Origin: Oscillospiraceae bacterium
GTDB lineage: Bacteria > Bacillota > Clostridia > Oscillospirales > Ruminococcaceae
Length of the DNA stretch: 64,000 nucleotides
NCBI GenBank assembly: GCA_018434245.1
Contig: JAHDPQ010000142.1
Span: forward strand, 34,757 to 98,756
Direction: 5' to 3'
Below the pieces are notes generated by a model. That model was given only the letters and a program-made list of their open reading frames with translations, did no database searches and was not told the DNA's origin. The position numbers were made by a program, and so were the translations under genes. Of this stretch, positions 1 to 64,000 are shown piece by piece. Within the stretch, counting starts at the first letter, position 1, and every line of letters begins with the position of its first letter.

Positions 1-27
1 ACAAAGCACAATTTAATGTAACGCACT

Positions 28-60
28 GCCCCCGGTTTCTCCATGCCGGGGGCTTCTTTA
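28..60 (+). terminator. Intrinsic terminator of an upstream gene
   Basis: An 8-bp GC stem (28-35 with 46-53) around a 10-base loop is followed by TTCTTT. It points rightward and probably ends a transcript that begins left of the window. Confidence 0.7.
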
Positions 61-141
61 TGCCTGCACGCAGTACCTTAAGCGCAAGGGGGGGAGTCCA
101 GAGGGGGCCTGCCCCCCTTCTGGTCGTGGTGGGGAAGGGGT

Positions 142-269
142 CAAGGGGAAACCCGTTCGAAAGGTTTCCCCTTGCGTATCTTTGCATCCTTTCTGTACGA
201 GCAGAAAGGATGTGCCCGCGCGGCATGAGCGCAGAAAAGATGCCGCTCGGCACGAGCGCAGAAAAGATG
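142..269. repeat. Hairpins and three imperfect 27-28 bp repeats
   Basis: A perfect 12-bp stem (142-153 with 163-174) is followed by a 10-bp stem (185-194 with 203-212). Then come three copies of a unit close to ACGAGCGCAGAAAAGATG, at 197-212, 225-242 and 252-269. No plausible gene lies here. This looks like a dispersed intergenic palindromic element, but I cannot check for other genomic copies. Confidence 0.6.
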
Positions 270-290
270 CGCCTTTTGGCAAAAGAGAAA

Positions 291-318
291 GCTCCCGGCT
301 TGAACCGGGAGCCTTTTT
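291..318 (-). terminator. Terminator of cls (bidirectional)
   Basis: Perfect 8-bp stem GCTCCCGG/CCGGGAGC with a 6-base loop. T-rich tracts follow on both strands. It lies just past the cls stop. Confidence 0.75.
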
Positions 319-324
319 CTATGG

Positions 325-1866
325 CTAGATCAGTGGGGCAAACACCTTGAGCACCGCACGCAGCGCACGGATATGCAGGGGAACGTTTTCCACTTCTTCT
401 AAGGTGTATTCGTGGCAGCGCTGTTGGCAATCCAGAAAGTCTTCTTTTACGGCTATCACCGTATCGCTGCCGTAAAAGCTGGCGGAGCATTCAAAGTGGA
501 GGTAAAAGCTGCGGAAGTCCATGTTACAGGTGCCAACCATGCAGATTTCATCATCGCAGACAAAGGTCTTGCCATGAATAAACCCCGGTGTGTACTCAAA
601 AATCCGCACCCCGGAGCGAATCAGCCGGGCGTAGTGGGAACGGGTCAACACGTGGACATACCATTTATCGTAGCGGTAGGGAGTCATAATCCGCACGTCG
701 ATGCCGCTTTCTGCCGCGGCGCAAAGGACGCTTTCCATCTCGTAGTTGATCACAAGGTAGGGGGATGTAATATACACGTACTGGGTTGACCGGGAAATGA
801 TGTTGCGGTAGGCGGTTTCGGTCACGTTCACCCGGTCCAGAGGGCTGTCGCCAAACACCTGCACAAGGCCCTTGGGCGGGGGCGGGCAGGGGTCGATGGG
901 GGTGCGGTAAGCGTTGTAGTCGATCTCATCCCCGGTGGAAAACTGCCAGAGCTGCAAAAACATAAAGGTAAAGCCCCAAACCGCAGGCCCGCGAATCATC
1001 ACGCCGGTATCCTTCCAATGGCCGAACCGCTCCACCGCGTTGATGTACTCGTCAGCAATGTTGATTCCGCCGCAAAAAGCCGCTTTGCCGTCAATCACAA
1101 GGACTTTGCGGTGATCCCGGTTGTTGAGAATCATGTTCACCCGGGGCCGGAAGGGGTTAAACACACAGAGCTTGATGCCCGCCTCCCGGATGATGTGGTC
1201 GTACCCCTTGGGCAGAGTGCGGATGGTGCCAATGTCGTCGTACATAAAGCGGACCTCTACCCCCTGCGCCACCTTGCGCTTGAGGAGATCGAAGATGCGG
1301 TCCCACATCATCCCCGGCCGCACGATAAAAAACTCCAGGAAGATAAACTGCTCCGCCTGCTCCATTTCCAGCATCATCCGCTCGAACATCAGCTCCCCCA
1401 AGGGGAAGAAGGTAGAGTCTACGTCCTCCCATAAGGGATTGCCGCTCATGTTGTAGATATAGCGGCTCTGGAGCCCCAACGAGGGGGATGCCTGCATCAG
1501 AGCCCGATCGCAGAGGTGGTTGGCGGGCATATGCTCCTTGGTCTCCTCAATGGCCTGATTGGCCTGCGCCAACATGGATTCGGAAAGGCGCTTGTTGCCC
1601 AGCATGAGGTAGAACGCCCCGCCGACAATGGGAAAGCTTAAAATGGAGATGATCCAAGTGATTTTGTAGGATGGATGCTCGTTGTTGGAGACGATGACCA
1701 GCACCACCAGCAGGCTGATCAGGTTTAGAAAAAGGTAGGTGTAAAATCCCACCTGACTGAATGCAAAGAGCAGCACCAGCAAAAGGCTTACCTGGGCTAT
1801 CAGCATCAGGGCCACCATAAACAGGCGGCTGAACATAAAGCTAATGACTTTCTTAAATGTCCTCAT
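325..1866 (-). CDS. cls: Cardiolipin synthase (phospholipase D superfamily)
   Basis: This enzyme joins two phosphatidylglycerol molecules into cardiolipin and glycerol at the cytoplasmic membrane. The 513-residue protein has two or three hydrophobic segments within residues 8-90. Two PLD catalytic HKD motifs follow: HRKVLVIDG at about 252 and HGKTFVCDD at about 431, each with the downstream G-x-x-N-x-D/E pattern. The length is normal for the bacterial Cls family. It is transcribed leftward after metG but separated from it by a hairpin, so it may have its own promoter. I am confident of the family. The exact phospholipid product is inferred. Confidence 0.93.
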   Translation of the reverse strand: MRTFKKVISFMFSRLFMVALMLIAQVSLLLVLLFAFSQVGFYTYLFLNLISLLVVLVIVSNNEHPSYKITWIISILSFPIVGGAFYLMLGNKRLSESMLAQANQAIEETKEHMPANHLCDRALMQASPSLGLQSRYIYNMSGNPLWEDVDSTFFPLGELMFERMMLEMEQAEQFIFLEFFIVRPGMMWDRIFDLLKRKVAQGVEVRFMYDDIGTIRTLPKGYDHIIREAGIKLCVFNPFRPRVNMILNNRDHRKVLVIDGKAAFCGGINIADEYINAVERFGHWKDTGVMIRGPAVWGFTFMFLQLWQFSTGDEIDYNAYRTPIDPCPPPPKGLVQVFGDSPLDRVNVTETAYRNIISRSTQYVYITSPYLVINYEMESVLCAAAESGIDVRIMTPYRYDKWYVHVLTRSHYARLIRSGVRIFEYTPGFIHGKTFVCDDEICMVGTCNMDFRSFYLHFECSASFYGSDTVIAVKEDFLDCQQRCHEYTLEEVENVPLHIRALRAVLKVFAPLI

Positions 1867-1942
1867 ACTGCAATACTCCTTTGAAATGCAGCAGTGTTCT
1901 GTACTGTAGATGATCCGGAGGAATGATTTTTAATGATAAAGC

Positions 1943-1976
1943 AAGCGGGCCGCCGCTGGATACCGGATGCCCGCTT
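1943..1976 (-). terminator. Probable terminator of metG
   Basis: On the minus strand AAGCGGGC pairs with GCCCGCTT across an 18-base loop, followed by GCTTTATC. The loop is long and the T-run weak. Confidence 0.5.
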
Positions 1977-1981
1977 GGAAT

Positions 1982-3934
1982 TTACCGTATCTTGGAACCG
2001 GTGGGCAGATCGCTGTCCACAAAGATAACCCGGGCGGCATCCCCGTGATCAGCTGCCAAAATCATCCCCTGACTTTCCACTCCCCGAAGCTTGGCCGGTT
2101 TGAGGTTGGCCACCAGCACCAGCTTCTTGCCGACGAGGTCCTCGGGAGTGTACCACTGGCGGATTCCGCTGACCACTTGACGGGTTCCGGTACCGTCCTC
2201 CAGCTGAAGCCGCAGCAGCTTGTCGGATTTTGCTACCGGCTCACAGGCTGCCACCTTGGCCACCCGAAGCTCTACCTTGGCAAAGTCGCCGATTTCAATG
2301 AGGGAAGCGACCCCCTCCGGCTTCTGGTCCTCTTGCTTGGCGGGAGCTTCTTCTACCTTGGCAGACTTGGCGGAAAGGGATTCCAGCTCGGCCAGTTCCT
2401 TTTCCACGTCGATCCGGGGGAAGAGAGCCTCCCCCTTCTCCACCTTGACGGTGGGGGACAGCAGCCCAAAGGTTCCGGTACTTTCCCAAGTGGTGGCATT
2501 TTCCTCTGCCCCGATCTGGGCGAAAATCTTAGGGGAGGTGTGGGGCATAAAGGGAGTGAGCAGGACGGCGGCAATTCGAATACTTTCCAGCAGATTGTAG
2601 AGTACGGTAGCCAGCCGGGGGTGGTCCGCCTCGTTTTTGGCCAGTACCCAAGGGGCTGTCTCGTCGATATACTTGTTGGTGCGGGAAATAAACTTGAAAA
2701 TCTCCCCAATGGCGGTGGGAATCTGCAGGTTGTCGCACTGCTCCTCTACTAAGGGGCGGAGAGTCGTTGCCATGGAGGTCAGGCTGTCGTCCACCGGCTG
2801 GGCCAAACGGTCCGCCGGCAAGCCGCCCGGGAAGTACTTTTCCGCCATGGCTACCGTCCGGGACACCAAATTCCCCAAATCATTGGCCAGATCGGAGTTG
2901 ATCCGGGAGATGAGAGCCTCATTGGTGAAGGAGCCGTCCTGTCCAAAAGGCACTTCCCGGAGGAGGAAGTACCGCAGGGCATCCACTCCGTACCGCTTGC
3001 AGAGGACGATGGGGTCCACCACGTTACCCTTGGATTTGCTCATCTTATCCCCATCAAAGAGGAGCCAGCCGTGACCGTACACCTTTTTGGGCAGGGGCAG
3101 GTCTAGAGCCATCAGCAGGGCAGGCCAGATGATGGAGTGGAAGCGGATAATCTCCTTAGCCATCATGTGAACGTCGGCGGGCCAGTACTTATCAAAGTCG
3201 TGGAAGCGGTCGTTTTCGTATCCCAAAGCGGTGATGTAGTTGGAAAGAGCGTCCACCCAGACATAGACCACATGGCCAGGGTCAAAGGTGACGGGCACCC
3301 CCCAGCTAAAGCTGGTGCGAGAAACGCAAAGGTCCTCCAGCCCCGGCTTTAAGAAGTTGTTGACCATCTCGTTCACCCGGCTTTGGGGCTGCAGGAAATC
3401 GGGGTTGTCCCGATAAAGTTTGAGAATCCGGTCGGTGTAGTTGCTCAGACGGAAGAAATAGGCTTCCTCCTTAGCTTGTTCCACCGGGCGGCCGCAGTCG
3501 GGGCAGTTTCCGCCAACAAGCTGGCTGTCGGTCCAAAAGCTTTCGCAGGGCTTGCAGTAGTGGCCCTCATAGGTTCCTTTATAGATTTCCCCTTTATCAT
3601 AAAGAGCCTTGAAAATTTTCTGCACACTGGCTACGTGGTAATCGTCGGTGGTGCGGATAAAGCGGTCGTAGGAAATTCCCATAAGCTCCCAGAGCTCCTT
3701 GATGCTCTCCACAATATGATCTACGTACTCCTTGGGGGAAACACCGGCCTCCTTGGCCTTGGATTCGATTTTCTGACCGTGTTCATCGGTACCAGTGAGG
3801 TAAAACACATCAAACCCCTGCATTCGCTTGTACCGGGCTACGGCGTCGCAGACCACCGTTGTGTAGCTGTGCCCGATGTGAAGCTTGTCGGACGGATAGT
3901 AGATGGGCGTGGTGATGTAGAACTTGCCTTTCAT
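1982..3934 (-). CDS. metG: Methionyl-tRNA synthetase
   Basis: It charges tRNA-Met with methionine in the cytoplasm. The 650-residue protein carries the class I signature HIGH at 19-22 and KMSKS at 297-301. Four cysteines near 127, 130, 144 and 147 form the zinc knuckle. The C-terminal ~105 residues are an EMAPII/Trbp111-type tRNA-binding domain that allows dimerisation. The start is ATG with a TAGGAGGATTAA ribosome site. A consensus promoter lies about 185 bases upstream, and a terminator-like hairpin lies in the leader, so premature termination may control expression. Confidence 0.97.
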   Translation of the reverse strand: MKGKFYITTPIYYPSDKLHIGHSYTTVVCDAVARYKRMQGFDVFYLTGTDEHGQKIESKAKEAGVSPKEYVDHIVESIKELWELMGISYDRFIRTTDDYHVASVQKIFKALYDKGEIYKGTYEGHYCKPCESFWTDSQLVGGNCPDCGRPVEQAKEEAYFFRLSNYTDRILKLYRDNPDFLQPQSRVNEMVNNFLKPGLEDLCVSRTSFSWGVPVTFDPGHVVYVWVDALSNYITALGYENDRFHDFDKYWPADVHMMAKEIIRFHSIIWPALLMALDLPLPKKVYGHGWLLFDGDKMSKSKGNVVDPIVLCKRYGVDALRYFLLREVPFGQDGSFTNEALISRINSDLANDLGNLVSRTVAMAEKYFPGGLPADRLAQPVDDSLTSMATTLRPLVEEQCDNLQIPTAIGEIFKFISRTNKYIDETAPWVLAKNEADHPRLATVLYNLLESIRIAAVLLTPFMPHTSPKIFAQIGAEENATTWESTGTFGLLSPTVKVEKGEALFPRIDVEKELAELESLSAKSAKVEEAPAKQEDQKPEGVASLIEIGDFAKVELRVAKVAACEPVAKSDKLLRLQLEDGTGTRQVVSGIRQWYTPEDLVGKKLVLVANLKPAKLRGVESQGMILAADHGDAARVIFVDSDLPTGSKIR

Positions 3935-4031
3935 GGATTAATCCTCCTAAGACTTGGGGAAATCCCCAGGTTTGATGTGTAATGTAGCTTCTATCTTCAA
4001 CGCAAACGGGAATATGAAAAAATTTCACCCT

Positions 4032-4060
4032 AAAAAACCCGCTTTGCCATAGCTGCGGGT
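4032..4060 (-). promoter_or_regulatory. Terminator-like hairpin in the metG leader
   Basis: Reading leftward, ACCCGC (4060-4055) pairs with GCGGGT (4042-4037) around a 12-base loop and is followed by a run of Ts. It sits between the metG promoter and start codon. A transcript must read through it to reach metG, which suggests attenuation. A second small stem, GGCGG/CCGCC, lies just upstream. The leader is too short for a classical T-box. Confidence 0.5.
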
Positions 4061-4118
4061 CAACAGGGCCAGAGGGGCGGTGGGTGCCGCCATGGGAAAA
4101 CATGACTATATAGCGGTT

Positions 4119-4147
4119 ATTATACCACTTTTTGGCGGCATTATCAA
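4119..4147 (-). promoter_or_regulatory. SigA-type promoter for metG
   Basis: Minus strand TTGATA (4147-4142), 17-bp spacer, TATAAT (4124-4119). Confidence 0.75.
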
Positions 4148-4305
4148 CTGAAAAGGCCGATGCTCTCTGCATCTGGACAAGGCTGCGGAATCTGTAGCCC
4201 AAGGCACTGGAGGCTTGTATAAAAACGGGGAAACAGTTTGTGGAAAGGCTTTCTTGCGCTGCATTTTCGGACCAAAATTGGCGGCAAGTTCCGCTTATCA
4301 GACTC

Positions 4306-4334
4306 TTGTCAAACTCCTTGGGATGGGGTATACT
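4306..4334 (+). promoter_or_regulatory. SigA-type promoter for rnpB
   Basis: TTGTCA (4306-4311), 17-bp spacer, TATACT (4329-4334). The RNA begins about seven bases downstream. Confidence 0.85.
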
Positions 4335-4340
4335 AAACAG

Positions 4341-4675
4341 GCGAGCAAGCAAGGAAGCGGCCAAAGGCTAAAACCTTTGGAGGAAAGTCCGGGCTCCACA
4401 GGGCAGGATAGCTGTTAATGGCAGCCGAGGGCGACCTTAGGGCTAGTGCAACAGAAAATTACCGCTCTTTGATAGAGTAAGGGTGAAAAGGCGAGGTAAG
4501 AGCTCACCAGGGTGCAGGAGACTGTATCGCTGTGTAAACCCTATCCGGAGCAACACCGACAGGAGGCAATGCGGCGGCCCGCCGGGCCTTCGAAAGGTGG
4601 CTTGACGCCCCGCGGCGACGCAGGGCGCAGATAGATCGTTTCCCAATACAGAACCCGGCTTATATGTTTGGTCGC
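4341..4675 (+). ncRNA. rnpB: RNase P RNA component
   Basis: This catalytic RNA removes 5' leaders from pre-tRNAs. Conserved blocks are present in order: GAGGAAAGTCCGGGCTCCAC near 4380, ACAGAAAATTACCGC near 4451, GGTAAGAGCTCACCAG near 4495, AAACCCTATCCGGAGCAA near 4537, and the 3' block with AGATAGATCGTTTC and ACAGAACCCGGCTTA. The ends were set by P1 pairing of GCGA-CAAGC at the 5' end with GTTTG-TCGC at the 3' end. About 335 nt. It is probably type A, as in most Clostridia, but I did not fold the whole molecule. Confidence 0.96.
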
Positions 4676-4679
4676 ACTG

Positions 4680-4709
4680 AAAAATCCTCTTTTATGGGGA
4701 TTTTTTTCT
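4680..4709 (+). terminator. Terminator of rnpB
   Basis: AAAAATCC pairs with GGATTTTT over a short AT-rich loop and ends in seven Ts. Confidence 0.8.
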
Positions 4710-4879
4710 GCATAAAATGGTAATTTAACAAATTTTTTAAATAAAAATTGTTGTTATTCCAATAGCAGTCGGGCAAACTAAATCTGTGCCGCGGAAGAAT
4801 CGCAAAAAAACTGGCCTTGCACTTCGGCCATATTTTTGCATCGGCTGCGGCACAATTCTCTGAGAAGGAGGATCACGCT

Positions 4880-5065
4880 ATGCCCAACCTGACTACCAAA
4901 GAGCTTGCCGCCATTAACGACCAGCTGGGAGTGGAGGACAACCTGATTAAAAAGTACAAGATGTACGCCCAGAACACCCAGGATATGGTGCTCAAGCAAA
5001 AATGTGAGGACATCGCCTGCAAGCACCAGAATCACTTTAATACCCTGATGGGTCATTTGGGTTAG
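4880..5065 (+). CDS. Small CotF-like spore coat-type protein
   Basis: A 61-residue, helix-rich, acidic protein, probably of the short ferritin-like/CotF-associated coat family found in Clostridia. I chose ATG 4880 because GAAGGAGG lies 5-6 bases upstream; a longer reading from 4817 has no ribosome site. The next gene, 14 bases downstream, is a clearer CotF-family protein, so the two probably form a small operon active in sporulation. Function is inferred from the family and the pairing. No enzyme motif is visible. Confidence 0.7.
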   Translation: MPNLTTKELAAINDQLGVEDNLIKKYKMYAQNTQDMVLKQKCEDIACKHQNHFNTLMGHLG

Positions 5066-5079
5066 AAGGGAGTAGAGAG

Positions 5080-5349
5080 ATGATGGCTACCCAAGGATTC
5101 GCGGATAAGGATATGATGACCGACGTCCTCTCCAGCCAGAAAAGCATCACCGGTGTCTACAACACCTATGCCAACGAGTGCGCCTGCGCCAATCTAAAGG
5201 CGGATATGATGAACATCCTTAAAGAGGAGCATCAGATCCAGCATGATGTATTTACCGAGATGCAGAAGCGGGGCTGGTACCAGACCGAACCTGCAGAAAT
5301 GACCAAGATCAACGAAGCAAAGCAGAAGTATCTCAACACCAGCCTATAG
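5080..5349 (+). CDS. CotF-family spore coat protein
   Basis: An 89-residue protein matching the Coat_F pattern: a DVLSSQKSITGVYNTYANEC-type first helix, then ILKEEHQIQ and EMQKRGWYQ near the C-terminus. Family members are found in spore coats or as small ferritin-like helical proteins. It follows the 61-residue relative by 14 bases with a GAAGGGAG ribosome site. The start could be either of two adjacent ATGs (5080 or 5083). A strong terminator follows at once. Confidence 0.85.
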   Translation: MMATQGFADKDMMTDVLSSQKSITGVYNTYANECACANLKADMMNILKEEHQIQHDVFTEMQKRGWYQTEPAEMTKINEAKQKYLNTSL

Positions 5350-5357
5350 CAAACTCA

Positions 5358-5397
5358 GGAACAGGACCGGCCAATGGTGTCGGTCCTGTTCCCTTTT
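5358..5397 (+). terminator. Terminator after the coat-protein pair
   Basis: 12-bp perfect stem (5358-5369 with 5381-5392), 11-base loop, then CTTTTG. Confidence 0.85.
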
Positions 5398-5460
5398 GCC
5401 TCTGCTGCGAGAAAAAATTCACCAAAGCTGGGGACAAGGCCTTCATCACTTTTGCAATGT

Positions 5461-5477
5461 TGCATAAAAATTCGAAA
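5461..5477 (+). promoter_or_regulatory. Candidate ArgR operator (ARG box)
   Basis: TGCATAAAAATTCGAAA matches 12 of 14 positions of the ARG-box core TGAAT-WWWW-ATTCA. It lies about 30 bases upstream of the transporter -35 element. This suggests arginine-responsive control, which is inference only. Confidence 0.4.
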
Positions 5478-5505
5478 CATACGCAAGAATATACTAAATA
5501 TACCC

Positions 5506-5533
5506 TTGCAAAATTCTGTGAGATGTGTATAAT
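5506..5533 (+). promoter_or_regulatory. Promoter of the amino-acid ABC transporter operon
   Basis: TTGCAA (5506-5511), 16-bp spacer, TATAAT (5528-5533), about 80 bases before the first start codon. Confidence 0.65.
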
Positions 5534-5614
5534 TAGGGATGCTGCACAATGTAGCAGTATGAAATTACATAAAATCTCGGACCCTATGCGAATCCGACAG
5601 AGGAGATTGTATTG

Positions 5615-6460
5615 ATGAAAAAGCTAAACGTTTTACTTGCATTGCTATTGGTAGCCCTGCTGGCGCTAGCCGGTTGCGGTGGAAAGGAAGCCCCCTCTCA
5701 AGACGCCACCGCACAGCCCACCTCTCAAGCAGAATCCACCGAAGCAGAAGCTTCCGCCTCCCCCGCCGAAGCAGGCGGCCTGGCCGGAAAAACCAAGCTG
5801 ACTATGGGAACCGAAGCCGGCTTTGCTCCCTATGAGTACTACGACGAGTCGGGAAAAGTGGTGGGCGTGGACCCTGATATTGCTCAGGCTATTGCCGATG
5901 CTCTGGGTCTGGAGCTGGAAATTCAGGAGATGGATTTTGACGCCATCATCCCCGAGGTGCAGTCGGGCCGCATCGATTTCGGCGCTGCCGGCATGACGGT
6001 GGACGCAGAGCGTTCCAAGCAGGTTGACTTCACCATTCCCTACGCCACCTCCAAGCAGATCATCGTAGTGAAAAGCGACAACACCGACATCAACGGCCCC
6101 GACGATCTGGCGGGCAAAAGCGTTGGCGTTCAGATGGGAACCGTTGCCGACTACGAGTTGACCGACAGCTATCCTGACACCACCGTTGAGCGGTACAAAA
6201 AGTATTTTGAAGGGGTATCCGACCTGCTAAGTGGTAGAATCGATGCCATTGTCATGGATATTTTACCGGCTCAGGAGTTTATCGCCCAGAACAGCGAATT
6301 GAAGATTCTGGAGCAGGAGTTGATGACCGACGAGTACGCCATTGCCGTACAAAAAGGCAACACCGAGCTGCTGGAGGCCATTAACAAAGAGCTGCAGAAC
6401 CTGATTGACAGCGGAAAGATCGACGAGTTTACCGTCAATCATACCGTGACCAACGACTAA
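5615..6460 (+). CDS. Amino-acid ABC transporter substrate-binding lipoprotein
   Basis: A 281-residue extracellular binding protein of family 3 (polar amino acids). A lipoprotein signal peptide ends at the lipobox LAGC with Cys21. A low-complexity Ala/Ser/Glu/Pro linker to about residue 58 tethers the domain. The fold pattern GTEAGFAPYEYYDESG, then GVDPDIAQAIADALG, is diagnostic. ATG 5615 is preferred over the adjacent in-frame TTG because AGAGGAGA is well spaced. Permease and ATPase genes follow. The ligand is unknown; a candidate ArgR box upstream hints at basic amino acids. Confidence 0.93.
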   Translation: MKKLNVLLALLLVALLALAGCGGKEAPSQDATAQPTSQAESTEAEASASPAEAGGLAGKTKLTMGTEAGFAPYEYYDESGKVVGVDPDIAQAIADALGLELEIQEMDFDAIIPEVQSGRIDFGAAGMTVDAERSKQVDFTIPYATSKQIIVVKSDNTDINGPDDLAGKSVGVQMGTVADYELTDSYPDTTVERYKKYFEGVSDLLSGRIDAIVMDILPAQEFIAQNSELKILEQELMTDEYAIAVQKGNTELLEAINKELQNLIDSGKIDEFTVNHTVTND

Positions 6461-6471
6461 ATAGCGCAACA

Positions 6472-6504
6472 CAGGGCAGGGGAAAGCCACCTGCCCTTGT
6501 TTCC
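6472..6504 (+). terminator. Hairpin between binding protein and permease genes
   Basis: GGGCAGG pairs with CCTGCCC over a 9-base loop, followed by TTGTTT. It may be a partial terminator that keeps binding protein more abundant than the membrane parts. Confidence 0.5.
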
Positions 6505-6667
6505 TGTCTATTCACAGAATATGGGGCGTTTGGAATCTGCCAATACCCCGAACATAGGCAAACGGAAAGCGAATCGACCTTGCATCCGGCACAGGTTTTC
6601 AGCGGCGGAACAGCCCCAGGTTGGGAAGTCTTGCCGGATCTATCATTGACTCTTGGAGCGGGAACCT

Positions 6668-7414
6668 ATGATGAAGTTCTTATATGGGATATGGGATGCC
6701 TTTTACTACTCCTTTCTGGAGGCTGACCGGTGGAAGTTCTACCTGGTGGGCCTGAAGAACACGCTGTTTATGGCGGGAGTAGCCTGTGTCATCGGCGTTG
6801 CAATCGGTATGGTGCTGGCCATTCTCAAGGTGAGCATCCAAGCTTCGCCTGCCGTCAGACCCCGGGGCACCAGCTTTTTGGGCTGGTGGCTGATCCGTTT
6901 GGGCGGCTGGTTTGCCAATCTTTACACCACCGTCATTCGGGGCACTCCAGTTTTGGTACAGCTGCTGATTCTCTATTTCGGCGTCTTTAAAACGGCTCCC
7001 AAAGAGTACGCGCTCCTGGTGGCAGGGCTGTCTTTTGGCATTAACTCAGGAGCCTATGTCTGCGAGATTATTCGCGCGGGGATTCAGAGTGTGGAAAAAG
7101 GCCAGACCGAAGCTGGACGCTCTCTGGGGCTCAACTCCCGTCAGACCATGCGGTTGGTGGTGCTGCCCCAGGCCATCAAGAACATATTGCCCACCCTCTT
7201 TAATGAGTTCATCACCTTGCTCAAGGAGACCTCGGTGGCGGGATACATCGCCCTTACCGACCTCACCCGGGCGGGAGACGTAGTTCGCTCCCGGGTTTGG
7301 AATATCACACCGTTGATTATTTCCGGCCTGATTTATCTGATTCTTGTCATATTGCTCACCAAGCTACAGGGAGTTCTGGAAAGGAGGCTGGGTGCCAGTG
7401 ATCGACGTCTGTAA
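6668..7414 (+). CDS. Amino-acid ABC transporter permease
   Basis: A 248-residue inner-membrane permease of the HisM/GlnP type that forms the transport channel. Hydrophobic segments are evident near residues 27-50, 75-110 and at the C-terminus. The coupling-loop signature falls around [20 protein letters not shown], with [14 protein letters not shown] after it. ATG 6668 is chosen because GGAG lies 8 bases upstream; a TTG at 6653 is less likely. It overlaps the ATPase gene by about 23 bases, so the two are translationally linked. Confidence 0.92.
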
Positions 7415-8120
7415 CCTTTCCAAGGCCTTTGGGAATCATTTGGTGTTGGACGGCATCAACGAGCGGATTGAAAAAGGGGAAAAAGTAGTGGTAGTAGGGC
7501 CTTCTGGCTCGGGAAAATCCACCTTTTTGCGCTGTCTCAACCTGCTGGAACAGCCCACCGGGGGCGAAATCATCTTTGAGGGGCAGAACATCACCGACCC
7601 TAAAACCAACATCAACCTGCTGCGCCGCAAAATGGGGATGGTGTTTCAGCAGTTCAACCTCTTTCCCCATCTGAGCGTCAAGAAGAACATTACTCTCGCC
7701 CCCGTCACTCTGGGGCTTTGTTCCCAGCGGGAAGCCGACGAAAAGGCCATGACTCTGCTGGAGAGAATTAGCCTTGTGGACAAGGCGGAGGCCTATCCCC
7801 GCCAGCTTTCGGGGGGCCAGCAGCAGCGGATTGCCATTGTGCGGGCCCTGGCCATGAACCCCGAGGTGATGCTCTTTGACGAGCCTACCTCGGCTTTGGA
7901 CCCCGAAATGGTGGGAGAAGTGCTGGAAGTGATGCGGGAGCTGGCTCGGGATGGCATGACCATGGTGGTGGTCACCCACGAGATGGGCTTTGCCCGGGAA
8001 GCTGCCACCCGTGTTTTGTTCATGGACGAGGGCCAAATCAAAGAGCAGGCGCCCCCCGACCAGTTCTTCAGTAGCCCCCAGCACCCCCGACTTAAGGAGT
8101 TCCTTCACAAGGTACTTTAA
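7392..8120 (+). CDS. Amino-acid ABC transporter ATP-binding protein
   Basis: A 242-residue cytoplasmic ATPase that powers the permease. It has Walker [11 protein letters not shown]-loop [11 protein letters not shown], signature LSGGQQQR, Walker [10 protein letters not shown] and switch His in VVTHEMGFA, all typical of the polar amino-acid (GlnQ/HisP) group. The start is uncertain: GTG 7392 or GTG 7398, both served by AAGGAGG at 7381. It lies inside the end of the permease gene and is followed by a strong terminator. Confidence 0.94.
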
Positions 8121-8151
8121 TCCAACGCTCCAACACAACAAAAAAGAACGG

Positions 8152-8190
8152 GAGAGGTTCTGCCGCCAAGGAGAGAACCTCTCTTTTTTA
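8152..8190 (+). terminator. Terminator of the amino-acid transporter operon
   Basis: GAGAGGTTC pairs with GAACCTCTC, followed by six Ts. Confidence 0.85.
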
Positions 8191-8273
8191 CGTTTTCAAA
8201 GGAAGTAGGGCTACAATTTAAGAAAGAATTATTATAAACAAAGGGTAATAAAATCAAAAATATTGCAGCTTGT

Positions 8274-8311
8274 AAACCGGTTAACCTATCAAATTGCACA
8301 ATATTAAAGGG
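8274..8311 (+). promoter_or_regulatory. Palindromic operator plus conserved block upstream of the LacI gene
   Basis: AAACCGGTTAAC (8274-8285) contains the perfect palindrome AACCGGTT. CACAATATTAAAGGG follows at 8297-8311. Both elements recur before the kdu operon near 9506-9558, which marks them as a probable binding and promoter unit for the LacI-type protein encoded here. Confidence 0.6.
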
Positions 8312-8359
8312 CAAGATTGACCAAAACTGACAGAAATTCGGCGCTTCGATCATTAACAG

Positions 8360-8389
8360 TTGACAATGGCAGAGAGGGTGCGATAGAAT
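8360..8389 (+). promoter_or_regulatory. SigA-type promoter of the LacI-family gene
   Basis: TTGACA (8360-8365), 18-bp spacer, TAGAAT (8384-8389). Confidence 0.6.
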
Positions 8390-8439
8390 GAACACGAAGA
8401 AAAGATATGCATTATCAAGGGAGAGGTGGGGAGGCGGCA

Positions 8440-9483
8440 GTGGCGGCCGGACAAAATCGAAGAGTGACCATTGACGATGTAGCCCGGCAGTCAGGCGTTT
8501 CCAAAACCACCATTTCCCGTTATCTCAACGGCAAATACGACAACATCTCCTTTGAAACCCGAGAGCGGATTCGGGAAGTGATTGAGACGTTAAACTACCG
8601 GCCCAACCGGATTGCCCAGAGCCTAAAGGCCAGAAACAGCCGCCTGATTGGCTGCGTCATCAGCGATATCGGCAGCCCCTTTTCCGCTCTGATTCTCAAG
8701 GGCATCAACGATGTCTGCGAGGAGGCCGATTATCAGGTTCTCTTTGCCAACAGTGACGATGACCCTCAGCGGGAAGTCAGCGCCATTCAGGGTCTTTTGG
8801 AAAGCCAGGTGGATGGCCTAATTGTCAACACCACCGGCGAAAACGACGACTTTTTGGTGGAGCTCCACAACAAGGGAATTCCCCTTGTTCTGGCGGACCG
8901 GGCCCTGGAGCAGCCGGGTGTTCTGGATACCGTCACCACCGACAGCTATGCCTCCACCTACGAATGCATGCGCTTTCTTTGGCAGGCAGGGTATCAGCAG
9001 GTGGCCTTTTTCACCCCAGGCAACAAAAAGATTAGCCCCCGTTTGCTACGGTATCAGGGATACTGCGATGCCATGAGGGACTTTTATCAGCAGGACGGTG
9101 CCGCAGGTCTGTGCGAATTTTCCATTGAGGACCCGGTAAGCTGCCCCAAAATGCTTCTCAACTTTAAAAATAAATACCCCGGCCAGCGGATTGCGCTTCT
9201 GGCCGTCAACGGTGTGGCTATGCTGCACACCCTCAACTCCATTCAGGAGGCCGGCATCGAGATGGGCCGGGACTTTGGCGTCTGCGGTTTTGACGATTGG
9301 GGATGGGCTGGCCTTATTTCCCCGGGCATCACCACCATTTCACAGGATTCTCGGCTGGTGGGCTGCGAGGCCGCACGAATCGCTCTGGATCGGATTTCCG
9401 GCAATCGTACCGGAGAACCCATGCTGGTGGAGTTCCCCAACCGCTTGGAAGTTCGCGGGTCAACTGTTTACGAAAACCCGTAA
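8440..9483 (+). CDS. LacI-family transcriptional regulator (probable uronate/KDG operon regulator)
   Basis: A repressor of about 347 residues. The N-terminal LacI helix-turn-helix reads TIDDVARQSGVSKTTISRYL, followed by the hinge helix region RPNRIAQSLKARNS and a periplasmic-binding-type sensor domain. GTG 8440 fits the GGTGGGGAGG ribosome site; ATG 8407 would add 11 residues. It lies directly upstream of, and in the same direction as, the kduD-kduI-kdgK-eda operon. An identical 12-base operator sequence (inverted) sits before both, so it most likely controls that operon and itself. The inducer is probably KDG or a related ketouronate (inference). Confidence 0.88.
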   Translation: MAAGQNRRVTIDDVARQSGVSKTTISRYLNGKYDNISFETRERIREVIETLNYRPNRIAQSLKARNSRLIGCVISDIGSPFSALILKGINDVCEEADYQVLFANSDDDPQREVSAIQGLLESQVDGLIVNTTGENDDFLVELHNKGIPLVLADRALEQPGVLDTVTTDSYASTYECMRFLWQAGYQQVAFFTPGNKKISPRLLRYQGYCDAMRDFYQQDGAAGLCEFSIEDPVSCPKMLLNFKNKYPGQRIALLAVNGVAMLHTLNSIQEAGIEMGRDFGVCGFDDWGWAGLISPGITTISQDSRLVGCEAARIALDRISGNRTGEPMLVEFPNRLEVRGSTVYENP

Positions 9484-9505
9484 AATGTATTTTTTTGCCC
9501 ATTTA

Positions 9506-9558
9506 GTTAACCGGTTTCCGAAAACGGTTCCTGAGCTTGTTAAACACAATATTAAGGG
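9506..9558 (+). promoter_or_regulatory. Operator/promoter region of the kdu-kdg operon
   Basis: GTTAACCGGTTT (9506-9517) is the exact reverse complement of the site at 8274. GAAAACGGTTCC follows at 9520-9531 and is a half-site or catabolite-response-like element. CACAATATTAAGGG (9545-9558) repeats the block seen at 8297. Confidence 0.6.
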
Positions 9559-9797
9559 ATCAGCAAAATTTGATCAAGGGGATGTTTAAGGAAACCGACC
9601 TTCAGTTTGTACGGGTCTACCGGTTCAAGGATTTTGAGGTTGCCGCTCAGATTGTGGCGGCGGACCCCAGCTTTGAACAGATCATCACCCACGTGCTGCC
9701 CGTAGCAAAGGCCCAAAAAGGCTTTGATCTGCTGACCACTAAGGGAACCGGAGCCGTAAAGGTTATGTTCTGCTTTGACGGAGGAGGAATTTCATGA
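9537..9797 (+). pseudogene. C-terminal remnant of a zinc-type (MDR) polyol/uronate dehydrogenase
   Basis: The last ~70 codons (from ATG 9582) resemble only the C-terminal tail of a ~340-residue medium-chain dehydrogenase of the sorbitol/idonate type: a VYRFKDFEVAAQIV segment, THVLPVAKAQKGFDLL, then GAVKVMF. The catalytic zinc and nucleotide-binding parts are missing, and the upstream DNA is operator sequence, so a deletion is likely. The stop overlaps the kduD ATG (ATGA), so the remnant may survive as a translated, coupling leader. A functional small protein cannot be excluded. Confidence 0.65.
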
Positions 9798-10555
9798 ACA
9801 ACCTATTTGATCTTATCGGAAAGCGTGCGCTGGTCACCGGAGGCGGCCGCGGTCTGGGCCGCGGACTGGCCGAAGGGCTGGCCGAAGCAGGGGCCAAGGT
9901 AGTGATTTTAGGCTCCAGTGAGGAAGTCCATGGCGCTGCTGCCGAGATGAAGGATGGGGGGCTGGATGTCACCGGGCTGCAGGGGGACCTTTCCCAGCGG
10001 GACGGCATTCCCGCCCTGTTTGAACGGGTACTGGAGCTGCTGGGCGGCGACATCGATATTCTGGTCAACAACGCCGGAGTGCAGCGGCGCAACCGCTGTG
10101 AGGACTTTACGCTGGAGGATTGGGATGCAGTGCTGGGGGTCAACCTGCACGCTGTCTTTGTCCTCTGCCAGCTGGCAGGCCGGAAGATGCTGGCGCAGGG
10201 AAGTGGCAAAATCATCAATCTGGCCTCCATGCTCAGCTTTTTTGGCGGGTTTACCGTGCCCGCCTATTCTGCCAGCAAAGGGGGCGTGGCCCAGCTGACC
10301 AAGGCCCTTTCCAACGAGTGGGCGGGGAAAAACATTCAGGTCAACGCCATTGCTCCCGGCTATATGGCCACCGAGATGAATACCGCCCTGATTCAGGATG
10401 AAGGGCGGAACAAGGAGATTCTGGGGCGGATTCCTGCCGGGCGCTGGGGCACACCGGCAGATGTAAAGGGTCTGGCGGTATTTCTGGCCAGCGCTGCCTC
10501 CAACTACATCAGTGGAGCCATCATTCCCGTAGACGGTGGCTATCTGTCCAAATAA
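9794..10555 (+). CDS. kduD: 2-dehydro-3-deoxy-D-gluconate 5-dehydrogenase
   Basis: It reduces 2,5-diketo-3-deoxygluconate (DKII) to 2-keto-3-deoxygluconate with NAD(P)H in the breakdown of unsaturated uronates from pectin or glycosaminoglycans. The 253-residue SDR has TGGGRGLG near the N-terminus, NNAG, catalytic Ser in INLASMLSFFGG, and YSASK. The ASMLSFFGGFTVPAYSASKG stretch and the length are characteristic of KduD. The ribosome site GGAGGAATTTC lies within the end of the dehydrogenase remnant. kduI, the preceding step, is two genes downstream. Confidence 0.92.
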   Translation: MNNLFDLIGKRALVTGGGRGLGRGLAEGLAEAGAKVVILGSSEEVHGAAAEMKDGGLDVTGLQGDLSQRDGIPALFERVLELLGGDIDILVNNAGVQRRNRCEDFTLEDWDAVLGVNLHAVFVLCQLAGRKMLAQGSGKIINLASMLSFFGGFTVPAYSASKGGVAQLTKALSNEWAGKNIQVNAIAPGYMATEMNTALIQDEGRNKEILGRIPAGRWGTPADVKGLAVFLASAASNYISGAIIPVDGGYLSK

Positions 10556-10567
10556 AAGGAGAACATC

Positions 10568-10936
10568 ATGGAAACAATCAACGTATCTCAACTGGGCTTT
10601 GAGATGGGGCATATCGGCATCAATCAGAGAGACGCCCCTCAGGCTGAACAGACCGCCCGACTGCTGGCCACCCTGTTTGGGTTCCCCGTGCGGGACACCC
10701 CCGGCTCCATCTTTGTCAACGAACAGTTTGAAGTGCTAAAGAAGCCCTTTTTAGGGGAGCTGGGCCACATTTCTATCCGCACGGTGGACGTAGAAAAGGC
10801 CAAGGCGTATCTGGAAGAAAAAGGCGTGGCATTCAATGAATCCACCGCAAACTACGGCCCGGATGGCAAGCTGAATATCGTCTACCTGCAACAGGAGATC
10901 GGCGGCTTTGCCTTTCATCTGGCCCGCAAAGCATAG
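10568..10936 (+). CDS. Stand-alone VOC/glyoxalase-like domain related to the KDPG-aldolase C-terminal domain
   Basis: A 122-residue protein that resembles the C-terminal extension of the long KDPG aldolases of many gut Clostridia: a GHIGIN segment, LLATLFGFPVRDTPGSIFV, GELGHISIRT, YLEEKGVAFNES and GFAFHLARK. These fit a vicinal-oxygen-chelate fold. The KDPG aldolase of this same operon (13584-14231) lacks this domain, so it appears to be encoded separately here. A plain AGGAG ribosome site precedes ATG. Its exact role is unknown; it may assist aldolase or handle a keto-acid. Confidence 0.75.
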   Translation: METINVSQLGFEMGHIGINQRDAPQAEQTARLLATLFGFPVRDTPGSIFVNEQFEVLKKPFLGELGHISIRTVDVEKAKAYLEEKGVAFNESTANYGPDGKLNIVYLQQEIGGFAFHLARKA

Positions 10937-10951
10937 AAAAGGAGAAGCTCT

Positions 10952-11794
10952 ATGGATATTCGCTATTCTACCGGCCCCAACGACGTCAAGCGCTACACGA
11001 CGGAGGAACTGCGCCGGGAGTTTTTAATCGAGAACCTGTATCAACCCGACCAGGTCAAGGCGGTTTATTCCCACGTGGACCGCATGGTGGTGCTGGGTAT
11101 CTGCCCCGTCACTCGGGTGCTGCCCATCGATCAGAGCATCGACAGCTGGAAGAACTTTGGCACCCAGTACTTTCTGGAGCGGCGAGAGGCCGGAGTGTTT
11201 AATCTGGGAGGCCCCGGTGCCATTACCGCCGACGGAGAAGTGTTCTCCATGGGCTTTGAGGACTGCCTCTACATCACCAAGGAGACTAAAGAGGTCACCT
11301 TCCGCAGTGATGACCCTAAGAACCCCGCCCGCTTTTATCTGGTCTCCGCTCCGGCCCACAAGGTCTGCAAGACTACCTTTATTCCCATGGCAAAAGCTAA
11401 TAAACGGCCTTTAGGAGACGAAAAAAACGCCAACAAGCGGGTGATCAATCAGTTTATCCATCCCGATGTGCTGGAAACCTGCCAGCTTTCCATGGGACTG
11501 ACTCAGCTGGCTCCCGGCTCGGTGTGGAACAGTATGCCTGCCCACACCCACGAGCGCAGGATGGAAATCTACACCTACTTCAACATCCCCGAGGGGAACG
11601 TGGTGTTTCACCTGATGGGGGAGCCGCAGGAAACCCGCCACATCGTCATGAATAACTTTAACGCGGTTATCAGCCCTTCCTGGAGCCTCCACGCCGGCTG
11701 CGGAACCTCCAACTACACCTTTATCTGGGCCATGGGCGGCGAAAATCAGGTTTTTGACGATATGGATGGAATTAAATTAGCAGATATGCGCTAG
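10952..11794 (+). CDS. kduI: 5-dehydro-4-deoxy-D-glucuronate isomerase (DKI isomerase)
   Basis: It converts 4-deoxy-L-threo-5-hexosulose uronate, the product of unsaturated uronyl hydrolases and lyases, into DKII, which KduD then reduces. The 280-residue cupin has the family start MDIRYSTGPNDVKRYTTEEL, and the zinc site around PAHTHERRMEIYTYF with a later His. The length is normal. It sits 15 bases after the VOC gene and 16 before the second SDR gene, firmly inside the operon. Confidence 0.96.
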   Translation: MDIRYSTGPNDVKRYTTEELRREFLIENLYQPDQVKAVYSHVDRMVVLGICPVTRVLPIDQSIDSWKNFGTQYFLERREAGVFNLGGPGAITADGEVFSMGFEDCLYITKETKEVTFRSDDPKNPARFYLVSAPAHKVCKTTFIPMAKANKRPLGDEKNANKRVINQFIHPDVLETCQLSMGLTQLAPGSVWNSMPAHTHERRMEIYTYFNIPEGNVVFHLMGEPQETRHIVMNNFNAVISPSWSLHAGCGTSNYTFIWAMGGENQVFDDMDGIKLADMR

Positions 11795-11810
11795 AAAGAA
11801 AGGGATCACT

Positions 11811-12608
11811 ATGTTTTCGGATCAGAGTTTTCGCTTGGACGGAAGGGTAGCACTGGTCACCGGAGCCTCTTACGGCATCGGATTTGCCATTGCCTCGGCC
11901 TATGCGGTGGGCGCTACCATTGTATTTAACGATATCAGTCAGGAGCTGGTGGACAAAGGTCTGGCCGCTTATCAGGAGCAGAACATCAATGCCCGGGGCT
12001 TTGTCTGCGACGTCACCAACGAGGCCCAGGTAAACGCCATGATAAAAACCATAGAGGCAGAGGTCGGCATCATCGACATTTTGGTTAACAACGCCGGCAT
12101 CATCAAGCGCATTCCCATGCTGGAGATGTCGGCGGAGGAGTTCCGCCAGGTCATTGACGTGGACCTGAACGCTCCCTTTATTATGGCCAAGGCTGTACTG
12201 CCCGGCATGATCAAAAAGGGTGCAGGTAAAATCATCAACATCTGCTCCATGATGAGCGAGCTGGGCCGGGAAACTGTTTCGGCCTACGCCGCTGCCAAAG
12301 GCGGGCTAAAGATGCTCACCCGCAACATCTGCTCCGAGTTTGGCGAGCACAACATTCAGTGCAACGGCATCGGCCCCGGCTACATTGCCACCCCCCAGAC
12401 CGCTCCCCTGCGGGAACGGCAGGCAGATGGCAGCCGCCATCCCTTTGACCAGTTTATTCTGGCCAAAACTCCCGCTGCCCGCTGGGGAACCACCGAAGAT
12501 TTGATGGGCCCCGCCGTATTTTTAGCCTCCCGGGCGTCCGATTTTGTCAATGGCCACGTTCTGTATGTGGACGGAGGGATTCTGGCGTATATCGGAAAAC
12601 AGCCCTGA
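11811..12608 (+). CDS. SDR oxidoreductase, gluconate 5-dehydrogenase type
   Basis: A 265-residue NAD(P)-dependent short-chain dehydrogenase. It shows TGASYGIG, a D at the dinucleotide-specificity position, NNAG, INICSMMSELGRE and YAAAKGG. It ends with the SDR dimer tail VNGHVLYVDGG. The closest named group I recognise is gluconate 5-dehydrogenase (IdnO/Ga5DH), which interconverts 5-ketogluconate and gluconate. In this operon it could act on another ketouronate. It is distinct from KduD, so the operon has two SDRs. Confidence 0.82.
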   Translation: MFSDQSFRLDGRVALVTGASYGIGFAIASAYAVGATIVFNDISQELVDKGLAAYQEQNINARGFVCDVTNEAQVNAMIKTIEAEVGIIDILVNNAGIIKRIPMLEMSAEEFRQVIDVDLNAPFIMAKAVLPGMIKKGAGKIINICSMMSELGRETVSAYAAAKGGLKMLTRNICSEFGEHNIQCNGIGPGYIATPQTAPLRERQADGSRHPFDQFILAKTPAARWGTTEDLMGPAVFLASRASDFVNGHVLYVDGGILAYIGKQP

Positions 12609-12621
12609 GGGAGTGGAAACC

Positions 12622-13590
12622 ATGCTAACAAAGAAAATCTTAACGGTCGGGGAGCCCATGGGGCTATTTATCGCCGAGGAGGAGGGACCTCTGGAGGATG
12701 TCCGGCACTTCTTCACCTCGGTGGCGGGAGCGGAGTTCAACGTGGCAGTAGGTCTTTCCCGGCTGGGGTTTGCCGTGGGATACCTGACCAAGCTGGGGGA
12801 AGACCCCTTTGGCCGGCAAATTATCAAGACCATGCGGAAAAACGGCATCGACACCACCCTGACCACCACCACAACCCAACAGGCCACCGGCTACATGCTC
12901 AAGGGCAAGAGCAGCGTGGGGGACCCGGACATCTACTACTACCGGAAGAACTCCGCCGCTTCCACTCTGTCGCCTGGGGACCTTGGGGAAATTGATCTTT
13001 CCCAGTGGGATGCCATTCACCTGACCGGTATTTTGCCCGCCACCTCTTCCACTGCGCGGGAAGCTACCACCTATCTGATGCAGCAGGCCCGCAAAGCTGG
13101 AGTTCCCATTTTCTTTGACCCCAACCTGCGGCCCCAGCTTTGGCCCAGTCGGGAGGAAATGGTCAGCGCCATCAACCGGCTGGCCTCCATGGCAGACTAT
13201 GTGCTGCCGGGGGAATCGGAGGGCGAGGTGCTCTGCGGCAGCCGGGACCCTAAAATAATCGGCGAATTTTACCGGAACCTGGGAGTGAAAACCGTCATTG
13301 TCAAGACGGGGCCACAGGGCGCTTACACCGTACAGGGGGAGGGGGCCTTCCACACTCCCGCCTACACCCCCGGCAAAATTGTGGATACAGTGGGCGCGGG
13401 AGACGGCTTTGCGGTGGGCATCATCAGCGGTGTGATGGAAAACCTGCCTCTGCCGGAGGCGGTTCGTCGGGCCAACGCCATCGGCGCTATTCAACTGATG
13501 CATGCCAGCGACAACGAAGGGCTGCCCACCCGGGAAGAACTGACCCGCTTTATGGCGGAACACAAGCAAAAGGAAGATGAGTCATGGTAA
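12622..13590 (+). CDS. kdgK: 2-dehydro-3-deoxygluconokinase (PfkB family)
   Basis: It phosphorylates KDG to KDPG. The 322-residue ribokinase-type protein has the N-terminal GGAEFNVAVGLSRLG-like region (here AGAEFNVAVGLSRLG) and the C-terminal PfkB signature DTVGAGDGFAVGIISG with the catalytic Asp. ATG 12622 is used because GAGGGAG lies upstream and the longer frame would run inside the preceding gene. The gene overlaps the aldolase gene by seven bases. Position between KduD and the aldolase fits KDG kinase better than fructokinase. Confidence 0.88.
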   Translation: MLTKKILTVGEPMGLFIAEEEGPLEDVRHFFTSVAGAEFNVAVGLSRLGFAVGYLTKLGEDPFGRQIIKTMRKNGIDTTLTTTTTQQATGYMLKGKSSVGDPDIYYYRKNSAASTLSPGDLGEIDLSQWDAIHLTGILPATSSTAREATTYLMQQARKAGVPIFFDPNLRPQLWPSREEMVSAINRLASMADYVLPGESEGEVLCGSRDPKIIGEFYRNLGVKTVIVKTGPQGAYTVQGEGAFHTPAYTPGKIVDTVGAGDGFAVGIISGVMENLPLPEAVRRANAIGAIQLMHASDNEGLPTREELTRFMAEHKQKEDESW

Positions 13591-14231
13591 ATCAAACCCA
13601 ACAAATACTGCGCAGCATCGGCATTGTGCCTGTCATCAAGATGGATACACCGGACCATGCGGCCCCCTTGGCCGCTGCCCTGCGGCGGGGAGGTTTGCCC
13701 GCCGCGGAAATTACCTTCCGCAGCGAGGCGGCCGTCGACTCTATCCGGGCTATTGCCAAGAAGGAGCCGGAGATGTTCCTCTGCGCCGGAACCATCCTGA
13801 CACCAAAGCAGGCTCAGCAGGCGGTGGAAGCAGGGGCCCGGGCCATCATCAGCCCCGGCACCAATCTGGATACCGTTCGCTGGTGTGTTCAAAACAACAT
13901 CCCCGTCATTCCCGGCTGCGCCAGCCCCACCGAGGTGGAAGTTTGTCTGCGGGAGGGGCTGAGCACCGTCAAGCTGTTCCCGGCGGAGGTGCTGGGAGGC
14001 GTGGCCATGCTTAAAGCCATGGCCGGCCCTTACGCCGAGGTGAACTTTATGCCCACCGGAGGGATCGGGCTTGTTAACGCAGGGGATTATCTGGCTCTGC
14101 CCAACGTCCTCTGCTGTGGAGGCAGCTGGATGGTTCCTGGCAACCTGCTGGCTGCCGGACGCTTTGACGAGATCGAAACTTTGGTCCGGGAGGCAGCCGC
14201 CCTGCGGGATCGGGTTCGCCCCCAAGCATAA
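13584..14231 (+). CDS. eda: KDPG aldolase (2-dehydro-3-deoxyphosphogluconate aldolase)
   Basis: It splits KDPG into pyruvate and glyceraldehyde 3-phosphate, the last step of the pathway. The 215-residue TIM-barrel class I aldolase has PAAEITFRS with the catalytic Glu, GAGTI-like CAGTILT, SPGT, PGCASPTE, and the Schiff-base Lys in TVKLFPAE. It is a short form without the C-terminal VOC-like extension, which is encoded by a separate gene in the operon. It overlaps kdgK by seven bases, and a terminator follows. Confidence 0.93.
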   Translation: MVNQTQQILRSIGIVPVIKMDTPDHAAPLAAALRRGGLPAAEITFRSEAAVDSIRAIAKKEPEMFLCAGTILTPKQAQQAVEAGARAIISPGTNLDTVRWCVQNNIPVIPGCASPTEVEVCLREGLSTVKLFPAEVLGGVAMLKAMAGPYAEVNFMPTGGIGLVNAGDYLALPNVLCCGGSWMVPGNLLAAGRFDEIETLVREAAALRDRVRPQA

Positions 14232-14245
14232 GCACCCAAAACGAG

Positions 14246-14284
14246 AAAAGAGCTCCCTGTCATGTGGACAGAGAGCTCTTTTAG
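14246..14284 (+). terminator. Terminator of the kdu-kdg operon
   Basis: AAAAGAGCTC ... GAGCTCTTTT with an inner CTGTC/GACAG stem. It is symmetric enough to work for the convergent hydrogenase-sensor operon as well. Confidence 0.8.
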
Positions 14285-14314
14285 TGTTTACATCAGCGTT
14301 GTTAGAAGTTGACC

Positions 14315-14653
14315 TCAGCACCGTCCCAGAGCCCTGCCCAAAGACAAAGCCAGAGCAAAGGCAGTCTGGGAGGAGGTAAGCACCGGGATGTCGTTTTCCT
14401 CCGCCCGCAATCTGGCGTCTTCGTCCAGAGGGGCGCTGTCACAGAGGATGATGCAGCTGACGTCGGCCAGCAGGGCCACCGCCACCGCATTGATGTTGCC
14501 CATCACGGTAATCCAGGCGCTGTTTTCTTCCGCCCGGCCCATCACCCAGGAAAGAAAGTCGCCGATATAGCCGCCGGTGACCGGACGCTCCAAACCGCCA
14601 TGCCCCGCGATACAATTGCATTCCAGCAACTCACTCAGAGTCTTTACCGTCAT
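14315..14653 (-). CDS. DRTGG-domain protein (hydrogenase locus)
   Basis: A 112-residue cytoplasmic protein with the DRTGG-like core ERPVTGGYIGDFLSWVMG, then ITVMGNINAVAVA and IILCDSAPLDED. Such domains occur beside HPr kinases, phosphotransacetylases and sensory [FeFe]-hydrogenases. Its start overlaps the end of the hydrogenase gene by 23 bases, so the two are co-translated. It is one of two DRTGG proteins in this operon. A role in nucleotide or signal binding for the hydrogenase sensor is inference. Confidence 0.82.
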   Translation of the reverse strand: MTVKTLSELLECNCIAGHGGLERPVTGGYIGDFLSWVMGRAEENSAWITVMGNINAVAVALLADVSCIILCDSAPLDEDARLRAEENDIPVLTSSQTAFALALSLGRALGRC

Positions 14654-15962
14654 CTTGAGATTCCTCCGCTGAGTAGATTCTGCCCTTGTCGGCAGGGTGT
14701 TCGGAAAGGCTTACGCCCAGTGAGCTGGCCTCCTTGCGGAGGATGAAAAGACAGTCGTTGAGCCTTGCACCGCTGCCGGTGACAATATCCTCGGCCAGAG
14801 CCCGGCAGGAAGGAGCGCCGCAGCTTCCGCAGTCCAGAGCAGGCAGAATCTCCTCCAGCGCATCGATTTCCCGCATCATCCGCATGGCTTCCTCCAAATT
14901 AGGGGAAAGCTGCATCACTCCCGCATACTCCAGCTCCCCATCCCAGTCCATGGTCTCGGCGGGGATGGAGTCGTTCATATGGTTGAGGGAAACGGGCATG
15001 TATTTGCGCAGCCGCTGAATCCGGGCCTTGGCCACATAGGGGTTTTCCACCGTGAGCACCCCGCCTACACAGCCGCCGGGACAGGCGTTGAGCTCGATAA
15101 AGTCCAATTCTCCCAGACGCTCATCCTCCAGCTGTTCCAGTACGGCGATGACGTTTTCGATGCCGTCGGCGGCCAGATACTGCTCCCGGATCAGAGAGGA
15201 GCTTTCTCCCCCCGAATTGGCCCAGCTCACCCCGATAATGCCGCTTTTGGAAAGAGGCTGCGGGGTTTGGGTTCGATCCATCTTTTCCAGAAGTACGGGG
15301 TAAATTTCCGCAATGGAAAAAGCGCCGTCCACCCAGCTTTGGGACATGCCGATGGGAGAGACAATATCGGTCACCTTAGCGGGGCAGGGGGTGATAAAAA
15401 AGCAGCCAATCTCCTCTTTGGCAAGGCCGGTCTCCTTCATGGCTTCCTCCTTGGCCATATGGGCGGCCACCTGCATGGGAGAAAGATGAGGCAGAACCAG
15501 CTCGCACAAATCGGGGTAACGCACCTTGACCAGCCGCACAATGGCGGGGCAGGCAGAGCTGATCACCGGGGTTTTCAGTTTCTTTTCCCGCATAATCTGG
15601 CGAGTGTGGTCGGAAACCAGCTCGGCGGCCTGACTGACCTCAAAAACCCGGTCAAAGCCCATGGCAATCAGCCCTGTCAGGATGTAGTCCACATCCAGCA
15701 GGTTGAACTGTCCGTACAGGGTGGGGGCAGGCAGAGCGATTTTGTATTTAAAGTTTTGCATCATACTCAAGGGATCGGTGACTGCTCGCTTGGCGTGGTG
15801 AGGGCAAACCCGGATACACTCGCCGCAGTCGATACAGCGGTTGGAAATAATCCGCGCCTTGCCGTCCCGCACCCGTATGGCCTGGGTAGGGCACCGCTTG
15901 ATACAGTTGGTGCAACCCAGACATTTGTCCTCATCCAGGCGTACACTGTGAAAATATTGCAT
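14631..15962 (-). CDS. Sensory-type [FeFe]-hydrogenase (HydS-like)
   Basis: A 443-residue iron-sulfur protein. Two [4Fe-4S] ferredoxin motifs lie at the N-terminus (CLGCTNCIKRCP near 14, CIDCGECIRVCP near 43). An H-cluster domain follows with L1 SSACPAI near 135, L2 TPCPAK near 191 and L3 NACPGGCVGG. The C-terminal domain has CGSCGAPSCRALAED, a further [4Fe-4S] site. L1 lacks the proton-relay Cys (Ala instead), as in sensory HydS enzymes. I see no PAS domain. ATG 15962 follows AAAGGG; the upstream codons look non-coding. It probably senses hydrogen or redox state. Confidence 0.85.
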   Translation of the reverse strand: MQYFHSVRLDEDKCLGCTNCIKRCPTQAIRVRDGKARIISNRCIDCGECIRVCPHHAKRAVTDPLSMMQNFKYKIALPAPTLYGQFNLLDVDYILTGLIAMGFDRVFEVSQAAELVSDHTRQIMREKKLKTPVISSACPAIVRLVKVRYPDLCELVLPHLSPMQVAAHMAKEEAMKETGLAKEEIGCFFITPCPAKVTDIVSPIGMSQSWVDGAFSIAEIYPVLLEKMDRTQTPQPLSKSGIIGVSWANSGGESSSLIREQYLAADGIENVIAVLEQLEDERLGELDFIELNACPGGCVGGVLTVENPYVAKARIQRLRKYMPVSLNHMNDSIPAETMDWDGELEYAGVMQLSPNLEEAMRMMREIDALEEILPALDCGSCGAPSCRALAEDIVTGSGARLNDCLFILRKEASSLGVSLSEHPADKGRIYSAEESQDDGKDSE

Positions 15963-16185
15963 TTGGAAGACCCTTTCCATAGTATTCATGCAGCTTGCGT
16001 TTAACGATGCGCCGCAGCCATACCCCCGCTCCCCCCGACAGCCCACCCCAAGTTGGTGGACGGTCTTTTTAATAAAGGGTATGGCAGATGTGGAACTATG
16101 CAAAAGTTAGAATTTATAAAAGATTCCAAAGCCTTGGTAATGAAGAAAAAGCAATGACTTTAATGGAGCTGGGTAAGGCATAGGC

Positions 16186-16638
16186 TCAGTTCCCCGTTCC
16201 CCGGACCCGAATGGTCATGTAGACATCGGTGCCCTTGCCAATAATGGAGTGAACCCGCATATCGTCGGAGCACTTTTTCATATTGGGCAGCCCCATACCT
16301 GCCCCAAAACCCAGAGCCCGCACCTCGTCGGGGGCGGTGGAGTAGCCTTCCTCCATGGCTTTGGAGACGTCGGAGATGCCGGGACCCTGATCGCAAAGGG
16401 CAATTTCCACCCGATCGGGGAAGATCTCTACCTTTGCGGTTCCGCCATGGGCGTGGATGACCATGTTGATCTCCCCCTCATACATGGCGATGGCCACCCG
16501 GCGAATGGCGTCTGGGTCGTAGCCCAGCCGCTTGAGGATGGTCTTTACCTTGCTGGAAGCTTCTCCCGCCCGGGTGAAGTCGGTGCCGGGAATGACATAT
16601 TGTTGAGTGATGGGCTCCACAGAAGATTTGTTTGACAA
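16186..16638 (-). CDS. Anti-sigma-factor-type serine kinase/ATPase (GHKL)
   Basis: A 150-residue GHKL ATPase of the RsbW/SpoIIAB kind. A conserved N-box lies in RVAIAMYEGEINMVIHAHGG, the G1 box in DQGPGISDVSKAMEEG, and the G2 box in GFGAGMGLPNMKK. TTG 16638 is chosen because AGGGAG lies five bases upstream; no better start exists in frame. It is the second gene of the operon DRTGG, ATPase, HydS, DRTGG. In related clusters this protein accompanies sensory hydrogenases and may pass the signal on by phosphorylation (inference). Confidence 0.82.
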   Translation of the reverse strand: MSNKSSVEPITQQYVIPGTDFTRAGEASSKVKTILKRLGYDPDAIRRVAIAMYEGEINMVIHAHGGTAKVEIFPDRVEIALCDQGPGISDVSKAMEEGYSTAPDEVRALGFGAGMGLPNMKKCSDDMRVHSIIGKGTDVYMTIRVRGTGN

Positions 16639-16666
16639 TAAACTCCCTACTTCCTGAAGGATATGA

Positions 16667-17011
16667 CTAACAGTCTCCGCCCCGCAGCCCAGCCTGATAC
16701 AGCTTGCCGCAAGCCGAAAACATCCGATACCGGGTGGTAAGCACGGTGATTCCCCGTTCTCGGGCCAGTTCCACCACGTCATCTCCCGGCATCTTACCCC
16801 GCACAAAGCAGATGCAGCGCATATCCAGCATTTCGGCGGTGCGGACACTTTGTGGGTTGATCAGCCCGGTGAGCAGCATGGCCTGATCTTCGATAAAGGC
16901 CAGAGCATCGCTCATCATATCGCTGCCGCAGGCTGTCTGAATTTCCATGTCCATATCGTCGCCGCAAAGCACCTTGGCGTCCAGAAGCTCTACAATATTT
17001 CCCAGCTTCAA
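16667..17011 (-). CDS. DRTGG-domain protein (first gene of hydrogenase-sensor operon)
   Basis: A 114-residue protein. It starts at TTG 17011 with a perfect AGGAGG seven bases upstream. The core has IVELLDAKVLCGDDMDMEI, SDMMSDALAFI, LLTGLINPQSVRTAEMLDM and IPGDDV-like MPGDDVVELA. It ends 28 bases before the ATPase start. It is a paralogue-like partner of the DRTGG protein at the other end of the operon, though the two are quite diverged. Ligand unknown. Confidence 0.8.
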   Translation of the reverse strand: MKLGNIVELLDAKVLCGDDMDMEIQTACGSDMMSDALAFIEDQAMLLTGLINPQSVRTAEMLDMRCICFVRGKMPGDDVVELARERGITVLTTRYRMFSACGKLYQAGLRGGDC

Positions 17012-17387
17012 GGCAAAACCTCCTACGTATATTTTACTTTGCCAATACCGACAAAGAGGAAAACCCAAGGAGTTAAAAAGCTCCAACTGTGCTGTGTTAC
17101 GGCTTTTTGCCGCAACAGGTACCATTATTATAGCATGAATCCCACCAGGAAGCTTACAATATTTTAGATTGTTTTTTGTGCCCATCAACCAATGGAATTA
17201 GAATAAACGTAAAACAGGTGTTAAAAATAAGGGGTTTGTTATCAACAACGCATAAAATGTTGCCATAAGCTAACGTCAAAAAACCCACTTGGTTGTGATA
17301 ATCATGCGAAAATGCAAGGTTTTCTTGTGGATTTTGCCTTTCTCTTTTGTTATAATGTGGGGGACAGAGTAGAAGGGAGGCGAGTGT
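17012..17387. promoter_or_regulatory. Divergent promoter region between the two hydrogenase-locus operons
   Basis: About 375 bases without a gene. Rightward, TATAAT at 17351-17356 precedes the ATPase gene, but its -35 is poor (TTGTGG at 17325, 20-bp spacer). Leftward, TTGATG with TAAAAT lies near 17165-17192, and a second TATAAT-like box lies near 17131. Shared regulation of both operons from here is plausible. Confidence 0.45.
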
Positions 17388-17930
17388 ATGCGAGAGCTTT
17401 CCCTCAATGTCATGGATGTGGCTCAAAATAGCATTTCGGCAGGCGCTTCTCTCATTGGCATCACCGTGGAGGAGCAGTCCCAAGCCAACACCCTTTCCAT
17501 CCGGATCGAGGATAACGGAAAGGGGATGAGTCCCCAGCAGGTGGCTCAGGTTCAGGATCCTTTTTACACCACCCGGACCACCCGCAAGGTGGGGCTGGGT
17601 ATTCCCTTCTTTCGGATGGCGGCCCAGATGACCGGGGGCAATTTTTCCATCCGCTCCCAGCAGGGGGTGGGAACCTGGGTGGAGGCCAACTTCTTTACCA
17701 ATCACATCGATATGGTCCCTGTGGGGGATATGAAGGAGACCGTTCTGCTTCTGGTCATCACCAACCCTCATCTGGACTTTACATACACCCGCAGACGGGA
17801 CCAGGCCGCTTTTACGCTGGATACCCGGAAGCTACGGGTCATTTTAGGGGATGTCCCCTTAAATGACCCTGCGGTTTCCACCTGGCTCAGGGGCTATCTG
17901 GACGAGGGGGAGGCGGAGGTTCTGGGGTGA
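17388..17930 (+). CDS. GHKL ATPase, histidine-kinase-like, of the hydrogenase locus
   Basis: A 180-residue protein whose first ~105 residues form a GHKL ATP-binding domain: N-box MDVAQNSISAGA, G1 EDNGKGM, F-box DPFYTTRTTRKVG and G2 GLGIPFF. It has no HisKA dimerisation helix, receiver or membrane segment, so it is not a complete sensor kinase. The last ~75 residues are unassigned. Proteins like this precede hndB-hndC-hndD in other Clostridia. The ribosome site is GGGAGG with ATG 17388. Confidence 0.82.
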   Translation: MRELSLNVMDVAQNSISAGASLIGITVEEQSQANTLSIRIEDNGKGMSPQQVAQVQDPFYTTRTTRKVGLGIPFFRMAAQMTGGNFSIRSQQGVGTWVEANFFTNHIDMVPVGDMKETVLLLVITNPHLDFTYTRRRDQAAFTLDTRKLRVILGDVPLNDPAVSTWLRGYLDEGEAEVLG

Positions 17931-18021
17931 CCCGGGGACAAGCCAGGCAGTGGCAATCGCCGAAAAGAGCGCATGTTTTTTCGTCCAAGATGGTTTTATT
18001 TTTAACAGGGATGTTAAGCAA

Positions 18022-18055
18022 TTGACAAATTTTCACAGTCATTGGCAGTCATTGG
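18022..18055 (+). promoter_or_regulatory. Promoter-like region of hndB with a tandem 10-bp repeat
   Basis: TTGACA (18022-18027) is followed by two exact copies of CAGTCATTGG (18036-18045 and 18046-18055), one helical turn apart. No good -10 box lies at normal spacing, which suggests an activator-dependent promoter or simply a binding site. Confidence 0.4.
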
Positions 18056-18142
18056 TAGTACAACGGGGTGGACCGGAAGAAAGGGCCGGATGTTGCGGTG
18101 TCTTTCTTTCGGCAATCAGCAATCATAACAGGAGGTAAGCAA

Positions 18143-18511
18143 ATGAAGTCTCTGGAAGAACTGATGGCAATCCGGGAAAAGGCCAGACAGGGAATGGGAA
18201 TCCGCAACGACAAACACGAGGGCACCCGGGTGGTTGTGGGTATGGCCACCTGCGGCATTGCTGCCGGGGCCCGGCCGGTCCTTTCGGCTCTGGTGGAAGA
18301 AGTAGCCAAGGAAAACCTGGATGTTCAGGTGGGGCAGACCGGCTGCATCGGCATCTGCCAGTACGAGCCGGTGGTAGAAGTCATAGAGCCGGACAAAGAA
18401 AAAGTCACCTATGTCAAGATGACCCCCGAAAAGGCCATCAAGATTGTCCACAAGCACCTGATGGGCGGCGAAGTGGTGCAGGAATACACCATTGGCAAGG
18501 TTGGCAAGTAA
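18143..18511 (+). CDS. hndB: HndB-like (2Fe-2S) ferredoxin-fold subunit of NAD(P)-linked hydrogenase
   Basis: A 122-residue thioredoxin-like ferredoxin subunit. ATG 18143 follows AGGAGG; an upstream extension to 18068 has no ribosome site. Motifs: ARQGMGIRNDKHEGTRVVVG, GMATCGIAAGA, then QTGCIGICQYEPVVEV. Only three cysteines of the usual four-Cys cluster site are visible, as in known HndB proteins. It is 19 bases upstream of the NuoF-like gene. It probably carries electrons within, or tunes, the hydrogenase complex. Confidence 0.88.
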   Translation: MKSLEELMAIREKARQGMGIRNDKHEGTRVVVGMATCGIAAGARPVLSALVEEVAKENLDVQVGQTGCIGICQYEPVVEVIEPDKEKVTYVKMTPEKAIKIVHKHLMGGEVVQEYTIGKVGK

Positions 18512-18530
18512 AGAGGAGGAGAGTTAACAG

Positions 18531-20321
18531 ATGGTAAGATCCCATATTCTGGTCTGTGGCGGAACCGGATGCACGTCTTCCAATAGTCCGGCCATCATTC
18601 GCGCACTGGAAGAACAGCTGAGCAAATCCGGCCTGAGTGATGAGGTCAAGGTGGTTCAAACCGGATGCTTTGGCTTGTGCGCCTTGGGCCCCATTATGAT
18701 CGTTTATCCCGAGGGAACCTTTTATTCCATGGTCAAGGTGGGAGACATCCCCGAAATCGTTGAGGAGCATCTCCTCAAGGGGCGCATAGTCACCCGTCTG
18801 GTTTACGACGAAACCCTGCAGGAAAGCGGGGAGGTTGCCTCTCTGGACGACACCGGCTTTTACAAAAAACAGATGCGGGTTGCCCTGCGCAACTGTGGCG
18901 TTATCGATCCCGAAGACATCAATGAATACATAGCCTACGACGGGTATCAGGCTCTGGGTAAGGCTTTGACTCAGATGACTCCCGAGCAGGTGATTGAGGA
19001 AATCAAGGCTTCCGGGCTCCGGGGCCGTGGCGGTGCAGGCTTCCCCACCGGGGTGAAGTGGTCCTTTGCGGCGGCCCAGCCCAAGGGGCAGAAGTATGTC
19101 TGCTGCAACGCCGACGAAGGTGACCCCGGTGCCTTTATGGACCGCTCGGTACTGGAAGGCGACCCCCATGCCCTCATCGAGGCCATGGCCATCGCTGGCT
19201 ATGCCATCGGCGCCAACAAGGGGTATGTCTATGTTCGGGCTGAGTACCCCATCGCCGTTCACCGCCTGCAGGTCGCCATCAAACAGGCCAAGGAGCTGGG
19301 CCTGCTGGGCGAAGGCATCTTTGGCACAGACTTTAGCTTTGATCTGGAAATCCGGTTGGGAGCAGGCGCCTTTGTTTGCGGCGAGGAAACCGCTCTTATG
19401 ACCTCCATCGAGGGCAACCGGGGCGAACCCAGACCCCGTCCTCCCTTCCCGGCGGTCAAGGGCCTGTTCGGCAAGCCCACCGTCCTTAACAATGTGGAAA
19501 CCTACGCCAATATTCCCCGCATCATTCTGCTGGGAGCCGAGTGGTTCAGCAAGATCGGCACCGAGAAATCCAAGGGCACCAAGGTGTTTGCTCTGGGCGG
19601 AAAGATCACTAACACCGGTCTGGTGGAAGTGCCTATGGGTACCTCACTGCGGGAAATCGTAGAGGAGATCGGCGGCGGTATTCCTGGCGGCAAGCAGTTT
19701 AAGGCAGCCCAAACCGGCGGACCTTCCGGCGGCTGCATACCCGCCAAGCATCTGGATGTTCCCATCGATTACGACAACCTGATTGCCATTGGCTCCATGA
19801 TGGGCTCCGGCGGTCTCATCGTCATGGACGAGGACAGCTGCATGGTAGATATTGCCCGGTTCTTCCTGGACTTTACCGTGGACGAAAGCTGCGGCAAGTG
19901 CACTCCCTGCCGGATCGGCACCAAGCGTCTACTGGAAATGCTGGACCGCATTACCGAGGGTAACGGCAAGCCCGGTGACATCGAGAAAATGGAAGATTTG
20001 TGCCACTACATCAAGGAAAACGCCCTGTGTGGTCTGGGCCAGACAGCCCCCAACCCGGTGCTTTCCACCATCCGGTACTTCCGGGAGGAGTACGAGGCTC
20101 ACATCTACCAAAAGACCTGCCCTGCCAAGGTCTGCAAGAGCCTGCTCAACTACAACATCATCGCGGAGAAGTGCACCGGCTGCACCCTCTGCTCCAGAGT
20201 TTGCCCGGTGGGCGCCATTACGGGCACTGTCAAACATCCGCACGTCATCGATCACGAAAAGTGCATCAAGTGCGGCGCGTGCATGGAAAAATGCCGCTTC
20301 GGCGCGATTGTAAAGGAATAG
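18531..20321 (+). CDS. hndC: NADH-binding flavoprotein subunit of bifurcating [FeFe]-hydrogenase (HndC/HydB, NuoF-like)
   Basis: A 596-residue subunit that exchanges electrons between NAD(P)H, FMN and Fe-S clusters. Domains in order: thioredoxin-like [2Fe-2S] domain (CGGTGCTSS near 9 and TGCFGLCALGP), FMN/NADH-binding NuoF core (GLRGRGGAGFPTG), SLBB domain, [4Fe-4S] NuoF C-terminal motif ESCGKCTPCRIGT, and two C-terminal ferredoxin motifs (CTGCTLCSRVCP, CIKCGACMEKC). The N- and C-terminal additions are typical of soluble multimeric hydrogenases rather than complex I. HydA follows 15 bases downstream. Confidence 0.95.
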   Translation: MVRSHILVCGGTGCTSSNSPAIIRALEEQLSKSGLSDEVKVVQTGCFGLCALGPIMIVYPEGTFYSMVKVGDIPEIVEEHLLKGRIVTRLVYDETLQESGEVASLDDTGFYKKQMRVALRNCGVIDPEDINEYIAYDGYQALGKALTQMTPEQVIEEIKASGLRGRGGAGFPTGVKWSFAAAQPKGQKYVCCNADEGDPGAFMDRSVLEGDPHALIEAMAIAGYAIGANKGYVYVRAEYPIAVHRLQVAIKQAKELGLLGEGIFGTDFSFDLEIRLGAGAFVCGEETALMTSIEGNRGEPRPRPPFPAVKGLFGKPTVLNNVETYANIPRIILLGAEWFSKIGTEKSKGTKVFALGGKITNTGLVEVPMGTSLREIVEEIGGGIPGGKQFKAAQTGGPSGGCIPAKHLDVPIDYDNLIAIGSMMGSGGLIVMDEDSCMVDIARFFLDFTVDESCGKCTPCRIGTKRLLEMLDRITEGNGKPGDIEKMEDLCHYIKENALCGLGQTAPNPVLSTIRYFREEYEAHIYQKTCPAKVCKSLLNYNIIAEKCTGCTLCSRVCPVGAITGTVKHPHVIDHEKCIKCGACMEKCRFGAIVKE

Positions 20322-20336
20322 GAGGAATAACCGGTT

Positions 20337-22073
20337 ATGGTGAACATGAAGATTAACGGGATGTCCTTGTCGGTGCCGAAGGAAATGACCATTCTGGAAG
20401 CCGCTCGCACCGCCAATATCGAAATCCCCACCCTGTGCTACCTCAAAGAGATCAACCAGATCGGTGCCTGCCGCATCTGCGTGGTAGAGGTAAAGGGAGC
20501 CCGCACTCTGGTGGCTGCCTGTACCTATCCCGTGGCCGAGGGCATGGAAGTCTGGACCAACACCGAAAAGGTACAAAAGTCCCGCCGTATGACGCTGGAA
20601 CTGATTCTCTCCAACCATCAGCGCCACTGCCTGAGCTGTATCCGCAGCGGAAACTGCGAGCTGCAGCGTCTGTGCTGGCTCTTTGGCGTGGACGACGAGC
20701 ACACCTACGACGGATACAATCCCGAGTACGACTTTGACGATTCCGCCATGCATATGGTACGCAACAATAACAAGTGCATCCTGTGCCGCCGCTGCGAGGC
20801 CGCCTGCGCTCGCCTGCAGAACGTGGGAGTCATCGGCCCCAACGACCGTGGATTTGACACTCATATCGGCTGCGCCTTCGACCAGAATCTGGACGAAGTG
20901 GCCTGTGTTTCCTGCGGCCAGTGCATTGTGGTCTGCCCCACCGGCGCCATTCACGAAAAGGATCAGACCCAAAAGGTGTGGGATGCTCTCAACGATCCGG
21001 AAAAACATGTTATCGTTCAGACCGCTCCCTCCATCCGGGCCACCATCGGCGAAGCCTTTGGCCTCCCCATCGGCACCGATGCCACCGGCAAAATGGTTGC
21101 CGCCCTGCGCCGTCTGGGCTTTGACGGTGTGTACGACACCGACTTTGCCGCCGACATGACCATTATGGAGGAGGCCCACGAGCTGCTGGAGCGGGTGAAA
21201 AATGGCGGCACCTTGCCGCTGATTACCTCCTGCTCTCCCGGTTGGGTCAGCTTCTGCGAGCATTACTATCCCGAGTTTATTCCCAACCTCTCCACCTGCA
21301 AGAGTCCCCAGCAGATGTTTGGCGCCATTGCCAAGACATGGTACGCCAAAAAGCACAACATCGACCCCAAGAACCTGTTTGTGGTAGGGGTTATGCCCTG
21401 TACCGCCAAGAAGTTTGAGGTTAACCGGGAGGACGAAAACGCCGCCGGTGTGCCCGACTGCGACGTAGCTCTCACCACCCGGGAAATCTCCCGGATGATG
21501 AAGCGGGCCGGCTTGGACTTTGTCAACCTCCCCGACGAGGAGTTTGACGCACCTCTGGGCGAGAGCACCGGTGCCGGAACCATCTTTGGCGCCACCGGCG
21601 GTGTGATGGAAGCCGCCCTGCGCACCGCTGTCTACTGGCTGACCGGAGACGAGGCCTCCCCTGTTGATTTTGTGGAGGTTCGGGGCATGGACGGCATCAA
21701 GGAGGCCACCTACAAGGTGGGGGATCTGGAAGTGAACGTGGCCATTGCCTCCGGGCTGGGCAACGCCGACCGGCTTCTCAAGCGGGTGAAGAAGGGCGAA
21801 AAGAAGTACCACTTCATCGAGATTATGGGCTGCCCCGGCGGATGCATCAACGGCGGCGGACAGCCGGTTCAGCCGGCCCATATCCGCAACTTTATCGACC
21901 TGCGGGCCCTGCGGGCCGCTGTCCTCTACAATCAGGACAAGGGCAACCAGCTGCGCAAATCCCACGAAAACCCCATGGTGAAGATGCTCTATGATGAGTG
22001 GTTCGAGGGCCCCGGCAGCCACAAGGCTCACGAGGCTTTGCACACCAGCTACAAGGTGCGCAGCCACTTCTAA
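20337..22073 (+). CDS. hndD: Catalytic [FeFe]-hydrogenase subunit (HndD/HydA)
   Basis: A 578-residue enzyme that makes or oxidises hydrogen at the H-cluster. Order: N-terminal [2Fe-2S] domain (Cys34, 45, 48, 62), His/Cys3 cluster motif HQRHCLSCIRSGNC, two [4Fe-4S] motifs (CILCRRCEAAC, CVSCGQCIVVCP), L1 TSCSPGW near 297, L2 MPCTAK near 353, L3 MGCPGGCINGGGQP near 497, then the small-subunit-like tail. L1 has Ser where the classical motif TSCCPxW has a second Cys. With HndB and HndC it should couple hydrogen to NAD(P)H and perhaps ferredoxin. Confidence 0.96.
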   Translation: MVNMKINGMSLSVPKEMTILEAARTANIEIPTLCYLKEINQIGACRICVVEVKGARTLVAACTYPVAEGMEVWTNTEKVQKSRRMTLELILSNHQRHCLSCIRSGNCELQRLCWLFGVDDEHTYDGYNPEYDFDDSAMHMVRNNNKCILCRRCEAACARLQNVGVIGPNDRGFDTHIGCAFDQNLDEVACVSCGQCIVVCPTGAIHEKDQTQKVWDALNDPEKHVIVQTAPSIRATIGEAFGLPIGTDATGKMVAALRRLGFDGVYDTDFAADMTIMEEAHELLERVKNGGTLPLITSCSPGWVSFCEHYYPEFIPNLSTCKSPQQMFGAIAKTWYAKKHNIDPKNLFVVGVMPCTAKKFEVNREDENAAGVPDCDVALTTREISRMMKRAGLDFVNLPDEEFDAPLGESTGAGTIFGATGGVMEAALRTAVYWLTGDEASPVDFVEVRGMDGIKEATYKVGDLEVNVAIASGLGNADRLLKRVKKGEKKYHFIEIMGCPGGCINGGGQPVQPAHIRNFIDLRALRAAVLYNQDKGNQLRKSHENPMVKMLYDEWFEGPGSHKAHEALHTSYKVRSHF

Positions 22074-22086
22074 GCGTTCTGCTATT

Positions 22087-22125
22087 CCTGACAAAGAGGA
22101 CGCCTGCGGCGTCCTCTTTGTCAGG
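22087..22125 (+). terminator. Terminator of the hydrogenase operon
   Basis: A perfect 17-bp stem (22087-22103 with 22109-22125) with a 5-base loop, including CTCTTTGT on the descending arm. Very stable; no long T-run follows. Confidence 0.8.
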
Positions 22126-22159
22126 TCGAATCATTGGTGGGTGCGCGGTTTTGCGGATG

Positions 22160-22188
22160 TTGTCACGATGGGGCAATCATACTATAAT
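22160..22188 (+). promoter_or_regulatory. Strong SigA promoter for a small membrane-peptide gene
   Basis: TTGTCA (22160-22165), 17-bp spacer, TATAAT (22183-22188), about 40 bases before the ribosome site of the 37-residue reading frame. Confidence 0.7.
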
Positions 22189-22235
22189 GCTGTTAATCCC
22201 AAATTGTAAAACATGACAGATTGCGGAGGTTGACA

Positions 22236-22349
22236 ATGATGCATGGCGATTTGGCCTATGGGCTCACCATCGCAGGTGCCGTTCTGGAATCTGCGTTCTA
22301 CCTGTTGGGATGTCTGGCATTTATTAAGTATCTGATGCACCGCAGATGA
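22236..22349 (+). CDS. Small single-pass membrane protein, 37 residues
   Basis: ATG 22236 follows GCGGAGG at good spacing. The peptide begins MMHGDLAYGLTIAGAVLESA, continues with a hydrophobic stretch containing FYLLGCLAFIKYL, and ends HRR, giving one membrane helix with a positive C-terminus. A consensus promoter precedes it and a strong palindromic terminator follows it. I do not recognise the family. It lies between the hydrogenase operon and ackA but is transcribed on its own. Confidence 0.65.
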   Translation: MMHGDLAYGLTIAGAVLESAFYLLGCLAFIKYLMHRR

Positions 22350-22391
22350 AAAACCCGGCTATTTGTTGACGAATAGCGCAGCTGCATCCAA

Positions 22392-22420
22392 AAAAGGGAC
22401 GGCAATTGCCGTCCCTTTTC
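22392..22420 (+). terminator. Bidirectional terminator between the small gene and ackA
   Basis: A 28-base perfect palindrome with core GACGGCAATTGCCGTC, flanked by AAAAGG and CCTTTT. It serves both convergent genes. Confidence 0.85.
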
Positions 22421-22443
22421 TATGTCAATGATGCTTCGGCTTG

Positions 22444-23640
22444 CTACAGCCCCGCGACCTCCTTGGTGTCCCGGGCGATGAGCAGTTCTTCGTTGGTGGG
22501 GATGACCCAAGTCTGCACCTTGCTGCCCGGCGCAGTGATGAGAGCTTCTACGCCACGGCAGGCGGCGTTGGCAGCCCTGTCCAAGGTAATGCCCATAAAC
22601 TCCAGACCTTTGCAGGCGGCTTCCCGGGTTTCGGGGGAGTTTTCGCCAATACCGCCGGTAAAGACGACAGCGTCCAGCCCGCCCATGGCGGCGGCGTAGG
22701 AGCCGATGTATTTCCGCAGCTGATACTGCTGAATATCCAGAGCCAGCTTGGCGCGCTTGTTGCCTTCCCCAGCGGCCTGCATCAGGTCGCGCTGGTCGCT
22801 GGAAACTCCGGAAACCCCGGCGTATCCGCTCTTTTTGTTCATCAAATCGTCCATCTGCTTGGGGGTCAACCCTTCTTTTTCCATCAGGTAAGTAACGACA
22901 GAAGGATCGATGGAGCCACAGCGGGTTCCCATGGTAATACCGGCCAGAGGGGTAAAGCCCATGGAGGTGTCCACGCTTTTGCCGCCATCGATGGCGGTGA
23001 TGGAAGAGCCGTTGCCCAGATGGCAGGTGACCACCTTCATTTTAGAAAGGGGGCAATCCATCAGCTGAGCCAGACGGTCGCTGACATAGCGGTGGCTGGT
23101 GCCGTGGAAGCCATAACGGCGAATCTTGTACTTTTCGTACAGCTCGTAGGGCAGAGAGTAGAGATAGGCATGCTTGGGAATGCTCTGATGGAAGGCGGTG
23201 TCAAAAACGGCAACCTGAGGTACCGAAGGATCAAACACTTCCATGCAGGCCCGGATGGCCATGATGTTGGCGGGGTTGTGCAGAGGAGCCAGCTCGGAGC
23301 AGGTTTCCAGAGCGGAGAGCACATCGTCGCTGACCAGTACCGAGGAGTTGTACAGCTCGGCACCCTGAACCACACGGTGGCCTACGGCAGAAATTTCCTC
23401 CATGCTGGAGATGACGGCCAAATCGCCGGTGGTCAGCAGCTTGACCAGCTCCTGAAACGCCTCCATATGAGTGGGGAAGGGAGTTTCGTACTCGGTTACC
23501 CCTTTGTCGGTCTTGTGGCTGATGTTGCCGGTCAGGCCGATCCGCTCGCACAGGCCCTTGGCTAACACGCTCTCCTTCTTCATATCGATGAGCTGATACT
23601 TGAGAGAAGAGCTTCCTGCGTTGATTACGAGAATCATCAT
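22444..23640 (-). CDS. ackA: Acetate kinase
   Basis: It converts acetyl phosphate plus ADP to acetate plus ATP, the energy-yielding end of acetate fermentation. The 398-residue protein begins MMILVINAGSSSLKYQLID, with the phosphate-binding motif, and includes CHLGNGSSITAIDGGKSVDTS, TRCGSIDPS and the adenosine region GGIGENSPETR. The length is standard. No phosphotransacetylase gene lies beside it; the gene is monocistronic and divergent from tmcAL. Confidence 0.97.
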   Translation of the reverse strand: MMILVINAGSSSLKYQLIDMKKESVLAKGLCERIGLTGNISHKTDKGVTEYETPFPTHMEAFQELVKLLTTGDLAVISSMEEISAVGHRVVQGAELYNSSVLVSDDVLSALETCSELAPLHNPANIMAIRACMEVFDPSVPQVAVFDTAFHQSIPKHAYLYSLPYELYEKYKIRRYGFHGTSHRYVSDRLAQLMDCPLSKMKVVTCHLGNGSSITAIDGGKSVDTSMGFTPLAGITMGTRCGSIDPSVVTYLMEKEGLTPKQMDDLMNKKSGYAGVSGVSSDQRDLMQAAGEGNKRAKLALDIQQYQLRKYIGSYAAAMGGLDAVVFTGGIGENSPETREAACKGLEFMGITLDRAANAACRGVEALITAPGSKVQTWVIPTNEELLIARDTKEVAGL

Positions 23641-23721
23641 AAGTCCTGAATATCCTTTCCTTCTTTAGTCCTTTTGTATCCTGTTCTTTCTTGTGCTTGT
23701 CCCAATTAAGTCCAGATTGAA

Positions 23722-23749
23722 TTGACAAGCATGTCGCCCCTACTATATT
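23722..23749 (+). promoter_or_regulatory. SigA-type promoter of tmcAL
   Basis: TTGACA (23722-23727), 16-bp spacer, TATATT (23744-23749). Confidence 0.65.
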
Positions 23750-23800
23750 ATTACATTATTCTCAAAACATCAAGCAAAACTGTTACCGGGAGGCGATAAT

Positions 23801-25009
23801 ATGCAGATTGGCGGGGTTGTTGCCGAATTTAATCCCTTTCACAGCGGCCATGCCGCCTTGGCGGCGTCGGCCCGGGAACAGGGAATCACCCATTTGGTGG
23901 CGGTGATGAGCGGAAACTTTGTCCAGCGGGGAGATCTTGCCATCACCGAAAAGCGGGTGCGGGCCGCCTGCGCCCTGTCGGCGGGATACGACCTGATTTT
24001 GGAGCTTCCGGTGGCCTGGTCCATGGCTCCCGCCCCCACCTTTGCCCGGGGAGCGGTGGGGATGCTGGCGGCCTGTGGCTGCGTGGAGGCTCTTTGCTTC
24101 GGCAGCGAAAGTGGGGATACCCCTCTGCTGGAAGCTTTGGCCGGGGCGGTGGAGGATCAGCAGGTAGAGCAGGCGCTGCGTCTGTATCTGACACAGGGGG
24201 TGACCTTTGCCAAGGCCCGGGAGCTTGCGGTGGAAGAGGTTTACGGCAAGGCTCTTGCTGCCCACCTTAAAAGCCCCAACGACTTGTTGGGAGTGGAGTA
24301 TCTGCGGCAGGCAAGAGCCTTGGGGTGGAATCCCCGGCCTATGGTAACCCGGCGGCTGGGAGCTTCCCACGATGCCACCGCTCCCTCCGGCAGAATCGCT
24401 AGCGCTTCCTGGCTGCGGGCCCATGGGGAAAACCGGGGGCTGCTGGCCCGGTACATGCCGGCCTCCTGCGCCGCCCTGCTGGACTGTGCCCGGGAGGATG
24501 GCCTCTTTCCCGCCCGACTCCAGACTTTGGAAACCGCGATTCTGGCCCGGCTGCGCAGTCTTGGGCAGGAGAAGCTGGCGGGGCTTCCCGATCTTTCCGA
24601 GGGGCTGGAAAACCGCTTCTACACCGCCATTCGCTCGGCAGGGAGCTTGGAGGAGCTGGCCTTTTCCCTCAAGACCAAACGGTACACCATGGCCCGCATC
24701 CGCCGGCTGATTCTCTCCGCCTTTTTGGACCTTGCCCCCGGGGATTCGGCGGGAACGCCGCCCTATCTCCACATTCTGGGCTTTAACCAGCGGGGGCGGG
24801 AGATTCTGTCCCAAATGGGAAAACACGCCACTCTGCCCTGTCAGGCCTCCCTGGCCCGCCTGGAAAAGCTGGGGGGCCGCTGCGGAGAAACCGCCCGCCT
24901 GGAAAGCAGAACCACCGACCTCTACGGGCTGGCTCTGCCGAAGCCCCTACCCTGTGGCTACGATTTAATGGCTACCGGAAACTGGAAGCACGGTCCTGGC
25001 TGCCGGTAA
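23801..25009 (+). CDS. tmcAL: tRNA(Met) cytidine acetate ligase (TmcAL)
   Basis: It uses acetate and ATP to N4-acetylate the wobble cytidine C34 of elongator tRNA-Met. The 402-residue nucleotidyltransferase-fold protein has GVVAEFNPFHSGHA with the HxGH motif, then AVMSGNFVQRGDLAI and ELPVAWSMAPAPTFARGAV, typical of the YlbM/TmcAL family. The ribosome site GGGAGG precedes ATG 23801. An elongator-type tRNA-Met gene is present at 39376. Confidence 0.93.
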   Translation: MQIGGVVAEFNPFHSGHAALAASAREQGITHLVAVMSGNFVQRGDLAITEKRVRAACALSAGYDLILELPVAWSMAPAPTFARGAVGMLAACGCVEALCFGSESGDTPLLEALAGAVEDQQVEQALRLYLTQGVTFAKARELAVEEVYGKALAAHLKSPNDLLGVEYLRQARALGWNPRPMVTRRLGASHDATAPSGRIASASWLRAHGENRGLLARYMPASCAALLDCAREDGLFPARLQTLETAILARLRSLGQEKLAGLPDLSEGLENRFYTAIRSAGSLEELAFSLKTKRYTMARIRRLILSAFLDLAPGDSAGTPPYLHILGFNQRGREILSQMGKHATLPCQASLARLEKLGGRCGETARLESRTTDLYGLALPKPLPCGYDLMATGNWKHGPGCR

Positions 25010-25029
25010 GGCTGTTTCGGTAAATTTAA

Positions 25030-25060
25030 AAAGCGGCCCTTCCAAAGGGTCGCCTTTTTC
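25030..25060 (+). terminator. Terminator of tmcAL
   Basis: AAAGCGGCCCTT pairs with AAGGGTCGCCTT (two mismatched or wobble positions), followed by TTTC. Confidence 0.65.
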
Positions 25061-25107
25061 TATAGAGCATCGAATGTTTTAGGGGCAAAGTCGCTTGCCT
25101 TAGAGAG

Positions 25108-25488
25108 CTAGGCTTTATCGTTAGGGCCGACTTTTTTATACTCCTTAGGCAGGAGCTTTCCGCAGTGGGGACAGGTGCAGACCTCTGGTTCCGAAGGTTG
25201 GGGCCAGTTGAGGTGAATGTCCTTAAGGTCGGTTGGCTGCTGCTGGGGCGGCACGGCAGGGAATGCTTTAGGCGGTTCTTGTGGGGAAGGCGGCGGGTCA
25301 GGCAGTTGCTCTGCCTTGGATTGCAGGTGCTGGGCAGGGGTAAACACACCCCAGAACATGTGGCCGATTTCTTCGTTGCAGGCGGGGCAGCGGGCATCGT
25401 ACTCGATGATGGCGTTATCAAATTTTTTTACGTTCTTTTTGATCAAATGGTTTTCCTGCAGATAGACATTGCAGTTGGGGCAAAACAT
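25108..25488 (-). CDS. Zinc-ribbon protein with proline-rich linker
   Basis: A 126-residue soluble protein. An N-terminal treble of CPNC (near 4) and CPAC (near 34) forms one zinc ribbon; the C-terminal CTCPHCGKLLP may be a half-site. The middle (about 60-95) is rich in Pro and Gln and likely disordered. ATG 25488 is chosen because GGGAGG lies seven bases upstream. No specific family is recognised and it appears monocistronic. Confidence 0.7.
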   Translation of the reverse strand: MFCPNCNVYLQENHLIKKNVKKFDNAIIEYDARCPACNEEIGHMFWGVFTPAQHLQSKAEQLPDPPPSPQEPPKAFPAVPPQQQPTDLKDIHLNWPQPSEPEVCTCPHCGKLLPKEYKKVGPNDKA

Positions 25489-25645
25489 ACTCAGGCCTCC
25501 CATAACATTGCTGATCTCTATTATAGTGGAGAACGGGGCAAAAGAAAAGAGAAATGATGGACACGATTCTTTTTGCTTAAGGCATGAAAAAAGTTCCTTT
25601 TGCGCATACTATCTACAGAGTATGCCAAGGAAAGGAAACGGTGCA

Positions 25646-26344
25646 ATGCCCCTGATTCTGCTGGAGGATGTGCAAAAAATTTACAATCCCGGCCCGGGGG
25701 AAGTGCGTGCCCTGGACGGTGTCAGTCTTAGGATTGAGGCGGGGGAGCTGGTGGCGGTGATTGGCCAGAGCGGCTCGGGAAAATCCACCCTGATGAATAT
25801 GATGGGCTGTCTGGATATGCCTACAGCGGGACGCTACCTTCTGGACGGGCAGGAGGTGGGCTCTCTGTGTGACGATGTGCTTTCTAAAATACGCAACCAC
25901 AGCATTGGGTTTATCTTTCAGGGCTTTAACCTGATTCCCAGCCTGACCGCATTGGAAAACGTGGAACTTCCCCTTCTGTACCGGGGCATTGGCCGGGAAA
26001 GCCGCCGCCTGATGGCTCTGGAGGCCTTGAACCGGGTGGGGCTCACCGCCCGAAGCCACCACCGGCCTTCCCAGATGTCGGGGGGGCAGCAGCAGCGAAC
26101 CGCCATTGCCCGGGCCATCGCCGCAAGGCCCCCCATCATTCTGGCCGACGAGCCCACCGGCAATCTGGACAGCACCTCGGGGACCGAGATCATGGGGATT
26201 TTGCAGGAACTGAATCAGGAGGGCAAAACCGTGGTGCTGATCACCCACGACAGCGAGGTGGCCGCTCAGGCCGGGCGGGTGGTGCGGATTCACGACGGCC
26301 GACTGGCCCAGGACAGCGCCATCCCCGCCAAAAAAGCCCGGTAA
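25646..26344 (+). CDS. ABC transporter ATP-binding protein, MacB/LolD type, orphan
   Basis: A 232-residue ATPase with Walker [11 protein letters not shown]-loop IFQGFNLIP, signature MSGGQQQR, Walker [10 protein letters not shown] and the family-specific GNLDS followed by the H-loop LITHD. These fit the FtsE/LolD/MacB group that pairs with FtsX-like permeases for peptide or antibiotic efflux. No permease follows: a terminator and an opposite-strand gene come next. ATG 25646 or 25622 could be the start. The partner must be elsewhere, or is lost. Confidence 0.88.
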
Positions 26345-26345
26345 T

Positions 26346-26385
26346 CAAAGAAGGGTCTGCTCCCGTTGGAAAGCAGACCCTTTGA
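26346..26385 (+). terminator. Bidirectional terminator (ABC ATPase / tlpA)
   Basis: AAGGGTCTGCT pairs with AGCAGACCCTT, extended by flanking CAAAG/CTTTG-type bases. Confidence 0.8.
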
Positions 26386-26401
26386 TATTGGAAAAGGAGA
26401 T

Positions 26402-27007
26402 TTACAGCCCGTAGAGCTGCTGCAAAAACAGGCGGAGGGTTTCTTCGCTCATGGCGCCCCGGTAGGCTCCTTCCACATTGCCCTCGGTATTGATAAACAC
26501 CGTGGTGGGGAAGGAGTTGATCCCGTAGGTGGTGAGAGCCTCCTGATTCTCGTCAAACCAAACGGTGAAGGTAAAGCCTTCCCCAGTGATGTACTCCTGT
26601 GCTTTTTCCCGAGTTTCGGTGTAGGAACCTCCGGTTCCGATCATGTCCACCATCAAAAAGCACAGGGTGTCGTCGGCGTATTCGGCGGCCACTTTGTCAA
26701 AGTCGGGCATTTCCATCCGACAGGGCGGACACCAGCTGGCCCAAAAGTTGAGGACAACGGGGACAGCACCCAGCTGATCGGAAAGCTTGACCTCGTTGCC
26801 GTCGGCATCGTAGGCGGTAAAGTCGGGAGCGGGAATCTTCTCCGGTTCCTCCGGCTGGCTGCCCTCCCCCCCGGCAGCGCTTTCCTCTTGGGAGGGAACG
26901 GCCAGAGGCACTTGAGGGATCACCTGCTTGGAAAGATACCGGTAACCCAGCACTCCCATGGCTAAAACCAATCCAAAGGCAACAAGTAAAAACAATAATT
27001 TACGCAT
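26402..27007 (-). CDS. TlpA-like membrane-anchored thiol-disulfide oxidoreductase
   Basis: A 201-residue protein with an N-terminal membrane anchor (about residues 3-22), an acidic low-complexity linker to about 60, and a thioredoxin-fold domain with catalytic WASWCPPCRMEMPDF and cis-Pro region SFPTTVFIN. It should act outside the membrane, receiving electrons from CcdA, whose gene lies 24 bases upstream in the same operon. Targets might be cytochrome, lipoprotein or spore proteins; the sequence does not tell. Confidence 0.9.
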   Translation of the reverse strand: MRKLLFLLVAFGLVLAMGVLGYRYLSKQVIPQVPLAVPSQEESAAGGEGSQPEEPEKIPAPDFTAYDADGNEVKLSDQLGAVPVVLNFWASWCPPCRMEMPDFDKVAAEYADDTLCFLMVDMIGTGGSYTETREKAQEYITGEGFTFTVWFDENQEALTTYGINSFPTTVFINTEGNVEGAYRGAMSEETLRLFLQQLYGL

Positions 27008-27031
27008 AATCAGTCTCCTGTTCCAGCAATA

Positions 27032-27700
27032 TTACAGCAGGGAAACCAACAACCGGTCCAGCCATCCGCCGATCATGGCGATGCCCACCAGTACCAGGAA
27101 GGCCCCACCAATGCGGTTGATGGTGGACATATGCCGTTTGAGAAAGGCAAAGGCTTCGGTCATCTTTTCCAGCAGCAGAGCAGCCATGACAAAGGGAATA
27201 CCCAGCCCCAGAGAAAAGCACAGCAGCATCAGCACCCCGGTAAGAGTATGCCCTACTCCCGCCGCCATCAACAAAGCGGCGCTGAGAAAGACGCCGATGC
27301 AGGGGGTCCAGCCCACCGAAAAAATAACCCCAAAGAGCACCGAGGAAAAGAAGTTCAGCCCTTTTAGCCGAGTGGGATTCATCTGGAAGCCCTTGAGCAG
27401 CCGGGCGATGGGGGCAGGAATCAGTCCTGCGTAAATCAGCCCCAGCAGGATGGAGAATACACCCGCCACCTGCATAATGGGCCTTTGGTGGGAGGAGAAG
27501 AACTTCCCCACGGTTCCCGCGGCAGCTCCCATAGCCATAAACACCAACGTAAAGCCCAGCACAAAACCCAAAGCGTTGCTCAGAGCCTTGCGGCGGCCGG
27601 ACCCTGCAGAAAAATATGCAATATAAATGGGCAGCATGGGAAGCATACAAGGGGAGACAAAGGTTCCCACTCCTTCGAGAAAGACCAGAAGATACTGCAC
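27032..27700 (-). CDS. ccdA: CcdA/DsbD-type transmembrane electron carrier
   Basis: A 222-residue polytopic membrane protein that passes reducing power from cytoplasmic thioredoxin to extracytoplasmic thiol proteins. It shows GVGTFVSPCMLPMLPIY in the first helix and the second conserved Cys in FSVGWTPCIGVFL, the paired redox cysteines of the family. GTG 27700 is preferred, as TAGGAG lies seven bases upstream. tlpA follows directly, giving a two-gene thiol-redox operon. Confidence 0.92.
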   Translation of the reverse strand: MQYLLVFLEGVGTFVSPCMLPMLPIYIAYFSAGSGRRKALSNALGFVLGFTLVFMAMGAAAGTVGKFFSSHQRPIMQVAGVFSILLGLIYAGLIPAPIARLLKGFQMNPTRLKGLNFFSSVLFGVIFSVGWTPCIGVFLSAALLMAAGVGHTLTGVLMLLCFSLGLGIPFVMAALLLEKMTEAFAFLKRHMSTINRIGGAFLVLVGIAMIGGWLDRLLVSLL

Positions 27701-27753
27701 AACATCACTCCTAGCGGAAGAATCTTCCATATGACCAAAAAATATTAGGTAAC

Positions 27754-27782
27754 AGTATACCAACTTTTGCTGGCCAATGCAA
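27754..27782 (-). promoter_or_regulatory. SigA-type promoter of ccdA-tlpA
   Basis: Minus strand TTGCAT (27782-27777), 17-bp spacer, TATACT (27759-27754). Confidence 0.7.
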
Positions 27783-27860
27783 ATCTTTCGGGGGTGGCGG
27801 GAGAAAAACCTTACATGCAAGTTTGTTGCAACGGTATAATTTAAGAGAACGCAAAGCATA

Positions 27861-27906
27861 CAGGCTGCCGGAAAAGCCGTTGCTTAAGGGCTTTTCCAAC
27901 AGCCTG
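27861..27906 (-). terminator. Hairpin downstream of spoVM
   Basis: CAGGCT/AGCCTG and GGAAAAGCC/GGCTTTTCC form a two-part stem of about 15 bp. No strong T-run, but it is well placed to end the spoVM transcript. Confidence 0.5.
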
Positions 27907-27987
27907 CACTGTCTGTGAAATCTACCATGATAAAGTGGAGGAAGGAGAATGCAAAGACTCTAAACAGGCAAAAGGGCAATGTATGTA

Positions 27988-28065
27988 TCAGTCCTTCTTG
28001 ATTTTAAAAATCATCCGCAGCAGGGGGGACAGAAAGCGGGGGCTTTTGAGCACGACGATCTTCAT
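27988..28065 (-). CDS. spoVM: Stage V sporulation protein SpoVM (25 residues)
   Basis: A 25-residue amphipathic peptide beginning MKIVVLKSPRFLSPLL and ending IFKIKKD. SpoVM marks the forespore surface by binding convex membrane and anchors SpoIVA for coat assembly. The N-terminal MK-x3-LK-P pattern, the Pro at position 9, and the basic C-terminus match the family, which is 24-26 residues long. GGAGG lies seven bases before ATG 28065. It follows a 52-residue membrane-protein gene by 33 bases. Confidence 0.85.
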   Translation of the reverse strand: MKIVVLKSPRFLSPLLRMIFKIKKD

Positions 28066-28098
28066 AGGGGCACCTCCGTTACATCAAGTGGTGGATGG

Positions 28099-28257
28099 CT
28101 AACAGCCGCGCAGGGTAACGCCAACATAAATGAGGATGACGGCGGCAAAAAACAGGGCCAGCCGGACCGAGCAGACAAGGGCTACCAAAAGCCCAAGGCC
28201 AAAGGCTGTCAAAAACAGAGTCAGGCCGTCCCGCCCGCAGGGTCTTCTTCTTCTCAT
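28099..28257 (-). CDS. Small membrane protein upstream of spoVM (52 residues)
   Basis: A reading frame with basic start MRRRRP, two hydrophobic segments (about 12-27 and 31-47, with FGLGLLVALVCS and FFAAVILIYVGV) and end RGC. Such short two-helix proteins are commonly found before spoVM in Clostridia. The ribosome site (AAGGA) is modest. Co-transcription with spoVM is likely. Function unknown. Confidence 0.6.
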   Translation of the reverse strand: MRRRRPCGRDGLTLFLTAFGLGLLVALVCSVRLALFFAAVILIYVGVTLRGC

Positions 28258-28394
28258 CGCCGCCACATCCTTTCCGGAAGCAAAGTCGGAAGGCGGGAAA
28301 AAACACCTTCCCAGCTTCCAGAACGGGTTTGCTCCAGTATACGCAAAGTCACGCCGTTGTGTTACTTTTCGCCGGGAATTCCGGAAAAAAATCT

Positions 28395-28422
28395 TTGCTT
28401 TCCCTAAAAAATGGTGTAGAAT
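28395..28422 (+). promoter_or_regulatory. SigA-type promoter of cinA
   Basis: TTGCTT (28395-28400), 16-bp spacer, TAGAAT (28417-28422). Confidence 0.5.
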
Positions 28423-28455
28423 AAATCCAGCGAAACTGCAAAGGAAGTGGACGAG

Positions 28456-29706
28456 ATGAACGCAGAGATTTTATGTGTGGGAACCGAGATTCTGCTGGGG
28501 GATATTGTCAATACCAACGCGGCTTATCTGGCCCGGGAGCTGGCGGCTCTGGGTATCGGCTGCTATTACCAGAGCGTGGTGGGGGACAACGCCGGGCGTT
28601 TGGCCGAAGGGCTGCAATTGGCTCTTTCCCGTGCGGATATGGTGATTACTACCGGAGGCCTTGGCCCCACCTACGACGATTTGACCAAAGAGACGGTGGC
28701 GGAGATGTTCGGCCTTTCCATGGAACTTCACCGCCCCTCTCTCGAAAAGATGGAGGCCATGTTTAAGGGCCGGGGACGGGTGTTTACCAAAAACAACGAG
28801 AAGCAGGCCTATTTTCCCAAGGGGGCCCATATTTTCGCCAACGATCAAGGAACGGCTCCCGGGCTGGCGGTGGAAAGTCAGGGTAAGGTGGTCATTTTGC
28901 TGCCGGGCCCTCCCGGAGAGATGACGGCCATGTTCCAAAAGCAGGTGCGCCCCTATCTGGAAAGCCGCTCCACCCGGGTGCTCCGCTCCCACACCATCCA
29001 CCTCTTTGACATTGGGGAGTCCACTGTGGAGGACATGCTCCATCAAAGTATGCTGGATCATGAAAATCCCACCATTGCCCCTTATGCCAAGCTGGGGGAG
29101 GTGCAGTTGCGGGTGACTGCTTCCGCCGCCGACGAGGCAGAAGCGGAAGCTTTGATGCAGCCGGTGATGGAGGAAATCTGCGCCTTGTTTGCCGACCATG
29201 TTTACGGCGTGGACGTACAGGACCTTCAGCATGCCTTGGTGGGCCGGCTGCAGGAGCTGGGCAAAACCATTGCTGTGGCGGAAAGCTGTACCGGTGGAAC
29301 CATCGCCTCCCGCCTGACGGATATTGCGGGAGCCTCGCAGGTGTTTTTGTGCGGAGCCGTTACCTACAGCAACGAGAGCAAACAGAAGATGCTAGGGGTA
29401 TCCGCCCAAACTCTGGAACAGCACGGAGCGGTCTCCCCGGAGTGTGCGTTGGAGATGGCCCGGGGCATCCGCACCGCTTCCGGCTCCGGCATCGGGCTTT
29501 CCACCACCGGGATTGCAGGCCCCGGGGGCGGCACTCCCCAAAAGCCGGTGGGCCTTGTCTATGTGGCGGCAGTGACCGAAAGCCAGGAAAAGGTACTGGA
29601 GCTCAACCTTTCCCGGGGATATGCCGACCAGAGGAAGCTCATTCGGAACTGGGCCAGCATGTACGCCATGAATTTGGTGCTGGAGCTGTGCCGGGAAGCA
29701 GAATAG
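28456..29706 (+). CDS. cinA: CinA family protein (NMN amidohydrolase / ADP-ribose pyrophosphatase)
   Basis: A 416-residue protein in two parts. The N-terminal MoaB/CinA domain has CVGTEILLGDIVNTN and TTGGLGPTYDDLTKE. The C-terminal PncC-type domain has VAESCTGG, TYSNESK and TTGIAGPGGGT-like STTGIAGPGG and deamidates NMN in pyridine-nucleotide salvage. ATG 28456 follows AAGGAA; the GTG at 28447 overlaps that site. In many bacteria cinA is near recA, but here it stands alone. Confidence 0.95.
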   Translation: MNAEILCVGTEILLGDIVNTNAAYLARELAALGIGCYYQSVVGDNAGRLAEGLQLALSRADMVITTGGLGPTYDDLTKETVAEMFGLSMELHRPSLEKMEAMFKGRGRVFTKNNEKQAYFPKGAHIFANDQGTAPGLAVESQGKVVILLPGPPGEMTAMFQKQVRPYLESRSTRVLRSHTIHLFDIGESTVEDMLHQSMLDHENPTIAPYAKLGEVQLRVTASAADEAEAEALMQPVMEEICALFADHVYGVDVQDLQHALVGRLQELGKTIAVAESCTGGTIASRLTDIAGASQVFLCGAVTYSNESKQKMLGVSAQTLEQHGAVSPECALEMARGIRTASGSGIGLSTTGIAGPGGGTPQKPVGLVYVAAVTESQEKVLELNLSRGYADQRKLIRNWASMYAMNLVLELCREAE

Positions 29707-29714
29707 CCCAACTA

Positions 29715-29750
29715 AAAAGCGCCCTTTTCAGCCGAAAAGGGCGCTTTGCG
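29715..29750 (+). terminator. Bidirectional terminator (cinA / thioesterase)
   Basis: AAAGCGCCCTTTTC pairs perfectly with GAAAAGGGCGCTTT over a 4-base loop. Confidence 0.85.
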
Positions 29751-29785
29751 TCTCGATGATGGGTGGAGCAGGCGACGGGGGCAGG

Positions 29786-30178
29786 CTATGCTCCGGCCTT
29801 TGCCACCGTCTTTTCCAGAAAGCGGGCACTGTCCACCACAACCCGGGTGTGAGTTCCGGAGCCAATCTCCCCGGCATCGTCCCGGGCGGTGACGGAAAAC
29901 TCCACCCGGCTGCCCTCCACCTTGGTGACGGTGGCCACGGCTTCTACCTTCATCCCCACAGGGGTGGCGCTGTTGTGGGAAAGTTGCAGGCTGGTGCCCA
30001 CCGAAGTTTTGCCGGCTGCAAGGGCGGGGCGAATGGCTGCTGCCGCTGCCTGTTCCATCAAAGCCGCCATCATGGGGGTTGCAAACACCTCCAGATCGCC
30101 GCTTCCCACAGCGGCGGCGGTGTTGTCTCTGGTGACGGCGGTGGCGGCGGTTCCGGTCATGCCTACGGTCAGCTCCAT
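29786..30178 (-). CDS. Hotdog-fold thioesterase (FlK-like)
   Basis: A 130-residue soluble hotdog protein. The pattern VFATPMMAALMEQAA, then AGKTSVGTSLQLSHNSATPV, GMKVEAVATVT, VTARDDAGEIGSGTHTRVVV matches the fluoroacetyl-CoA thioesterase-like family, in which Thr, Glu and His act on short acyl-CoAs. Here the Glu lies in MEQ and the His in SHNSATP or GTHTR. The natural substrate is unknown, and fluoroacetate detoxification should not be assumed. It is upstream-adjacent to the phosphoesterase gene on the same strand. Confidence 0.85.
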   Translation of the reverse strand: MELTVGMTGTAATAVTRDNTAAAVGSGDLEVFATPMMAALMEQAAAAAIRPALAAGKTSVGTSLQLSHNSATPVGMKVEAVATVTKVEGSRVEFSVTARDDAGEIGSGTHTRVVVDSARFLEKTVAKAGA

Positions 30179-30234
30179 AAATAGCAGTCCTTTCTGCAGG
30201 TGGAATGTTCTTTCGTAATAGGGGGCAGGGATAT

Positions 30235-30897
30235 TTAATCCGCCCGGACCACATCCTGAAAGAGGGCGGTTTCTCCCGGGGGAATTTGCTTATTCTTGTG
30301 CAGGTACCCGAAAAACCAGCGGCGGAAGGTGCAGGTTTGCCGCAGTTCGTCCAAGAAGGTGTCCAGCACGTTGGCATCGTGATGGTGGGGGTGGAGAAAC
30401 TCCATGATCTTGCGGCTGGGCTGGTGGGTGATGATGTAGTCCACCCGGTTGCCCCTTGCCGCCAGATTTTGGCGGGCATGCTCCAGTTCCTCGGGGGAGG
30501 GAAGCTCCCACTTGGCCCATGGGGGCAGCAGATCGGCAAACTCGTCTTTACGGGAACCCCCGCCAAAGGCAAAGATGTCCTTACCCTCAATCTGGTAAAT
30601 TTCACCCCGCATCAGCTGCCGCAGCCGCCCGGAAATCTCCCGGACTTTGCCCCCGTTCCACTGGGTTTCGGGGTAGCGGGCCAGCAGCTCCAGATTGTCG
30701 TTGGGGCCTTCCACAAACAAAACGTGGTACCGCCGCCTGCCAATCCATTTGAGAAGGCGCTTTTCTTTGGGGGAATCATCCCACACAAAGCCGAAGTCCC
30801 CACAGATGATGAGGACGTCGTTTTTGCGCAGAGCCCGCATGGACCTGCCTTTAAAGCGGGAAATATCCCCGTGCATATCTCCGGTTACGTAAATCAA
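30235..30897 (-). CDS. Calcineurin-like phosphoesterase with atypical active site
   Basis: A 220-residue metallophosphoesterase-fold protein. GDMHGD (6-11) and GDFGFVWD (33-40) supply the usual first metal ligands. The third motif, normally GNHE/D, reads GPND (64-67), and the last, normally GHxH, reads GYLH (197-200); THQP at 157 is kept. Loss of two ligand positions suggests weak, changed or no catalysis. It is followed by the thioesterase gene after 56 bases. The substrate is not known. Confidence 0.82.
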   Translation of the reverse strand: MIYVTGDMHGDISRFKGRSMRALRKNDVLIICGDFGFVWDDSPKEKRLLKWIGRRRYHVLFVEGPNDNLELLARYPETQWNGGKVREISGRLRQLMRGEIYQIEGKDIFAFGGGSRKDEFADLLPPWAKWELPSPEELEHARQNLAARGNRVDYIITHQPSRKIMEFLHPHHHDANVLDTFLDELRQTCTFRRWFFGYLHKNKQIPPGETALFQDVVRAD

Positions 30898-30947
30898 AAG
30901 GCCCGCTCCCTTCGCGGAAAATTCACAATTGCAACGCTCCCCGATAT

Positions 30948-30976
30948 TTGATTGGCGGGGGATTTTCTGGTATACT
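30948..30976 (+). promoter_or_regulatory. SigA-type promoter of the carboxypeptidase gene
   Basis: TTGATT (30948-30953), 17-bp spacer, TATACT (30971-30976). Confidence 0.75.
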
Positions 30977-31029
30977 ATGTAACGATAAATCTAATCTCTA
31001 CTATAACCGAACGGGGGGAGAAAGTCAAA

Positions 31030-32403
31030 ATGAAAAGACTGTTTGCGGTGGTGCTGGCAGCCCTTTTATTTGCACTGTCTGCTTTGCCTGCCTATGCCGC
31101 TCCCAACCACCAGCCGGACTTTGAACCCTCCAGCGAGTTCATCTACCTCTACAACATGGATACCGGAGAGGTGATCTACGAAAAAAACGCGGACAAGCCC
31201 GCCTACCCTGCCTCTCTGGTCAAGATAATGACCTGTATTCTGGCGCTGGAAAACACCCCCGACCTTGGGGTGCCCACCGTCTACCCCAACTATGTGCAGG
31301 ACTACCTATATAACTATGGGCGCAATTATGGAAGTGTGAGTCTGGCGGGAATGTACGCCGGAGAAGAAATGCCTATGAAGGACCTGCTCTACGGTCTGAT
31401 GCTCCGCTCCGGCAACGAAACCGCTATGATCATTGCCAACCATGTAGTGGGAGGTTCTGCAAACGACCCGGCCAATCAGGCCAAGTTTGTGGAGATGATG
31501 AACAAGCGGGCCAAAGAGCTGGGGGCAGTAAGCACAAACTTTGTCAACCCCAACGGCCTCTTTGATCCCCAACAGGTGACCACTGCCCGGGATATGGCGG
31601 CGATCACCCGCCATGCTGTAAGTTTGCCCGGCTTTATGGAGATTGTCTCCACGGCGGGGTACTCGGCGGCTCCCACCAACAAAAACCCCGAGGGGCTGGA
31701 GTGGGCCACCACCATTCAGATGCAGGTGCCGGGTACCACCTACTATTACCCCTATTTAAAAGGAGTGAAAAGCGGAACCTTGCCTCAGTCGGGGCGCTGC
31801 CTTGTTTCCACCGCCACCAAGGACGGCTTTACCTACCTGCTGGTCACCATGGGCGGCCCCTATCTGGATTCCACTGGTAAGGTGCTGGAGGGCCGCAGCG
31901 ATTACGAGGATCATCAGAGAATCTACGATTGGGTTTTTGATTCCTTTAAGGTAAAGATGCTGGTGGCCAAAAACCGGGCGCTGGCGGAGGTGCCCTTGCG
32001 GCTCAACACCGAAAAGGATCACATCCAGCTGGTGACGGCGGACAACTTCACCTATCTGGTGCCCAAGGATCTGGACCCCGCCACCGGTGTGGTGATGAAC
32101 TTTGAGGTTCCCGAGGCGGTGGAAGCTCCCATCACCAAGGGGGATGCCATTGGCTGGGTGAGCCTGATGCTCTACAACGAAGAAGTGGGGCGGGTGCAGC
32201 TTTTGGCCGCCGAATCGGTGGAAGCCTCCCGCATTCTGGTGATTTGGGAGCAGGTCAAGGCGGTGGTGGCCTCTTTTTGGTTTAAATTTGCCGTCATCTT
32301 TCTGGTGCTGCTGGTGGTTCTGTATACCCTGCTGATGATCGCCCGGAACCGCCACCGCAGAAATCGCAGAAAGAGTCTGTACAAGCCCAAGCGCAGGATA
32401 TAA
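31030..32403 (+). CDS. D-alanyl-D-alanine carboxypeptidase (DacF/PBP5 type)
   Basis: A 457-residue low-molecular-weight penicillin-binding protein that trims the terminal D-Ala of peptidoglycan. It has a signal peptide to about residue 23 (PAYA-A), catalytic SLVK at 62-65, SGN in MLRSGNETA and KSG in GVKSGTLPQ. A C-terminal membrane helix (FAVIFLVLLVVLYTLLMI) plus a very basic tail keeps it anchored, unlike the amphipathic helix of E. coli PBP5. ATG 31030 follows a GGGGGGAG site. The U32 gene follows closely. Confidence 0.93.
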   Translation: MKRLFAVVLAALLFALSALPAYAAPNHQPDFEPSSEFIYLYNMDTGEVIYEKNADKPAYPASLVKIMTCILALENTPDLGVPTVYPNYVQDYLYNYGRNYGSVSLAGMYAGEEMPMKDLLYGLMLRSGNETAMIIANHVVGGSANDPANQAKFVEMMNKRAKELGAVSTNFVNPNGLFDPQQVTTARDMAAITRHAVSLPGFMEIVSTAGYSAAPTNKNPEGLEWATTIQMQVPGTTYYYPYLKGVKSGTLPQSGRCLVSTATKDGFTYLLVTMGGPYLDSTGKVLEGRSDYEDHQRIYDWVFDSFKVKMLVAKNRALAEVPLRLNTEKDHIQLVTADNFTYLVPKDLDPATGVVMNFEVPEAVEAPITKGDAIGWVSLMLYNEEVGRVQLLAAESVEASRILVIWEQVKAVVASFWFKFAVIFLVLLVVLYTLLMIARNRHRRNRRKSLYKPKRRI

Positions 32404-32428
32404 CCTGCATAAAGGAGGCAGCTTTACG

Positions 32429-34528
32429 TTGAATCTGGAAATATTGGCGCCGGCCGGCGGCCCGGAAAGTCTTACCGCGGCAGTCCGGAGCGGCGCCGAT
32501 GCCGTCTATTTGGGAGCAGCTGGACTGCTCAATGCAAGGCGCAGCGCTCAGGGCTTTGATGAGGAGCAGCTGGCGCAGGCGGTAAGCTACTGCCACGGTC
32601 GTGGGGTCAAGGTGTACCTCACCCTCAACACCCTGATCCGCCAGGAGGAGGAGCCCCTGCTGCTCAGCGCTCTGGAAACCGCCTGCGCTCTGGGCGTAGA
32701 CGCGGTGCTGGTACAGGATTTGGCGGTGGCGGCCTGTATTAGAGCGGCCTGCCCCGATCTGCCCCTTCACGCCTCCACCCAGATGAGCATCACCGGGGTA
32801 GCGGGGGCCAAGCAGCTGGAGGAGCTGGGCTATACCAGAGTAGTTCTGGCCCGGGAGCTGACTCTTGCAGAAATCGCCGCCATCCGCCGGGAAACCTCCT
32901 TGGAGCTGGAGGTCTTTGTCCACGGGGCCCTGTGTATGAGCCTTTCGGGGCAGTGCTACCTTTCCTCCGTCATTGGCGGACGCAGCGGAAACCGGGGGCT
33001 CTGCGCCCAGCCCTGCCGCTTGCCCTTTGCAGGGGGAAGCAGCAGCCATGCCCTTTCTCTCAAAGATCTTTCCCTGCTGGACAGGCTGGAAGAGTTACAA
33101 AAAGCGGGAGTCTGCTCCGTTAAGATCGAAGGCCGGATGAAGCGGCCGGAATACGTGGCGGCAGCAGTCTCTGCCTGTGTGGCCGCCCGGGAAAAGAACC
33201 CTTACAACAAAGAAGATTTGGCGGCGGTGTTTTCCCGTAGCGGCTTTACCGACGGATACCTCACCGGGCGCAGGGATGCTTCCATGTTCGGCACCCGCCA
33301 AAAGGAGGATGTCACCGCCGCTACCTCATCTCTGCTGAAAAGCTACGAGGCACTGTACCGTCAGGAGCAGCAGCGGGTTCCCATTACTCTTGAATTTGGG
33401 ATGAAGGCGGGCAAGCCCTCCATCCTTACTGTCTGGGACAGGGAAGGCCGAACGGTCACCGTAACGGGGGATGAGCCTCAGGCGGCCCGCACTGCTCCCA
33501 CCGACGGGGGACGGGCCAAGGCGGCTCTGAGCAAAACGGGAGGCACTCCCTTTGTGGCGGAGGAGATCACCTGCCGGTTGGAGCCGGGGCTGATGCTTCC
33601 CGCCTCTGTCCTCAACGCCCTGCGCCGTCAGGCCTTAGAGGAGCTATTAAACCAGCGGGAACAGCTGTGTCCCGTGGCTTGGAACCGGGAGGCGGCTCAA
33701 AAGGTCTGGCAGCCTTCCGCCACCCACACTCCCCCGGAGCAGCCTGCCCAGCGGATTCGTCTGGGGCGGGCTGATCAGCTGGAAGCTGCCGCCCGGCAGA
33801 AGGCCCAGCTGCTGATTTTGCCTCTGCACCTTTGGGAACAGGCAGACCCTGATTTAATCGCGCAAAACGCCCACCGGATGGCGGTGGAGCTGCCCCGCTG
33901 TACCTTTGGAGCTGACGGCAAGCTACCCGCCCGGCTGGAACAAATCCGCGGCAGAGGAATCGGCCACGCTGTGGTGGGTTCTATGGGGGCCCTGCGGCAG
34001 GCAAAGGAGCTGGGCTTTGCCCTTCACGGAGATGTGTTCCTCAACATCTTCAACGCCCCGGCCTTGGAAGCATACCGCCGTCTGGGCCTTGCCGATGCCA
34101 CTCTCAGCTTTGAGCTGACCTTGGCCGAAGCCAAGGGGATGGAGGATGTTCTGCCCAGAGGGCTTCCCGCCTACGGCTACCTGCCTTTGATGACCTTGCG
34201 GGGCTGCCCTGCCAAGGCCCACGGCCAAGGCTGCAAGGGAACAGGCTGCGGGTATCCCCACCTCACCGACCGGATGGACAAGGAGTTCTTTCTGGACTGT
34301 GACGGTGTGGTTTCCACCCTGTACAACTGCGTCCCCCTCTGGATGGGGGACCGTCTGCCCGAGCTGAGGGGCCTTGATTTTTACACCGTCTACCTGACCC
34401 GGGAAACTCCGGAGGAAACCGCCCGGGTGCTGGATGGCTTTGCTGCAGAAGAAAAGCCTTGGACCCAGCACACTCGGGGACTTTATTACCGGGGAGAGGT
34501 TCTCCCCCAAAAAAGGAGCAAACCATGA
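32429..34528 (+). CDS. Peptidase U32 family protein (YhbU/RlhA-like)
   Basis: A 699-residue protein starting at TTG 32429 with AAGGAGG upstream. The N-terminal TIM-barrel U32 domain shows LAPAGGPESLTAAVRSGADAV-type start and HASTQMSI, then VFVHGALCMSLSGQCYLSS with conserved cysteines and KIEGRMKRPEYVAAAV. The C-terminal half is a U32-associated domain with further Cys clusters. Relatives act in tRNA/rRNA hydroxylation (RlhA, TrhP) rather than proteolysis. The stop overlaps the dut start by four bases. Confidence 0.88.
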   Translation: MNLEILAPAGGPESLTAAVRSGADAVYLGAAGLLNARRSAQGFDEEQLAQAVSYCHGRGVKVYLTLNTLIRQEEEPLLLSALETACALGVDAVLVQDLAVAACIRAACPDLPLHASTQMSITGVAGAKQLEELGYTRVVLARELTLAEIAAIRRETSLELEVFVHGALCMSLSGQCYLSSVIGGRSGNRGLCAQPCRLPFAGGSSSHALSLKDLSLLDRLEELQKAGVCSVKIEGRMKRPEYVAAAVSACVAAREKNPYNKEDLAAVFSRSGFTDGYLTGRRDASMFGTRQKEDVTAATSSLLKSYEALYRQEQQRVPITLEFGMKAGKPSILTVWDREGRTVTVTGDEPQAARTAPTDGGRAKAALSKTGGTPFVAEEITCRLEPGLMLPASVLNALRRQALEELLNQREQLCPVAWNREAAQKVWQPSATHTPPEQPAQRIRLGRADQLEAAARQKAQLLILPLHLWEQADPDLIAQNAHRMAVELPRCTFGADGKLPARLEQIRGRGIGHAVVGSMGALRQAKELGFALHGDVFLNIFNAPALEAYRRLGLADATLSFELTLAEAKGMEDVLPRGLPAYGYLPLMTLRGCPAKAHGQGCKGTGCGYPHLTDRMDKEFFLDCDGVVSTLYNCVPLWMGDRLPELRGLDFYTVYLTRETPEETARVLDGFAAEEKPWTQHTRGLYYRGEVLPQKRSKP

Positions 34529-34965
34529 AAGAGCTGAAGGTGCAAAAGCTGTATCCCCACGCCAAGCTGCCTCAAAGGGCCACCTCCACCAGCGCAGGGG
34601 CCGACCTCTGCGCCTGCCTTGTGGAGCCGCTGGTTCTGCCTGCCAAGGGACGGGCTACGGTACCCACCGGAGTGGCGGTGGAGATTGCCACAGGATGGGC
34701 CGGCTTTGTCTTTGGGCGCAGCGGACTTGGCATCCGCCACGGCATTGTCCCCGCCAATGCGGTGGGGGTCATCGACGCTGACTACCGGGGCGAAATCCTC
34801 GTGGGTCTTGTCAACCACGGGGAGGAGGACTACACCATCCAGCCGGGGGAGCGAATTGCCCAGCTGGTGCTTCTGCCGGTGGCACTGGCGGAAATTGTGG
34901 AGGTTCCGAGCCTTTCCGAGACCCGGCGGGGAGCAGGGGGCCTTGGCTCCACCGGAAAAGCATAG
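34525..34965 (+). CDS. dut: dUTP diphosphatase (dUTPase)
   Basis: It hydrolyses dUTP to dUMP and diphosphate, keeping uracil out of DNA and feeding dTMP synthesis. The 146-residue trimeric-type enzyme has all five motifs: AGADLCA, GRSGLG, NAVGVIDADYRGE, GERIAQLVLLP and RGAGGLGSTG. ATG 34525 with AAAAAGGAG upstream overlaps the U32 stop (ATGA), so translation is coupled. Confidence 0.96.
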   Translation: MKELKVQKLYPHAKLPQRATSTSAGADLCACLVEPLVLPAKGRATVPTGVAVEIATGWAGFVFGRSGLGIRHGIVPANAVGVIDADYRGEILVGLVNHGEEDYTIQPGERIAQLVLLPVALAEIVEVPSLSETRRGAGGLGSTGKA

Positions 34966-35078
34966 TCCGGTGGGCTTCTCTTGGACTGGAGCAGAGGGCC
35001 GCAGACATCCCTTTCAAAGAAAAACAGATACTTGAGCAGATTGAGCGCAGAGCATCTCAATCCAAAGGGGTAATTGTT

Positions 35079-35627
35079 ATGTTGATCTTAGCCTCCGGCT
35101 CCCCCCGGCGCAGGGAGCTTCTGGCGTATATCACCTCCGATTTTGCCGTTATCACCCACCCCACCGACGAGAGCTTTCCCCCCGATGTTTCCCCCCGCCG
35201 GGGAGCAGAGCTGCTGGCCTTACGCAAGGCCAAAGCGGTAGCTGGGGAGCATCCCAGGGATGTGGTGATAGGAGCCGACACCATTGTGGTGCTGGGGGGA
35301 GAAATCTTTGGCAAGCCAAAGGACCACGCCGATGCTGTTCGGATGCTGCAGGCACTGTCGGGGCGGGAGCACACTGTCTACACCGGTGTAGCGGTGCTTT
35401 CCCCTCAGGGGGAGGAGGTCTTTTCGGAGGGGACGGCAGTGCGTTTTCTTCCCCTTTCCCAAGAGGAAATTGAAGCCTATGTGGCCACTGGAGAGCCTAT
35501 GGACAAGGCGGGAGCTTACGGTATTCAGGGTAAGGGAGCCTTGTTGGTGGAAGGAATCACCGGCGACTTTTACAATGTAATGGGTCTGCCGGTCTGCCGG
35601 TTGGGAAAAGCGTTATCGGCCCGATAG
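35079..35627 (+). CDS. maf: Maf-type nucleoside triphosphate pyrophosphatase
   Basis: A 182-residue house-cleaning enzyme that hydrolyses dTTP, UTP or modified NTPs. The N-terminal LASGSPRRRELL nucleotide site, the GADTIVVLGGEIFGKP block and DKAGAYGIQGKG are diagnostic. A ribosome site AAAGGGG precedes ATG 35079. It follows dut by 113 bases in the same direction; both genes sanitise nucleotide pools. Confidence 0.94.
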   Translation: MLILASGSPRRRELLAYITSDFAVITHPTDESFPPDVSPRRGAELLALRKAKAVAGEHPRDVVIGADTIVVLGGEIFGKPKDHADAVRMLQALSGREHTVYTGVAVLSPQGEEVFSEGTAVRFLPLSQEEIEAYVATGEPMDKAGAYGIQGKGALLVEGITGDFYNVMGLPVCRLGKALSAR

Positions 35628-35634
35628 CATACAA

Positions 35635-35680
35635 AAAACAGCCTCTGCCAACCGTTGTGGCAAAGGCTGTTTTAATTTTT
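35635..35680 (+). terminator. Bidirectional terminator (maf / LacI-family gene)
   Basis: AAAACAGCC plus TGCCA pair with TGGCA plus GGCTGTTTT; T-rich on both strands. Confidence 0.8.
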
Positions 35681-35688
35681 AAGAATTT

Positions 35689-36693
35689 TCAGGTGGAGGT
35701 GCGCTCAATCATCTTGGTTTTCAGCAGCACGTAGCCGCCGCTGGTTTCCTGACCGGTGAATTTGCGATGGAGATAATTTTGGGTGTACTCCACCATCTCA
35801 TTGACCGGCTGGGACACCGAGGTGAGCTGGTAGCTGCTCCACTGGGCCTGCTCCAGACTGTCGAACCCCACAAAGGCAACATCCTGAGGGATTTGCAACC
35901 CCAACTTGTGGCGAGCTACATCCATGGCTCCAAAGGCCATTAAATCGTTGGCGCAAAAGATTGCCCGGGGCAGCTTGCCCTGCCGGAAAATCTGCAGGAG
36001 AGCCTTGGCTCCCGAACTGTAGCTGTAATCTCCGCTGGCCATCGCCAGCTTGTGGAAGCCGTGGCGGGCCAGGGTGTCTGCAAAGCCCTTGTGGCGGAAT
36101 ACACTGGTCTGGCGGGAGGGCTTTCCCGCAATAAAGCCAAAGCTGTCGTAGCCCTTGGATACCAGATAATCCGCCACCATGGCCCCTGCGTCCACGTTGT
36201 CGGAACAGACGGAGAAGAAGTAACGGCTGTCGTATTGGCAGTTAAAGAGGACAAGGGGAACCTTCACCCGGGAGAACTTATCGCTCATCCGCACGGAAAG
36301 AGCCGCCGACAGTACAATGACAGCATCCACATTGTATTGCAGCACCCGGTAGAGAATATCGTCCAAATCCTGCTCGTAGGGGGACTCCACAAACAGCAGC
36401 TGCTTGCCCATGGAGGAGACCATCTCGGAAAGGCGAATGAGAAGAGTTTGATAAAAAGGATTGACAAAGTTGAGGGAAACCACCGCGATGAGGTTGGTTT
36501 CCCGGCCGCCCGGCCCCTTGGAAGCGCTGGCGGGTTTATACCCAAGCTCCTTGGCGGCAGCCATCACCTTTTCCACCGTGTCGTCCCGGACATAATCCCG
36601 TCGGCTAAACACCCGGGATACCGTCGCTTGGGAGACTCCCGCCAGATTGGCTACATCCTTGGAGGTGACAGACTTCTTATTGCTCTGGCTCAT
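35689..36693 (-). CDS. LacI-family transcriptional regulator
   Basis: A 334-residue regulator with HTH TSKDVANLAGVSQATVSRVF and hinge segment GYKPASASKG. A PurR/RbsR-like effector domain follows (VSLNFVNPFYQTLL, VLFNCQYDS, GFIAGKPSRQTS, FCANDLMAFGAMDVARH). ATG 36693 follows AAGAAGGGA; the longer frame is not supported. No sugar or transport genes lie beside it, so its targets are unknown and probably distant. It differs clearly from the LacI protein at 8440. Confidence 0.88.
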   Translation of the reverse strand: MSQSNKKSVTSKDVANLAGVSQATVSRVFSRRDYVRDDTVEKVMAAAKELGYKPASASKGPGGRETNLIAVVSLNFVNPFYQTLLIRLSEMVSSMGKQLLFVESPYEQDLDDILYRVLQYNVDAVIVLSAALSVRMSDKFSRVKVPLVLFNCQYDSRYFFSVCSDNVDAGAMVADYLVSKGYDSFGFIAGKPSRQTSVFRHKGFADTLARHGFHKLAMASGDYSYSSGAKALLQIFRQGKLPRAIFCANDLMAFGAMDVARHKLGLQIPQDVAFVGFDSLEQAQWSSYQLTSVSQPVNEMVEYTQNYLHRKFTGQETSGGYVLLKTKMIERTST

Positions 36694-37061
36694 TGGCCGA
36701 ATCCCTTCTTTCCATTGCCGAAAAATAGGTAAGCGTTGCAGATTATGGTGAACTTCCCCCATTCTAGCAGATATTCTACCGGGATTCAAGGCGTAAAGCC
36801 CTCCCTCAGGGGGAAGCAAGACTCCGGCCCAATCAATATTTTGCAAAAGCCCAAAGGATTCTTAGGAGTCCGGCGGAAACTATAGGGGTATATACAATAA
36901 GAGAGGGTTTTCCCTACAGGTTCTACTTGGCAGAAAGCTGCATCCCACCCTTCCACCGGAAAAAGGCTTTTCCCCCGGCTGACCCTGTGGTACAATAGAG
37001 CCAGAAGCTTGCGCCGCCATCAGACAGCGGTGCGACCATAGCAAAGCAAAGGATGTATGGC
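36694..37061. other. Intergenic region before tex
   Basis: No gene seen in about 370 bases. TACAAT at 36991-36996 is a possible -10 for tex with a weak -35. TATACAAT near 36890 may be another. No clear operator or RNA structure was found. Confidence 0.5.
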
Positions 37062-39218
37062 ATGACAATTAATCAGCAACTGGCAAAAGAACTGGGGCTG
37101 GAGCAGTGGCAGGTAGACGCCGCTGTCGAGCTTATTCAGGGAGGAGCCACCATCCCCTTTATCGCCCGGTACCGCAAGGAGGTCACCGGCAGTTTGGACG
37201 ACACGGTGCTGCGGGACCTTTCGGAGCGGCTTGTTTACCTGCAAAACCTGCAAAAGCGCAAGGAGGAAGTGAGCGCTTCCATTGCCGAGCAGGAAAAACT
37301 CACCCCCGAGCTTGCCGCCGCCATCGAAAAGGCTCAGACTCTGGCGGAGGTGGAGGACCTGTACCGCCCCTACAAGCCCAAGCGGAGAACCCGAGCCTCC
37401 ATGGCCCGGGAGCGGGGGCTGGAGCCTCTGGCCCTGACTCTGCTGGAGCAAAAACGGGAGATGGCCGACCCTCTCCTGCTGGCGGAAGAGTATGTGGATG
37501 AGGAAAAGGAAGTCCCCGATGCCGCCGCCGCATTGCAGGGAGCCATGGATATTGTGGCGGAAACCGTCTCCGACAATGCGGAGATCCGCAAGAAGCTCCG
37601 CTCCTATCTCAGCCGCAAGGCGGAGATTAAAACCGTGGCCGCCAAGGAGGAAGACAGCGTCTACTCCATGTACTACGATTTTCAGGAGCCTTATGGGAAG
37701 CTGCCCGGCCACCGGATTCTGGCTATCAACCGGGGAGAGAAGGAGGGTTTTTTGAAGGTGAGCCTTGTGGCCGACCCACAGGAGGCTTTGGGCTTTCTTT
37801 ACGATGCTGTTCTCAAAGGGGAAAGCCCCGCCAAAGAGTGGCTGGTCAAAGCCATGGACGACAGCTACTCCCGCCTCATCTTCCCCTCTCTGGAAAACGA
37901 GCTGCGGGGAATGCTCACCGAAAAGGCACAGGACAGCGCCATCGACGTTTTTAAGGAAAACCTCAGCCAGCTTTTGATGCAGCCCCCCCTCAAGGACCGG
38001 GTGGTGCTGGGGCTAGACCCGGCCTACCGCACCGGCTGCAAAATTGCCGTGGTGGACGCCACCGGCAAGGTACTGGACACCACCGTGGTCTATCCCACCC
38101 CCCCGCAAAACAAGGTGGAGGAGGCCAAACGTGTCCTCAAAGGGCTGATTCAAAAGCATGGAGTCAACGTCATCTCCATCGGCAACGGAACCGCCTCGGG
38201 GGAAAGCGAGCGGTTTGTGGCCCAGCTGATTGGGGAGCTTCCCCAAAAGGTCAGCTATATGGTGGTCAGCGAGGCGGGAGCCTCGGTGTACTCTGCCTCC
38301 AAGCTGGCGGCGGAGGAGTTCCCGGAGTTTGACGTCAGCCTGCGCAGTGCCATTTCCATCGCCCGGCGGATTCAGGACCCTTTGGCCGAGCTGGTCAAAA
38401 TCGACCCCAAGGCCATTGGTGTGGGCCAGTATCAGCACGACATGCCTCCCGCCAAGCTGGACGCCTCTCTGGGTGGCGTGGTGGAAAGCTGCGTCAACAG
38501 CGTGGGGGTGGACCTGAATACCGCCTCTCACTCCCTGCTGGGATATGTGGCGGGAGTCAACAAAACGGTGGCCAAGAACATTGTGACCTACCGGGAAGAA
38601 AACGGCCGCTTTACCGATCGCAGCCAACTGAAAAAGGTACCCAAGCTGGGGGCAAAATCCTTTGAGCAGTGCGCCGGGTTCCTGCGGGTGAAGGACGGAA
38701 AGAACGTGCTGGACTCCACCGCCGTTCACCCCGAAAGCTACAAGGCAGCCAAGGCTCTGCTGGCCGAGTGCGGCTTTGCCCTCACCGATGTAGGCGCCGG
38801 AAGCCTTTCCGACCTGAGAAGCCGGGCCTCCAAAATCGGGTTGCCCTCCCTAGCCCAAAAGGTAGGGGTGGGAGAGCCCACTCTGAAGGACATCATCGAT
38901 GAGCTGCTCAAGCCGGGCCGCGACCCCCGGGACCAGCTGCCGCCCCCTCTTTTGCGCACCGACGTCCTCTCCATGGAGGATTTGAAGCCGGAGATGATTC
39001 TGTCGGGAACGGTGCGCAACATCGTGGACTTTGGCGCCTTTGTGGACATCGGAGTCCATCAGGACGGGCTGGTGCATGTATCCCAGCTGGCCGACCGCTT
39101 TATCAAGCACCCTCTGGACGCCGTCAAGGTGGGGCAGGTGGTCAAGGTGAAGGTGCTGGCGGTGGATGAGGCGAAAAAAAGAATCTCCCTCACCATGCGA
39201 AAAGTTCCCCAGGAGTAA
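37062..39218 (+). CDS. tex: Tex-type RNA-binding transcription accessory protein
   Basis: A 718-residue cytoplasmic protein. In order: N-terminal helical domain, YqgF/RNase H-like domain (LGLDPAYRTGCKIAVVD), helix-hairpin-helix region (AKNIVTYREENGRFTDRSQL), and a C-terminal S1 domain (ILSGTVRNIVDFGAFVDIGV). Tex/Spt6-like proteins bind nucleic acid during transcription. ATG 37062 follows AAAGGA; ATG 37053 overlaps that site. Ends at a strong terminator. Confidence 0.95.
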   Translation: MTINQQLAKELGLEQWQVDAAVELIQGGATIPFIARYRKEVTGSLDDTVLRDLSERLVYLQNLQKRKEEVSASIAEQEKLTPELAAAIEKAQTLAEVEDLYRPYKPKRRTRASMARERGLEPLALTLLEQKREMADPLLLAEEYVDEEKEVPDAAAALQGAMDIVAETVSDNAEIRKKLRSYLSRKAEIKTVAAKEEDSVYSMYYDFQEPYGKLPGHRILAINRGEKEGFLKVSLVADPQEALGFLYDAVLKGESPAKEWLVKAMDDSYSRLIFPSLENELRGMLTEKAQDSAIDVFKENLSQLLMQPPLKDRVVLGLDPAYRTGCKIAVVDATGKVLDTTVVYPTPPQNKVEEAKRVLKGLIQKHGVNVISIGNGTASGESERFVAQLIGELPQKVSYMVVSEAGASVYSASKLAAEEFPEFDVSLRSAISIARRIQDPLAELVKIDPKAIGVGQYQHDMPPAKLDASLGGVVESCVNSVGVDLNTASHSLLGYVAGVNKTVAKNIVTYREENGRFTDRSQLKKVPKLGAKSFEQCAGFLRVKDGKNVLDSTAVHPESYKAAKALLAECGFALTDVGAGSLSDLRSRASKIGLPSLAQKVGVGEPTLKDIIDELLKPGRDPRDQLPPPLLRTDVLSMEDLKPEMILSGTVRNIVDFGAFVDIGVHQDGLVHVSQLADRFIKHPLDAVKVGQVVKVKVLAVDEAKKRISLTMRKVPQE

Positions 39219-39225
39219 AAAATAC

Positions 39226-39270
39226 AACGGTTGCCGGACCTTCAAAGAGAGGTTCGGCAATCGTTTTTTC
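39226..39270 (+). terminator. Terminator of tex
   Basis: 15-bp stem with two wobbles (39226-39240 with 39251-39265), then six Ts. Confidence 0.85.
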
Positions 39271-39331
39271 CCGATGCCAAGCCAAAAACCCACCTTGGAA
39301 AAATCCATTTTTAATTTTGCGGACAAGGATG

Positions 39332-39360
39332 TTGACAAATTTTAATGGATACGCTATAAT
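39332..39360 (+). promoter_or_regulatory. SigA promoter for tRNA-Met and tRNA-Glu
   Basis: TTGACA (39332-39337), 17-bp spacer, TATAAT (39355-39360). A perfect match to consensus, 15 bases before the tRNA. Confidence 0.9.
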
Positions 39361-39375
39361 AACAAAGCTTGATGT

Positions 39376-39452
39376 GGCGGCATAGCTCAGTTGGCTAGAG
39401 CATTCGGTTCATACCCGGAGTGTCACTGGTTCAAATCCAGTTGCCGCTACCA
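39376..39452 (+). tRNA. tRNA-Met (CAU), elongator type
   Basis: 77 nt including encoded CCA. All four stems form; the anticodon loop is TTCATAC. The acceptor starts G1 and the anticodon stem lacks the three G-C pairs of the initiator, so it is elongator Met rather than fMet. Ile2 (lysidine) cannot be fully excluded. TmcAL in this window would modify elongator Met. Confidence 0.93.
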
Positions 39453-39506
39453 ATTACTGTGAGAATTCGAGGCAAATGTGCATTTGTTTTCCTTCTCACA
39501 CTTCCA

Positions 39507-39581
39507 GGCCCGTTGGTCAAGCGGTTAAGACACCGCCCTTTCACGGCGGTAACACGGGTTCGATTCCCGTACGGGTCACCA
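39507..39581 (+). tRNA. tRNA-Glu (UUC)
   Basis: 75 nt including encoded CCA. Anticodon stem CCGCC/GGCGG with loop CTTTCAC; acceptor GGCCCGT/ACGGGTC. It is 54 bases after tRNA-Met and shares its promoter. Confidence 0.95.
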
Positions 39582-39586
39582 GAAAG

Positions 39587-39623
39587 AAACCACGTAGTTT
39601 TCAGCAAACTAGGTGGTTTTTTC
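39587..39623 (+). terminator. Terminator of the tRNA-Met/Glu unit
   Basis: AAACCAC-TAGTTT pairs with AAACTA-GTGGTTT, followed by TTTT. Confidence 0.8.
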
Positions 39624-39740
39624 ATCCCTCTTTGCTCGGCGCTGTACCGGGATTTTGGGGAATAGGGGGAGGGCGGCGGTCCTTTATGGATGGTAAAACC
39701 TTGGAGCCCCTTGCAAAAAATCCCTTATTGTATTTTATCC

Positions 39741-39769
39741 TTGCAAAACCCTGTACATTATGGTAAAAT
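39741..39769 (+). promoter_or_regulatory. SigA-type promoter of secG
   Basis: TTGCAA (39741-39746), 17-bp spacer, TAAAAT (39764-39769). Confidence 0.7.
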
Positions 39770-39827
39770 TTTAAGGCTGGATATGCCCTTGAATTTTTAG
39801 GGGAACCGGAGAAAGGACTGTAAAGGC

Positions 39828-40082
39828 ATGAATGTGTTTGAAATGATTGGCGGCGTGGTCATGGTGCTGATGAGCATAGCGATTTCGCTGTTGGTTCTGC
39901 TTCAGGAAGGCAGCAAGGGCGGCGGCATCACCGCATTGACCGGCGGGGACAGCGACTCCTTCTTCGGGAAAAACGGCGGGCTTACCCGGGATGCCATGTT
40001 ATATCGGGCCACCCGTTTTTGCGCCATTGTCTTTTTTGTCGTCACCATTGTTGTGTACGGACTGGATGTTTACATGGCCTAA
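39828..40082 (+). CDS. secG: Preprotein translocase subunit SecG
   Basis: An 84-residue two-helix membrane protein that helps SecYE cycle during protein export. Helix 1 (MIGGVVMVLMSIAISLLVLL) leads to the conserved QEGSKGGG turn, then a loop with SFFGKNGG, and helix 2 (ATRFCAIVFFVVTIVVYGL). ATG 39828 has AGAAAGGA upstream. It often precedes rnr-smpB in Firmicutes; here a tRNA-Arg gene follows instead. Confidence 0.93.
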   Translation: MNVFEMIGGVVMVLMSIAISLLVLLQEGSKGGGITALTGGDSDSFFGKNGGLTRDAMLYRATRFCAIVFFVVTIVVYGLDVYMA

Positions 40083-40101
40083 GCTGTATAGCCGTCAGAC
40101 A

Positions 40102-40130
40102 AACCCGTCCCTGCGGCGGGCTTGTTTTGT
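40102..40130 (+). terminator. Terminator of secG
   Basis: Short CCCG/CGGG stem with an internal GC-rich loop, then CTTGTTTTGTTTTG. Confidence 0.5.
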
Positions 40131-40135
40131 TTTGT

Positions 40136-40210
40136 GCCCCCATAGTTAAATGGATATAATAAGCCCCTCCTAAGGGCTAGTTATAGGTTCGATTCCTATT
40201 GGGGGTGCCA
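40136..40210 (+). tRNA. tRNA-Arg (CCU)
   Basis: 75 nt including encoded CCA. Anticodon stem AGCCC/GGGCT with loop CTCCTAA; acceptor GCCCCCA/TGGGGGT. It lies alone, 53 bases after secG. Confidence 0.92.
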
Positions 40211-40275
40211 AAAAGCTGCCGGATGGCGGCTTTTTTTGCATCCGCCAGTACAGCATGCAGCCAGAATTTTCAGTG

Positions 40276-40303
40276 TGGACATTTCCGTGTCATCTGCTAT
40301 AAT
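40276..40303 (+). promoter_or_regulatory. SigA-type promoter of the HD-domain gene
   Basis: TGGACA (40276-40281), 16-bp spacer, TATAAT (40298-40303). Confidence 0.6.
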
Positions 40304-40417
40304 GAATAACGTGGCTTAAAAACATCAAAGTATATTCAGGGGAATTTAGTTCCTATATTTTTATTTTGTTGATTAGGCAAAGCTTCTGACGCTTTGCAAA
40401 AAAGGGTGACTAATTAC

Positions 40418-40939
40418 ATGGTATTTTTTCTGTTCAGGAGGCTCCGGGAATTCCGTTCCAATGCCGTAGCCGAATTTTATCTTCATATCCGCCCCTTACT
40501 GGAGGACCCCCAGGTACAGGAGTTGGGAAACTACATACAGCACAACTGTCATTCCCGGCTCAACCACTGTTTGGATGTGGCTTACTGTAGCTTTTTCATC
40601 GCAAAGCTGTTGGGATGGGACTACAAAAGTGCTGCCCGGGGCGGCCTGCTCCATGACCTGTTTCTCTACGACCGGAAGGAAAACAAGCAGAAGGCTCAGG
40701 GGCACCTGCGCAGGCACCCCATTATCGCGCTGGAAAACGCCAGAAAGGTCTGCACCCTCAACAAGGTGGAGGAGGACATCATCCGCCGCCACATGTGGCT
40801 GGTTACTCTGGTGCCACCCCGCTACAAGGAAGGTTATATTGTCACCTTTGTGGATAAGTACTGCGCCCTGCGGGAAGCGATCATCAGCTACCGCAACAGC
40901 CGCAGAACACTGGCTCTTTCGGCGGGGGGAGCAGCGTAA
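40418..40939 (+). CDS. HD-domain phosphohydrolase-like protein
   Basis: A 173-residue protein with an HD metal site: H in NHCLDVAYCSFFIA, the HD pair in RGGLLHDLFLYDR, a later H in RRHPIIALENA and D in TFVDKYCALRE. Such small HD proteins in Clostridia are annotated as phosphohydrolases of unknown substrate. ATG 40418 follows AAGGGTGA; TTG 40394 or GTG 40406 are alternatives. A large palindrome follows the stop. Confidence 0.82.
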   Translation: MVFFLFRRLREFRSNAVAEFYLHIRPLLEDPQVQELGNYIQHNCHSRLNHCLDVAYCSFFIAKLLGWDYKSAARGGLLHDLFLYDRKENKQKAQGHLRRHPIIALENARKVCTLNKVEEDIIRRHMWLVTLVPPRYKEGYIVTFVDKYCALREAIISYRNSRRTLALSAGGAA

Positions 40940-40952
40940 CTCATTTCACCAA

Positions 40953-41014
40953 AAATGCCCTCGATTTTGCAAAGCCGTACAGTTCCCGGGAACTGTACGG
41001 CTTGTTGGCATTTG
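40953..41014 (+). terminator. 32-bp perfect palindrome with outer stem (terminator-like)
   Basis: The bases 40972-41003 form a perfect inverted repeat with no loop (centre TTCCCGGGAA). AAATGCC upstream pairs with GGCATTT downstream, giving an outer stem. It may be a terminator, but it is unusually long and its T content is poor. Confidence 0.55.
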
Positions 41015-41316
41015 CCGAGCAACCGATAGGAATAGATGTTATGGGTGCTTTCGGGCAAGAGAGGAAGAAATACTAGGGAGCCGGGATGGGCTCCATGGGG
41101 TTTGGCAGGAGATGAGAGACCGACGCAGCCGCCAGAATTTTTTGTTTGTGCCTGCGGGAGAGTGCCCCGCTTTTCCGGGTTTTAGTTCTGACCCGCGGCG
41201 CTCAGGTATTTCTAAGATAGTAGCACTATAATCCTGTCGGGGTTTTATGTTTTTTTATACAGTTTCCCACCCTTTCATACCCTCCATCGAATTGTGATAA
41301 AAAAGCAGTTTTTTAG
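41015..41316. other. Unassigned intergenic sequence before the carboxyltransferase operon
   Basis: About 300 bases with no supported gene. Local inverted repeats are visible (GGGAGCC/GGCTCC near 41075-41096; GCGGGAGAGTGCCCCGC at 41154-41170). I compared it by eye with common riboswitch signatures (TPP, SAM, glycine, cobalamin, GEMM, ykkC) and found no match. Confidence 0.5.
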
Positions 41317-41345
41317 TTGAGAGTTGAGCGATTTTCGTGTATACT
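41317..41345 (+). promoter_or_regulatory. SigA-type promoter of the carboxyltransferase operon
   Basis: TTGAGA (41317-41322), 17-bp spacer, TATACT (41340-41345). Confidence 0.7.
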
Positions 41346-41413
41346 TTAACATGATTAGAATTTTATAAGACAATGCTTTAAGATGCAAAATATACACGGA
41401 TGGAGGAACCTAG

Positions 41414-42787
41414 ATGAGTGCACAAAACTTTTGGCAGGCTCGGGAAATGATGGGGCAACCCTCACCCGCCCGGGAGCGGCTGGCCATGCTGTTCGATGCG
41501 GATTCCTTTGTGGAGCTGGACGGCTTTGCCATGACGGGAGACGAGCCTGCCGGCGTAGTCTGCGGCTATGGCGCCGTAATGGGAAGCCCGGCCTGTGCCT
41601 TTGCTCAGGATGGCAGTGGATTTGGCAAGGTTCAGGCAGCCAAAATTGCAAAGCTCTATGATCTGGCACTTAAAACCGGTATTCCGGTGGTGGGAATTTA
41701 CGACAGTGCAGGAGCACGGGTGGCCGAAGGGGCCGACGTGCTGGCCGCTTACGGCGAACTGCTGCTGCGAATCAACAACCTTTCCGGCGTAGTGCCCCAG
41801 ATCTCTCTGGTGGCGGGAACCTGCGCGGGCTCTTCGGCTCTGCTGGCCTGCTGCGCCGATTTTGTAGTGATGACCAAGGATGCCCAGTTCTTTATGACTC
41901 CTCCCGCTCTTTCTCAGGACAAGGCGGAAGGGGCGGGCACCGCGGAAGCTGCCGCCAAGGCGGGAGTGGCTCACGTGGTGGCTGATGGGGATGCTCAGGC
42001 CATGGACGCCGTCAAGCAGATGCTGATGCGGCTGCCTCTCAACAATCTGGCTGCGGCCCCTGTTCTTGATTTTGCTGCCCCTGCAGAGGAACTGCCCGCC
42101 GCCGGAGCATCCGGTCAGGCTTTGGCCGCTGCCTTCTGTGACAGCGGCAGTGTGGTGGAGCTGCTGGGCGGCTTTGCCGACAACTGCGCCTACACTGCCC
42201 TAGCTTCTCTGGGCGGAAGCCCCGTGGGCGTTGTAGCTGCCTCTGGCAAGCTCACCGCCGACGGCTGCAACAAAATCGCCAAGATGGTCAATGTTTGCGA
42301 CGCCTTCCAGATTCCTGTTGTAACCTTTGTGGATGCCGCCGGCTTTGAGCCTTCTTCTAAGGCGGAGCTTTGCGGATCGGTGCGGGAGATGGCTAAGCTG
42401 TCCCATGTTTACGCCGAGGCCACCACTGCCAAAGTGGCGGTGATTACCGGCAAAGCCTATGGAGCTGCCTATGTGGCTTTGGCGGGAAGAGCCGCCAACT
42501 CCGACTACACCATTGCATGGCCCGACGCCGTCATCTCTCCTCTGGAGCCTCAGACTGCGGTGGCCTTCCTGTACGGCGACAAAATCACCCCCGAAACATC
42601 CCGGGAGCAGGTGCAGGCAGAGTACGAGCAGGGAGAAGCCTCGGCTCTGGCAGCTGCCAAGGGCGGCCATCTGGACGACGTGATTTCCCCTGAGCTGACC
42701 CGTCCTGCTATTCTGGCGGCTCTGGATCTTCTCTCGGCCAAGCGGGTAAGCCGTCATCCCAAAAAGCACGGCAACCTGCCTCTGTAA
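41414..42787 (+). CDS. Acyl-CoA carboxyltransferase subunit (MmdA / transcarboxylase 12S-like)
   Basis: A 457-residue biotin-dependent carboxyltransferase with two crotonase-like halves: N-terminal ARERLAMLFDADSFVELDGF, GYGAVMGSPACAFAQD, VVGIYDSAGARVAEG; C-terminal GVVAASGKLTADGCNK, VTFVDAAGFEPSSKAE, VAVITGKAYGAAYVALAG. This fold moves CO2 between carboxybiotin and an acyl-CoA. It is shorter than typical MmdA (~510). Biotin carrier and pyruvate-carboxyltransferase subunits follow, so methylmalonyl-CoA or a similar acyl-CoA is the likely partner. The exact substrate is not shown by sequence. Confidence 0.87.
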   Translation: MSAQNFWQAREMMGQPSPARERLAMLFDADSFVELDGFAMTGDEPAGVVCGYGAVMGSPACAFAQDGSGFGKVQAAKIAKLYDLALKTGIPVVGIYDSAGARVAEGADVLAAYGELLLRINNLSGVVPQISLVAGTCAGSSALLACCADFVVMTKDAQFFMTPPALSQDKAEGAGTAEAAAKAGVAHVVADGDAQAMDAVKQMLMRLPLNNLAAAPVLDFAAPAEELPAAGASGQALAAAFCDSGSVVELLGGFADNCAYTALASLGGSPVGVVAASGKLTADGCNKIAKMVNVCDAFQIPVVTFVDAAGFEPSSKAELCGSVREMAKLSHVYAEATTAKVAVITGKAYGAAYVALAGRAANSDYTIAWPDAVISPLEPQTAVAFLYGDKITPETSREQVQAEYEQGEASALAAAKGGHLDDVISPELTRPAILAALDLLSAKRVSRHPKKHGNLPL

Positions 42788-42900
42788 CCCTTAGACCACA
42801 ATACGTTCCCCTGTTCTACTGATCCTAAAAAGGGGACAAACCTTAATTTTGATTATACTTGCGGGCAGAGAAGCTCCGCGAATATTAGGAGGAGTATAGG

Positions 42901-43281
42901 ATGAAACGCTTTCAGGTAACCGTTAACGGAAACGCATATGATGTACAGGTACAGGAAGTTGGAGCAGGTGCTCCCGCTCCTGTCGCTGCCCCTGCTCCCG
43001 CCGCTGCCCCCGCTCCCGCACCTGCGGCAGCTCCCGCTCCGGCTGCTGCCCCTGCCGCAGCTGCCGGCTCGGTGCAGGTGACCGCTCCCATGCCCGGCAA
43101 CATCTGGGAGGTTAAAGCAACCGTAGGCCAGCAGGTCAAGCGGGGCGATGTCCTTCTGGTTTTGGAAGCCATGAAGATGGAAAACGAAATTGTAGCGCCT
43201 TCGGAGGGCACAGTGGCCAGCATCCATGTCAGCAAGGGGGATGCCGTGGACACCGGCGCTCTGCTGGTTTCGCTCAACTAA
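42901..43281 (+). CDS. Biotin carboxyl carrier protein (transcarboxylase/decarboxylase type)
   Basis: A 126-residue carrier that shuttles carboxyl groups between the two transferase subunits. It begins [20 protein letters not shown], then has an Ala/Pro linker (about 22-56), and a lipoyl/biotinyl domain with the biotinylated Lys in [16 protein letters not shown] precedes ATG 42901. It lies between the carboxyltransferase and the pyruvate-binding subunit genes, matching a 1.3S-type subunit. Confidence 0.94.
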
Positions 43282-43306
43282 ACCACAGCGAGAGGAGAAC
43301 GGCAAT

Positions 43307-44707
43307 ATGGCCAACATTAAAATATGTGAAACCGTCCTGCGGGACGCCCACCAGAGTCTGATCGCCACCCGCATGTCTTTAGACGAAATGCTCCCCATGC
43401 TGGAGGCTTTGGACGAGGTCGGCTTCTGGTCGGTGGAAATGTGGGGCGGCGCCACCTTTGACAGCTGCATCCGCTTTTTGGACGAAGATCCCTGGGAGCG
43501 GCTGCGCATCATCAAAAAACACATGCCCAAGACCAAGATGCAGATGCTCTTCCGGGGGCAGAACATGCTGGGCTACCGCCACTACGCCGACGATGTGGTG
43601 GAATATTTTGTCAAGAAGATGGTGGAAAACGGCATCGACGTCATCCGCATCTTTGACGCCCTCAACGACATCCGCAACCTGGAAACCGCTATTCGCTCCG
43701 CCAAGGCGGAGGGAGCTCACGTACAGGTTGCCCTGAGCTATACCCTGAGCCCCGTCCACTCCAACGAGTACTTTGTCAAGTACGCCAAGGAGCTGGAGCA
43801 GACCGGAGCCGACTCCATCTGCATTAAGGATATGGCCGGCCTGATCACCCCTTACGCCGCCTACGAGCTGGTGCGGGACCTCAAGTCCACCCTCAAGGTA
43901 CCGGTGCATCTCCACACCCACTACACCTCCGGCCTTGCTTCCATGGCCATCATCAAGGCTGCCGAAGCCGGAGTGGACATCATCGATACCGCCATGTCCC
44001 CTCTGGCCCTGGGAACCTCCCACGCTCCCACCGAGTCCATTGTTGCCGCCTTTAAGGGCACTCCCTACGACACCGGACTGGACCTGAAGAAGCTCAACGT
44101 GGTGCGGGAGCACGTGGCCAAGCTCCGGGATAAATATCTGGAAAACGGCCTGCTCAATCCCAAGGTCATGGGAGTCGACGCCAACACCCTGCTTTATCAG
44201 GTACCCGGCGGTATGCTCTCCAACCTGATTAGCCAGCTGGCTCAGGCCGGAAAATCCGATCAGCTGGAGACGGTGCTCAACGAGATTCCCAACGTCCGCA
44301 AAAACGCCGGTTATCCCCCTCTGGTCACCCCCACCTCCCAGATCGTGGGAACTCAGGCGGTGCTCAACGTCATTGCCGGCGAACCCTACAAGATGGTCTC
44401 CAAGGAGTTCAAGGCTCTGGTGCGGGGCGAGTACGGACGCACTCCCGCTCCCATCGACCCCGAATTCCGCCGGAAGATTATCGGCGATGACGAGCCTATT
44501 GAGTGCCGTCCCGCCGACTTGATTCCCGCCGAGCTGGATAAGCTCAAGGGAGAGCTGCCCGAAAAGTACAACGAGCAGGAAGAGGACGTTCTGACCCTGG
44601 CCATGTTCCCTCAAGTGGCCCCCAAGTTCTTCGAGTCCCGCTCCAACAAAAAGTACGGGGTGGACAGCGCCCATGCTATTCCTGCCCAACAGGTGCATCC
44701 CGTGTAA
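43307..44707 (+). CDS. Pyruvate/oxaloacetate carboxyltransferase subunit (5S-type; OadA-like)
   Basis: A 466-residue HMGL-like TIM-barrel carboxyltransferase acting between carboxybiotin and pyruvate/oxaloacetate. It begins with ICETVLRDAHQSLIATRM and has WGGATFD, the catalytic Lys in ICIKDMAGLITPY, and metal ligands in HLHTHYTSG. A C-terminal helical region follows. It lacks its own biotin domain, which is supplied by the preceding gene. ATG 43307 has GAGAGGAGA upstream; an earlier frame start lies inside the carrier gene. No membrane beta subunit follows. Confidence 0.92.
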   Translation: MANIKICETVLRDAHQSLIATRMSLDEMLPMLEALDEVGFWSVEMWGGATFDSCIRFLDEDPWERLRIIKKHMPKTKMQMLFRGQNMLGYRHYADDVVEYFVKKMVENGIDVIRIFDALNDIRNLETAIRSAKAEGAHVQVALSYTLSPVHSNEYFVKYAKELEQTGADSICIKDMAGLITPYAAYELVRDLKSTLKVPVHLHTHYTSGLASMAIIKAAEAGVDIIDTAMSPLALGTSHAPTESIVAAFKGTPYDTGLDLKKLNVVREHVAKLRDKYLENGLLNPKVMGVDANTLLYQVPGGMLSNLISQLAQAGKSDQLETVLNEIPNVRKNAGYPPLVTPTSQIVGTQAVLNVIAGEPYKMVSKEFKALVRGEYGRTPAPIDPEFRRKIIGDDEPIECRPADLIPAELDKLKGELPEKYNEQEEDVLTLAMFPQVAPKFFESRSNKKYGVDSAHAIPAQQVHPV

Positions 44708-44711
44708 GTTT

Positions 44712-44749
44712 ATCCAAATAAAAAGCCGCCGTCAGGCGGCTTTTTGGAT
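44712..44749 (+). terminator. Terminator of the carboxyltransferase operon
   Basis: AAAAAGCCGCC/GGCGGCTTTTT with a 4-base loop, extended by ATCC/GGAT. Confidence 0.85.
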
Positions 44750-44801
44750 GGGCAAAGCAGGAGACGGCGTGTACTCCCTATACCGGACAGCAAAGCCACA
44801 G

Positions 44802-44873
44802 AAAAAAGCTCCCTTGCTTTCGGGTGCAGCCGAAAAACTGCATCCATAGAAAGAAAGGGAGTCTTTTGGTGTT
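44802..44873 (-). terminator. Terminator of the kdpD-kdpE operon
   Basis: A long imperfect hairpin (CTCCCTT/AAGGGAG and GTGCAG/CTGCAT arms) ends leftward in GAGCTTTTTT. Confidence 0.65.
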
Positions 44874-44997
44874 GTGAGACATGCTGTCTGCCTATGGAGC
44901 AGCCCTGTCGGCAAGGGAAAGGGCCGGTTCGCAGCGCTTCCGAAGAATCGGAAGTCGTCGTGAGCGCAATCGGCCCAAAGGCCATAGAAGAGCCTTT

Positions 44998-45702
44998 CTA
45001 GCGCTCAGTGTCAATCATCCGGTAACCCACCCCCACCTCAGTGAGGATGTACCGGGGATCGGCGGGGTTGGGCTCGATCTTCCGGCGGATATTGGCCATA
45101 TTCACTCGCAGCAGCTGACTGTCGCTGGCAAAAGGACCCCAAATCTCCTTAAGGATGTGGTCGTGGGTCAGCACCATACCGGCGTTGCGGGCCAGCAGCA
45201 CCACAATCCGGTATTCGATGGGGGTAAGGTGTACCAGTTCGTCCCCAATGTGCAGCTGCCGTCTGGCATAGCTGAGGTGGAGGTCCCCCACCGAGAATTC
45301 GCTGTCCAGTTGGGACCGGGAATTTTGCATCCGGGCGTATTGGCGCAGGGAGGTACGTATCCGGGCCAGAAGTTCTTGGTTACCGAAAGGCTTGGTGATA
45401 TAGTCGTTGGCTCCCGCGTCCAGAGCCTCCACCTTTTCCTGCTCTTTTTGCCGGGCAGACACTACGAGGATAGGTAAGTCAAACCATTTGCGCAGCTGAA
45501 TCAGAACATCCATGCCGTCCATATCGGGCAGACCAAGGTCCAACAGGATGATATCGGGAGTATGAGAGGCAGCCATGGAAAGAGCTTCGGCTCCATTTGT
45601 GGCAAAAAGCACCCGGTATTTCTGAGCGTCTAGAATAGCGCCTAACAGGTTCCCGATGGCCCGCTCATCCTCTACCACCAGCACAGTGACGGGATGGCTC
45701 AT
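44998..45702 (-). CDS. kdpE: KdpE-like OmpR-family response regulator
   Basis: A 234-residue regulator. The receiver domain has the acidic pair ED at 11-12, phospho-acceptor Asp55 in LLDLGLPDMDG, and Lys in YITKPF. The winged-helix DNA-binding domain has LTPIEYRIVVLLARNAGMV, ILKEIWGP and VGYRM. It is of the KdpE subgroup, which normally controls the potassium pump kdpFABC. No kdp pump genes lie in this window. ATG 45702 overlaps the stop of the small membrane gene by four bases. Confidence 0.9.
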   Translation of the reverse strand: MSHPVTVLVVEDERAIGNLLGAILDAQKYRVLFATNGAEALSMAASHTPDIILLDLGLPDMDGMDVLIQLRKWFDLPILVVSARQKEQEKVEALDAGANDYITKPFGNQELLARIRTSLRQYARMQNSRSQLDSEFSVGDLHLSYARRQLHIGDELVHLTPIEYRIVVLLARNAGMVLTHDHILKEIWGPFASDSQLLRVNMANIRRKIEPNPADPRYILTEVGVGYRMIDTER

Positions 45703-45878
45703 AGCTGCTTCCCCCGGAACCACTTGACAATAAAGTAGATGAGCACCAGCAGAACGATCAACCGAATGGCAAGCCACACCGTACCCAAAAACAGGTTGAA
45801 GATTATGGGTAGAATAAAGGCGGCAATCAGCAGAATGGCCAAAAGAATAATGGCTGTTTGCAGGGTGTTACGATTCAT
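45699..45878 (-). CDS. Small two-helix membrane protein between kdpD and kdpE
   Basis: A 59-residue protein beginning MNRNTLQTAIILLAILLIAA with hydrophobic stretches over about 8-31 and 33-51, and a basic end WFRGKQL. GGAGGACCACC provides the ribosome site. It overlaps kdpD by 11 bases and kdpE by four, so all three are co-translated. It could be a regulator of the kinase or a KdpF-like peptide, but I recognise no family. Confidence 0.7.
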   Translation of the reverse strand: MNRNTLQTAIILLAILLIAAFILPIIFNLFLGTVWLAIRLIVLLVLIYFIVKWFRGKQL

Positions 45879-47433
45879 GGTGGTCCTCCTGTTCTTCCTG
45901 TAAGGGCAGGGTAAAGATAAAGCGTGCGCCGCCTTCTTCCCGGTTGTAGCCCTGAATTTCTCCGCCGTGGGCCTGAATGATGGTCTTGCAGATGGAAAGC
46001 CCAATGCCCAGCCCCTTGGAGGAGTCGGCTCCCCGATCCTCCGCCTGAGAGTAAATCTCAAAAAGATTGCTCAGCAGGTGCTTGGGAATGCCCCTGCCAT
46101 GATCGGAGACCTCAAATCGGGCGGTCCGCCCCTTCTTTTTGAGGGTGAGCAGAACCAGAGCACCCTCCTCGCTGTTTTTGATGGCGTTTTCCAGCAGGTT
46201 GATCAGCACCTGGGAGATGAGGGTGGCATCCATGGGAACCATTAGCAGCTCGCTGGGGATGCTGACGTGGATCAGGCAATCGGGAAACCGCTTGCGCACA
46301 ATGGAAACCGCTTGAGAAATAACCTCCTCGGCGGCCTCCATGGTCTTGTGGACCGTGGCGGTCTCCTTGGAAATCCGGGTGACGGTGAGGATGTTTTCCA
46401 CCATGCGGATCAGCCACTGTGCATTTTCTTTAATATCCCGCACCAGTTTTTCCTGCATCTCTTCCCCCATGTCCTTCTGCTCCAAGATGGCGGAGCTGGC
46501 CCCCAAAATACCGGTGAGGGGAGTGCGAAGATCGTGGGAGATGGAGCGGAGCAAATTAGAGCGCATCTTCTCCTTTTCGGCGCTGATCTTCAGGTTATTT
46601 TGTTCCTCGCTCAGATAGCGCAGAGCCAGAGCTAGAGCCACCTGGGCAGATACAATCTGCAAAAAGGTGTGGCTACCCGGCGTGAGGGGAAGCTCCCGGC
46701 AGTCCAGCCCAATCACCCCCAGCACCTTGCCGTGGGAGATGGCTGCCTCGTAGTGGATGCACCGGTCCTTGGGCAGCAGTTCTTCCGGCTGCTCCGCCCC
46801 TACCTTAAACATCTGGTGAACCCGGCGGACACATTCCCTGTCGGTGAAAAGCTCCCTATCTTGAGGGTGGTGAAGCCGCAGAGAGGGCTCTCCCCCTTCT
46901 TTGGGGTCCTTAAGATAAAAGACATTGGAGCGCTCCATTTGCTGTTGGATGTACTTTTGGGTCACCTCTACGATTTCTTCCACATTCCGGGCGGCCAGAA
47001 GCTCCTGATTCAGCTGGTAGAGTAGCTGGGTCCGCTGTTCCCGCTTGAGAGCCAGATGAGCCTGCTTCTTATTCTGAATAACCAGTGCACTGATGATGAG
47101 AGTGACCGCCAGCATGGTGATCAGGGCGATGGGAAAGCGCAGGGTGATGGAAAACCCATAGCGGGGATCGGTAATAAAAAAATCATAAGCAAAGGAGCAG
47201 AACACAGCAGCCACAATCCCGTAGGTGTAGCTGGGGGTGCAGACCGAAATGATCACCACCGCCAGCATATACAGCATCAGCAGGCTTTCCTTTTGCAGAC
47301 CCAAACCGGCCAGCAATTCGGTAAGAAAAGCAGTGACCAATACCACGGCCAGTACCTTGAGGCTGTTTCGCAGAACGGTAACGGCTTCCCGGGGGGATTC
47401 GGTATAAATCCGTTCCACCAATTGCTTTTTCAT
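45868..47433 (-). CDS. kdpD: KdpD-like sensor histidine kinase lacking the N-terminal KdpD/Usp part
   Basis: A 521-residue kinase. Four membrane helices lie between about residues 25 and 120 (DUF4118/KdpD type), followed by a GAF domain, a HisKA helix with SISHDLRTPLTG, and an ATPase domain with N-box LINLLENAIKNS, G1 SDHGRGIP and G2 GLGIGLSICK. Classical KdpD (~890 residues) has in addition a cytosolic ATP-binding and Usp region, absent here. ATG 47433 was chosen; its ribosome site is weak. It forms an operon with a small membrane protein and kdpE. Confidence 0.88.
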   Translation of the reverse strand: MKKQLVERIYTESPREAVTVLRNSLKVLAVVLVTAFLTELLAGLGLQKESLLMLYMLAVVIISVCTPSYTYGIVAAVFCSFAYDFFITDPRYGFSITLRFPIALITMLAVTLIISALVIQNKKQAHLALKREQRTQLLYQLNQELLAARNVEEIVEVTQKYIQQQMERSNVFYLKDPKEGGEPSLRLHHPQDRELFTDRECVRRVHQMFKVGAEQPEELLPKDRCIHYEAAISHGKVLGVIGLDCRELPLTPGSHTFLQIVSAQVALALALRYLSEEQNNLKISAEKEKMRSNLLRSISHDLRTPLTGILGASSAILEQKDMGEEMQEKLVRDIKENAQWLIRMVENILTVTRISKETATVHKTMEAAEEVISQAVSIVRKRFPDCLIHVSIPSELLMVPMDATLISQVLINLLENAIKNSEEGALVLLTLKKKGRTARFEVSDHGRGIPKHLLSNLFEIYSQAEDRGADSSKGLGIGLSICKTIIQAHGGEIQGYNREEGGARFIFTLPLQEEQEDHHES

Positions 47434-47697
47434 TCTATCGTCAACTCCATATTGTTTTGGCAGGTCCAATGGGTGTGAGAAAACCGCCCGGGAGAGGCCC
47501 GTCGTTCCACCGCCATGCCCGCTTGGGCCATTGGGGAAGAAGGAGCCACTGCTTCCATAAGGCTTTTCCCACACCATAGCACCATTATAACAAAATTGAG
47601 CAAGAAAAGAATCCCTTTCGAACAAAACTTATGATGAAACGAATTCTTTATAAAATTCTTATATTATTGAGCAGATTTTGAACAAAGCCTTAATTGC
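47434..47697. other. Intergenic region between kdpD and atpB
   Basis: No gene seen. Leftward, TATAAT (minus strand, near 47585) is a likely -10 for kdpD with a poor -35. The rest is AT-rich before the atp promoter. Confidence 0.5.
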
Positions 47698-47726
47698 TTG
47701 CGAAAATGCGAGTATTTTACTATAAT
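47698..47726 (+). promoter_or_regulatory. SigA-type promoter of the atp operon
   Basis: TTGCGA (47698-47703), 17-bp spacer, TATAAT (47721-47726). Confidence 0.75.
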
Positions 47727-47762
47727 AGTAAGGTAACCAATTTTTTGTCAGGGAGGACAGCT

Positions 47763-48449
47763 TTGGATTTTTCGATCAAGAACCATAGGGTACTGTTCCA
47801 TCTGTGGGACACCCCTGTCTATTTGACCGACACTCTGATTGCCACCTGGATCATTATGGGAGCGCTGATTTTGCTGGCGGTGGTGGTCCGGGTTCGGCTG
47901 CGCCGTTTTCAGGAGGTTCCCAGGGGCTTTCAGAATATCATTGAAACCATGGTGGAATCCATGGATAACTTTACCAAAACTATCATGGGGCCGGGTTTCG
48001 ATGAGTTTGGCCCCTATTTTTTTGGAGTGTTCCTCTTTATTCTGCTGGCCAACTACAGCGGACTGTTCGGTCTGCGGCAGCCCACCGCCGACCTGGCGGT
48101 GACGGGGGCTCTGGCCATGATGAGCTTTGTACTCATTCACTTCCGGGGTATTCGGATGCAAAAGCGGGGCTACATCAAAGAGTATTTTTCTCCCCACCCG
48201 GTGTTTTTTCCCATCAACCTGGTGGGTGAAATCTCAAAGCCGGTCTCGCTTGCTTTCCGGCTGTTTGGCAACATACTGGGGGGAGTCATTATCATGGGGC
48301 TGATTTACGGCATGCTGCCTCTGGCCCTGCGCATTGTACTGCCTGATCTGCTCCACGCCTATTTTGATGTATTTGCAGGCTCATTGCAAGCCTTTATCTT
48401 CACCATACTCAGTATGACCTTTATTGCACAAAAATCCACCACGGAATAA
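47763..48449 (+). CDS. atpB: F-type ATP synthase subunit a
   Basis: A 228-residue membrane subunit that forms the ion half-channels beside the c-ring. TTG 47763 is used, with GGGAGG seven bases upstream. It has several membrane helices; the conserved helix reads [15 protein letters not shown] with the essential Arg, and the last helix has [20 protein letters not shown]. It is the first gene of the operon; atpI is absent. Confidence 0.94.
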
Positions 48450-48550
48450 TAGCCCGTTCCAAAGCCCGCCACAGGCTAGCCTTTTTTGGGGGAGCGGTGG
48501 GGCTTTGCGTATTTCCCCCATTCAACTTTAAGAACCAGGAGGTAAATAGA

Positions 48551-48799
48551 ATGGATGGTAGATCGTTTATTCTGGGAATGTCTGCGCTTTCTGCGGGCAT
48601 CTGCACCCTTTCGGGTCTGGGCTCGGGGCTGGGTCAAGGCATTGCCGCGGGTAAGGCTGCCGAGGCAGTGGGACGTCAGCCGGAAGCCCGCAACTCTATT
48701 TTGAGCACCATGCTGGTAGGTGCCGCCGTAGCAGAAACTTGCTCGGTTTACGGGCTTGTCATCGCCCTGATTCTTTTGATGGCCAACCCCCTTGTTTGA
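48551..48799 (+). CDS. atpE: F-type ATP synthase subunit c
   Basis: An 82-residue two-helix proteolipid that forms the rotor ring. ATG 48551 follows AGGAGG. Helix 1 has [20 protein letters not shown] with Gln29; helix 2 has [17 protein letters not shown] with ion-binding Glu62, Thr63 and Tyr67. Gln29, Val60, Glu62, a hydroxyl residue at 63 and Tyr67 resemble the sodium-binding set of Ilyobacter/Acetobacterium c subunits, so sodium coupling is possible. Confidence 0.95.
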
Positions 48800-48835
48800 T
48801 TTTTGTTCCGCAAACGGGGAAAACCGAAAGGGGGA

Positions 48836-49390
48836 ATGGGTTTGTTTCAACTTTGTACGATAGCCCTGACGGGGGCAGAGCTGCCGCCGGGAAGTATTTT
48901 AAGTCTGGATAAAAAGCTGTTGGTCGAAATGCTGGTCTACATCATCAATATATCCCTGCTCACCGGGGTGCTGGCCTTTTTGCTGTACAAGCCGGTGAAG
49001 AAGTTTATGGCCCAGCGCAAGGAGCGGATTGCCGCCGAGATTGAGGCCGCCCAAAAGGACAGGGAAGAAGCCCTGGAGCTCAAGGAGCAGTACGAGAGCC
49101 TAATTGCCGACATTGAAACGGAGCGGGAAGAAATTCTTCACGCCGCCTATAAAAAGGCCATGGAGCGCTCCGACCAGATGCTGTTTGCCGCCCGCCGGGA
49201 AGCGGAAAATGTCTACAATCGGGCGCTGGCGGAGCTAAAGACGGAAAAAGAAAACATGGCCGACGAGATGAAGCGCCAGATGATTGAGATCGCCGCCATG
49301 ATGGCAGGTCGGTTTGTAGAGGTATCCGTTGACCGGGAAACTCAGGACCGCCTCATCGCCGAAGCTTTGGCCGAATGGGAGGAGAGCTAG
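48836..49390 (+). CDS. atpF: F-type ATP synthase subunit b
   Basis: A 184-residue stator subunit: one N-terminal membrane helix (about 33-53, MLVYIINISLLTGVLAFLLY) and a long, charged coiled coil (about 58-150) that reaches the delta subunit. ATG 48836 lies very close to its AAAGGGGG site; TTG 48842 is a reasonable alternative. The next gene starts immediately after the stop. Confidence 0.9.
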   Translation: MGLFQLCTIALTGAELPPGSILSLDKKLLVEMLVYIINISLLTGVLAFLLYKPVKKFMAQRKERIAAEIEAAQKDREEALELKEQYESLIADIETEREEILHAAYKKAMERSDQMLFAARREAENVYNRALAELKTEKENMADEMKRQMIEIAAMMAGRFVEVSVDRETQDRLIAEALAEWEES

Positions 49391-49852
49391 ATGAGGCAGC
49401 TTAAGCTGGCCCGCCGATACGCTCTGGCCCTACTGGATTTTGCCCAAGACAGGGGATTGCCTCTTATCTATCGGCAGGCCCTTTTATTGATGCTGGAGGA
49501 TGCTCCCTCCGCCCAAAAGGCGGCGGATCCTCTGGCGGAATTTTTGCAGGCTGTTCCTTCACAAGAGGTGGAACAGGTTCTCACCATCTTCCTAGAACTG
49601 GCCAGAAAGAAGATGAATCTGGTGCCGGTCGAGGTGATTTCTGCAGTGCCTTTGACCGAGCAGCAGCTTTATGATATAGAGGTGCGGCTGATCCGTATGA
49701 CGCGCAAGCAGCTGGATATTCGCACCACCGTAGATCCTTCTCTATTGGGAGGGCTTAGAGTCATAGTGGATAACACGGTTTTGGATCAATCCATCAAACG
49801 CAAACTGTCTGAACTGAAAAAAGCCGTTTACGAGGGGGTGTATTTGCGATAA
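49391..49852 (+). CDS. atpH: F-type ATP synthase subunit delta
   Basis: A 153-residue stator protein (OSCP equivalent) linking subunit b to the catalytic head. N-terminal [15 protein letters not shown], and C-terminal [32 protein letters not shown] are family hallmarks. It is slightly shorter than usual (~175). It begins at the base after atpF ends and overlaps atpA by one base. Confidence 0.9.
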
Positions 49853-51360
49853 TGGAATTAAACCCCACAGCAATCGGCTCAATTATCAAGGATGAGGTAC
49901 TCAGCTTTCTCTTTTCCCCCCATGTGGATGAGGCGGGAAGAGTTCTTCAAGTAGGGGACGGCATAGTGCGGGTCATCGGCCTAAGCGATGCCATGAGTGG
50001 CGAGCTACTCCAGTTCGAGAACGGCTCGGTGGGCATTGCCATGAACCTGGAAGAAGACAACATCGGCGTGGTGCTGCTGGGCAGCGGCACTGGTTTGGGA
50101 GAGGGCAGTTTTGTCACCCGCACCGGACGGGTAGCTCAAATGCCGGTGGGAGACGCCCTGCTGGGCCGGGTGGTCAACGCTCTGGGCCAGCCTCTGGACC
50201 AAAAGGGTCTGGTGATGGTGCAGGACTTCCGCCCCATTGAGCGGGTGGCTCCCGGCGTTCTGGCCCGGCAAAAGGTGGATGTACCCCTGCTGACCGGAAT
50301 CAAAGCCATTGATGCCATGGTCCCCATTGGGCGGGGCCAGCGCCAGCTGATCATCGGCGACCGCCAGACTGGAAAAACCGCCATCGCACTGGATACCATC
50401 CTCAATCAGCGGGATAAGGATGTCTACTGCGTCTATGTGGCCATCGGCCAGAAGAACTCCACGGTGGCGGGAATCGTCAACACCCTGACGGAATACGATG
50501 CTCTGCGGTACACCACACTGGTGGTGGCCTCCGCCTCGGAAAACGCCCCCATGCTCTATCTGGCGCCCTATAGCGGCATGGCCATTGCCGAGCACTGGAT
50601 GGAACAGGGAAAGGATGTTCTCATCGTGCTGGACGACCTTTCCAAGCACGCGGTGGCCTACCGCACCATGAGCTTGCTGCTCCGCAGGCCGCCCGGCCGG
50701 GAAGCCTACCCCGGTGACGTCTTTTACCTCCACTCCCGGCTGTTGGAGCGGGCGGGCAGACTGAGCGAACAGTATGGCGGGGGCTCCATTACCGCCCTGC
50801 CCATCATCGAAACTCAGGGCGGCGACATGAGCGCCTATATCCCCACCAACGTCATCTCCATCACCGACGGCCAGATTTATCTGGAAACCGAATCCTTCAA
50901 CGCCGGAATCCGTCCGGCGGTCAACCCGGGGCTTTCTGTCTCCCGGGTGGGAGGAGCCGCTCAGGTGCCGGCCATGAAGAAGATTGCCGCTCCCATCCGG
51001 GTGGAGCTGGCCCAGTACCGGGAGCTTTCTTCCTTTGCCCAGTTCTCCTCGGATTTGGATAAGGATACCCAGAAGCGGCTGCGTCATGGTGAGCGGATCG
51101 TGGAGATTCTCAAGCAGTCTCAGTATGCTCCCATGAGCTTGGAGCATGAGATCCTCATTCTCTTTGCTATGACTCGCCACTGCCTGGACGATATCAAAGT
51201 GGAGGACGTGCTGGACTTTCAGCAGCAGCTTATCGAGCACTTTGGAGTCTGGCATGGCGGGCTGGTGGATGAAATCCGGGAGACCCAGGACCTTACACCC
51301 CAGTTGGAGGAGCAACTCCTCAAAGCCATCAACGAGTTTAAAGCAAGCTACCTTGCGTAG
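49852..51360 (+). CDS. atpA: F-type ATP synthase subunit alpha
   Basis: A 502-residue non-catalytic nucleotide-binding subunit of the F1 head. It has Walker [24 protein letters not shown], the [11 protein letters not shown] segment and the signature [17 protein letters not shown]. The length is normal and no frame damage is visible. Unusually, a terminator follows at once, and the genes for gamma, beta and epsilon are not present in the window. Confidence 0.97.
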
Positions 51361-51382
51361 GGGTTCCGGCATCTAAAAGGAT

Positions 51383-51418
51383 TCAGGGCCGCATCTTAAC
51401 CGATGCGGCCCTTTTGGT
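51383..51418 (+). terminator. Terminator directly after atpA
   Basis: GGGCCGCATC pairs with GATGCGGCCC over six bases, followed by TTTTGG. It closes the atp transcript after alpha. Confidence 0.85.
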
Positions 51419-51532
51419 TGCGATGATGGTATGGCTATGTACCGATAGTTGTTATGGGGAAGTCAGGTGCAAAAAAGAGCCGCCCGGCCAGCTCTGAGGT
51501 AAGGAGAAGGGCCGCTTGCATCATGGGAAGCA

Positions 51533-51566
51533 GCAAAAAACGCCGCAGATAAAATCTGCGGCGTTT
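51533..51566 (-). terminator. Terminator of the nusG-rplK-rplA operon
   Basis: Minus strand CGCCGCAGAT pairs with ATCTGCGGCG over a 3-base loop and is followed by six Ts, just past the rplA stop. Confidence 0.9.
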
Positions 51567-51576
51567 GGTTTAATGA

Positions 51577-52269
51577 TTAAGCAAAGCGAGAGGGGTTAAT
51601 CTTGATGCCGGGGCCCATGGTGGTAGCGATGACGCAGCTTTTGATATATTGGCCTTTGGCTGCGGAAGGCTTGGCCTTGACAATGGCATCCATCAGGGTG
51701 GAAAGGTTCTCTTGCAGCTTTTCTGTGCCGAAGGAAGCCTTGCCGATGGGGCAGTGAATGATGTTGGTTTTGTCCAGACGGTATTCGATCTTACCGGCCT
51801 TGGCTTCGGCGACGGCACGGCCCACATCGGGGGTGACGGTGCCGGCCTTGGGGTTGGGCATCAGTCCGCGGGGACCCAGCACCTTACCCAGACGACCTAC
51901 AATACCCATCATATCGGGAGAGGCAATGACCACGTCAAAGTCCATCCATCCCTCTTTTTGAATCTTTTCCATCAGGTCTTGGCCGCCAACATACTCGGCG
52001 CCTGCGGCCTTTGCTTCTTCCATCTTGTCCTCTTTGCAGAACACAAGAACACGCACGCTTTTACCGGTACCGTTGGGCAGAACCACGGCGCCGCGGACCT
52101 GCTGCTCGGCGTGGCGGGAGTCTACACCCAGACGGATGTGAAGCTCCACAGTCTCGTCAAATTTTGCCTTGGCAGTTCCCAGACAAAGCTTGATGGCCTC
52201 ATCCACATCGTGGAGAGAAGCGCGCTCAAACGTTTTTTGGCTGTCTTTATATTTCTTTCCTCTAAACAT
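51577..52269 (-). CDS. rplA: 50S ribosomal protein L1
   Basis: A 230-residue protein that forms the L1 stalk and helps release deacylated tRNA. It has [46 protein letters not shown]-type core (here the [15 protein letters not shown] stretch), and [11 protein letters not shown] at the end. It lies 13 bases after rplK. A terminator follows, so rplJ and rplL are not in this operon. Confidence 0.97.
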
Positions 52270-52282
52270 GCTGCATCCCCTC

Positions 52283-52708
52283 CTACTCTTCTACCAGGAC
52301 ACCCATAGAGCGGGCGGTTCCTGCGATCATACTCATGGCAGCTTCCAAGCTGCCCGCGTTAAGGTCGGGCATTTTTTGCTCGGCAATTGCCTTGACTTGA
52401 TCTTTGGTAAGGGTGCCAACTTTTTCTTTGTTGGGCACACCAGATGCCTTGTCCAGTCCCAGAGCCTTTTTAATCAGCACGGGAGCGGGAGGAGTCTTGG
52501 TAATAAAGGAGAAGGTGCGGTCTGCATATACGGTGATAACCACCGGAATGATAAGACCCACATCGTTCTTGGTGCGCTCGTTAAAATCTTTGGTGAAGGC
52601 CATGATGTTTACGCCATGCTGACCCAGAGCGGGGCCGACAGGGGGCGCGGGCGTTGCCTTGCCCGCAGGAATTTGCAGCTTGATATAGCCGATTACCTTT
52701 TGTGCCAT
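52283..52708 (-). CDS. rplK: 50S ribosomal protein L11
   Basis: A 141-residue protein of the GTPase-associated centre. It begins [20 protein letters not shown] and has [17 protein letters not shown], then [12 protein letters not shown] and [20 protein letters not shown]. The length is standard. A GGAGG ribosome site precedes it, after a structured 145-base leader downstream of nusG. Confidence 0.97.
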
Positions 52709-52853
52709 GTTGCACCTCCAAAATTAGTGGTTCCTTGCGAAGAGGGCGTAGCTTCCCCCTTCTCCCACAGGCCGGCTCGGAACACACGCCGACCCAGTGT
52801 GCGGACCGGCCGCACATGGTTTACAAACAGCCTGAACGGCTGCCCATAACTAC
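52709..52853 (-). promoter_or_regulatory. rplK leader between nusG and rplK
   Basis: 145 bases without a gene. On the minus strand GTGCGG/CCGCAC and GCCGGCC-type stems occur, then GTGGGAG ... ACCACT just before the ribosome site, a pattern I associate with L11/L1 operon leaders in Firmicutes. L1 autoregulation here is inference. Confidence 0.4.
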
Positions 52854-53375
52854 TTAGCTGAGAGCTTCTACCTGACTTAGTTCCAGTTCCACCAGAACAT
52901 CCTTGCCCATCATGGAAACAGAAACCCGTACCAGATCGTTTTCCGGCTCGAGGGATTCCACCGTGCCGATAAAGCCCTCTAAATATCCGTCGGTTACCTT
53001 GACGGATTCCCCCACCTTAAAGTTGAGAACGATTTCCCGTTTTTCCACACCCAGGCGGGAGACCTCCTCATCGGTGAGGGGGACGGGCCGGGAACCGGGG
53101 CCTACAAAGCCGGTGACTCCGCGGATGTTGCGCACAACATACCAGCTATCGTCGGTCATAATCATCTTGACCATAACATAGCCGGGGTAAATTTTGCGCT
53201 CCACTTCTTTTTTCTTGTTGTCTTTAATCTCCACCACAGTTTCGGTGGGGACCTGCACTTCCTGAATCAGGTCCTGCAGCTTGCGGTTTTCCACCGCCTT
53301 TTCGATGTTGGTGGCCACTTTGTTTTCGTAGCCCGAATAGGTGTGAACCACGTACCACCTGGCTTCATCCGGCAT
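52854..53375 (-). CDS. nusG: Transcription termination/antitermination factor NusG
   Basis: A 173-residue RNA polymerase-binding factor. The NGN domain has ARWYVVHTYSGYENKVATNI and YPGYVMVKMIMTDDSWYVVR. The KOW domain has VGESVKVTDGYLEGFIGTVE. Ten bases separate it from secE, the usual pairing. Confidence 0.97.
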   Translation of the reverse strand: MPDEARWYVVHTYSGYENKVATNIEKAVENRKLQDLIQEVQVPTETVVEIKDNKKKEVERKIYPGYVMVKMIMTDDSWYVVRNIRGVTGFVGPGSRPVPLTDEEVSRLGVEKREIVLNFKVGESVKVTDGYLEGFIGTVESLEPENDLVRVSVSMMGKDVLVELELSQVEALS

Positions 53376-53385
53376 AAAACGCTCC

Positions 53386-53613
53386 TTACGACCTAAAGAC
53401 CAGCTTGATCAGGGTGCCTAGCAACAGGTCAAAGCCGCCAACGACAATGGCAGCCATCACCACAAAGATAAGCACCGCGCCGGTGTTGTTAAAAACCTGC
53501 TTGCGGCTGGGCCAAACCACCCGCTTCATCTCGCCCTTGGCATTGCGGAAAAACCGGGCGATCCGACCGAATACGCCGACTTTTGCTTCGCCGGCACCTG
53601 CATTTGTAGCCAT
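53386..53613 (-). CDS. secE: Preprotein translocase subunit SecE
   Basis: A 75-residue single-pass SecE. A short amphipathic part (ARFFRNAKGEMKRVVWPSRK) carries the family motif and is followed by one membrane helix (AVLIFVVMAAIVVGGFDLLL). ATG 53613 is used; the earlier frame extension overlaps rpmG. It sits between rpmG and nusG as in other Firmicutes. Confidence 0.94.
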   Translation of the reverse strand: MATNAGAGEAKVGVFGRIARFFRNAKGEMKRVVWPSRKQVFNNTGAVLIFVVMAAIVVGGFDLLLGTLIKLVFRS

Positions 53614-53633
53614 GCTTTTCTCCGCCTTTCCGC

Positions 53634-53783
53634 CTATTTGGTTTCCCGGTGAGGAGTGTGTTTGCGACAGAATCTGCAAAACTTACTCATCTCCAGGCGG
53701 TCCGGGTCGTTCTTTTTGTTCTTCATGGTGTTGTAGTTGCGCTGCTTGCACTCTGTGCAGGCCAGGGTAATTTTTACTCGCAT
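53634..53783 (-). CDS. rpmG: 50S ribosomal protein L33 (zinc type)
   Basis: A 49-residue L33 with paired CTEC and CRFC zinc ligands (zinc-binding form). It begins [17 protein letters not shown] and includes [15 protein letters not shown]. It is the first gene of the rpmG-secE-nusG-rplK-rplA operon, about 185 bases from the promoter. Confidence 0.95.
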
Positions 53784-53973
53784 ACTTTCGGCGCCTCCCT
53801 GTAATCGGAATGATAATGGGTCGCGGTCACAGCAAAAGCCGTGCCGGCCCTGCCTCCCTCCCTGCAACTTGTAACAGAAAAAACCGCTAAACCAAGCCGA
53901 TTCTCCAAATTTTGCAAGCTGCGAGGGCTTTTGCATTTAAGCGCAAAAAAATAAACCCTCTAGAGGTGAATAC
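53784..53973. other. Long leader of the rpmG operon
   Basis: About 185 bases between the transcription start and rpmG with no gene. I see no clear riboswitch or terminator. Confidence 0.4.
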
Positions 53974-54002
53974 ACTATAACATAATCAGGCTGGTCCGTC
54001 AA
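53974..54002 (-). promoter_or_regulatory. SigA-type promoter of the rpmG-rplA operon
   Basis: Minus strand TTGACG (54002-53997), 17-bp spacer, TATAGT (53979-53974). Confidence 0.8.
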
Positions 54003-54219
54003 GAGTTTTTGCACAAATAAGCCCAAGCTTGCGCAAAAATCTCACGGTGGGTTCCGGGATGTGTAATTTCCCCAGCGCAGGTGTTTGCGGCGGTGGCAAA
54101 CAGGGCGCCATTCCGCGCGGAATCAGTAGGGGCTTTTCCAGAACTCTCCGAACCCTCAAAAGCTCATGAGGATGGAATAAAAAAAGTACCGCCCCCGCTA
54201 TTGCAAGGACAGCACCCCT
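54003..54219. other. Intergenic region between tRNA-Val and the rpmG promoter
   Basis: Nothing recognisable apart from GC-rich short repeats and a leftward T-run at 54180-54186 that may help end the tRNA-Val transcript. Confidence 0.4.
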
Positions 54220-54295
54220 TGGTGGACGATAACGGGCTCGAACCGCTGACCCTTCGCACGTCAAGCGAATGCTCTACCAGCTGAGCTAATCGTCC
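54220..54295 (-). tRNA. tRNA-Val (GAC)
   Basis: 76 nt including encoded CCA. Acceptor GGACGAT/ATCGTCC, anticodon stem TTCGC/GCGAA with loop TTGACGT. It is the first gene upstream of the ribosomal-protein operon, on the same strand. Confidence 0.95.
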
Positions 54296-54444
54296 AAACA
54301 AACCGGGACAAGCCCGGTTGACAAAGTGAATTATACAGGATAAGCGCGAAAATTGCAACTGTCTCTCAATGGAATCGGGTATAATGTCAATATATTGCCT
54401 AAAGAGCAGCGATTGTGTGTAGATAATGCACAGATTGGAGAAGG

Positions 54445-55875
54445 CTATACCCGCAGATCGGTCCGCTGAGCCATCTGTCCCTGATAGGGGGCAAGGGCGG
54501 GCTTAGCCACCTGCTCCACAAAATCCCGGGTCTGCTGGGGGGCAAGGCCGGTAAAGGCCTCCGGCCTTAAGATGTCCTCCAGCTCGGATTTGCTCAGGCC
54601 AAAGGCGGGATCGGCTGCAATGCGGGAGATGAGGTCGTTTTCCAGCCCCTGCTCCTTGACCATCCGCCCCGCCTCAATGGAGTGAACCCGCAGCCGTTCG
54701 TGAAGCTCCTGACGGTTGCCCCCCTTTTTGACCGCCATCATCATGATGTTTTCGGTGGCCATAAAGGGCAACTCCTGCATCATCCGCTGGCGGATCACCA
54801 TGGGGTAGACCACCAGACCGTCGCAGACATCCAGTAGGATGTTGAGGATGGCGTCGGTGGCCAAAAAGGCCTCGGAAACAGCTACCCGCCGGTTGGCGGA
54901 ATCGTCCAGCGTCCGCTCGAACCACTGGGTGGCGGCGGTCAAGGCGGGATTGAGCAGATCCACCATCACATAGCGGGAAAGGGCGGTGATCCGCTCGCTG
55001 CGCATGGGGTTGCGCTTGTAGGGCATGGCGGACGAACCGATCTGACTTTTGCCGAAGGGCTCCTCCATTTCCTTAAAGCCCTGAAGCAGGCGCATGTCGT
55101 AGGAAAACTTGCTGGCCGACTGAGCCAGCCCCGCCAAAGCCGACAGCACCTGAAAATCCATCTTGCGGGAGTAGGTCTGCCCCGAAACGGGAACCACCTG
55201 CTCAAAGCCAAAGTCGGCGGCAATCAGCCTCTCCAGCTCCAGCACCTTGGCTTCGTCCCCTTCAAACAGCTCCAGAAAGCTGGCCTGGGTTCCGGTGGTT
55301 CCCTTGGAGCCCAGTAGGGCAAGGTTGTCCCGGCGGTATTCCAGCTCGGTAAGGTCCATCAGCAGCTCGTTGGCCCAAAGGGTGGCCCGTTTGCCTACGG
55401 TGGTTAGCTGGGCGGGCTGTAGATGGGTGTAGGCCAGACAGGGCATGTCCTTGTATTCCAGTGCGAAGCCACAGAGCTTTTGGATGACAGCGGCCAGCTT
55501 TTGCCGGACCAGATCCAAGGCCTCCCTCATGACGATAATGTCGGTGTTGTCCCCCACATAGCAGCTGGTGGCCCCCAGATGGATGATGCCTGCTGCCCCC
55601 GGACACTGGACTCCGTAGGCATAGATATGGCTCATCACATCGTGGCGCACCTCCCGCTCCCGGGCCTCGGCCACCTCGTAGTTGATGTCGTCCTGATGGT
55701 GTTCCAGCTCTGTGATTTGCTCCAAGGTCACGGGGAGCCCCAGCTTGTGCTCTGCCCGGGCCAAAGAAACCCAAAGCCTACGCCAGGTGCGGAACTTTTT
55801 CTCCTCCGAAAAGAGGTGCTGCATTTCCTCACTGGAATAGCGGGTGGAAAAAGGACTGATATAGCGCTCGTGCAT
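54445..55875 (-). CDS. purB: Adenylosuccinate lyase
   Basis: A 476-residue fumarase-superfamily enzyme acting twice in purine synthesis: SAICAR to AICAR, and adenylosuccinate to AMP. It starts MHERYISPFSTRYSSEEMQ and has the catalytic His region TSCYVGDNTD, AYTHLQPAQLTTVGKR, and the signature loop GSSAMPYKRNPMRSE. It follows zapA by 45 bases. The length is normal for the longer clostridial form. Confidence 0.95.
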   Translation of the reverse strand: MHERYISPFSTRYSSEEMQHLFSEEKKFRTWRRLWVSLARAEHKLGLPVTLEQITELEHHQDDINYEVAEAREREVRHDVMSHIYAYGVQCPGAAGIIHLGATSCYVGDNTDIIVMREALDLVRQKLAAVIQKLCGFALEYKDMPCLAYTHLQPAQLTTVGKRATLWANELLMDLTELEYRRDNLALLGSKGTTGTQASFLELFEGDEAKVLELERLIAADFGFEQVVPVSGQTYSRKMDFQVLSALAGLAQSASKFSYDMRLLQGFKEMEEPFGKSQIGSSAMPYKRNPMRSERITALSRYVMVDLLNPALTAATQWFERTLDDSANRRVAVSEAFLATDAILNILLDVCDGLVVYPMVIRQRMMQELPFMATENIMMMAVKKGGNRQELHERLRVHSIEAGRMVKEQGLENDLISRIAADPAFGLSKSELEDILRPEAFTGLAPQQTRDFVEQVAKPALAPYQGQMAQRTDLRV

Positions 55876-55920
55876 GAGAAAACCTCCGTGTTTGAATGTT
55901 TGGTGGCCGATGGGTGGCGA

Positions 55921-56262
55921 TTACAAATGAGCAGGCTCTTTGCCCTTGAGCATCCGCTCCAGCCGCTCTGCTTCCCGGCGGGCTTCGTCCCGTTCCAGCC
56001 GGGCCTTGGCCGCATCCTCCAGATATTCCGAAAGCTGGCTGCGCATATTGTCTAGATTCCGCTCTGCCTTGCGATAGCTGTCCAGATACTCCAGACTCAG
56101 CAGCACCAGAGCCTCGCTGAGGCTGAGGTTTCCCTGATGGATGAGCGTATGCAGGGAGGCGTCCATCTCCTCCGCCAGCTTGTGGACATAGCCCGGCTCT
56201 TCCATCGACCGGATGGGATAGCGCACCCCGTTAATGGTGATGACAACTCGGTTTCCAGCCAC
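55921..56262 (-). CDS. zapA: Cell division protein ZapA
   Basis: A 113-residue FtsZ-associated protein. It begins VVITINGVRYPIRSMEEPGYV, then has AEEMDASL and the helical LSLSEALVLLSLEYLDSY, and ends in a long coiled coil (about 65-108). It stabilises FtsZ bundles at midcell. ATG 56262 follows GGAAGTGGG. It is the first gene of a zapA-purB unit. Confidence 0.88.
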   Translation of the reverse strand: MAGNRVVITINGVRYPIRSMEEPGYVHKLAEEMDASLHTLIHQGNLSLSEALVLLSLEYLDSYRKAERNLDNMRSQLSEYLEDAAKARLERDEARREAERLERMLKGKEPAHL

Positions 56263-56422
56263 AAACCCACTTCCTTTTCATAATGTGTAAATGGTACAGA
56301 GCTATTTTCGTCAAGCTCTGGGTGTTTTATATCCTATTATAAACCATTTTTCAGCAATAGGAAAGAGGGGGACAGGCGTACCGCTAAAAAGCAGCAAAAT
56401 TCCAATTTATTCCTTGCGGGGA

Positions 56423-56451
56423 TTGAAAACCCGGGTGTAATCCTATATACT
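56423..56451 (+). promoter_or_regulatory. SigA-type promoter of glgP
   Basis: TTGAAA (56423-56428), 17-bp spacer, TATACT (56446-56451). Confidence 0.75.
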
Positions 56452-56526
56452 AAATAGGTAAATAAAGCCCTGATACAGCGTGTCTGCACACAGCGCTCAA
56501 CATCCGGGAACATGGGAGGAAGCCTG

Positions 56527-58935
56527 ATGAAATCCATTTACACCAAAAGCGTTTTGATGGAGCTGCTGCGCAACAAGCTGACCCACCGCATGGGGGTAGG
56601 AAATATATCCTCGGCATCGGACGAGCTGTTTTATCAGGCGGTGATTCATGTCGTCAACGACATTATGCTGGAAAAGCGCAAGCGGTTCTGGGCTCACAAT
56701 CTTTCCGCGGGAAAAAAACAGGTCTACTATTTAAATATGGAGTTTTTGCTGGGGCGCTCTCTGCGCAACAGCTTGTTTAATTTGGGGATAGCCGAGCAGA
56801 TGACTCAGGCGCTGGAAGGGTTTGATGTCCGGCTGGAAAACCTCTACGAGCTGGAACCCGACGCAGGCCTGGGCAACGGAGGTCTGGGGCGCCTGGCCGC
56901 CTGCTATCTGGACGCCGCCGCCCACGAGCGGTATCTCTGCACCGGGTACTGTATCCTCTACGAGTTCGGCATTTTTAAGCAGAAGATCACCGACGGCTGG
57001 CAGAGCGAGCTGCCCGACAACTGGCTGCCGGGCGGGGGAGCTTGGCTGACCACCAAGCCGGGGTACGAGGTTCCGGTGCGCTTTGGCGGCCAGCTCAAGG
57101 AATATTGGGAAAACGACAAGCATCTAGTGCAGCACAGCGGCTATTCTACCGTCATGGCTGTCCCCTACGATATTCACGTGCCGGGCTACAACTCCGAGGG
57201 CATCTCCCTGCTGCGGGTCTGGCAGGCCAAAAATATGGCGGGGATGGATATGGAAAGCTTTAACCGGGGGGATTTTGCCGGGGCGTTCCAGCAGACCTAT
57301 TACGGAGAGGCTATCAGCAAGGTGCTGTATCCCAACGACAACCACCTGGAGGGGAAAAATCTGCGGCTGCGGCAGCAGTACTTCCTCTGCGCCGCCTCGG
57401 TGGCGGATATTTGCCGCCGCCATCTGGGGGTTTACGGCACTCTGGACAACTTTGCCGAGAAAAACGCCATCCACATCAACGACACCCATCCCACCCTTGC
57501 CATTCCCGAGCTGATGCGCTTTTTGCTGGACGACTGCGGCTACGGCTGGGATAAGGCATGGCAGATTGTTCGCCGCACCTTTGCCTACACCAACCACACG
57601 GTGATGAAGGAGGCCATGGAGGTCTGGGATGTGGACCTGCTCCAGCCCCTGCTGCCCCGCATCTACTCCATTATTCAGGAGATTGACCGCAGACACCGGC
57701 AGGACCTGTACCAAAATAAACACCAGAATCAGGAAACGGTAGAAAACATGGCAATCCTGCAGGGAGGCCGGGTTCATATGGCCAATCTGGCGGTGGTGGG
57801 CAGCCACAGCGTCAACGGTGTTTCCAAGCTCCACAGTCAAATCCTCAAGGATGAGGTGTTCAGTAACTTCTACCGGGTGGAGCCGGAAAAGTTTACCAAC
57901 GTCACCAACGGAATTGCCAGCCGCCGCTGGCTGGTACAGGCAAACCCCAGCCTCACCGGCTTGATTGGGGAGGCCATTGGGGAAAACTTTGCCGATGACA
58001 TCAGCTCCCTTGCCAAGTTGCGCAGTTTTTCCAACGATACCGCCTTCCTTGACCAGCTGGCTCTGGCCAAGCGCCGCAGCAAGGAGCAGTTTTGCAAGCA
58101 GATGGAGCGGATGACAGGGCAGGTGCTCAATCCCGATTCCATCTTTGATATTCACGTCAAGCGGCTCCACGAATACAAGCGCCAGCAGATGAACGCACTG
58201 GATATTCTGGCCACCTACCACCATCTCAAGGAAAACCCCGGGACGGAGTTTACCCCCCGCACCTATATTTTTGGTGCCAAAGCAGCCCCCGGCTACTTTA
58301 TGGCAAAGCAGATTATCAAGTTTATCTGTACCTTGGCCGACAAGATCAACGCCGATCCTGCTGTGCGGGATAAGATGCAGGTGATCTTTTTGGAGGATTA
58401 CAACGTCACCAAAATGGAGATGCTGCTCCCTGCCGCCGATATTTCCCAGCAGATTTCTCTGGCGGGGACCGAGGCTTCCGGCACCGGAAACATGAAGCTG
58501 ATGCTCAACGGCGCCATCACACTGGGGACTCTGGACGGAGCCAACGTGGAAATTCATGAAGCCGTGGGAGAGGAGAACATCCTCATCTTCGGCATGACCG
58601 CCGCCGAGGTGGAACAGCGGCGGGCTTCCGGTTACCACCCTATGGAGCTCTACCAGCAAAACCCTGTCATCAAAAGGGCGGTGGACGCTCTGATGACCGA
58701 GTTTGGAGAAAACACCTTCCCCGATTTGTACCACATGCTGCGGGACAGCGACTACTATATGACTCTAGCCGACTTTGATTCCTACCGGAAGATGCGGCAG
58801 TATTCCGGGGAGCTTTACCGGGACAAATACCGCTGGCAGAAAATCTCCCTGCTCAACATAGCGGGCAGCGCCATCTTTTCCGCCGACCGGGCCATTGGGG
58901 AATACGCCCGGAACATCTGGGGACTGGAGCGGTGA
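56527..58935 (+). CDS. glgP: Glycogen/starch/maltodextrin phosphorylase
   Basis: An 802-residue cytoplasmic GT35 enzyme releasing glucose 1-phosphate from alpha-1,4-glucans. It has NMEFLLGRSL, GNGGLGRLAACYLDA, HINDTHPTLAIPELMR, VDIHVKRLHEYKRQ-like FDIHVKRLHEYKRQQMN, and the PLP-binding EASGTGNMKLMLNGA. ATG 56527 follows GGGAGGA; ATG 56512 overlaps that site. The GH13 gene starts within its stop codon, and a phosphoglucomutase gene lies about 2.7 kb downstream. Confidence 0.97.
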   Translation: MKSIYTKSVLMELLRNKLTHRMGVGNISSASDELFYQAVIHVVNDIMLEKRKRFWAHNLSAGKKQVYYLNMEFLLGRSLRNSLFNLGIAEQMTQALEGFDVRLENLYELEPDAGLGNGGLGRLAACYLDAAAHERYLCTGYCILYEFGIFKQKITDGWQSELPDNWLPGGGAWLTTKPGYEVPVRFGGQLKEYWENDKHLVQHSGYSTVMAVPYDIHVPGYNSEGISLLRVWQAKNMAGMDMESFNRGDFAGAFQQTYYGEAISKVLYPNDNHLEGKNLRLRQQYFLCAASVADICRRHLGVYGTLDNFAEKNAIHINDTHPTLAIPELMRFLLDDCGYGWDKAWQIVRRTFAYTNHTVMKEAMEVWDVDLLQPLLPRIYSIIQEIDRRHRQDLYQNKHQNQETVENMAILQGGRVHMANLAVVGSHSVNGVSKLHSQILKDEVFSNFYRVEPEKFTNVTNGIASRRWLVQANPSLTGLIGEAIGENFADDISSLAKLRSFSNDTAFLDQLALAKRRSKEQFCKQMERMTGQVLNPDSIFDIHVKRLHEYKRQQMNALDILATYHHLKENPGTEFTPRTYIFGAKAAPGYFMAKQIIKFICTLADKINADPAVRDKMQVIFLEDYNVTKMEMLLPAADISQQISLAGTEASGTGNMKLMLNGAITLGTLDGANVEIHEAVGEENILIFGMTAAEVEQRRASGYHPMELYQQNPVIKRAVDALMTEFGENTFPDLYHMLRDSDYYMTLADFDSYRKMRQYSGELYRDKYRWQKISLLNIAGSAIFSADRAIGEYARNIWGLER

Positions 58936-60785
58936 CGGTCTACTACGATAGCCGCAACCCCAACTGCAAAACCCCCTTTGGAGCGGTTCAGGCCGGGGAG
59001 GGGGTGTGCTTCACCCTATTTCTGGGAAAGGACTGGGTGGGGGCTGAATGCAGCTTAAAGCTGATTCCCGCCGACCACCCCGAGCAGGCGCTGACCCTGC
59101 CCATGGAGCTGGTGGGAGGGGACTTTCGCAGTAACTACTGCCGCTGCACCTTTGTAGGGGAAGCTCCCCGGGTGTGGTTTTATCATTTCGAGATTGCCAG
59201 TCAAGGCAGCCGCCGGACAGTGACCCGGGGCCCCGACGGGCGGGCCGCCTTAACCGGAGGCAGCGACTGGCAGCTGACGGTTTACCATCCCAAGATGCAA
59301 ACACCTGCCTGCCTGCGGGAGGGTGTGATGTACCAAATCTTCCCCGACCGGTTTTATAACAGCGGGACGCCCAAGAAAAACGTCCCCGCCGACCGGAAGC
59401 TGCGCACCGATTGGGGGGGCCAGCCGGAATGGCGGCCAGGCGAGGAGGGCAAAATCCTCAACAACGACTACTTTGGCGGCGACCTGAGGGGAATTGAAGA
59501 GAAGCTGGACTACCTTGCCGGCCTTGGGGTCACCTGCCTCTACTTAAATCCCATCTTCGAGGCCCACTCCAACCACCGGTACGACACCGCCGATTACCTT
59601 GCAATTGACCCCCTGCTGGGGGAGGAGGAGGACTTCGCCTCCCTTTGTCGGGCAGCCAAGGACCGGGGGATTGCCGTCATCCTGGACGGGGTCTTTTCCC
59701 ACACGGGGGCGGACAGCCGCTACTTTAACAAGGAGGGCCGCTACGGGGATGGGGGAGCCTTTCGGGACCCGCACAGCCCCTACGTTCCGTGGTACCAGTT
59801 TCGCCACTGGCCCCATGATTACGAGAGCTGGTGGGGATTTCCCACCCTGCCCAATGTCCGGGAGACGGAGCCTTCCTTTCTGGAGTTCATCACCGGAGAA
59901 AACGGGGTTCTGCGCAAGTGGCTGGGGATGGGAGCCTCCGGCTTTCGGCTGGATGTGGCCGACGAGCTCCCCGATCCTTTTTTGGATGCCCTTTACGCCT
60001 GTGTCAAGGAGCATGACTCTGACTGTGCCGTCATCGGCGAGGTGTGGGAGGATGCCTCCAACAAAATGAGCTACGGCCACCGCCGCCACTACCTGCTGGG
60101 CAGCCAGATGGACAGCGTTATGAACTATCCCTTTCGGGACGGGCTGCTCCACTATCTGCGGTATGGGGGCGGGCAGGGATTTTTGGATACCATCCTGCAG
60201 ATTTTGGAGCACTATCCCCCGCCGGTGGTCTCGGCGCTGATGAACAGCCTTTCTACCCACGATACATTGCGGGCCATCACCGCCTTGGGGGGAGACCCTG
60301 TGGAGCATCACGACCGCCGCTGGCAAAGTGAGCGGCAGGCCCTGCCACAGGAGCAGTACTGGCGGGGCAGACACCTCTTTGCCTTGGGCTGCATCCTCCA
60401 ATACGGGTTACCGGGGATTCCCTGCCTCTACTACGGGGACGAGGCTGGGATGTGCGGCTACAAGGACCCCTTTAATCGGGGCTGCTACCCTTGGGGAAAG
60501 GAAGATGCCGGATTGGTGGATTACCTTCGGATTCTGGGGAACATCCGCCGGGACTACCCCATCTTTTCCACGGCGGAGTTTATGCCTCTCTGTTTTTCCG
60601 ACGAGGTTTGCTCCTTTGTTCGGTGCAAGGGGGAGCTTTCTATCCTCTTTGCAGTCAACCGCACTGAAGAACCTCAGCCCCTGCTTTTGCCCAAGGGCTT
60701 TGAAGCTTCGACACCTCTCGCCGTATACGGGGAGTATGATGGGAAAAGCCTGAGGGGGCTTTCGGGAGTTGTGCTGAAGAACTAG
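58932..60785 (+). CDS. GH13 alpha-glucan hydrolase (neopullulanase/maltodextrin glucosidase-like)
   Basis: A 617-residue enzyme with an N-terminal beta-sandwich (about 1-125), a (beta/alpha)8 catalytic barrel and a C-terminal domain. Motifs: GVMYQIFPDRFYN, GLGVTCLYLNPIFEAHSNHR, DGVFSHTG, nucleophile Asp in GFRLDVADELP, acid Glu in VIGEVWEDA and the third Asp in LSTHDTLRA. There is no signal peptide, so it is cytoplasmic, trimming limit dextrins beside glgP. GTG 58932 overlaps the glgP stop by four bases. Its stop overlaps that of the convergent TauE gene. Confidence 0.92.
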   Translation: MTVYYDSRNPNCKTPFGAVQAGEGVCFTLFLGKDWVGAECSLKLIPADHPEQALTLPMELVGGDFRSNYCRCTFVGEAPRVWFYHFEIASQGSRRTVTRGPDGRAALTGGSDWQLTVYHPKMQTPACLREGVMYQIFPDRFYNSGTPKKNVPADRKLRTDWGGQPEWRPGEEGKILNNDYFGGDLRGIEEKLDYLAGLGVTCLYLNPIFEAHSNHRYDTADYLAIDPLLGEEEDFASLCRAAKDRGIAVILDGVFSHTGADSRYFNKEGRYGDGGAFRDPHSPYVPWYQFRHWPHDYESWWGFPTLPNVRETEPSFLEFITGENGVLRKWLGMGASGFRLDVADELPDPFLDALYACVKEHDSDCAVIGEVWEDASNKMSYGHRRHYLLGSQMDSVMNYPFRDGLLHYLRYGGGQGFLDTILQILEHYPPPVVSALMNSLSTHDTLRAITALGGDPVEHHDRRWQSERQALPQEQYWRGRHLFALGCILQYGLPGIPCLYYGDEAGMCGYKDPFNRGCYPWGKEDAGLVDYLRILGNIRRDYPIFSTAEFMPLCFSDEVCSFVRCKGELSILFAVNRTEEPQPLLLPKGFEASTPLAVYGEYDGKSLRGLSGVVLKN

Positions 60786-61159
60786 CCCTGCTCCTTCTGA
60801 TCCGGAGCCTTGGAGAGCAGTTCCCGGATGCCGATGATCAGCAAGAATCCGCCGAATAGCTTGGAGAGAAGCTCCGAGCCCACCTTTTGGGCCAGCCATG
60901 CCCCCAGCCAGACGCCGGGCAGGCCCAGAGCCACAAAGGGGAGAACCACCTTCCAGCGGATCAGCTTGTGTTTGGCGTGGATACAGAGAGCCACCGCCGC
61001 CACCGGCAGAAAGAACACCAGATTGATGCCCTGAGCCTCCAATTGGCTCATGCCCAGATAAACGGTGAGGTAGATGAGCAGAATGCCGCCCCCTCCCATC
61101 CCCAAGGCGCTGATGACCGCCCCGAAGAAGGAGGCTAGCACCGCCCAGACCCAGTTCAT
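60782..61159 (-). CDS. Half-size TauE/SafE-family membrane protein (second of pair)
   Basis: A 125-residue membrane protein with about four helices. It begins MNWVWAVLASFFGAVISALG and has GMGGGGILLIYLTVYLGMSQLEAQGINLVFF, cited here in part, then LPFVALGLPGVWLGAWLA. Full-length TauE/SafE proteins (~250 residues) carry two such repeats, so this is one half. Its ATG overlaps the stop of the other half by four bases. Together they may form a heterodimeric anion or sulfur-compound exporter. Substrate unknown. Confidence 0.82.
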   Translation of the reverse strand: MNWVWAVLASFFGAVISALGMGGGGILLIYLTVYLGMSQLEAQGINLVFFLPVAAVALCIHAKHKLIRWKVVLPFVALGLPGVWLGAWLAQKVGSELLSKLFGGFLLIIGIRELLSKAPDQKEQG

Positions 61160-61515
61160 CGGGTGAGCAGCCTTGCCGCTGCAAAGAGGATGAGGGCGCC
61201 AAATCCACGCCGGATCCAGACGGTTTTCAGCCGGGGGAGAAGCCATGCCCCCGCCAAAGCTCCGGCAAGGCCACCCGGCAGGTAGAGGAGGGCATCCCCC
61301 AGGGTAAAGGCTTGCTGATACAGATACAGCCCGGCGGAAACCGCCGCCAAAGGGGCGATGACGGCAATGCAGGTGGCGTGGCTTTCCTGGGTTTCCAGCC
61401 CCAGAATGCGGAGCATGGGCACGCCCACCATGCCGCCTCCCGAGCCAAAAAAGCCGTTGAGCAGTCCTACCGCCAGCCCCATGGGCCAGGCAAGCCATCG
61501 TTTGTTATGCTTCAC
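61156..61515 (-). CDS. Half-size TauE/SafE-family membrane protein (first of pair)
   Basis: A 119-residue membrane protein with about four helices. GTG 61515 is preferred because AAAGGAGA lies seven bases upstream. The conserved repeat reads GLAVGLLNGFFGSGGGMVGVP, cited in part as GFFGSGGGMVGVP, with ESHATCIAVIAPLAAVSAG after it. It is the partner of the next gene, with which it overlaps, and each alone is too short for a normal TauE transporter. Confidence 0.82.
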   Translation of the reverse strand: MKHNKRWLAWPMGLAVGLLNGFFGSGGGMVGVPMLRILGLETQESHATCIAVIAPLAAVSAGLYLYQQAFTLGDALLYLPGGLAGALAGAWLLPRLKTVWIRRGFGALILFAAARLLTR

Positions 61516-61679
61516 AGGCAGGTCTCCTTTCAAGAGGAATGTCCTGTCATCAGGTGCTGGGTCATTTGACCGGCACGTTTCTAGTATGGGAAAAAAGCCG
61601 GGAGCTATTCCCAGGCTATGCATGTTCCGCCGCCCTTGCGGCACACTGAAAAGAGAAGATAAAAGGGAGGGATGTCCTC

Positions 61680-63395
61680 ATGACAAGGGAAGAGACATTG
61701 TATCGCCTGTGGCTGGAAAAAACCGCTCAGGATACCGAGGCCCAACAGGATTTAATCGCCATTCAAAGTGACCCGGAGGAAATTAAGGAGCGATTTTACC
61801 GGGAGCTTTCCTTCGGGACAGCGGGGCTGCGGGGAATTCTGGGGATGGGCACCAACCGGATGAACTGCTATGTGGTGGGCCGGGCTACCCAAGGCCTTGC
61901 CAAATACGTCCTGAGCACGGGAGTCAAGAATCCCAGCGCCTCCATTGCCTACGATTCCCGCAACTGCTCGGAGCAGTTTGCCCGCCATGCCGCCTGTGTG
62001 TTTGCCGCAAACGGAGTCAAGGTTTACCTCTATCAGGAGCTGATGCCCACTCCGGCTCTTTCCTATGCGGTGCGGGAGCTGGGCTGCGACACCGGGGTGG
62101 TGATCACTGCAAGCCACAACCCCGCTGCCTACAACGGCTTTAAAGCCTATGACCCCACCGGCTGCCAGATCGGCACCGAAATCGCCGATCGGGTGCAGCA
62201 GGAGATTCTGGGCACCGATTTGTTTGACGGGGTGCACTGCGCCGATTTTGACAAAGCCCTGGAAGACGGCATGATCCAGTACATTCCGGCTTCCTTTGTG
62301 GAGCAGTATCTGGACCGGGTCTATGCCCAGTCTCTGGAGCCTCAGGTGTGTGCCAAGGCGGGGCTTAAGCTGGTGTATACCCCCCTTAACGGGGCGGGGA
62401 ATAAAGCAGTCCGCCATATGTTCAAGCGGCTGGGTATCAAGGATGTCAAGGTTGTTCCCGAGCAGGAGCATCCCGACGGCAACTTCCCCACCTGCCCTTA
62501 TCCCAACCCGGAATCCCCGGCGGCTCTGGAATTGGGGCTCCGCCTGTGTGAAGAAACAGGGGCCGACATCCTCCTTGCCACCGATCCCGACTGCGACCGG
62601 GTGGCAACGGCTGTCCTTCACGAGGGGAAGTACCGGATTCTTTCCGGCAACGAGCTGGGCATTCTGATGCTGGATTATATCTGCCGCACCCGGAAAAAGC
62701 TGGGAAAAATGCCGGAGCATCCGGTAGCCATTCGCTCCCTGGTCAGCTCCGCCATGACCGACAAAGTGGCGGAACGCTACGGGGTGGAGCTGCGCAAGGT
62801 GCTCACCGGCTTTAAGTATGTGGGTGAGGTGATTGCCGGGCTGGAGGCCGAACACCGTGGGGACAGCTTTATCTTTGCTTTTGAGGAGAGCTGCGGCTAT
62901 CTTTCCGGCGGCTATGTCCGGGACAAGGATGGCGTGGATGCCTGCCTTCTGGTAGCGGAGTTGGCCAGTGCCGCCAAGCTGGAGGGCAAGACTTTGGCAG
63001 ACTGGCTGGAAGAGCTGTATCAGAAGCACGGAGTCTGGCGCAGCGATGTGGATAACTTTATTTTTGAGGGAGCTTCCGGTATGCAGGCTATGGCGGATAT
63101 TATGGAGCGGCTGCGCAACCATCCTCCCGCCGATCTGGCCGGGGATGAGGTAGTTTCTGTTCTGGATTATCAAACCGGGCGGGAGATCTCCAAGGGGCAA
63201 AGCCGGGGAGTGAAGCTACCTTTTACCAACATGATAGAGCTTAGGCTGGAAAACAACAACACCATTCTGGTAAGGCCTTCGGGAACCGAGCCGAAGATCA
63301 AGGTTTACTACACCATCATCGCCCAAAGCCACGCCCAAGCAGCAGATGTTGCGCAGGCCTACCGCAAGGCTGGTAAATCTTTGATTCAGGGATAG
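61680..63395 (+). CDS. pgcA: Phosphoglucomutase / phosphomannomutase (alpha-D-phosphohexomutase)
   Basis: A 571-residue enzyme interconverting glucose 1-phosphate and glucose 6-phosphate, which links glycogen phosphorolysis to glycolysis. The phospho-Ser loop reads VITASHNPAAYNG, the metal site ATDPDCDRV, the sugar loop FAFEESCGY, and the phosphate site VRPSGTEPKIK. The length fits the PgcA-like group of Firmicutes. GGGAGG precedes ATG 61680. Confidence 0.95.
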   Translation: MTREETLYRLWLEKTAQDTEAQQDLIAIQSDPEEIKERFYRELSFGTAGLRGILGMGTNRMNCYVVGRATQGLAKYVLSTGVKNPSASIAYDSRNCSEQFARHAACVFAANGVKVYLYQELMPTPALSYAVRELGCDTGVVITASHNPAAYNGFKAYDPTGCQIGTEIADRVQQEILGTDLFDGVHCADFDKALEDGMIQYIPASFVEQYLDRVYAQSLEPQVCAKAGLKLVYTPLNGAGNKAVRHMFKRLGIKDVKVVPEQEHPDGNFPTCPYPNPESPAALELGLRLCEETGADILLATDPDCDRVATAVLHEGKYRILSGNELGILMLDYICRTRKKLGKMPEHPVAIRSLVSSAMTDKVAERYGVELRKVLTGFKYVGEVIAGLEAEHRGDSFIFAFEESCGYLSGGYVRDKDGVDACLLVAELASAAKLEGKTLADWLEELYQKHGVWRSDVDNFIFEGASGMQAMADIMERLRNHPPADLAGDEVVSVLDYQTGREISKGQSRGVKLPFTNMIELRLENNNTILVRPSGTEPKIKVYYTIIAQSHAQAADVAQAYRKAGKSLIQG

Positions 63396-63435
63396 GGTTA
63401 GGGGGAAAATGTCTCCAATCAAAGACCAACACAAG

Positions 63436-63463
63436 AAAGGACACGCATTTATGCGTGCCCTTT
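63436..63463 (+). terminator. Terminator of the phosphoglucomutase gene
   Basis: AAAGGACACGCAT pairs with ATGCGTGCCCTTT (one mismatch), ending in TTTCG. Confidence 0.75.
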
Positions 63464-63503
63464 CGCCGGATGCCGGATCACAGGGAAGGTTACCTTTTTT
63501 TCA

Positions 63504-63532
63504 TTGACGCGAGTGGCGATTTATTGTATAAT
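63504..63532 (+). promoter_or_regulatory. SigA promoter of the tRNA-Leu gene
   Basis: TTGACG (63504-63509), 17-bp spacer, TATAAT (63527-63532), 24 bases before the tRNA 5' end. Confidence 0.85.
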
Positions 63533-63555
63533 GACAGAGCCAAACCCGCGGAAAT

Positions 63556-63865
63556 GCCGCTGTGGCGGAACAGGCAGACGCAAGGGACTTCAGAAGGAGC
63601 GCATGGAGGGGAAACCGCCATGTGGATGCTGTCAAATTCGGTGAACACCCACCTGCATAATAGTGGGCAACGCCGAGCCAAGCCGGCAAATGCGCCGGAA
63701 GGTGTAGAGACTATACGGCAGCCGCCTAAACCGGAACCTCGGCAGGGCGAAGACATAGTCCGGGCTACAACGCAAGAAACATTGCGGCACGGGTAACCGT
63801 GTGTGGTGGAGAAAATCCCTCGATGGTTAAACATCGTACGGGTTCGAGTCCCGTCAGCGGCACCA
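63556..63865 (+). tRNA. tRNA-Leu (UAA) interrupted by a group I intron
   Basis: The exons are 63556-63590 and 63812-63865 (89 nt joined, CCA encoded). Joined, they form acceptor GCCGCTG/CAGCGGC, anticodon stem AGGGA/TCCCT with loop CTTAAAA (anticodon TAA), a long variable arm, and the T arm ACGGG/CCCGT. The break lies between positions 34 and 35 of the anticodon. Without removal of the insert no tRNA fold is possible. Confidence 0.9.
63591..63811 (+). ncRNA. Group I self-splicing intron in tRNA-Leu(UAA)
   Basis: A 221-nt insert without a reading frame. The 5' exon ends in U and the intron ends in G (63811), as in group I introns. Core pairing P7 is seen as GACTAT (63709-63714) with ATAGTC (63755-63760), in the typical contexts AGACTATACGGC and AAGACATAGTCC. 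GAG at 63597-63599 could pair with exon CUU as a short P1 with a U-G at the splice site. The insertion position is that of the cyanobacterial tRNA-Leu(UAA) intron. Confidence 0.88.
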
Positions 63866-63921
63866 AAAACAAAAGGTAAAAAAGATTTATTGCTTACAAA
63901 GCCAGTAAATCCAAGCCTTTC

Positions 63922-63958
63922 AAGAGCTTCCACGATGAAAAGTGGAAGCTCTTTTTTC
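63922..63958 (+). terminator. Terminator of the tRNA-Leu gene
   Basis: AAGAGCTTCCAC pairs with GTGGAAGCTCTT over an 8-base loop, followed by six Ts. Confidence 0.9.
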
Positions 63959-64000
63959 GTAGATTTATTGGGGTAAAAGCTTCACTCTGACAGGACTCAA

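Follow-up and report, generated by a model that had tools for sequence, protein, structure and literature searches.

The window, a stretch of 64,000 nt from the draft genome of an Oscillospiraceae bacterium, carries at 63556–63865 on the plus strand a tRNA-Leu(UAA) gene that is interrupted after U34 by a group I intron of 221 nt. The encoded molecule is a complete class II tRNA-Leu, with a seven-pair acceptor stem, D arm, anticodon stem (AGGGA/TCCCT), long variable arm, T arm and encoded CCA. Its 5′ exon (63556–63590), similar to exons of relatives, ends in GGGACUU with U34 as the last base; the intron occupies 63591–63811, and the 3′ exon (63812–63865) begins with AAAA and continues through stem, variable arm, T arm and acceptor strand to CCA. 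Joining 63590 to 63812 gives the anticodon loop CU-UAA-AA. A preliminary description of this DNA had recognized two tRNA-Leu halves 221 nt apart, a 5′ exon ending in U34 and an intron ending in G, all of which were confirmed at 63556–63865.

On the 5′ side of the gene lies a promoter-like sequence, TTGACG-17-TATAAT (63504–63532, plus strand; one found versus 0.3 expected), and on the 3′ side a terminator-like hairpin with a T run (63922–63953, plus strand; two in the region versus 1.1 expected), both being matches to a consensus only. The upstream neighbour (61680–63395, plus strand) belongs to the phosphohexomutase family, and the same neighbour precedes the same intron-bearing tRNA gene in assemblies of two other species (genomes G200 and G204). 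Elsewhere in the window a class A RNase P RNA was detected at 4342–4678 on the plus strand (267 bits).

As the preliminary description had proposed, the locus was searched with the Rfam group I intron model RF00028. A permissive scan gave a full-length match (model positions 1–253) at 63581–63786 with an E value of 1.7e-9, but its 42.0 bits fall under the gathering score of 50 bits, a database threshold that reflects no biological feature and because of which a default Rfam scan omits the intron. The threshold was reached by the relatives L002, L004 and L005. The window intron was the sole RF00028 match across the whole draft genome, and ARAGORN called no tRNA at 63556–63865. The RNA strand folded better than 100 out of 100 shuffled sequences (z −3.46).

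RF00028 also revealed the same gene in three family members, with introns of 209–217 nt, which were aligned with the window in four rows, a small alignment whose structure was drawn from the window. In this alignment 90.8 % of cells were paired as drawn, and 25 pairs over tRNA and intron had changed on both sides, compared with 10.8 ± 2.5 in shuffles and 0–5 for slid structures. P1 (63588–63599) consists of C63588–G63599, U63589–A63598, the splice-site wobble U63590·G63597 and C63591–G63596; it was paired throughout the four rows (100 %) with one compensatory change, and the wobble was kept in 4/4. The core pairings P3 (63628–63633 with 63717–63722) and P7 (GACTAT at 63709–63714 with ATAGTC at 63755–63760) were both backed by covariation in the relatives, with both-side changes at three pairs and one pair, respectively. 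The P7 strands are those already picked out in the preliminary description, and their innermost (sixth) pair was formed in the window only. P4 (63638–63643 with 63671–63676), placed by RF00028, was paired in 4/4 rows with one-sided changes only, whilst both-side changes affected two pairs of P5 (63648–63652 with 63663–63667) and four and three pairs of the two P9-region hairpins (63771–63786 and 63788–63801, spanning 63771–63801). The P8 hairpin (63723–63749) has an outer stem of 63723–63726 with 63746–63749. P2 as drawn was paired in merely 35.7 % of cells, and this helix is therefore either wrongly drawn or variable between rows. All these elements lie on the plus strand, as does the terminal omega G of the intron at 63811. 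With its full-length RF00028 match, covarying core, P1 U·G wobble and terminal G, the element in the window was confirmed as a group I intron of tRNA-Leu(UAA), as first proposed.

The transcript is predicted to fold into a P1–P9 ribozyme. By established group I chemistry, guanosine would cut after U34 at the U·G pair of P1, the 5′ exon would then attack behind the terminal G, and the ligated exons would form the UAA anticodon loop. None of the three frames of at least 60 codons that overlap the intron matched a Pfam endonuclease family (none above cut-off), in agreement with the preliminary description, which had found no endonuclease. The intron is not of the IStron type, as the 221 nt separating the exons are too short to include an insertion sequence with a transposase.

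The host draft genome is 91 % complete and consists of 185 contigs. No intact tRNA-Leu(UAA) was found in it, either among the 41 RF00005 matches (loci L011–L050) or by a pattern for the intact anticodon arm, which is consistent with the suggestion in the preliminary description that the interrupted gene encodes the only tRNA reading UUA. The four other tRNA-Leu genes have the anticodons UAG, CAA, CAG and GAG. UUA is rare but used, accounting for 16 of the 631 leucine codons in 11 genes of the window and occurring in seven of the 11. As no intact UAA copy was detected, splicing of the window intron is probably essential to the host. One weak tRNA-like match in the same genome (L050, G000 contig C43; 30.8 bits) received no call from ARAGORN.

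A dead gene, or an artefact of assembly or binning with a normal tRNA-Leu(UAA) among the sequence that the draft lacks, would be compatible with the completeness of 91 %, the 185 contigs, the position of the gene near a contig end and the failure to find some further expected tRNAs, for example Ile(GAU), in this genome. We consider this very unlikely given that the same gene and neighbour recur in G200 and G204 and that the exons and core helices are intact, with compensatory change. The intact-arm pattern was, moreover, absent from 17 of 19 intron-bearing family genomes, several of them 97–100 % complete; among 13 family genomes from other genera that lacked a match to the family intron model introduced below, it was present in 10. 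In G150, G199 and G201 the gene is intact but has other stems and is overlooked by the pattern; absence by pattern is therefore a limited test. G298 possesses a second, intact tRNA-Leu(UAA) gene without encoded CCA besides its intron-bearing copy, and a truncated tRNA-Leu 5′ half is found in G221, one of the 19 genomes.

The preliminary description had called the genome Clostridia-like, and this placement was borne out by the family of the host, which includes Ruminococcus albus 8. A core covariance model of 139 positions (R1), built from the introns of this family, matched in 20 of 396 sampled family genomes, a lower bound because of strict filters. In 18 of the 396 (12 of 126 genera) the intron is in tRNA-Leu(UAA), and the other two matches (L070 and L071) are located elsewhere judging by their context. 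The family introns comprise type A, which resembles the window intron, type B (L059–L068 and L072), which is divergent, and one odd case, L069. The type B core of R. albus 8 (L156) is identical to that at locus L067 of G396, whilst G214 (L305, 18595–18997) has a complete gene with a type B intron of 403 nt that includes extra sequence before the core. Within the 11 genomes of the window's genus, four had an R1 match (one of them cut by a contig end), four had an intact gene (G051, G150, G199 and G201) and in three neither intron nor intact gene was found. When 30 genomes without an R1 match were scanned with a 5′-exon pattern, 17 had an uninterrupted tRNA-Leu(UAA) (two cut short or containing N), and none of the matches read in these 30 genomes was interrupted. 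In the stretches examined, neither the four intron-free genus mates nor G203 shared tRNA-Leu(UAA) neighbours with the window, so that no orthologous locus allows the intron to be compared cleanly with its empty site. The intron is patchy in the family, and its history appears to have been at least partly horizontal.

In G221 (L303, position 5490) and G199 (L301, position 985) the complete gene is preceded, at a distance of 243 and 181 bases, respectively, by a truncated 5′ half of tRNA-Leu, perhaps the remnant of an integration event. The view that the intron is driven or selected for by elements that insert at the anticodon region has these two halves as its basis and was set aside.

R1 also matched tRNA introns of cyanobacteria, those of tRNA-Leu and, by eye, those of fMet and Arg tRNAs. 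The tRNA introns of cyanobacteria (Leu, fMet and Arg) are classed in the literature as subgroup IC3, to which plastid tRNA-Leu(UAA) introns also belong; Paquin et al. reportedly dealt with the group I introns in cyanobacterial and plastid tRNA-Leu(UAA) in 1997. R1 matched in 25 of 98 sampled cyanobacterial genomes, and among the 30 cyanobacterial loci listed 14 were in tRNA-Leu and others, by eye, in fMet or Arg tRNAs. In the same sample, compact introns were seen by eye in tRNA-Asn-like genes (L282, L284 and L288).

In the order-wide sample R1 matched three of 394 genomes, namely the window's own and two outside tRNA-Leu by context, and in the phylum-wide sample five of 398, namely the window's own, L310 and three others. 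By eye, the gene that holds the group I intron L310 (G1152), from another genome of the phylum, is tRNA-Ile(CAU)-like. A pattern scan of named genomes for a tRNA-Leu exon before an R1-like core gave at least 118 stretches; 80 loci were among the matches listed, mostly from Pseudomonadota and also from Acidobacteriota and Binatota, a subset that says nothing on frequency. All 100 sources (listed and family loci) matched R1. Of the 100 rows, 91 (88 distinct introns, family included) had two readable exons, and 91 of 91 were cut after U34 and ended in G. The listed loci L081–L160 from Pseudomonadota, Acidobacteriota and Binatota share this site, with a terminal G wherever both exons could be read, and their cores matched R1 with up to 110 bits. 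Partial matches on plasmids numbered four, all from Mycetohabitans. Insertion after U34 is no cyanobacterial speciality; the preliminary description was right that cyanobacteria have an intron at this point, but its frame was too narrow for a site that is occupied in viral contigs, in Pseudomonadota and in further phyla as well.

The relationships of the introns were examined in core-only trees, built from 123–131 R1 columns with modest support and a program warning about the few columns, and in a full-intron tree of 206 columns with 66 chosen introns of up to 340 nt, taken from the 166 extractable of 198 aligned rows. For the R1-core comparisons 77 loci were chosen in one set and 99 in another. 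The 99-row core tree, from which the cut-off L054 was left out, comprised 66 rows from Pseudomonadota, five from Acidobacteriota, two from Binatota, one from Cyanobacteriota, three named Bacillota, 19 from the family, genus or host itself and three unplaced. L069 joined type B on a long branch in this tree and was in neither of the two core trees used for AU tests (without and with viral rows) nor in the full-intron tree. The core tree without viral rows left out L069, L107, L113, L295, L288, L283, L287, L281, L285 and L286.

The window intron shares with the cyanobacterial tRNA-Leu(UAA) introns the tRNA, the insertion point and the match to one core model, as a recent import from cyanobacteria or plastids would predict. 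The cyanobacteria sampled belong, however, to another phylum, and their tRNA-Leu introns form a clade of their own away from the family introns, which the preliminary description had suggested comparing with them in a phylogeny. The clade held 11 of 12 cyanobacterial rows (100/99) in the core tree without viral rows, eight of nine (100/99) in the viral core tree and six of seven (100/100) in the full-intron tree; the stray L267 grouped with Acidobacteriota or gammaproteobacteria. For nine of nine family introns the best pairwise score reached by a cyanobacterial intron was also lower than that of any other group compared. Such an import is barely credible, and a cyanobacterial origin of the window intron was supported by neither the core-only nor the full-intron trees.

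Relatives of the intron were found in phages. When phage records were searched by blastn with the gene, the one match, covering 39 % of the gene, was in the 595-kb uncultured phage LR756511.1 (L314), whose tRNA-Leu(UAA) has a 700-nt intron at the same site (L314 1530–2229); a frame of 189 codons in this intron matches the Pfam HNH family (26.3 bits, cut-off 21.4). A pattern scan of viral contigs, whose viral status rests on the source collection, yielded 54 stretches. In every one a tRNA-Leu 5′ exon is followed by an R1 core, and in 52 the 3′ exon is present too, giving 35 distinct introns. The intron ended in G in 49 of these 52; L324, L338 and L339 have T before the AAAATCC of the 3′ exon, so that the boundary may differ by one base in these three. 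ARAGORN found four or more other tRNA genes at eight of 13 viral loci, one at another and none at four. Frames from four viral contigs matched phage protein families in five of ten cases. The viral introns (L315–L368 and L314) resemble the window intron in tRNA and core, but the phage exons read differ from those of the family, so that exchange of whole genes was not seen, and a 20-mer specific to the window was absent from the viral contigs.

In the full-intron tree, 14 family rows and the viral rows L368, L334, L348, L320, L347, L396 and L373 formed one set (100/100), and no further cellular row among the 66 chosen fell inside it. The loci from other bacterial phyla (L081–L160), 23 of which were chosen for this tree (one unplaced), lay outside. 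Six of the seven viral loci sit among four to 16 other tRNA genes, and no other tRNA gene occurs in the 7.5 kb of L334. Two of the contigs are short (L368, 32 kb; L348, 34 kb). In L368 an adjacent tRNA that resembles tRNA-Thr contains another group I intron, in which an HNH frame is found (7889–8305, 23.3 bits). In the core tree with viral rows, the family introns L055 and L058 paired with viral L368 (100/100), but beside gammaproteobacterial rows. L055 was 91.1 % identical to L368 (190 positions) and 88.8 % identical to its family mate L058 (196 positions), gaps left out. The phage link is supported for L055 and L058 by both kinds of tree and holds with lesser certainty for the type B introns, whose join with L373 in the full-intron tree drew a program warning of long branches. 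No tree showed a viral intron as sister of the window's own lineage. Ranked by alignment score, the best matches of the window intron outside its genus were L056 (83.1 %) and L057 (78.8 %) in the family, and proteobacterial L096 (79.3 %) and viral L343 (83.0 %) outside it.

A single old acquisition followed by vertical inheritance in the family with many losses, the phage copies having been picked up from hosts, would account for several of these results. In a MetRS tree (26 rows, one gene) types A and B were mostly in different host clades, as vertical inheritance would give, and the window, G204 and G200 have the upstream phosphohexomutase gene in common. Nor did the core trees reject one family clade: p-AU was 0.283 without viral rows, and once these were included it was 0.059 for both types taken together and 0.273 for type A. 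In the full-intron tree, on the other hand, a clade made up of the family introns alone was rejected (p-AU 0.0038), with a p-AU of 0.071 for one made up of type A. In the MetRS tree G235 (type A) and G214 (type B) paired together, apart from the other hosts of their types, and the labels A, B, C and none required at least seven changes. Together with an intron detected in just 18 of 396 genomes, itself a lower bound, these results leave purely vertical descent a doubtful account, if a serious one.

We therefore prefer, with a probability of roughly 80 %, to read the locus as a functional tRNA-Leu(UAA) gene with a small, endonuclease-free group I intron that is one of a widespread bacterial group of tRNA introns and whose history in the R. 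albus family is patchy and at least partly horizontal. Phages with intron-bearing tRNA-Leu genes are, from the trees, candidate carriers of part of the family's introns. The preliminary description had offered long residence or mobilization in trans, and the phage relatives, one of them with an HNH gene, now provide a candidate source. A bolder version, tentative though quite conceivable, is that phage tRNA arrays are both reservoir and carrier, and that the R. albus family took up the intron repeatedly in an HNH-driven process before coming to depend on it for UUA; uptake might then use the conserved anticodon arm as the target of homing or of gene conversion, with phage HNH endonucleases acting in cis or in trans. 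As far as sequences can tell, the presence of related introns in tRNA genes of phages and other bacteria hints that phages may help to spread tRNA introns.

The kind of intron is already known. The intron of Azoarcus tRNA-Ile(CAU) is a small IC3 tRNA intron with a similar core, in a different tRNA. A gammaproteobacterial tRNA-Leu intron has also reportedly been described, and BOGUAY, a Beggiatoa, and Thiomargarita are both Gammaproteobacteria. For these two, the accessible text of one report describes an interrupted tRNA-Leu-TAA with a putative group I intron and a gene missing from the annotation (PMC4853749), which by that description alone is like the window in having a group I intron in tRNA-Leu(UAA) outside the cyanobacteria. 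In the accessible parts of other papers, cyanobacteria and some alpha- and betaproteobacteria are named by reviews as hosts of tRNA group I introns (PMC4033280; PMC11408192), structural RNAs, tRNAs particularly, are said to be sometimes invaded (PMC8172020), phage introns are described in protein genes (PMC7886860; PMC10580990), and a review of bacterial group I introns names no tRNA case from Clostridia (PMC3984707). The literature searched, which included few subscription papers and was partly accessible, contained no report of group I introns in tRNA-Leu of Clostridia or of intron-bearing tRNA-Leu in phages, and neither the Clostridia host group nor the phage link was met there. The classic tRNA-Leu(UAA) intron is now placed in a family of Clostridia. 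Since both ARAGORN and the Rfam gathering threshold miss the gene, such genomes can seem to be without an essential tRNA. Intron-bearing and intron-free species of one genus, together with phage relatives, offer a setting in which the spread of endonuclease-free tRNA introns can be compared.

Two further patterns were run on the viral contigs. One with few fixed bases gave mostly chance hits (R1 matches in 17 of 55 stretches) and was discarded. The other added 30 new loci, all with R1 matches, of at most 112 bits compared with 146 for the window. Among the viral loci, L354 has an intact tRNA-Leu(UAA) call besides the intron-bearing one (87–164 and 1408–1539), L394 and L415 have R1 matches without tRNA-Leu exons, seemingly within protein genes, and L435 and L452 each have three R1 matches within about 6 kb and may be copies of one sequence.
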